Shown here: positions 1-23,504 of the stretch, one piece after another | Numbering within the stretch: the first letter of the stretch is position 1 | Layout: each line of letters starts with the position of its first letter | Origin: a virus | Strand: one strand, 5' to 3' | IMG/VR virus record: IMGVR_UViG_3300006124_000013 | Coordinates: 1 to 23,504 of that record | Length of the DNA: 23,504 nucleotides | Notes under the pieces: model-generated | What the model saw: the letters and a program-made list of their open reading frames with translations, nothing else | Told to the model about the DNA's origin: nothing | Database searches by the model: none | Program-made: the position numbers and the translations under genes

Positions 1-93
1 ATCAAGACGGAAGTGAAAGCCGGTAAGCCGGTGAAGCAAGCCGTCGCCATTAGCTACGCAGTAAAGCGGGAAGCCGCTAAGAAGAAGAAGTAA
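1..93 (+). CDS. 3' end of a small basic phage protein (partial)
   Basis: Only the last 30 codons lie in the window, so the start is missing. The visible end is very basic (four consecutive lysines before TAA) and carries the phrase KQAVAISYAVKREA. This resembles the C-terminal ends of small lysine-rich phage proteins of the DUF6496 type, which carry a similar KQAIAIALSEA-like stretch. That family link is from memory of the motif and is tentative. The stop codon shares its last base with the ATG of the next gene (TAATG), so the two are probably translationally coupled. No function is known. The basic character suggests nucleic acid binding, but this is inference. Confidence 0.6.
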   Translation: MKTEVKAGKPVKQAVAISYAVKREAAKKKK

Positions 94-362
94 TGGCACA
101 CGATAAGCCAATAGCGCACAAAACCACGGGGAAGGGTAAAACCTACAACCCCACGGAAAAAGGCGCAGGAATGACCGCTAAAGGCCGTGCAGAGTACAAC
201 GCCAAGAACGGCAGCAATCTCAAACCGCCAGCACCAAACCCCAAGACCAAAAAGGACGAAGGGCGTAAGGCTAGTTTTTGTGCGCGGATGGAAGGCGTAG
301 TAAAGAACGCCAAAGGCCCTGCCGAACGCGCAAAGGCATCACTAAAGAACTGGAAGTGCTAA
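93..362 (+). CDS. Small basic protein, DUF6321-like
   Basis: The 89-residue product is rich in Lys, Gly, Pro and Asn and has no membrane segment. Two phrases stand out: GMTAKGRAEYNAKNGSNLKPP around residues 26-46 and RKASFCARMEGVV around residues 58-70, then KNWKC at the end. This TAKGR..YN..GSNLK / SFCARM / K.WxC arrangement is what I recall for the phage protein family DUF6321, whose function is unknown. It overlaps the upstream gene by one base (TAATG) and stops immediately before the next ATG, so it belongs to a run of small basic genes leading into the terminase genes. A role in packaging or DNA binding is possible from position and charge but not shown. Confidence 0.8.
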   Translation: MAHDKPIAHKTTGKGKTYNPTEKGAGMTAKGRAEYNAKNGSNLKPPAPNPKTKKDEGRKASFCARMEGVVKNAKGPAERAKASLKNWKC

Positions 363-521
363 ATGGCAAACGGACTTTACGCAAACATTCACGCAAAGCA
401 ACAACGCATTAAGGCTGAGAAGGCCGAGGGTAAACCCGTAGAGAAGATGCGTAAGCCTGGCAGCAAAGGTGCGCCTACCGCTGCCGCATTCAAACAATCC
501 GCTAAGACTGCAAAGAAATGA
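363..521 (+). CDS. Small basic protein (52 aa), conserved phage type
   Basis: This 52-residue gene starts with ATG directly after the preceding TAA and ends in an ATGA overlap with the small terminase gene. The protein is strongly basic and reads MANGLYANIHAKQQR at the N-terminus, with MRKPGSKGAPTAAAFKQSA near the C-terminus. I recognise the GLYANIHAK...MRKPGSKGAPT pattern as recurring in small hypothetical proteins of phages near head genes; its function is unknown. Tight packing on both sides and codon use like its neighbours support a real gene. With the two genes upstream it makes three basic open frames in a row. Confidence 0.75.
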   Translation: MANGLYANIHAKQQRIKAEKAEGKPVEKMRKPGSKGAPTAAAFKQSAKTAKK

Positions 522-925
522 CTGAAGCTAAACGCCCAGTAGGACGACCAAGCCTCTACGACCCTGCCTACATTGACCAAGTAATTGAATTTGGGAAGAT
601 AGGTAAGTCGACTGAGGCTATTGGCGCTTATTTGGGCGTTGGCACGGCTACTTTGTACCGTTGGAGGGAAGAATTTCCAGAATTTCGAGAAGCCTTGGAC
701 TTGGCGAAGGAATTTGAACTGCAATGGTGGGAGGATATTGCCCAAACTCACATGGTTGAGAACAAGGAAAGCGACAAACTGAACGCTAGTATTTGGTCAC
801 GGTCAATGGCGGCAAGATTCCCCAAGAAGTACCGCGAAAGCACTAAGACTGAGATTACCGGCGCAGATGGCGCTCCGCTGCTGACCGGCATTCAAGTTAG
901 CTTTGTAAAGCCTGATGAGCATTGA
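518..925 (+). CDS. Terminase small subunit-like DNA-binding protein
   Basis: The 135-residue protein probably recognises phage DNA and presents it to the large terminase subunit at the start of packaging. The N-terminal third has a helix-turn-helix: residues 26-56 include STEAIGAYLGVGTATLYRW, typical of small terminases and homeodomain-like HTH proteins. The middle is helical and acidic (oligomerisation expected) and the C-terminal tail has TEITGADGAPL, also common in phage small terminases. Length is close to the Sf6 small terminase (about 140 residues). It overlaps the small basic gene upstream by 4 bases and the large terminase gene downstream by 11 bases. The assignment rests on the HTH, size and position; sequence identity in this family is usually low. 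Confidence 0.8.
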   Translation: MTEAKRPVGRPSLYDPAYIDQVIEFGKIGKSTEAIGAYLGVGTATLYRWREEFPEFREALDLAKEFELQWWEDIAQTHMVENKESDKLNASIWSRSMAARFPKKYRESTKTEITGADGAPLLTGIQVSFVKPDEH

Positions 926-2186
926 AAAGGCAATCAAGGAAGTTCAATTCCCGCAGAAGCTGGCGTTTCTGTTTGAACCGTGCCGCTATAAGGTTTGCTA
1001 TGGTGGTCGAGGCGGTGCTAAATCATGGGGAATCGCTCGTGCGCTTCTAATCCTTGGGGCTAAGTCTCCGCTGCGTATCCTGTGCGCTCGTGAGTTTCAG
1101 ACCTCCATCAAGGATTCCGTCCATAAACTGCTGTGCGACCAGATTGATAGCATGGGGCTAACTGGCTTCTATGAAATCACTGACAAAAGCATTCGCGGCA
1201 AAAACGGGACTGAATTCTTCTTTGTTGGCTTGCGGAACAACGTAACCAACGTCAAATCGATTGAGGGTGTGGATAAATGTTGGGTAGAGGAGGCGCAAAC
1301 CGTCTCTAAAACCTCATGGAATACCCTAATCCCAACCATCCGCAAGGAAGAATCCGAAATATGGGTTAGCTTTAACCCCGAACTAGAAACGGACGAAACC
1401 TACCAGCGCTTTGTGCTGAACTCACCGGAAAACTGCAAGGTCATCAAGATCAACTGGTCGGACAATCCGTGGTTCCCTGAAACGCTACGTTTAGAGAAAG
1501 ATGCGTTGCGAGATAGAGATATTGAGGCGTACAACACGGTATGGGAAGGTCTATGCCGCCAGACGGTAGACGGTGCTATTTTTGCCCGTGAATTACAGAT
1601 GTCAGAATTGGAAAATCGAATTACTAGAGTTCCTTATGACGCCACAAAACCCGTCCACGCTGTCTTTGACTTGGGATGGTCTGACGCTACCGCAATATGG
1701 TTTGTACAGTTTATCGGCATGGAAACCCGGCTAATTCGGTACATTGAGGACAGCCAAAAGACCATTAGCGACTACCTGGCAAAGATGCAAACCTACGGTT
1801 ACGTCTACGATACGCTGTGGCTTCCGCATGATGCCGAGAATAAAACCCTCGCCGCGGCAGGGCGCTCGATTGACCAAATTGTGAGAACAGCAGGATACAA
1901 AACCAAAATAATCCCACGGACTCCCATTGTGGACAGTATTAACGCAGCGCGGACGTTATTCCGTAATTGCTGGTTTGATAGGGAAAATTGCCATGATGGG
2001 CTACAATGCCTCCGCCACTATAGATACGACGTAGACCCTGAAACCAAGCAATTCAGCAAACAACCGCTGCATGACAACTACTCGCACGGTGCGGACGCAT
2101 TCCGAATGCTTGGCCTAGTGGTTAATGAACCGAAGCGCAGAGTAAGCAAACCAAGCTATGCCATGCCACAAAGTTGGATGGGCTAA
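915..2186 (+). CDS. Terminase large subunit (packaging ATPase and nuclease)
   Basis: The 423-residue motor protein pumps phage DNA into the prohead through the portal and cuts the concatemer. Walker A is GGRGGAKS (residues 30-37); Walker B is CWVEEAQ with the acidic pair at 125-126; a coupling-type FNP motif follows near residue 153. The nuclease half has the expected acidic residues: D252 in VFDLGWSD, D306 in LPHDAEN and D394 in HGADAF. The pattern fits the PBSX/Sf6-type Terminase_3 family. Its start ATG lies inside the small terminase gene, 11 bases before that gene ends, suggesting coupled translation. All key residues appear intact and length is in the usual range (about 420-500). Confidence 0.95.
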   Translation: MSIEKAIKEVQFPQKLAFLFEPCRYKVCYGGRGGAKSWGIARALLILGAKSPLRILCAREFQTSIKDSVHKLLCDQIDSMGLTGFYEITDKSIRGKNGTEFFFVGLRNNVTNVKSIEGVDKCWVEEAQTVSKTSWNTLIPTIRKEESEIWVSFNPELETDETYQRFVLNSPENCKVIKINWSDNPWFPETLRLEKDALRDRDIEAYNTVWEGLCRQTVDGAIFARELQMSELENRITRVPYDATKPVHAVFDLGWSDATAIWFVQFIGMETRLIRYIEDSQKTISDYLAKMQTYGYVYDTLWLPHDAENKTLAAAGRSIDQIVRTAGYKTKIIPRTPIVDSINAARTLFRNCWFDRENCHDGLQCLRHYRYDVDPETKQFSKQPLHDNYSHGADAFRMLGLVVNEPKRRVSKPSYAMPQSWMG

Positions 2187-2195
2187 AGGACAGAT

Positions 2196-4295
2196 ATGAG
2201 CGATTACGATGGTGATTACGACCCAATAATTGACGAAGCTAAAGACTTCCTCAAATTGTGCAACGATGCGGACACCATGAACCGCCAAGAAGCCTTGGAG
2301 GATTTGAAGTTTGTTAATGGCGATCAATGGCCTGTTGAACTGCAAAACTCGCGCAATCTTGAATCCCGCCCAATTCTGACTATTAACAAGCTGGACGGAT
2401 ACTGCCGCCAAGTCACCAACCAGCAGCGCCAGCAGCGCCCACGCATCAAGGTACACGGCACTAACTCCCAAGCGCAGGAAAAGACCGCTGAAGTCATCGA
2501 GGGCATGACACGGCACATTGAAGTCAATTCCAACGCCGACAACGCCTACGATACCGCCTTTGATCACGCTGTACGCATGGGATGGGGCTATTGGCGCGTT
2601 ACAACCAATTACGTCAGCGAAGACAGTTTTGACCAAGAAATCTACATTGACGCCATTGATAACCCGTTCACGGTCTACTTTGACCCGAATTCCGAGCGTG
2701 TAGACGGTTCCGACGCTGACCGATGCCTTATCACTACGATGATGAGCAAGGAAAAGTTCCGCAAACTGTACCCTGACTGCGACGATGGTTCTTCATTTAC
2801 CCAACGTGGAACGGGCGACGCGCAATCCGAGTGGATTACCAAAGAAGACATCCGAATCGCTGAATACTTCTACGTCCAGCGAGAATCCGCAATCCTGTAC
2901 CAACTGAGCGACGGTACAAGCAAGTTTGCAGAGGGAAAAGATTTCTTCAAGCGCCTTGAACTGGCTGGTTTGGAAGTGGTAAATGAGCGCTTAAGCTACA
3001 AACGCACGGTGAAATGGAAGAAATTGACGGCGATTGAAGTAATTGAGGAACGCGAATGGCCTGGGATGTATATCCCTGTCGTGCCTGTCTATGGTCGCCA
3101 TGTGGTGATTGGAGACAAAAAGAAGAAGTTCGGCATGGTTCGCCACGCCAAAGACGCCCAACGGATGTACAACTTCTGGCAGACAACCATCACCGAATCG
3201 GTGGCGCTGGCGCCGAAGGCTAAATGGATAATGGCAGAAGGCCAAGACGAAGGCCATGAAAACGAATGGGCAGGCGCTAACGTCAAGTCCTATCCGCTGC
3301 TGCGCTACAAGCAAACCGATATCGATGGAAACTCGGCGCCACCTCCGCAGCGCCTGCAACCGGAACCACCGCCCACCGGCGTAATGGCGGCTGCACAGTC
3401 TATCAATCAGGACATTTCCACGCTGATGGGCATTTACGACCCTAGCCAACAACTGCCAGGCAATATGTCCGGTAAGGCGTTGAACGGTCAGCAGCAGCAA
3501 GTAGATTTGACCAATTTTGACTTTTACGACAACCTTACAAAATCTATCCAGCACACCGGCAAGATCATTCTTGACCTGATTCCGCACGTTTACGACTCGC
3601 AGCGCGTGATGCGAATTATTGGCCCTGATGGCAAGCCTGACCTAGTGGGTATTAATGAACCCAAGCAGGACGAACAAGGCGTCTGGACGGTCATGCACGA
3701 CATGAGTGTGGGTAAATACGACGTGGTGATGGATACCGGCCCTGGCTACAACAGTAAGCGCCAAGAGGCTGTGGAATCTATGGTGGATATGCTTAAAGTT
3801 GACCCTGCGCTTATGCAGCAAGCTGGCGACCTTATCTTCCGCAACATGGACTTCCCTGGCGCTGACATCATTGCAGACCGCCTTGCCGCAGGTAATCCGC
3901 TGGCGCAGATTGACGATAAATCGCCCATTCCTCCGCAAGTGCAGATGCAACTCAAGCAGGCGCAGGCGCAAGTTCAGCAGATGCAGCAGCAAATGCAACA
4001 AATGCAATTGGCTATGAAACAACGCGCTGACATTGAACAGGTCAAGCAAGATTCAGAAACCAAGCGTGAATTGATGCGAGTTACTGCCAAAGCGCACGAT
4101 ATTGAAATGCGTGATGCCGAACGCCACGCCGATATGAAACTGCGGACAGATACTGCGGCACACGACACCGTGCTTAAAACACAAACTCAAATTGAAGTGG
4201 AACATATTAAAGCGCAACTGGCACTTATGTTGGCAGGAATTAACCGTATATCGGCAAAAGAAGCTGGCGCAGAGGCGGTTGAACGCGCTATTTAG
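2196..4295 (+). CDS. Portal protein, P22-like
   Basis: The 699-residue protein is expected to form the twelve-subunit portal ring at one capsid vertex, the channel for DNA packaging and exit and the docking site for the terminase and tail. The N-terminal region (MNRQEALEDLKFVNGDQWP, then RPILTINKLDGYCRQVTNQQRQ.RP near residues 58-84) is typical of the P22-type portal family, and length is close to P22 gp1 (725). The last ~110 residues are a long helix, first very Gln/Met-rich (residues ~588-610), then charged; in P22 the corresponding C-terminal helices form a long barrel inside the head. An AAAGGA-like ribosome site precedes the ATG. It sits directly after the large terminase, in the P22-type order. 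Confidence 0.93.
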   Translation: MSDYDGDYDPIIDEAKDFLKLCNDADTMNRQEALEDLKFVNGDQWPVELQNSRNLESRPILTINKLDGYCRQVTNQQRQQRPRIKVHGTNSQAQEKTAEVIEGMTRHIEVNSNADNAYDTAFDHAVRMGWGYWRVTTNYVSEDSFDQEIYIDAIDNPFTVYFDPNSERVDGSDADRCLITTMMSKEKFRKLYPDCDDGSSFTQRGTGDAQSEWITKEDIRIAEYFYVQRESAILYQLSDGTSKFAEGKDFFKRLELAGLEVVNERLSYKRTVKWKKLTAIEVIEEREWPGMYIPVVPVYGRHVVIGDKKKKFGMVRHAKDAQRMYNFWQTTITESVALAPKAKWIMAEGQDEGHENEWAGANVKSYPLLRYKQTDIDGNSAPPPQRLQPEPPPTGVMAAAQSINQDISTLMGIYDPSQQLPGNMSGKALNGQQQQVDLTNFDFYDNLTKSIQHTGKIILDLIPHVYDSQRVMRIIGPDGKPDLVGINEPKQDEQGVWTVMHDMSVGKYDVVMDTGPGYNSKRQEAVESMVDMLKVDPALMQQAGDLIFRNMDFPGADIIADRLAAGNPLAQIDDKSPIPPQVQMQLKQAQAQVQQMQQQMQQMQLAMKQRADIEQVKQDSETKRELMRVTAKAHDIEMRDAERHADMKLRTDTAAHDTVLKTQTQIEVEHIKAQLALMLAGINRISAKEAGAEAVERAI

Positions 4296-4299
4296 AATT

Positions 4300-4342
4300 T
4301 GTGGTATAAACCACACAACCTTACCAGTTAGGTATTAACTGG
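4300..4342 (+). repeat. Two tandem small inverted repeats in the portal-scaffold gap
   Basis: Two short perfect inverted repeats lie side by side in the 68-base gap between portal and scaffold genes. The first is TGTGGT (4300-4305) against ACCACA (4310-4315) with an ATAA loop. The second is CCAGTTA (4324-4330) against TAACTGG (4336-4342) with a 5-base loop. Neither is followed by a T tract, so they are not ordinary terminators. They could be RNA processing or stability elements, or an operator-like site. A -10-like TATATT at 4344-4349 and a weak -35-like TTACCA at 4321-4326 overlap them. Confidence 0.5.
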
Positions 4343-4353
4343 GTATATTTCTT

Positions 4354-4360
4354 GAGGAAA
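4354..4360 (+). promoter_or_regulatory. Ribosome binding site that sets the scaffold start
   Basis: GAGGAAA sits just before the ATG at 4364. The open frame can be extended upstream to a TTG at 4352, but that codon lies before this Shine-Dalgarno sequence, so ATG 4364 is the better start. Confidence 0.75.
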
Positions 4361-4363
4361 CTC

Positions 4364-5263
4364 ATGGCAAGTAGCGAAAAAGAAGCCGGTCAAGTATTGA
4401 CTAGCGAGAATGCAGCAGATTTTTACTCAAATAGACTTGGATTAGCTGACGAACAACAGACTCCCGAGGCTGAGAAATCAGAGCCGGTAGAGGAAATGTC
4501 GCAGAGTGATGCAAGCGAGGAAGAAGAAGCGAAACCGACAGAAGAACGTAAACAGAATCCGAAAATCGAGAAAAGGTTTTCAGAAATAACCAAGCAACGT
4601 GAACTGGCGCGGCAAGAAGCGGCACGGGAACGCGAAGCGCGGGAACGACTGGAAGCTGAAGTAGCGGCTTTGAAGCAACAAACGCAACCTAAACAGGCTG
4701 CACCCGTTGACGCAAAGCCTCAGCCCTCGCAATTTACTGATGCCTTTGAATTTGCAGAGGCTTTAGCAGATTGGTCGGCTGAACAAGCATTGGTAAGGCG
4801 AGATAGGGAAGACGCTGAACGCAGGGCAGATGCCGAGCGGCAGAAAGTAATTTCTAGCTGGACGACAAAAGTTGCAGCAGCGAAAGCAGATATTCCCGAT
4901 TTCGATGACATGGTGGCATCTAGTAGCGTTGTTGTTAATGACGCAATCCGTGATGCCATCTTGGAAAGTGAAGTAGGCCCACAAATCCTATATCACCTTG
5001 CAAAAGATGATGACGTTGCAAAACGTATTACATCTATGTCGCCAAATGCCGCACTACGCGAGATTGGGAAACTAGAAGCAAGGTTTGAGAAGCAAACTCA
5101 AGCGGAGCCGAGTGAAACTGTCGTAAGAACTAAAGCAAAACCGCCGATTAACCCGATTCGCAGCGCGAACAGTTCAATGGAAGCAAGTGTGGACTCTAAC
5201 GGTCAATTTCACGGCAGCTATCAGGCTTGGAAAGCGCAACGCAAAGCGGGAAAAATTCGGTAA
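4364..5263 (+). CDS. Scaffolding protein
   Basis: The 299-residue protein is expected to guide coat-protein assembly inside the prohead and then leave. It is highly charged and mostly helical: an acidic N-terminal region (residues ~20-60, many Glu), a coiled-coil-like stretch (about residues 70-110, repeated RE/REARERLEAE), and a short basic C-terminus (QAWKAQRKAGKIR). In P22 the scaffold binds coat through a basic C-terminal helix-turn-helix, and P22 gp8 is 303 residues, so size, charge layout and position between portal and coat agree. Sequence is poorly conserved in this family. I chose ATG 4364 over the upstream TTG 4352 because of the ribosome site between them. Confidence 0.85.
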   Translation: MASSEKEAGQVLTSENAADFYSNRLGLADEQQTPEAEKSEPVEEMSQSDASEEEEAKPTEERKQNPKIEKRFSEITKQRELARQEAAREREARERLEAEVAALKQQTQPKQAAPVDAKPQPSQFTDAFEFAEALADWSAEQALVRRDREDAERRADAERQKVISSWTTKVAAAKADIPDFDDMVASSSVVVNDAIRDAILESEVGPQILYHLAKDDDVAKRITSMSPNAALREIGKLEARFEKQTQAEPSETVVRTKAKPPINPIRSANSSMEASVDSNGQFHGSYQAWKAQRKAGKIR

Positions 5264-5277
5264 ATCTTTTTTTATCT

Positions 5278-5282
5278 AGGAG
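5278..5282 (+). promoter_or_regulatory. Ribosome binding site of the coat gene
   Basis: AGGAG lies 8 bases before the coat ATG in an AT-rich leader that also contains a run of seven T at 5266-5273. No hairpin precedes the T run, so I do not call it a terminator. A near-consensus site with good spacing fits a very highly made protein. Confidence 0.7.
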
Positions 5283-5290
5283 TATTTATC

Positions 5291-6523
5291 ATGGCAAATA
5301 ACTTGCTAACTATCAGCAAGATCACCAATGAAGCATTGATGGTCTTGGAAAATGAATTGACTTTCACTTCGGAAGTTGACCGTAACTACGACGACCAGTT
5401 CGCTGTGGTTGGTGCAAAAATCGGTAACACCGTTAACGTTCGTAAACCTGGTCGTTTCATCGGTACTACCGGCCCTGCTTTGAACGTTGAAGACTTTAAC
5501 GAATCTAGCGTCCCCGTGACTCTGAGCACTCAATTCCACGTTGATACCCAGTTCACCACGCAAGACCTCGCTTTGTCGTTGGATATGTTCTCTAGCCGCG
5601 TTTTGAAACCCGCTGTTGCCGCAATCGCTAACAAGATTGACCGTGACGGTATGGTTATGGCTAACCTGAACACCGCCAACATCGTCGGTACTGCTGGTAC
5701 GCCTCCCACTGGTCTGATTACTTATCTGACCGCTGGTGCTTACCTTGATTCTGAAGGCGCTCCCCGCGACGGTCGTCGTTCTTGCATTGTTGAGCCGTTC
5801 ACCTCGGCTACCATCGTTGACTCTCTGAAGGGCTTGTTTGTGCCTCAAGAAGCCATCGGTGAGCAATACCGCAAGGGCTTGATGGGTCGTGATTCCGCTG
5901 GCGTGAACTGGAAACTTGATCAGAACGTCGTGTCGCAAAACTTTGGTAGCTGGTCTGCAAACACCATCGCTATCAACGTGACTACCGGCACTGGCTTCCT
6001 GACCTCTGGTTGGTCGCAATTCTCGACAATCTCTCTGACTGCTTCGTCTGCTTCTACGCTCAATGCTGGTGACGTGTTCACTATCCCTGGCGTGTACGCT
6101 GTCAACCCTCAGAACCGTCAGTCTTACGGCAAGCTGCGTAACTTTGTTGTGATGTCTACGACTTCTGTCGGAACCGGCGCAACCTCGGTACAAGTTAGCC
6201 CTGCAATCATCACCGCTGGTCAATTCCAAAACGTGAGCATTACATCTTCCGGTTCTCAGAACATCACGGCGTTTAACAACACCGGCGTTGCTTCTCCTCA
6301 GAACATCATGATGCATCGCAATGCGTTTACGTTGGCAGTTGCTGATCTTGAGCTCCCGGACGGAGTCCATTTTGCTGGTCGTGCAAGCGATAAGGAAATT
6401 GGTCTGTCGATGCGTGTGGTTCGTCAGTACACTATTAACAACGATTCCATCCCGACACGTTTGGATGTCTTGTACGGCTGGGCGCCTCTCTACCCTGAGT
6501 TGGCTTGCCGTATCGCCAGCTAA
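5291..6523 (+). CDS. Major capsid protein, P22 gp5-like
   Basis: The 410-residue protein is expected to form the icosahedral head shell. The N-terminus (MANNLLTISKITNEALMVLE, then FAVVGAKIGNTVNVRKPGRF) is the hallmark of the P22 coat protein family, an HK97-fold group. Length is close to P22 coat (430). A central Ser/Thr/Ala-rich stretch (about residues 220-350) probably corresponds to the inserted domain and beta-rich part. Codons look strongly biased towards a preferred subset (GCT, GGT, CGT, AAC, ACC) compared with the scaffold upstream, as expected for the most abundant virion protein. It has its own AGGAG site and is followed by a hairpin with a T tract that could limit read-through. Confidence 0.94.
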   Translation: MANNLLTISKITNEALMVLENELTFTSEVDRNYDDQFAVVGAKIGNTVNVRKPGRFIGTTGPALNVEDFNESSVPVTLSTQFHVDTQFTTQDLALSLDMFSSRVLKPAVAAIANKIDRDGMVMANLNTANIVGTAGTPPTGLITYLTAGAYLDSEGAPRDGRRSCIVEPFTSATIVDSLKGLFVPQEAIGEQYRKGLMGRDSAGVNWKLDQNVVSQNFGSWSANTIAINVTTGTGFLTSGWSQFSTISLTASSASTLNAGDVFTIPGVYAVNPQNRQSYGKLRNFVVMSTTSVGTGATSVQVSPAIITAGQFQNVSITSSGSQNITAFNNTGVASPQNIMMHRNAFTLAVADLELPDGVHFAGRASDKEIGLSMRVVRQYTINNDSIPTRLDVLYGWAPLYPELACRIAS

Positions 6524-6528
6524 ATTTG

Positions 6529-6562
6529 AATGGGGCTTCGGCCCCGTTTACTAATTTTTTTT
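6529..6562 (+). terminator. Probable intrinsic terminator or attenuator after the coat gene
   Basis: GGGGC (6532-6536), a very stable TTCG loop, and GCCCC (6541-6545) form a tight hairpin that can extend by one G-T and two A-T pairs. A run of eight T follows at 6555-6562, 9 bases beyond the core stem. The gap between stem and T tract is longer than in a textbook terminator, so partial termination is likely, lowering expression downstream of coat. Confidence 0.7.
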
Positions 6563-6574
6563 AAGGAAACTATC

Positions 6575-7018
6575 ATGGCAAATCCAGGCCCAGCAGTAAC
6601 TAATACTACCCACCCCCAAGGCGCTACTACCGCCACCACCCTGCGTCTTATCGGCACGATCAAGAACGTGACCGCTAACGCCACCGGAAACTATGCTTTC
6701 CAAGTGGTCAATAGCACCGTTTATCTGCTTCAAAGTCTTATGGTGACCAACCTGAACGCAGCAGGCACTTCTGTCACTCCCACCGGATTGGCACTCGGCG
6801 TCGCTACCACTTCTGGTGGTTCTAGCTTGTTTGGCGCGATTACCGCAGGTAACTTGACTACCCCTCAAGGTGTGTCGTTGGTTTCCGCTTCGTCGTCTGC
6901 TACCGCTGGAACCGTGCAAAACCTGTACTTGAACGTGACCGCTGGTCTGACTACTCCAGTCGCAGGCGCTACGTTTGACGTATATGTCTACGGCTACGAC
7001 TTCAGCGTCCCGTTCTAA
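6575..7018 (+). CDS. Small Ala/Thr-rich probable structural protein A
   Basis: The 147-residue protein is not one I recognise. It is rich in Ala, Thr, Ser, Gly, Val and Asn, nearly free of Cys and Lys, and has alternating hydrophobic/Thr patterns suggesting an all-beta fold. I chose ATG 6575, preceded by TTAAGGAAAC, over ATG 6530 because the latter lies inside the post-coat hairpin. Its leader and first codons (ATCATGGCAAAT) match those of the coat gene, and its codon use is similarly biased, so it is probably abundant in the virion. It is bounded by a hairpin before and a strong terminator after. A capsid decoration protein is the best guess from position and composition. Confidence 0.75.
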   Translation: MANPGPAVTNTTHPQGATTATTLRLIGTIKNVTANATGNYAFQVVNSTVYLLQSLMVTNLNAAGTSVTPTGLALGVATTSGGSSLFGAITAGNLTTPQGVSLVSASSSATAGTVQNLYLNVTAGLTTPVAGATFDVYVYGYDFSVPF

Positions 7019-7036
7019 ACGGGTATAGATAGAAGG

Positions 7037-7070
7037 AAGGCCGTCCTCAAAAGGGATGGCTTTTTTTCTT
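7037..7070 (+). terminator. Intrinsic terminator
   Basis: The stem pairs 7040-7047 (GCCGTCCT) with 7053-7060 (GGGATGGC), with two G-T wobbles and a CAAAA loop. It can extend outward through AAG/TTT pairing. It is followed directly by seven T, then CTTTTT. This is a classical rho-independent terminator located 19 bases after the stop of the preceding gene. Confidence 0.9.
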
Positions 7071-7108
7071 TTTGAGTTACAATTTCTTACCCTTTTAAAG
7101 GAATCAAT

Positions 7109-7438
7109 ATGTCTTCTACGACCATCACCCGTGGTAATTCCCACGAAACTTTTTACATTGGCCCCTCGTTGACGCCCGCTGCTGTTGCTGCTAACACCAC
7201 GGCTGTTCAAACCTTCGCATTGCCAGGTCTGCAAACCACCGACATCATCATTGCTCAAGGTTACATTGCAAACCAAACTACCGGCATTTTTATTGCCGAA
7301 TCGGATTGTTTGACTGCTGGCGTGTTGACTATTCAGTTTGGTAATCTGACCGCATCTTCTGCTACGCCTGCTGCTGGAATCTATGAATTCCAAATCGTGC
7401 GCGCTGAAGGTCTGCCGTTGCCTACGACTGCTGTCTAA
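7109..7438 (+). CDS. Small probable structural protein B
   Basis: The 109-residue protein is unrecognised. It lacks membrane segments and is rich in Thr, Ala and Ile with a beta-like alternating pattern (for example QTFALPGLQTTDIIIAQGY at residues 31-49). The start at ATG 7109 has AAAGGAATC just upstream. It follows a strong terminator, so its expression needs read-through, anti-termination or a promoter in the 38 bases between T tract and ATG; no convincing promoter is visible there. It ends two bases before the next ATG. Position among head and appendage genes points to a virion component, but no function can be assigned. Confidence 0.75.
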   Translation: MSSTTITRGNSHETFYIGPSLTPAAVAANTTAVQTFALPGLQTTDIIIAQGYIANQTTGIFIAESDCLTAGVLTIQFGNLTASSATPAAGIYEFQIVRAEGLPLPTTAV

Positions 7439-7440
7439 TC

Positions 7441-7794
7441 ATGGCTAACACCTCTGTAATCCGTTTGGCTGGTCAAACTCTCGGCTTGTCCGTGACGACT
7501 AGCGCACATTCGGCGGTTGCATTGGTAGCAAATACGACTGACCAAGCTAACTACGTTTCTTGCCTAAATACGGGTACTGGAAGCGTAGCTATCAAATTCA
7601 GTCAAATTTCTACCGATTCAGCAGCAGTACCAGGGGACGGTACTTTAGGCGACTTCATTCTGCCCGCAGTAATGGAGACGCCCATCGTTATCGCCTGCCC
7701 TGTTATTAACAACCAATTGCCTTGCTACGTTACTGCAAAGAGCGTATCTGGGACTAACTTGGTGTATGTAACCCCATTGGTCGATCAAAGTTAA
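7441..7794 (+). CDS. Small probable structural protein C
   Basis: The 117-residue protein starts two bases after the previous stop and is therefore probably coupled to it. The sequence (MANTSVIRLAGQTLGLSVTT at the start, LGDFILPAVMETPIVIACP around residues 71-89) is rich in Val, Thr and Ala and looks beta-structured, resembling small one-domain phage capsid or tail accessory proteins in composition only. It has three cysteines, unlike its neighbours. No family is recognised. It belongs to a run of four small genes between coat and the fibre. Confidence 0.72.
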   Translation: MANTSVIRLAGQTLGLSVTTSAHSAVALVANTTDQANYVSCLNTGTGSVAIKFSQISTDSAAVPGDGTLGDFILPAVMETPIVIACPVINNQLPCYVTAKSVSGTNLVYVTPLVDQS

Positions 7795-7803
7795 AGGAAA
7801 ATC

Positions 7804-8280
7804 ATGTCATACGTCAATGCTGTAGCTTCTACGTCTACAAATAATCTTGTTCCCGTTCAAGCGCAATATGACGCGAATGGCAACTGTGTCGGCTTAGTGG
7901 GCCCAGGGGGGGCGTTTATCGCCTCTCCCATTAACATTAATACTACACTGTCAATTAACAATAATTTGTTGATTTCTTCTACATTGCCAACAATTTCGGC
8001 TGGCTTCGGAACTGGCCCAACTATTCTTGCAAACAGCACTTTTGCTTTTAAAATAACAATTGGGTCTACCAGCGCAGCAAACGGTACGATTACATTTCCA
8101 GCCGCCCCTAATGGTTGGATTGTTTACGCCGCCGACATCACAAATGGTTCTTCTTTGTTTTTGCAACAAACTGGAAGCACAAAGACTACCGCAACAGTAA
8201 CTAGTTTCGGAATTACGACTGGAACTGCTTCGCCAATGTCTGCTGGTGACGTAATTTTAATTAACGCGATTCCTTATTGA
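7804..8280 (+). CDS. Small probable structural protein D
   Basis: The 158-residue protein is unrecognised. It begins MSYVNAVASTSTNNLVPVQA, has a Gly/Pro turn (VGLVGPGGAFIASP, residues ~29-42) and then long Thr/Ser/Asn/Ile-rich stretches with beta character. AAAGGAAAATC upstream of ATG 7804 is a reasonable ribosome site. It stops nine bases before the GTG of the fibre gene. Composition and position suggest a virion surface component, such as a decoration or fibre-attachment protein. Base composition is more AT-rich in its 3' half than in the coat gene. Confidence 0.7.
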   Translation: MSYVNAVASTSTNNLVPVQAQYDANGNCVGLVGPGGAFIASPININTTLSINNNLLISSTLPTISAGFGTGPTILANSTFAFKITIGSTSAANGTITFPAAPNGWIVYAADITNGSSLFLQQTGSTKTTATVTSFGITTGTASPMSAGDVILINAIPY

Positions 8281-8289
8281 GTTTTTAAG

Positions 8290-9927
8290 GTGGCGACAAA
8301 CACCAACATTAACATACCGCAATCGCCCTTTTTGGATGGCCTAACAGGTCGTCCAGCTAGGGAATGGATGCTGTGGTTAATGTCGCCATCAATCATTCAG
8401 CTAACAACCGCTAATGCGCTTGGCGTAACATCTGGCGGAACTGGATTAAGCGCAGTACCAACTAACGGGCAATTGCTCATTGGTAACGGAACCGGCTATG
8501 CTTTGCATACGCTTGGCTACGGCGCTGGAATCTCAGTCACTAATGGCAGCGGGACAATCACGGTAGCAAATACCGGCGTATTGTCAAACATTGCCGGAAC
8601 AGGCATTTCAGTTTCTAGCGCGACAGGCAACGTCACGGTATCAAATACAGGCGTTTTATCGTTCTCTGGCGGTTCCACAGGGCTTACCCCTTCCACGGCT
8701 ACTAACGGCGCTGTAACGCTTGCTGGAACGCTTGCAATTGCTTCTGGTGGCACTAACGGTTCGGCATCTCCTACGGCTGGCGCTGTTGCCTACGGAACCG
8801 GCACGGCTTATAGTTTTACTCTTGCTGGCACTACAAACCAAGCATTGCTGTCTACCGGCGCAGGCACTCCGACATGGAACACGTTAACTAGCGGTAGTTC
8901 TATTCTGTACGGCAACGGGTCTGGCCTGTTTAGCAACGTCACCATTGGGTCTGGCGTTTCTTTTGCCGGTGGTGTGTTAAGCGCCACGGGTACTGGCGGT
9001 ACGGTCACATCGGTGACAGCCACCACGCCTTTGGCATCTAGCGGCGGTACAACGCCTAATCTGACAATTCAGCAATCCAGCGCCAGCCAAGCCGGTTACT
9101 TGTCAGCAGCAGACTGGTCAACCTTCAATGGTAAACAGCCAGCAGGAACTTATGTAACGTCGGTGACTGGCACAGCGCCTGTGGTGTCCTCCGGTGGCAC
9201 AACTCCAGCAATCAGCATGGCGGCGGCTACCACGTCAACCAATGGCTATCTGACCTCGACCGACTGGAACACGTTCAACAACAAACAGCCTGCCGGGTCC
9301 TACCTGACGGCCGTTACCGCTGATGCCCCGCTGTCTGGCTCGGGCACAGCAGGTAGCCACTTGGTTATCTCGCAGGCCACAACCAGCACCAACGGTTACT
9401 TGAGCAGCACTGACTGGAACACGTTTAACGGTAAGCAGCCTGCTGGAACTTACGTTACAAGCGTTTCGGTGGTGTCTGCCAACGGTTTTGCTGGTACGGT
9501 CACAACTGGCGCAACACCAGCTATAACGCTGACAACGACGATTACCGGCTTGCTAAAGGGCAACGGAACCGCTATTTCTGCTGCGGTAGCCAATACGGAC
9601 TATGTTCCTCTGTCAACGGTGCTAACCAAGACCGCAGACTATACAATCGCTAACACAGACACTTGGATTATCAACAACAAGGCTGGTTCTGCGTTAACTT
9701 TGACTTTTCCTGCGGCATCTTCATGGACTGGTCGATCAATCACAGTCAAAAACTTGCAGGCACAACTGGTAAACTCGGCATCAAGCAACATTGTGCCAAT
9801 TGATAGTGCAACCGCTGGAACCGCAATCCTGTTGAACGTGATTGGGAATTGGGCGACAATGGTATCTGACGGTACAAATTGGGTGATTATGCAAGCAGCA
9901 TCCAACAACAATTTGCTATTGGAATAA
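8290..9927 (+). CDS. Repeat-built tail fibre protein
   Basis: The 545-residue protein is expected to be a trimeric tail fibre. The N-terminus (INIPQSPFLDGLTGRPAREW, residues ~7-26) resembles a conserved attachment-type start found in phage fibres. The middle is Gly/Ser/Thr-rich. Residues ~239-413 contain a 50-residue repeat (VTSVT...GG..P....GYL...DW.TFN.KQPAG.Y), the widespread WNTFN-KQ type of fibre repeat, and residues 80-125 hold a 25-residue GISV...TGVLS duplication. The last ~100 residues form a distinct, non-repeated domain ending in a probable tip (NWATMVSDGTNWVIM). The start is GTG 8290: a stop lies in frame just upstream and no ATG precedes the conserved N-terminus. The only SD-like bases, TAAGG, touch the start codon. 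Confidence 0.82.
   Translation: MATNTNINIPQSPFLDGLTGRPAREWMLWLMSPSIIQLTTANALGVTSGGTGLSAVPTNGQLLIGNGTGYALHTLGYGAGISVTNGSGTITVANTGVLSNIAGTGISVSSATGNVTVSNTGVLSFSGGSTGLTPSTATNGAVTLAGTLAIASGGTNGSASPTAGAVAYGTGTAYSFTLAGTTNQALLSTGAGTPTWNTLTSGSSILYGNGSGLFSNVTIGSGVSFAGGVLSATGTGGTVTSVTATTPLASSGGTTPNLTIQQSSASQAGYLSAADWSTFNGKQPAGTYVTSVTGTAPVVSSGGTTPAISMAAATTSTNGYLTSTDWNTFNNKQPAGSYLTAVTADAPLSGSGTAGSHLVISQATTSTNGYLSSTDWNTFNGKQPAGTYVTSVSVVSANGFAGTVTTGATPAITLTTTITGLLKGNGTAISAAVANTDYVPLSTVLTKTADYTIANTDTWIINNKAGSALTLTFPAASSWTGRSITVKNLQAQLVNSASSNIVPIDSATAGTAILLNVIGNWATMVSDGTNWVIMQAASNNNLLLE
8527..8676 (+). repeat. 75-base duplication inside the fibre gene
   Basis: Two adjacent 25-codon units start at 8527 and 8602. 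Both read GISV....G..TV.NTGVLS, with many synonymous base differences, so the duplication is old or under selection at protein level. Confidence 0.7.
9004..9528 (+). repeat. Tandem 150-base coding repeat of the fibre gene
   Basis: The unit is exactly 150 bases (50 codons). The VTSV-type position recurs at 9004, 9154, 9304 and 9454, and the GYL codons recur at 9094, 9244 and 9394. Units differ at many bases but keep the spacing and the DW.TFN.KQPAG core. This gives about three and a half units without any length change. Confidence 0.88.
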
Positions 9928-9938
9928 AAGGAAATCAA

Positions 9939-12245
9939 ATGGCAGTCACACTTTCACCTGTAGGCGGCGTTGCTGCACAATTCTTTGACAATAGCGGTAA
10001 TTTGCTCACCTACGGTCAAATTTACACCTATGCAGCAGGCACAAGCACTCCTCAAGCCACCTACACCAGTGTCGCAGGAACAATTGCAAGTGCTAATCCC
10101 ATTATTTTGGACGCTTCTGGGCGTGTGCCTGGCGGTGAAATCTGGCTTAGTAGTGGCGTTCAGTACAAATTTGTCCTGCAAAACTCTGTTGGCGCAACCA
10201 TTGGAACTTACGACAACATAACGGGTATCAACTCCAATTTTGTTAACTACTCAGGCCAAGAACAAATCCAAACGGCAACCGCTGGACAAACAGTTTTTAC
10301 GCTTACTGGTGGTTTTAGTTATACGCCAGGCACAAATACGCTGCAAGTCTTTGTAGATGGCGTTAACCAGTACGATGGTTCGTCTTATAGCTACACAGAA
10401 ACAAATAGCACCACGGTAACGTTTACGCAAGGTTTGCACGTTGGCGCATTGGTGAAATTCACTACTGCTGTCACGTTGTCGGCTGGTGTCACCGCATCTA
10501 ACCTTGTCACCTATCAACCCGCTGGCATTGGTGCTGTTTTAACCAATGTGCAGGCTAAATTGCGTCAAACTGTTAGTGTGATGGACTTTGGTGCTACGGG
10601 TAATGGTACAACTGACGATACAGCAGCTATTCAAAGTGCAATCAATGCTGCTGGTCAAAACTCTTTAATTTACTACCCCGCTGGAACTTATTTAATTTCT
10701 AGCAGCGTGACACTATTACCCCAACAAATACACTCAGGCGAAGGTGCAATTATTAGTGTTGGTTCTGGTGTAAATGCTTTTGTGTTAACTGCAAGCGATG
10801 GCTATCCTGGTCGGATTCGTTTTGAAAATTTAAGATTTCAAGGAGTATCTAGAACAGGAATTGCTGTAAATATTATAAACAATGCCCCTTTTATTACTAT
10901 TAATAATTGCTTTTTTACAGGATTTAGCACTGCCGTTTATTTAAGTGGTTCTTATTGTAGTAATATTCAAAACTGCGTTTTCCAAACTAACTATCAAGGC
11001 ATTGTATTAGTTGCAGCTTCACATTCTACGCAAGTAATTAACTGCTTGTTTGATAACAATACAACTGGACTTGGTATTAATGGAACTCAAAGTTTAGGAA
11101 ATTTAAGTTCTACAGCTATTCATAATGTCACCTCTTTAGGCTGTGCTTATCAAGGTGGGTCTTGGGGTGTGTGGGTTGAAAACGCATATGAGTTTGCTGC
11201 TTACAATACATATTGCGAAAGAAATACAACGCAAGATTTTAGGCTTGGTGTTGCTGATGGTGGTGTTTACGCAAGAGCTTGTTATCATGCCACTGTTGAT
11301 TCTTTTCAAACAGCATCCCCATGTGGTTCAGGAAATAACATTGGCCTAGAACATTGTGTCAATGCTAATCTAAGAGGCATTTCTTTTAATAGCGGTTGCT
11401 CTACAACAGCAACATTGTTAACCACTGATGGTTATTCAGCACAAGTGTGGCTTGACTATAACAACTACACTACAACAACAGTAACATCAACTGCGCCATT
11501 TAACTTCAGTGGTAATTCAGCTTCTAAAGTTTTAGTTTCCCATAACGGACAGTTTGTTGTACCGTATGGAATGAGTGCTTTTCAGTTTGGTACTTTAGCT
11601 TCTGTTACGGGCTCTTTAAGTGCGGGAACTGTTCCAGGTGGGTCAGGACGACCTGCTATTCTATTGACAAGCACCGGTTCGTCTAGTCAAGATTTGGTTA
11701 TTCAAACTCAAGGGATTGAACGACATTTCGACGTTTCAAATAACTATAGGTTTGGTGTTGACAATATTAATAGTGTTGTATCTTTTGGCTATAACGTACA
11801 GCCAATTACAGACAACTCTTATTCTTTGGGAGATGCCGGCCATAGGTTTACTACGGTTTACGCTACAACAGGAACAATTAACACTTCAGATGAAACGCAA
11901 AAAACTATTATTGGAAGTTTAAGTACAGCGGAACAAGCTGTAGCTAAATCAATTAAAGGCTTATTCAAAACTTTTAAATGGAATTCTGCTGTTGCTAAAA
12001 AAGGCGATACTGCTCGGATTCATATTGGTGTTATTGCTCAAGAAGTCCAAGCAGCCTTTGCAGCCAACGGACTTGATGCTACGCACTATGGAATATTTTG
12101 TTCTGACACTTGGTATGAAGTTAATGGACAAAAACAAGATGAAGCTGGTATTGCATATACATCAACAAGCCAAAATGCTGTTGCTGTAACTCAATTGGGC
12201 ATTCGTTATGATGAGTTGCTTGCTTTTGTTTTAGCTGCAAACTAA
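9939..12245 (+). CDS. Tailspike with pectate-lyase-like beta helix and S74 autoprotease end
   Basis: The 768-residue protein probably binds and may cut a host surface polysaccharide. Domains: residues 1-105, an attachment-type N-terminus (VTLSPVGGVAAQFFDNSG...ILDASGRVPGGEIWL); ~107-190, a small beta domain; from residue 212 (SVMDFGATGNGTTDDTAAI) a pectate-lyase-3-like right-handed beta helix to ~500; then a beta region and a C-terminal Peptidase_S74 chaperone. In S74, S650 and K655 (SDETQK) match the Ser-Lys spacing of self-cleaving endosialidase-type chaperones, and IGVIAQEVQ is characteristic; cleavage before S650 would release 119 residues. I chose ATG 9939 (AAAGGAAATCAA before it) over an in-frame ATG 60 bases upstream inside the fibre gene. 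Bases from ~10660 on are clearly AT-richer than the flanks. The substrate is unknown. Confidence 0.88.
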   Translation: MAVTLSPVGGVAAQFFDNSGNLLTYGQIYTYAAGTSTPQATYTSVAGTIASANPIILDASGRVPGGEIWLSSGVQYKFVLQNSVGATIGTYDNITGINSNFVNYSGQEQIQTATAGQTVFTLTGGFSYTPGTNTLQVFVDGVNQYDGSSYSYTETNSTTVTFTQGLHVGALVKFTTAVTLSAGVTASNLVTYQPAGIGAVLTNVQAKLRQTVSVMDFGATGNGTTDDTAAIQSAINAAGQNSLIYYPAGTYLISSSVTLLPQQIHSGEGAIISVGSGVNAFVLTASDGYPGRIRFENLRFQGVSRTGIAVNIINNAPFITINNCFFTGFSTAVYLSGSYCSNIQNCVFQTNYQGIVLVAASHSTQVINCLFDNNTTGLGINGTQSLGNLSSTAIHNVTSLGCAYQGGSWGVWVENAYEFAAYNTYCERNTTQDFRLGVADGGVYARACYHATVDSFQTASPCGSGNNIGLEHCVNANLRGISFNSGCSTTATLLTTDGYSAQVWLDYNNYTTTTVTSTAPFNFSGNSASKVLVSHNGQFVVPYGMSAFQFGTLASVTGSLSAGTVPGGSGRPAILLTSTGSSSQDLVIQTQGIERHFDVSNNYRFGVDNINSVVSFGYNVQPITDNSYSLGDAGHRFTTVYATTGTINTSDETQKTIIGSLSTAEQAVAKSIKGLFKTFKWNSAVAKKGDTARIHIGVIAQEVQAAFAANGLDATHYGIFCSDTWYEVNGQKQDEAGIAYTSTSQNAVAVTQLGIRYDELLAFVLAAN

Positions 12246-13061
12246 ATGTCTAATAGTAAAATATCAGCACTAACTTCTGCTACTACGCCTTTGGCGGGTA
12301 CAGAAACTTTGCCTGTTGTTCAAAGCAGTGCAACTAAACAAGTTAGTGTTGCTAACTTAACTGCTGGCCGCGCCGTGCAAGGTTTGTCTTTTGCTACAAC
12401 TAACATAACAGTTGGCGCATCGGCTGTGACCGCAGGAACAGATATTTCATACAGCGTAAACTCTGGCGCAACGCAAAAAGTTTACGCAGGCTACACAACG
12501 GGCGCAGGTAGGCCAGCATTAACTTTGTATTCGATTGGTAGTAACCATGACATGGTGTTTCAATTTACCGATCTATGCCGTTTTTATAACGCTGCGGGCA
12601 CTACAAAAGTTTCTGTAGATCATTTAAACAGTAAGTTAAATTCTGATTACAACTTTGTCCCCACAGTTGCAGGAAACGGCATAAACTTCACCGCCAACAC
12701 CCCCGCAGCGGGTATGACAAGCCAGTTGCTGAACTGGTATGAAGAAGGCACTTGGACGCCTGCTCAAGGCAGTGGTCTTACGGTTATAGGCGCATTTAGC
12801 TCTACTGGTAAATACACCCGCATCGGCCGCGAAGTTATAGTAAGCGGTACTGTTACTGGCGCAACAAGCGTTGCTTTGGCTGCGGCGGGGATAATTACAA
12901 CAAATTTGCCGTTTACTGTTGTAACTTCTGGGCATGGAAATATAACTAATGCAGCTTTAACTTCTTTTGCTGCAATTATTTGCACAAGCACAAACGTAAC
13001 TTCTGCCGGTGCAATTGCTGCCACCGGAACGCTTACGTTTTCAGCAACCTATTTTGTTTAA
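12246..13061 (+). CDS. Fibre-like appendage protein sharing a module with the tailspike
   Basis: The 271-residue protein starts on the base after the tailspike stop (TAAATG) with no clear ribosome site, so it probably depends on translational coupling. The N-terminus (KISALTSATTPLAGTETLPVVQ, residues ~5-26) is a recurrent start of phage appendage proteins in my memory. Residues ~88-144 (GRPALTLYSIGS...NFVPTVAGN) align by eye with tailspike residues ~570-626 (GRPAILLTSTGS...NVQPITDN). A WYEEGTWTP motif at ~163-171, common in phage tail proteins, begins a beta-rich C-terminal domain resembling a tip. A second receptor-binding protein or a tailspike accessory is likely; enzymatic activity is not indicated. 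Confidence 0.78.
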   Translation: MSNSKISALTSATTPLAGTETLPVVQSSATKQVSVANLTAGRAVQGLSFATTNITVGASAVTAGTDISYSVNSGATQKVYAGYTTGAGRPALTLYSIGSNHDMVFQFTDLCRFYNAAGTTKVSVDHLNSKLNSDYNFVPTVAGNGINFTANTPAAGMTSQLLNWYEEGTWTPAQGSGLTVIGAFSSTGKYTRIGREVIVSGTVTGATSVALAAAGIITTNLPFTVVTSGHGNITNAALTSFAAIICTSTNVTSAGAIAATGTLTFSATYFV

Positions 13062-13069
13062 GGAATGCC

Positions 13070-13285
13070 ATGTCACTTACTAAAGTTTCTTGGTCAATGA
13101 TTGACACGCAAAGTGTTTCAGCAGCTAATATTGCCAGTGCTACAGCAACAGTAAATACTGTCGGCAAATATGAAGGGCTATTTATTTGGGATACAACAAA
13201 CCATCGGCTAATGCGTGCCGAAGGTTCTGCTGCTGTTGATAAATGGTATGTTGTAGATGGCTCTACGTCCGTTACACCAGCATAA
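13070..13285 (+). CDS. Small appendage-associated protein (71 aa)
   Basis: The 71-residue protein begins at ATG 13070, with TTAAGGAATGCC just before it; the frame is open for another 90 bases upstream, but that stretch overlaps the previous gene and is Cys/Arg-rich out-of-frame sequence. The sequence (LTKVSWSMIDTQSVSAANI, GKYEGLFIWDTTNHRLMRAE, DKWYVVDG) looks like a small beta-sandwich or cap domain; similar short W/Y-rich proteins occur next to phage fibres. It may cap or attach to one of the appendage proteins upstream. Function is not known. Confidence 0.72.
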   Translation: MSLTKVSWSMIDTQSVSAANIASATATVNTVGKYEGLFIWDTTNHRLMRAEGSAAVDKWYVVDGSTSVTPA

Positions 13286-13294
13286 GGAAAAACC

Positions 13295-13558
13295 ATGTTT
13301 GAAAAACAAACCGTTGTTGACCGCATTGAAGTATTGGCTGACCACACTGTCGCTGTGCGCTATGTGGTGACTGTCCTTGAAGATGGTCAACCATTTGCTG
13401 ATGGCGTCAAAGGCAACTACTTTAAACCTGGCGATGACTACAGTGGCGAGGATGCCAAAGTACAAGCGATCTGCGCTACAGTACACACGGCTGAAGTGAT
13501 TGCTGCTTATCAGGCAGAGCAAGCGCGTATTGCAGCGCAACATGAAGGAACGCCATGA
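13295..13558 (+). CDS. Hypothetical protein (87 aa)
   Basis: The 87-residue protein is unrecognised. It is acidic, with a beta-like first half ([25 protein letters not shown]) and a helical Ala/Glu/Gln-rich second half. TAAGGAAAAACC before ATG 13295 is a fair ribosome site. Its end overlaps the start of the gp4-like gene in an ATGA, so the two are coupled. Placement between appendages and head-completion genes suggests a minor virion or assembly role; a fibre-assembly chaperone is possible, but nothing in the sequence proves it. Confidence 0.7.
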
Positions 13559-14526
13559 CCAAGCCAATAGACATCATCAGCCGCGCTCTGAAAGATATTG
13601 GCGCACTTGAAGCGGGTGAAACGCCTACGTCAGAAGCCGCACAAGACGCTTTTGATATGCTCAACGATATGTGCGACCAATGGTCAAACGAACAGATGAT
13701 GGTCTATTACAAGTCTGAAATCATCTTTCCGATTGTTTCAGGCCAGACGCAATACACGATTGGGCCTGGCGGTGAAATCGGCGCAAGTTTTACAGGCTCC
13801 ATCTCAGGATTTACCCTTACCGTCACCGGCATTACGTCTGGTGCGCTTGCTATTGGTCAAACCTTGACTGGAACTGGCATTGCTGCTGGAACCACCATTG
13901 TGGCAATGAACACCGGCGCTGGTGGCAACATCAACGAAGCTGGAACCTATACCGTCAACATTTTTCAAACTGTAGCCAGCACTACTATCTCTGCTTACTA
14001 TCAGCGTCCTCTGACAATCAATTCCTGTTTTGTAAGGGTTAACACTAACTCTAACGGTACGCCTATTGTCAACGGTGGTTTGGACTACCCAATGGCTGTA
14101 TTGAATTACGAAGACTACGCTTTAATCGGCCTTAAAACGCTGAACGGCCCTTGGCCCAAGGCTTTATACTATCAGCCTGCTGAAACGCTTGGAAACATCT
14201 TTCTATGGCCTAATCCAGCGCAAGGTGAAGTTCATATGTTCTGCGATACGTTGTTTTCGCGGTATAGCTCTTTGTCGGACAATATTGTCTTGCCGCAAGG
14301 CTACTTGATGGCTCTGCGCTGGTGCTTAGCTGAACGACTAATGCCCATGTACGGCAAGGCTTCACAGACGCAGATTCAGATGATTATGAAATTTGCCGGT
14401 CAAGCAAAAGCTACAATCAAGCGCACAAACATGAAGCCGCCTCCTGTTGCCCGTTACGCTGATGCGCTGCTGGTTGGACGCAGTAAAGATGCTGGTTGGA
14501 TACTTTCGGGGGGTTTCTTACGTTAA
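13555..14526 (+). CDS. gp4-like tail accessory / head-completion protein with inserted module
   Basis: The 323-residue protein resembles P22 gp4, which binds below the portal to close the filled head and start tail assembly. The N-terminal part ([38 protein letters not shown], then [13 protein letters not shown] to residue 73) is typical of this family. Residues ~75-146 are a separate Thr/Gly-rich insert ([22 protein letters not shown]...TGTGI.AGTTI...GTYTVN) splitting the family core before [11 protein letters not shown]. The C-terminal part is helical ([19 protein letters not shown]...). P22 gp4 is only 166 residues; the insert plus a longer C-terminus account for the extra length. ATGA overlap with the gene upstream. 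Confidence 0.83.
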
Positions 14527-14553
14527 CAGATTGATGCTAACTAAGGATAAAAA

Positions 14554-16017
14554 ATGGCTGATTTTGGTTTTGTTGGTCAAAGCTACGAAGCACCGTCCAT
14601 CTATCAAGACGCGCAGGAGTGTATCAATTTCTTTCCAGAAGTTGACCTAACCAAGCCTCAAGGTAGCCGTGGGATTGTTGCGCTTTATCCAACGCCAGGT
14701 CTAACCCAAATCCTTCAACTGGACAACAATGAAGTGCGTGGAATGCGTACCTTGTCCGGTGGCGCTTATCTAATTATTGTTGTTGGCCCATACGTTTATT
14801 CCGTAAACAATTCTTACGTTGCAACAAAAGTAGGAACATTAACCACATCGTCAGGTCGCGTTGGCATCACCGACAACATCATGTCCAACACCGGCTTGAA
14901 TGCCTACATTGTGGACGGTGTTAATCGGTACTATTGGGTAGCGTCTACAAACACTTTTGCAACGCTTCCGGCTACTGATGGCCCGTGGCAAGGTGCAGAT
15001 GTATGCGAAGTGGTGGACAACTACATCATCTACAATCAGCCAAACACGCAACTTTGGGCAGCTACTGACCTTGGACTAGTAACGTCTTCTAATGCGTATT
15101 ACGGAGCTAAAGATGGCTCTCCTGACCCGCTAGTGTCTCTTATCGTTGACCGTCGCCAAGTGTCATTGCTTGGTGAATTCACCACCGAAGTTTGGACTGA
15201 TATCGGCAATGTGATTAACGGAATTATTTCGTTTCCTTTCCAACGTATCCCTGGCACCAGTTCGCAGCACGGTATTGCCGCTAGGTTTTCTGTTGCTCGA
15301 TTTGGTGAACAGTTTTGCTTTGTCAGCCAAGACAATCGTGGTCAAGCCATCATTGGCGTCATGGAAGGCTACGCATTTAAACGCCTATCTACTTACGCTG
15401 TAGAACAAACGTTAATGAATCAAAAGATTTCTGATGCGGTTGCCTACACTTATCAGCTAGAAGGCCATGAGTTTTACGTTGTTACCTTTCCCTCAATCAA
15501 CTTGACTTGGGTGTACGACATTACAACTCAGGCATGGCACAAGTGGCTATCGTGGGATGGTTCGCAGTACAACCGCCATCGTTCCAATTGCGGCGCTATC
15601 TTTAACAACGTGTATTTGGTTGGCGACTACCAGAACGGTAAAATCTATCAGTTGGACAATGCAGTCTACACGGACAATGGAGACACCATCCGCAGGCTAC
15701 GTCGCGCTCCGCATCTAGTGACAGACTTGCAGCGGCAATACTTTGCAGAGTTGCAGATTCAATTCCAGCCTGGCGTTGGCTTAGAAGTCGGACAAGGCCA
15801 AGACCCGCAAGCCATGTTGCGTTGGTCAAACGACGGTGGCTCGACTTACTCTAATGAGCATTGGGTTAGCATTGGCAGGGTGGGAAAGTACCGCAATCGT
15901 GCCATCTGGCGGCGTTTAGGGACTGCGCGTGACCGAATCTTTGAAGTGGTGATTACAGACCCTGTTAAAGCGGTCATTGTTTCTGCTAATTTGAAGGCAG
16001 AGGAGGGGGAAAATTGA
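14554..16017 (+). CDS. gp10-like packaged-DNA stabilisation / tail hub protein
   Basis: The 487-residue protein resembles P22 gp10 (472 residues), which sits between gp4 and the tail tip and, in P22, holds the tailspikes and keeps DNA in the head. The start (ADFGFVGQSYEAPSIYQDAQECINFFPEVD, with the INFFPE phrase common in this family) and the repeated Trp/Tyr-rich blades (YYWVASTNTFATLPATDGPWQG, WVYDITTQAWHKWLSWDGSQYNRH) fit a beta-propeller-like protein. It follows the gp4-like gene as in P22. The leader TAAGGATAAAAAATG is identical to that of the second ejection protein gene. Its stop overlaps the TTG start of the next gene. Confidence 0.85.
   Translation: MADFGFVGQSYEAPSIYQDAQECINFFPEVDLTKPQGSRGIVALYPTPGLTQILQLDNNEVRGMRTLSGGAYLIIVVGPYVYSVNNSYVATKVGTLTTSSGRVGITDNIMSNTGLNAYIVDGVNRYYWVASTNTFATLPATDGPWQGADVCEVVDNYIIYNQPNTQLWAATDLGLVTSSNAYYGAKDGSPDPLVSLIVDRRQVSLLGEFTTEVWTDIGNVINGIISFPFQRIPGTSSQHGIAARFSVARFGEQFCFVSQDNRGQAIIGVMEGYAFKRLSTYAVEQTLMNQKISDAVAYTYQLEGHEFYVVTFPSINLTWVYDITTQAWHKWLSWDGSQYNRHRSNCGAIFNNVYLVGDYQNGKIYQLDNAVYTDNGDTIRRLRRAPHLVTDLQRQYFAELQIQFQPGVGLEVGQGQDPQAMLRWSNDGGSTYSNEHWVSIGRVGKYRNRAIWRRLGTARDRIFEVVITDPVKAVIVSANLKAEEGEN
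16001..16006 (+). promoter_or_regulatory. Strong Shine-Dalgarno that supports a TTG start
   Basis: AGGAGG, the full consensus, lies inside the end of the gp10-like gene, seven bases before TTG 16014. It is the strongest ribosome site in the window and compensates for the rare start codon. Confidence 0.8.
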
Positions 16018-16451
16018 TTCCTCAAGTCATCCTTGAAGTTCCAACGCAAGAGCAAATTAAGCGTCTTCAGACTGAAATGTCCAAGATGCCGCAGCAAGAA
16101 CTGCAAACAGAGCATTATTTTTCTGCCGGTATGTACTGCCGCAAGGTTGCCAGACCCGCAGGAACCCTAATTGTTGGCAAGGTTCATAAGGAACCGCATT
16201 TCTTTTTATGCGCCAAAGGTGAGATAATTGCGTGGACTGAACACGGTATGAAACACTTGTACGCCGGTGATGTTGTTGAATCACAGCCTGGCACAAAAAG
16301 AGTTACGCTGTCTGTAGTGGATTCTATTGGGATAACCATCCATAAAACAGACAAAACTGATCTGGATGAAATCGAAAAAGAGCTTATCGAACCCGATGAT
16401 TTGGCTTTGTTTGATTCTGATAACAAATTGAAATTAAAGGTGATAACATGA
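16014..16451 (+). CDS. Small cupin-fold virion-module protein
   Basis: The 145-residue protein starts at TTG 16014 behind a consensus AGGAGG, overlapping the gp10-like stop by four bases. It has a single-domain cupin pattern: the central strands GTLIVGKVHKEPHFFLCAKGEI (residues ~50-71) and LYAGDVVESQPGTKR (~82-96), with H58, H62 and H110 as possible metal ligands. The N-terminal helix (MSKMPQQELQTEHYFSAGMYCR) and C-terminal IEKELIEPDDL match a phage cupin group I recall beside gp10-like genes. Its role is unknown; options are a small tail or assembly component. The ligand spacing differs from the common HxH form, so metal binding is uncertain. It overlaps the next gene by ATGA. Confidence 0.75.
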   Translation: MIPQVILEVPTQEQIKRLQTEMSKMPQQELQTEHYFSAGMYCRKVARPAGTLIVGKVHKEPHFFLCAKGEIIAWTEHGMKHLYAGDVVESQPGTKRVTLSVVDSIGITIHKTDKTDLDEIEKELIEPDDLALFDSDNKLKLKVIT

Positions 16452-17272
16452 CTTGGATTGTTGCGGCTGTTAGTGGTTTGAGCGGAACAGAACTTGCTCT
16501 TGGAGGCTCTGCGGTTCTTAATTACTTGGGTTCACAAGGGCAAGCTAATGCCGCGCAAAATGCTGCTCAAACACAAGCCAATGCAGCGCAATCAGCACAG
16601 GCGCAGCAACAAGCTAACTTTAACCTGATTAACCAGCAACAAGCACCGTCGCGTGCCGTTGGTTACTCTGCGCTTAATACACTTGGTTCTATGTTGCCTG
16701 GCCAAAACCAGCAATACGACGCCCAAGGTAAGCCGATTGGCACAGTTGCAGGAACTGGTTCTTTGACTCAGACGTTTGGCCCAGAGCAACTTAAATCTAA
16801 TCTTGCGCCTAACTATCAGTTCATGTTAAACCAAGGTCTTGGCGCTCAGAACCAAGCATTAAACGCTGGCGGTGGCGGTTCTAACATTGGGATTGCAGGA
16901 ACCAAGTTTGCAGAAGATTACGCTTCTAATGCGTATCAGAATGCGTTCAACAACTATCAGAATCAGCAAACTAACATCTACAACCGCCTTGCAGGTATCG
17001 CTGGCCTTGGTCAACAAGGACAAACTGCTGTAAACGCCGCAGGCACAAACGCAACAAATGCAATCGGTCAACTCGGCGTAGGAGCTGCTGGCGCTCTTGG
17101 CTCTGGTCAGATTGGCGCTGCTAATGCTAACGCAACTGGACTGGCTAACCTCGGTAACGCTGGGTACTTGGCAAGCCTTATGAATAGTCCAACAGGTGCA
17201 GCAAACCCTACTAACCAATTGGTAACAACGGGTCAATATGCAAACATCCCTGCATACATGATTCAGCCGTAA
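16448..17272 (+). CDS. First DNA-ejection (internal virion) protein, gp7-like
   Basis: The 274-residue protein is Ala/Gln/Asn/Gly-rich. A hydrophobic N-terminal stretch (VAAVSGLSGTELALGGSAVLNYLG, residues ~4-27) is followed by an Ala/Gln-rich helix (residues ~30-60), a core with FMLNQGLGAQNQALNAGGG (~125-143) and NIYNRLAGIAGLGQQGQ (~176-192), and glycine-rich repeats near the end. The NQG..A.....A..G and LAG.A..GQ phrases recur in phage DNA-injection proteins. P22 gp7 is 229 residues and has the same place after the tail hub genes. It is expected to leave the virion into the host envelope during infection. ATGA overlap with the cupin gene. Confidence 0.78.
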   Translation: MTWIVAAVSGLSGTELALGGSAVLNYLGSQGQANAAQNAAQTQANAAQSAQAQQQANFNLINQQQAPSRAVGYSALNTLGSMLPGQNQQYDAQGKPIGTVAGTGSLTQTFGPEQLKSNLAPNYQFMLNQGLGAQNQALNAGGGGSNIGIAGTKFAEDYASNAYQNAFNNYQNQQTNIYNRLAGIAGLGQQGQTAVNAAGTNATNAIGQLGVGAAGALGSGQIGAANANATGLANLGNAGYLASLMNSPTGAANPTNQLVTTGQYANIPAYMIQP

Positions 17273-17281
17273 GGATAAAAA

Positions 17282-18724
17282 ATGCCTGATTACAACTTTA
17301 TCAATGCGGCAAGCGAAGTAAAGCCTGTACAACAGACTTCAATGGCGGATATGCTGAACTTGGCGCGTGGGGCGCAGGCATACCAGCAGGCGCAGCAGAT
17401 CAATCCGTTGGATGTGCAATCCAAGCAATTAGCGATTCAACAGGCTCAACAAGTTAATCCTTTGGCATTGCGTCAACAAGCAGCGCAAACAGCAGCAGCC
17501 GAAGGTATATTGGCACCAAGCATTGCTAGGGCTGGTTCTGAAGCTGAAACTGCTGCAACCGGCGCTGAATCTGCCAAATTGTCTTTGGCTCAAAAGAAAG
17601 CACAAACAATTTCTAGCGGCTATGTTGGCGCAATTAATGACCCACTTGTTTTGCAAGCAACAAACAGTCCAGATACAGTTGACAAAAATAAACTTGTTGG
17701 ATTTCTTAAAAGTTTTGGTAAAACTCAAGCCAAGGCAGCAGGCGTTCCAGAAGAACAAGCCGACCAATTAATGCAGCCGTACATTGATATTGCTCAAAAC
17801 AATCCTGCTGGTTTGCGCCCTTACTTGATTCAACGTCATATTGCAGGCTTAGATGCTGCTGGTCAAACTGGTACTTACCAAACACAAACCGCTGTCACTC
17901 CTGAAGGACGCACGGTTACAACTACGCCTGGCCTTGGAACTCAAAAGGTTGAATTTGGTCTTGCTGGTGGCGTACAGGCTGGTAAACCACCTGTTACCGG
18001 CGCAGACATGGGAAGTCCGTTTAATCCTAGCGCACCAGCGCCTTTGCCACATCAAGTGCAAGACCCTCGCATTCCACGCATTCCAGACCCTACTGAAGCT
18101 GCTGATACAACCGCTGGCGTTCAACTTCGTCAAGGCTTGCTAAGTCACTTGAACAACACGGCAGAAGCTAATCGCAACTTGCAAGAAAGTTTCTCGGCTG
18201 TTACTAAACTTGACCCTGGCGCATGGTATTCGTCGGGCGCAGTAGGTAATGCGGTTCGTGTATTGAAAAACTTGGTCGGTAGTTCTGATTACCAACAATT
18301 GTCTAAAGACTTGGCTAACGTCCAACTTTCGCAATTGCAAGCCCAAGGTGGGTCAATGCAGACCGACGCTGCCAAAGCATTGCAAGCCCGTGCATCCGGC
18401 TCTGAGACTTACAACCCCGATGTTTTGCTAAACATTCTTAAACGTACACAAGCAAAACAGACAGAGATGCAGCTACAAGCGCCAGCACTTCAATTGTTCT
18501 CGCAAAAGTTTGGTGATGCAAATGCTGCTAAATTCCAACAAGAATGGTCTAAAAATGCTGATTCCAAAGTGTTTGAGGCAATGAACATAGATAAATATGT
18601 TACAGACCCTGTTGAAAAGAAAAAACAGATTAATGAATTGCTTGGCAACGACCCCAAGGCTCGCGCTCTATTTGCAACTAAGTACGATAACATCAACAAA
18701 CTAATTCAAAATGGGAGTTTGTAA
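17282..18724 (+). CDS. Second ejection-type internal virion protein, gp20-like by position
   Basis: The 480-residue protein is Gln/Ala-rich at the N-terminus (GAQAYQQAQQINPLDVQSKQ and similar, residues ~30-70) and largely helical, with a Pro-rich linker at ~240-270 and a charged helical end. No transmembrane segment or enzyme motif is seen. Its length is near P22 gp20 (471), and it is second in a run of three such genes, so I infer an ejection protein; the sequence itself does not prove it. It uses the same 15-base leader as the gp10-like gene and abuts the next gene with no gap. Confidence 0.65.
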   Translation: MPDYNFINAASEVKPVQQTSMADMLNLARGAQAYQQAQQINPLDVQSKQLAIQQAQQVNPLALRQQAAQTAAAEGILAPSIARAGSEAETAATGAESAKLSLAQKKAQTISSGYVGAINDPLVLQATNSPDTVDKNKLVGFLKSFGKTQAKAAGVPEEQADQLMQPYIDIAQNNPAGLRPYLIQRHIAGLDAAGQTGTYQTQTAVTPEGRTVTTTPGLGTQKVEFGLAGGVQAGKPPVTGADMGSPFNPSAPAPLPHQVQDPRIPRIPDPTEAADTTAGVQLRQGLLSHLNNTAEANRNLQESFSAVTKLDPGAWYSSGAVGNAVRVLKNLVGSSDYQQLSKDLANVQLSQLQAQGGSMQTDAAKALQARASGSETYNPDVLLNILKRTQAKQTEMQLQAPALQLFSQKFGDANAAKFQQEWSKNADSKVFEAMNIDKYVTDPVEKKKQINELLGNDPKARALFATKYDNINKLIQNGSL

Positions 18725-21190
18725 ATGGATGATCTTCGCGCTCTAATTGCTGGAGACCAACCGGCTACTCCTGTTGCATCATCCGTACCTGCTGCGCCAA
18801 AGCGTAATAAAGAACCTACAGCGCAAGAAATGTATGGTGTAAAAGACCTGCAAGATTCTTTGTCACAGATTCAAGCAACTTTGCCTGATTTGGTTCCTGG
18901 CTCACCATCTCACAAACGTGCATTGGCTGACATTCAAAGCATTCAATCGGAATTGCAACGCCATGCAACGGCTGCACCTCAATCTGCTCCACAAGCAACG
19001 CAACAATCTTCTAGCAACCCTCTGCGTGATTTGATTGCAGGTTCGTCCGCACCTACGCCAAACTTGTCTGATATTGGAACCGTTACACCTCAAGGACATC
19101 TAACACCACAGCAAATGGAAGCGCAGGTTAAGCCTGCACAGCCCGGCTTAGTTACTCAAGCACTTCAACGTGCATTGCAAGTAAGACAACGTGCGCCAGC
19201 AGAAATTGCTTCCGCGCTTGATGTGGTTGGCAATCTTCCTTCTCAAGTTGCTGGAACTGTTGGCTATGGCGCTGGTCGTTTGTTTGGCTTGAACCCTCAA
19301 GAAGCTACCGCTGCTGCTGCGCCTGTGTCTCAAGCCTTGGCTAACCCTACCGGACGTTTGATGGGTGTTACTGACCAACCAGGCTACCAAAGTTCTTTGC
19401 CTGCAATGGCGCAACAAGCAATTGGAGGCGCTGTTCAAAAAGGTGCAGAGGCTGTTGGGCAACGCACCGGAATTAACCCAACGGACATTGAGCAAGGGGT
19501 AACGGCTGCAATGATGGCTGCTCCTATGCTTAAAGCCCCGTTAGGACGCGCTGGTACGGCTATTAAAGCTGCTTTGCCTGAGTACACGTTTGCTGAGCCT
19601 AAAACGGCTGCTGTGGCGGCTCCTACTGAAACCGTTGGGCTTGGAAGTGCCGGTGCTGCCGCATCTAAAACAGACCCTTATGCGGGTCAAATAACTGGAG
19701 AAGAATCCGCAAGAGGCGGTCAATTCCCGCAAATTAAACTTTCTAAAATTTCTCAAGATGTGCCCAAATCAGAACAAGCAGTAAGGGCGCAAATTGCAAA
19801 TGAAATTCTTGGAGATAGTGGACAAATTCGGCCTGGTGTTGTTACGGGTAATGAAAACACGTTACGCAATGAATACACATTAGCAAAAATGCCAGACGCC
19901 ACACCGGAAGGTCAAGTTTACAAACAACAAATTGCAAACGAACAAAATGCGTTGTCTAACTATGCTCAAGAACGTGTAAAAGCAACTGGGGCAGACCCAT
20001 CATTGATTGATGATGAACAACGTGGACGCGCAGTTAATGACGTGTTTTATGGAAATTATCCTGATGACCCAGTTCCAACAAGTATTACCGGATATTTTCA
20101 AAGAGCAAAAGAACAAATTTATCAATCAGCAAAAGACAGATTTGGAAACAACGCGATTCAAACATCTAATGTTGATAACTTGCTAAACAATCCTCAATGG
20201 ACTGCCGGTCTTGAAATTAAAGGAAATCAAGGAGTAGCTTCTTCGGCTCAAAAATTCCTTAATCTTGCTAAAAATGTTGGATTTGAAGACGCAAATGGTG
20301 TTATGCAACCTGCTGGCTCTGTATCTGCTTACGATGCAGTAAGAAAGGCATTAAATAGCGAATGGTCGCCTCAAAATTCTAGAGCAATTGCGGCTGTAAA
20401 CAGTGCTATTGATAAAGACATTGCAAGTGCGGCAGACCCATCACTTTACAAACTTGGCGATAACATTCACAAGTTGGAAAAAACAATTTTTGAATCAAAA
20501 GGAATTGCAGATATTTTTGGGCCACAAGATAAAAATGGCGTAACTTTGTCTAGCACTCCAGTAGAAAAAGTATTGCCAAAATTAAACAATTTGCCTATTG
20601 AGCAATGGCGTCACATTAACGATACATTAAATCAATTTGCAAGTGGAAGTTTGCGTGATGCACCAGAAGGAATGCCTTCAATCCCGCCTGAATTGCAAAA
20701 TGCCGCTTCTGCTGCTCAAAAAGAAATAGCAGGCGCATTAGCGCGTAAAGTGTATGAATCGGGCGCTTCTAAAATTGGCACATGGAATCAGAACTCTGTT
20801 AATTCCACACTTAATTCAACAATTGGTCAAAAAATACTTCAAACATTTCCACAAGATGAAGTTGCAAAATTTCACACATTAAATCGTGGTGGTTATTTGA
20901 TGCCTGGCGTACATTCGTATGAAGGTGCAGCGTTACAACAAAAACGTGTTGGCAATTTGGCAGGAACTCTTGCAGAAAAAGGACTTACCGCTGGTGGCGC
21001 AGGTTTGGGCGGTGCATTGTTTGGGCCTCCAGGCGCTGCCGCAGGTGCTGGAATTGGTCAACAAGTAGGTGGTAAAGTTGCTGGTGCATTGGAACAACGC
21101 GCGTTATCTAAGAGAGCTACTAAAGCTGTTGAAGAAATGCAAAAAGCAGCAGCACTTAATAAAACTTCTTTAAAAGACATTGGCAAATAA
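18725..21190 (+). CDS. Third, largest ejection-type internal virion protein, gp16-like by position
   Basis: The 821-residue protein starts on the base after the previous stop. Its N-terminal ~300 residues are Pro/Ala/Gln-rich, with repeated openings like LRALIAGD and LRDLIAGSS. The middle (~350-700) is helical and Asn/Lys/Gln-rich. Near the C-terminus, residues ~753-788 form a glycine-zipper-like hydrophobic stretch (GGAGLGGALFGPPGAAAGAG...), a candidate for membrane insertion. It has no clear lytic transglycosylase motif. In P22 the third ejection protein gp16 (609 residues) acts in the inner membrane. The bases from ~19700 to ~20990 are more AT-rich, with many AAA, GAA and AAT codons, unlike the gene's first third. 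The function is inferred from order, size and the zipper. Confidence 0.65.
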   Translation: MDDLRALIAGDQPATPVASSVPAAPKRNKEPTAQEMYGVKDLQDSLSQIQATLPDLVPGSPSHKRALADIQSIQSELQRHATAAPQSAPQATQQSSSNPLRDLIAGSSAPTPNLSDIGTVTPQGHLTPQQMEAQVKPAQPGLVTQALQRALQVRQRAPAEIASALDVVGNLPSQVAGTVGYGAGRLFGLNPQEATAAAAPVSQALANPTGRLMGVTDQPGYQSSLPAMAQQAIGGAVQKGAEAVGQRTGINPTDIEQGVTAAMMAAPMLKAPLGRAGTAIKAALPEYTFAEPKTAAVAAPTETVGLGSAGAAASKTDPYAGQITGEESARGGQFPQIKLSKISQDVPKSEQAVRAQIANEILGDSGQIRPGVVTGNENTLRNEYTLAKMPDATPEGQVYKQQIANEQNALSNYAQERVKATGADPSLIDDEQRGRAVNDVFYGNYPDDPVPTSITGYFQRAKEQIYQSAKDRFGNNAIQTSNVDNLLNNPQWTAGLEIKGNQGVASSAQKFLNLAKNVGFEDANGVMQPAGSVSAYDAVRKALNSEWSPQNSRAIAAVNSAIDKDIASAADPSLYKLGDNIHKLEKTIFESKGIADIFGPQDKNGVTLSSTPVEKVLPKLNNLPIEQWRHINDTLNQFASGSLRDAPEGMPSIPPELQNAASAAQKEIAGALARKVYESGASKIGTWNQNSVNSTLNSTIGQKILQTFPQDEVAKFHTLNRGGYLMPGVHSYEGAALQQKRVGNLAGTLAEKGLTAGGAGLGGALFGPPGAAAGAGIGQQVGGKVAGALEQRALSKRATKAVEEMQKAAALNKTSLKDIGK

Positions 21191-21192
21191 TC

Positions 21193-21426
21193 ATGGAAAT
21201 GCAACAAATCATTGATCTTGGCCTTGGCGCTGTAATGGCTGTTATCGGCTGGTTTGCGCGTGAACTGTGGTCTGCTGTCAAGGAATTGAAATCTGACTTG
21301 TCTAAGCTGCGTGAAGACCTACCCAAAGACTACGTTGCAAGGGACGACTATCGTCAAGACATACGCGAACTCAAAGAAATCATGAACAAGATTTTTGACC
21401 GGCTAGACAACAAACAAGACAAATGA
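21193..21426 (+). CDS. Small membrane-anchored coiled-coil protein
   Basis: The 77-residue protein has one N-terminal membrane segment (residues ~5-24, IIDLGLGAVMAVIGWFA) followed by a charged helical region with heptad character (residues 25-42 and 52-74). This resembles small phage proteins variously called holin-like or lysis accessory; I cannot say which. Two ATGs at 21193 and 21199 are possible starts and neither has a clear ribosome site, so coupling to the gene upstream, two bases away, is likely. It opens the lysis block. Confidence 0.7.
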   Translation: MEMQQIIDLGLGAVMAVIGWFARELWSAVKELKSDLSKLREDLPKDYVARDDYRQDIRELKEIMNKIFDRLDNKQDK

Positions 21427-21435
21427 CTGCCAAAT

Positions 21436-21576
21436 GTGCCCAAGTTTGTACTCCTATTTGCACTCACATTGGCACCAGCTAGTGCAGAAAAGAAGTACGA
21501 ATGTGTGCGCTGGCGGTGGTACGGTGACTTTTACGAACGCAAGGTCTATTGCATTGAATGGCGTGAGAAAAAATGA
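21436..21576 (+). CDS. 46-residue exported protein with GTG start
   Basis: This gene is short and easily missed. From GTG 21436 it encodes a signal peptide (MPKFVLLFALTLAPASA) with an Ala-x-Ala cleavage site after residue 17, then a mature 29-residue peptide EKKYECVRWRWYGDFYERKV followed by YCIEWREKK, with two cysteines that could pair in the periplasm. The motif YECVRW.W.GD.Y.RKV.C.EWR recurs, as I recall, in small phage proteins next to lysis genes. An in-frame stop at 21424 limits the start. A second frame is also open from ATG 21434, but its product has no signal peptide or recognisable pattern. It ends in an ATGA overlap with the next gene. There is no lipobox, so it is not an obvious Rz1-type spanin. 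Confidence 0.72.
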   Translation: MPKFVLLFALTLAPASAEKKYECVRWRWYGDFYERKVYCIEWREKK

Positions 21577-22052
21577 TTGACCCGATAACCGCCTTTGCTA
21601 CCGCCCAAGCCGCCATTAAGGGGGTGCAGGCTGCCATCAAAATGGGCAAGGACTTGCAGGGCATTAGCGGCGATTTAATGAAGTTCTTTGAGGCCAAGGA
21701 CGTAGTAGCCAAGGCAGCGGCAGAACCTAAAAAGGGCTTCGGTAAGTCAGACACGGCGCAGGCGTTTGAGACGGTGATGCACGCCAAACAACTTCAAGAC
21801 GCTGAGAACGAACTTAAACAAATGTTGATCTGGTCAGGCCAAGCGGACGTATGGCAAGCCATCATGCTAGAGCGCAACAAGATTGTCCAAAAACGCAAGT
21901 CAGAGGAGATAGCGATGGAAAAAGCCAAAGCCAAGAAAAAACAAGAAATTAGCGAGGCTATTGAAATGGTTCTTGCTATTGCTGCCGGTGCTTTGCTGAT
22001 TACCTTGCTTGCATGGGGAACGATGGAATACGCAGACTTTATGAGGAAGTAA
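21573..22052 (+). CDS. Lysis-block protein with C-terminal membrane segment
   Basis: The 159-residue protein begins MIDPITAFATAQAAIKGVQAAI and ends with a single membrane segment (residues ~130-149) and a short tail. A basic/acidic helical stretch (about residues 95-130) precedes the membrane span. The DPITAFATAQAAI start and DAE.ELK.ML..SG..DVW..M..ERN.IVQ.RK middle match a phage hypothetical family I recall, of unknown function. It overlaps the small exported protein gene by ATGA and lies one base before the holin. A role in lysis or in holding an envelope protein is plausible from position. Confidence 0.75.
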   Translation: MIDPITAFATAQAAIKGVQAAIKMGKDLQGISGDLMKFFEAKDVVAKAAAEPKKGFGKSDTAQAFETVMHAKQLQDAENELKQMLIWSGQADVWQAIMLERNKIVQKRKSEEIAMEKAKAKKKQEISEAIEMVLAIAAGALLITLLAWGTMEYADFMRK

Positions 22053-22053
22053 C

Positions 22054-22548
22054 ATGGATTGGCTCGCACAAATCGCACCGACTATCGCTACGGCATTGGG
22101 TGGCCCACTTGCAGGCATGGCGGTCTCCGCTGTCAGTAAGGCTATTGGCTGCACACCGGAAGAAGTGCAAAACGTCATCAGCAATAACAAACTTGACGCA
22201 ACCCAAGTAGCCGCGCTCCAGCAAGCCGAACTGGAACTCAAGAAGCAAGCGCAAGCCATGAACTTGGACTTTGCAAAGCTGGCAAACGATGACCGTAAGT
22301 CTGCGCGTGATATGCAGGCAACAACGCGATCTATTATCCCGCCTGTTTTAGCGTTAGTAGTCACGATTGGATTTTTTGGAATTCTCATTGGTCTAATGAC
22401 CAAAACCTTTGCTACGTCTGATGCGTTAATGATGATGCTAGGAAGCCTTGGAACCGCATGGACTGGGATAATTTCCTTTTTCTTTGGTAGCAGCGCATCT
22501 AGCCAAGCTAAAGATCAACTTCTCCACCAATCAACACCTACGCAATGA
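22054..22548 (+). CDS. Holin, three-TM superfamily (GTA holin type)
   Basis: The 164-residue protein is expected to permeabilise the inner membrane so the endolysin reaches the cell wall. Two strong membrane segments are visible (residues ~94-115 and ~124-146), with a weaker hydrophobic N-terminal stretch (~5-28). The middle motif NDDRKSARDMQ and the end FFGSSASSQAKDQLL are typical of the Holin_3TM / GTA-holin family. GAGGAAG lies before the ATG at 22054. It overlaps the endolysin gene by ATGA, the usual holin-endolysin pairing. Confidence 0.87.
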   Translation: MDWLAQIAPTIATALGGPLAGMAVSAVSKAIGCTPEEVQNVISNNKLDATQVAALQQAELELKKQAQAMNLDFAKLANDDRKSARDMQATTRSIIPPVLALVVTIGFFGILIGLMTKTFATSDALMMMLGSLGTAWTGIISFFFGSSASSQAKDQLLHQSTPTQ

Positions 22549-23054
22549 ACTCAAACTTTGAAGCCTCACTAGCCCACGTCCTTCAATCGGAAGGCGGTTT
22601 TGTTGACAATCCGGCAGACCCTGGCGGCATGACTAACCTCGGCTGCACCAAAGCGGTGTGGGAAGAATTCGTAGGCCATCCAGTATCTGAAGCAGATATG
22701 CGAGCGTTAACGCCTGATGATGTTGCGCCTCTCTATAAGCGTAAGTATTGGGACAAGGTGTCCGGCGATGACCTTCCCGCAGGTCTTGACTACGCTGTGT
22801 TTGATGCTGCAATTAATAGTGGCCCTGGACGCGCTGCAAAGTGGCTACAAGAGGCCGTAGGCGTTACCGCTGATGGTTCTATCGGAAAAGGTACGTTAGC
22901 GGCTGTGGCGGCTTTTGACGTACAAGAACTGATTAAAGCGTACAACGATAAACGCCTCGGCTTCTTGCAAAGCCTGCCTACGTTTGGGACGTTTGGGAAA
23001 GGCTGGACAACTCGCGTTGCTTCCGTGCAAGCTGCCGCTTCGGAACTGGCTTAG
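22545..23054 (+). CDS. Endolysin, GH108 N-acetylmuramidase
   Basis: The 169-residue enzyme should cut the glycan chains of peptidoglycan to release progeny. The N-terminal motif SEGGFVDNPADPGGMTNLGCT (residues 15-35) is the signature of glycoside hydrolase family 108, with E16 as the catalytic acid. The second half (KYWDKVSGDDLPAGLDYAVFDAAINSGPGRAAKWLQEAVG and DG.IG..TL) fits the peptidoglycan-binding domain usual in this family. Full length and intact. A Cys at position 34 replaces the more usual Val or Ile. No signal peptide, so export relies on the holin. Its last 77 bases overlap a convergent minus-strand gene. Confidence 0.92.
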   Translation: MNSNFEASLAHVLQSEGGFVDNPADPGGMTNLGCTKAVWEEFVGHPVSEADMRALTPDDVAPLYKRKYWDKVSGDDLPAGLDYAVFDAAINSGPGRAAKWLQEAVGVTADGSIGKGTLAAVAAFDVQELIKAYNDKRLGFLQSLPTFGTFGKGWTTRVASVQAAASELA

Positions 23055-23271
23055 GGCAATTCTCCGGTGGCACGACCACACACCACACGGCGCTAAGATA
23101 CTTTTGCGTCCCACGGGTCTGCCATCGATCAATGTAAGCGTCCGGCATCGTTCTAAGTAAGCTGCTAATTGTGTGTTGCGGTGCTTTGGTTATTGCGTGA
23201 ATCTGTGCGGCTGTTAAACCATCAGGGTATTGGCGCAAGGCTGCGCGGACTACTTTGTTATAGCTATACAT
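22978..23271 (-). CDS. Small winged-helix-like protein, convergent to the lysis block
   Basis: The 97-residue protein is transcribed towards the late genes. Residues ~5-47 (NKVVRAALRQYPDGLTAAQI..ITKAPQHTISSLLRTMPDAYIDRW) have the look of a small helix-turn-helix, winged-helix type domain, and YIDRWQ....YL.AVWCVVVPPENCPKP is a pattern I recall from small phage proteins of unknown function. A regulatory or DNA-binding role is inference. Its ATG shares a base with the stop of the upstream minus gene (TAATG), so they form a small leftward operon. The C-terminal ~25 residues are encoded opposite the endolysin's 3' end and look low in conservation. Confidence 0.78.
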   Translation of the reverse strand: MYSYNKVVRAALRQYPDGLTAAQIHAITKAPQHTISSLLRTMPDAYIDRWQTRGTQKYLSAVWCVVVPPENCPKPVPKRQLARKQRELSSLSQTSQT

Positions 23272-23489
23272 TAACTGTTCTTATCCTTAAGTTTGGCTTC
23301 AATTGATCGAACCAGTCCGTAAAATCCTGCGCCTGATGTAAGCGTTGAATGTTTTGGTTCGTAACCGTAGTACATCATTGCTTTTTGTACTGCTGGTTGA
23401 AAATCCTCATCCGTCAGCCCTACCCACGGGCGCTGGGGTGAAGTGGTGTAGAGAGGTTTGCAAGATTCATTTATTTTTGTGCAAATCAT
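23271..23489 (-). CDS. Hypothetical protein (72 aa), minus strand
   Basis: The 72-residue protein starts at ATG 23489 (reading leftward), with AAAGGAAAC before it, a good ribosome site that supports the start. It has PWVGLTDEDFQPAVQKAM (residues ~21-38) and a helical C-terminus (YGLVRSIEAKLKDKN). The PW.GLT.EE/D phrase is frequent in small early phage proteins, but I cannot assign a function. It is upstream in the same minus-strand operon as the winged-helix-like gene and probably belongs to an early or middle gene block beyond the window. Confidence 0.72.
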   Translation of the reverse strand: MICTKINESCKPLYTTSPQRPWVGLTDEDFQPAVQKAMMYYGYEPKHSTLTSGAGFYGLVRSIEAKLKDKNS

Positions 23490-23504
23490 GTTTCCTTTAT
23501 TGTC

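Follow-up and report, generated by a model that had tools for sequence, protein, structure and literature searches.

Results

The DNA analysed here, referred to as the window, is the complete IMG/VR record IMGVR_UViG_3300006124_000013, of 23,504 bases; L194, a contig of a different metagenome, matches it at 99.98% identity across positions 17838-23504. The other genes of the window are those of a tailed phage, with terminase large subunit, portal, scaffold, major head protein, tail spike and fibre proteins, head closure Hc3 and a DNA-ejection protein, after which comes the lysis block. The gene under study, small46, is present once. An initial annotation had located it in the lysis block, between two membrane protein genes, and both parts of this description hold: a GH108 endolysin is encoded from 22545 (Pfam PF05838, E 2.3e-26), the product of 21193-21426 has a hydrophobic segment close to its N-terminus (by eye), and that of 21573-22052 has one close to its C-terminus, where the best 19-residue hydropathy window starts at residue 129. 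The features of the region are the following.

21193..21426, + strand: tm77, N-terminal membrane segment and coiled-coil-like tail; matches phrog_462 'lipoprotein' (2.3e-13) and, weakly, phrog_739 'Rz-like spanin' (6e-4)
21434..21580, + strand: alternative frame of 48 aa, rejected as a gene; its ATG is absent at that place in six relatives
21436..21576, + strand: small46, 46-residue protein, GTG start and TGA stop; identified by third-position-biased divergence and family search
21436..21486, + strand: signal-like hydrophobic leader of small46, residues 1-17, putative cleavage between ASA and E; read from the sequence, unconserved in the family
21496..21522, + strand: predicted hairpin strand 1, residues 21-29, with C23-x-x-W26 (AlphaFold2, pLDDT about 96)
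21541..21567, + strand: predicted hairpin strand 2, residues 36-44, with C39-x-x-W42 (AlphaFold2, pLDDT about 92-95)
21573..22052, + strand: p159, helical, one C-terminal membrane segment (hydropathy, model); ATGA overlap with small46; phrog_32327
22054..22548, + strand: p164, putative holin, two C-terminal membrane segments by eye; phrog_1544, function unassigned; a look-alike in MW202701 carries the annotation 'holin'
22545..23054, + strand: endolysin, glycosyl hydrolase 108 family (PF05838, 2.3e-26; phrog_315, 4.4e-51)

The small46 frame opens with GTG at 21436, runs for 46 codons and stops at TGA 21574-21576, and its end shares an ATGA with the start of the downstream gene, whose ATG lies at 21573. 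All of this agrees with the initial annotation, as do the two cysteines of the mature part, C23 and C39; the aromatic residues had been undercounted, since the 29 residues past the putative cleavage site have eight (Y, W, W, Y, F, Y, Y, W) and not five. The second frame reported to begin at ATG 21434 is also present and runs to 21580, giving 48 aa.

The coding capacity of small46 was assessed against six divergent, not near-identical, relatives (L039, L092, L107, L115, L136 and L138). Nucleotide differences from the window number 30-36 per relative, of which 21-24 fall in third codon positions; amino-acid differences number just 6-9. Purifying selection in this frame, proposed earlier as a form of support, is borne out by this third-position-biased divergence, and on sequence grounds small46 is a genuine gene. 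Since the six relatives have no ATG where the window has ATG 21434, the GTG frame is the conserved one, and the ATG 21434 frame was rejected as a gene. In the codon aligned to GTG 21436 the same six relatives carry CTG; the exact start codon is not conserved.

A search of phage DNA for the YEC-type motif, short ORFs included, had been suggested, and it recovered the family in viral contigs: the DNA pattern YEC-V-x-W-x-W matched 115 stretches, and two more DNA patterns gave at least 119 and at least 120. With a core HMM at E <= 1e-5, at least 336 loci encoding the small46 family were obtained, a set that takes in the window itself (L001), contigs present twice (L004/L194 and L039/L132) and two loci that entered through p159 (L032 and L045); the HMM matched 218 of the 219 loci with id L203 or higher, the exception being L269. 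The 336 loci listed comprise 266 distinct sequences, and the hairpin and C-terminal part holds exactly two cysteines in 257 of these, four in eight (L131 and L152 being four-Cys members) and one in a single case. The conserved part of the protein is the C-terminal half, with the core [YF]-[ER]-C-V-[RK]-W-x-W ... V-x-C-[LI]-[EKQ]-W-[RK], and the N-terminus is not conserved. Among 142 distinct cores the Cys-Cys spacing is 16 in 89, 14 in 49, 19 in three and 37 in one, two of the 336 ORFs having been missed by the core regular expression and left out of these counts. The invariance of residues in 142/142 cores is partly built in, given that the collection patterns demand C, W and W and two of them also V, C and W; members independent of the patterns (L032, L041 and L045, reached via p159, and L002, also found without the DNA patterns) retain both cysteines, W26, V37 and W42.

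No significant profile match to small46 was found in Pfam, PHROG, NCBIfam or PADLOC, and the best E-values of 61 members against Pfam and PHROGs were 0.033 and 0.036. Among 50,697 phage records, a single weak match was obtained. In bacterial genomes five stretches matched, none of which was confirmed, and a further pattern had 0 matches; both patterns were strict, and divergent prophage copies could escape them. Four BFVD proteins from uncultured Caudovirales, all named 'Uncharacterized protein' (A0A6J7XSH2, A0A6J5LR83, A0A6J7WXV1 and A0A6J5SHR9), gave the best structural matches among viral proteins, with Foldseek E 1.1e-3 to 3.6e-2, probability 1.00 and 48-79% identity across 26-31 aligned columns, and evidently belong to the family. 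A literature search found no paper on it, and small46 represents a conserved family of phage microproteins that is apparently undescribed.

An AlphaFold2 model of small46, built with 61 family members, predicts a β-hairpin with strands 21-29 and 36-44 (block pLDDT about 92-96); residues 1-20 are of low confidence (block means 56 and 65). The core consists of two C-x-x-W strands and a joining loop that varies in length. If the strand limits define the pairing (29/36 and 21/44), C23 would lie opposite W42 and W26 opposite C39, and on this DSSP strand-limit pairing, itself predicted, the two C-x-x-W motifs would be pseudo-symmetric, with the cysteines on opposite faces. The spacings of 14 and 16 differ by two, which would fit a hairpin loop that changes while the strand faces are kept. 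Among solved structures, the best Foldseek E was 7.4, and none of 14 VIA-aligned chains had a Z of 2 or more.

The gene directly downstream, p159, is modelled as an all-helical protein whose long last helix ends in the membrane segment (mean pLDDT 73). All 30 of the p159 members scanned match phrog_32327, a family of unassigned function, and the best VIA matches of the model, at Z 10.8 and below, are common helical bundles that carry no function. The position of small46 relative to p159 was recorded in the 336 loci listed. It abuts or slightly overlaps the p159 start in 306 of them: in 282 the gap from its end to p159 is -10 to 60 nt (158 of them at -4, the ATGA overlap), and in a further 24 it overlaps p159 by 13-67 nt. 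Elsewhere p159 lies within 600 nt upstream of small46 (5/336), 61-400 nt downstream (2/336) or more than 400 nt downstream (5/336); one locus has an odd overlap (-233), one is an in-frame fusion, and in 16 the stretch covered includes no p159, eight of these having at most 700 nt of downstream sequence. The fusion (L090:4551-5211) has one extra A in an A7 run in comparison with L191 and was set aside as probably a sequencing error. Because the partners go down to about 25-35% identity with the window p159, the adjacency of the two genes has been kept over deep divergence. The synteny that had been expected with holin and endolysin genes thus stands for p159 (306/336 loci), but not for holin and endolysin in general.

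The reverse relation was also considered. Of 462 matches to p159, 80 relatives were listed, and small46 was found in the flanks (up to 3 kb) of five (L004, L032, L039, L041 and L045) and was absent from the flanks of the other 75; the dependence is one-sided, and the link from p159 to small46 is weak. In one phage (L201:3828-4004; MW202701.1, UOF80720.1) a 58-residue two-Cys protein occupies the same ATGA-coupled slot before p159. It is apparently unrelated to small46, which suggests convergent small partners of p159.

The leader of the window copy, MPKFVLLFALTLAPASA, is signal-like, and periplasmic export of this copy is plausible from its sequence. By simple rules, the 336 loci listed fall into 177 with hydrophobic or signal-like leaders, 142 with Pro-rich leaders (for example MDALPPPPPVAQAPAPV), 12 others and five truncated. 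A net basic start is seen in only 46 of 123 distinct hydrophobic leaders, and some of these leaders have about 11 residues (e.g., MISFLLAVSIE). For this count a leader was taken to open at the earliest ATG, or failing that a GTG or TTG, lying within 9-34 codons, a rule that mis-sets some starts, such as those of the window's close relatives with CTG. The signal peptide of the initial annotation is therefore plausible for the window but not family-wide, 142 Pro-rich and 12 other leaders of 336 being non-hydrophobic, and to judge from these classes export is not what the family conserves. Along the p159 tree the leader type switches at least 11 times, and for this reason the compartment in which small46 and p159 would meet is uncertain. 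An association of the exported leader with a two-Cys tail on p159 (120/163 with hydrophobic against 60/140 with Pro-rich leaders) was dropped after a test on the p159 tree, in which 6-7 independent pairs gave a non-significant sign test.

The lysis modules around other family members were then compared with that of the window. The order in L181 is Rz-like spanin, lipobox spanin-like protein, GH19-type endolysin, small46, p159, coiled-coil protein, holin-like protein and an exported two-Cys peptide; L150 has an equivalent set, but with p159 preceding small46, and the modules of L120 and L146 resemble these two by eye. In Limnohabitans phage DC31 the row is p159, putative holin, Rz-like spanin and endolysin, and small46 is absent. 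A lipobox scan ([LVI][ASTVI][GAS]C) of the window found no sense-strand gene and one antisense chance ORF; the same scan recovered all five lipobox genes in four control loci.

Several exported proteins were observed near small46. In T4-like relatives the holin is followed by a second small exported peptide, also with two cysteines (KKVC...KKECKxxKVHKKLEGTK type), and the L181 copy has a weak match to the Cor superinfection-exclusion family (phrog_1119, E 0.0059):

L181:7030-7197: second two-Cys peptide
L150:6281-6502: second two-Cys peptide
L146:3592-3801: second two-Cys peptide
L120:10775-10984: second two-Cys peptide

Upstream of small46, T4-like relatives also have a gene for a large exported protein that carries a Cys-rich motif such as GNPGYCGPN (L163:5822-8044, L177:10412-12028 and L195:6570-8324). 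Just downstream of the small46-p159 pair of L089 lies the gene (L089:3312-3917) for a 201-residue protein with a signal peptide and a porin-like C-terminus.

At 16 loci, homologues of tm77 and p159 stand side by side without small46 between them. Stops or indels in the frame, with the neighbours kept, had been named as evidence against the gene, and these 16 loci partly have that pattern. In the two of them that were covered over a longer stretch, L092 and L136 (where the copy is on contig L003), small46 is intact and lies about 10 kb off, among short tail-region genes; there it is relocated rather than decayed. L107, L115 and L138 have small46 in the same tail-region place, with no p159 in the stretch covered. 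The relocated copies all lie upstream of a P22-gp4-like adaptor gene:

L092:13099-13347: relocated small46
L107:751-918: relocated small46
L115:5157-5321: relocated small46
L136:3765-4010: relocated small46
L138:4555-4722: relocated small46

small46 is in these cases a tiny gene that shifts place among closely related genomes.

Discussion

Our preferred reading, to which we assign a probability of about 0.42, is that small46 serves p159 at the membrane, as an accessory or a regulator, in a late lysis (envelope) module. It would be produced along with p159, the helical, tail-anchored membrane protein of the gene that follows; in the window its hydrophobic leader would deliver the hairpin to the inner membrane or across it, and there the hairpin may dock onto p159 or the membrane via its Trp-rich surface and modulate when or how the envelope fails. 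Members with a Pro-rich leader would reach p159 from the cytoplasm. Counting for this proposal are: (i) a gene under purifying selection, (ii) a large family, (iii) the Trp/Cys core, with the models of the hairpin and of p159, (iv) the adjacency to p159 and (v) the lysis context; counting against it are the many p159 genes without small46, the relocated copies and the variable leader type.

By analogy, the nearest functional counterpart of the window copy is RI of phage T4, described in PMC8385771 as a small antiholin whose signal peptide is cleavable and which binds the holin T in the periplasm. An exported small46 hairpin that likewise bound the holin machinery, at a part of it in the periplasm or the membrane, would delay lysis, and the position in the lysis block, the signal-like leader of the window copy and the translational coupling to a membrane protein are all compatible with such a role. 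RI, as presented there, is a small phage protein like small46, and the two may also share a signal peptide (plausible in the window copy) and action beside the holin at lysis. The differences are that no sequence relation between the two was found, that the predicted fold of small46 is a bare β-hairpin, and that export is not general, many members having no export leader. Its constant neighbour, moreover, is p159, neither a homologue of holin T nor recognisable as a holin, and the putative holin of the window exposes, by eye, a loop of only about eight residues outside. An antiholin of the RI type is possible but doubtful.

We consider it unlikely that small46 acts as a disruptin, that is, as a cationic Trp-rich hairpin that disrupts the outer membrane at lysis. 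Disruptins are, as described in PMC12819732, short antimicrobial lysis peptides with a helical archetype, and small46 would resemble the φKT disruptin described there in being a short amphipathic phage lysis peptide. The predicted hairpin, the two cysteines and the richness in Trp would suit such an activity, and so would the net charge of hairpin plus tail, which is +3 in the window and on average +4.1 in 94 distinct members with hydrophobic leaders. The window also has no sense-strand o-spanin-like lipobox gene, in a scan that was positive in control loci; however, it may be a fragment with the spanin outside it, and tm77 is weakly Rz-like. The two-stranded core itself has a mean charge of only about +1, and members with Pro-rich leaders average +2.0 and lack an export signal. 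Moreover, the φKT peptide is, according to the same source, a helix that stands in for spanins, whereas small46 is a predicted hairpin and co-occurs at other loci with spanins, including complete spanin pairs. The known natural families of β-hairpin antimicrobial peptides come, as described in PMC13001179, from animals and plants and are held closed by intramolecular disulfides; small46 is like those of the arenicin type in its predicted form of a single cationic hairpin with Cys and aromatic residues, but the arenicin-type peptides are disulfide-closed and the modelled strand limits of small46 would put its cysteines on opposite faces. Neither T4 RI, nor the disruptins, nor the β-hairpin antimicrobial peptides are sequence relatives of small46.

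Superinfection exclusion, or another modification of the envelope by a periplasmic peptide, would make use of the export-like leader of the window copy, and the second two-Cys peptide of the T4-like relatives weakly matches the Cor family (phrog_1119, E 0.0059). The peptide behind that match is a different protein from small46, none of whose members matches any family, and we hold this explanation to be quite improbable. Still poorer are the prospects of a minor virion or tail-associated protein: sister phages do carry small46 among short tail-region genes, upstream of the P22-gp4-like adaptor, but most small46 loci adjoin p159, and a hydrophobic leader would be odd for such a protein.

An o-spanin (Rz1-like lipoprotein) could be suspected from the small size, the vicinity of lysis genes and the Pro-rich leader of 142/336 members. 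This identity was rejected and is barely credible: small46 has no lipobox, K-Y-E preceding C23, and L150, L181 and L120 carry spanin-like lipobox genes apart from it. Because the L181 and L150 modules, with Rz-like spanin matches besides small46, already contain spanins, endolysin and holin, small46 is not their spanin. A chance open reading frame, which the shortness and the GTG start might suggest, is given practically no weight and was rejected on the third-position-biased divergence, the at least 336 family loci and the conserved adjacency to p159.

A bolder form of the proposal, in which small46 is a β-hairpin lysis peptide that, together with tail-anchored p159 at the envelope, destabilises the membrane at lysis, is in our estimation distinctly unlikely; if true, small46 would stand beside the helical disruptins as their β-hairpin counterpart and would be a membrane-active β-hairpin peptide from viruses. 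The gene is below the usual ORF size cut-off, yet its family is found in hundreds of environmental phage contigs, and it is nearly absent from the 50,697 phage records and unmatched in the four profile libraries. The tight pairing of small46 with p159, in some phages beside complete sets of spanin, endolysin and holin, points to an undescribed step or control of lysis, and it bears on how aquatic phages open their hosts.
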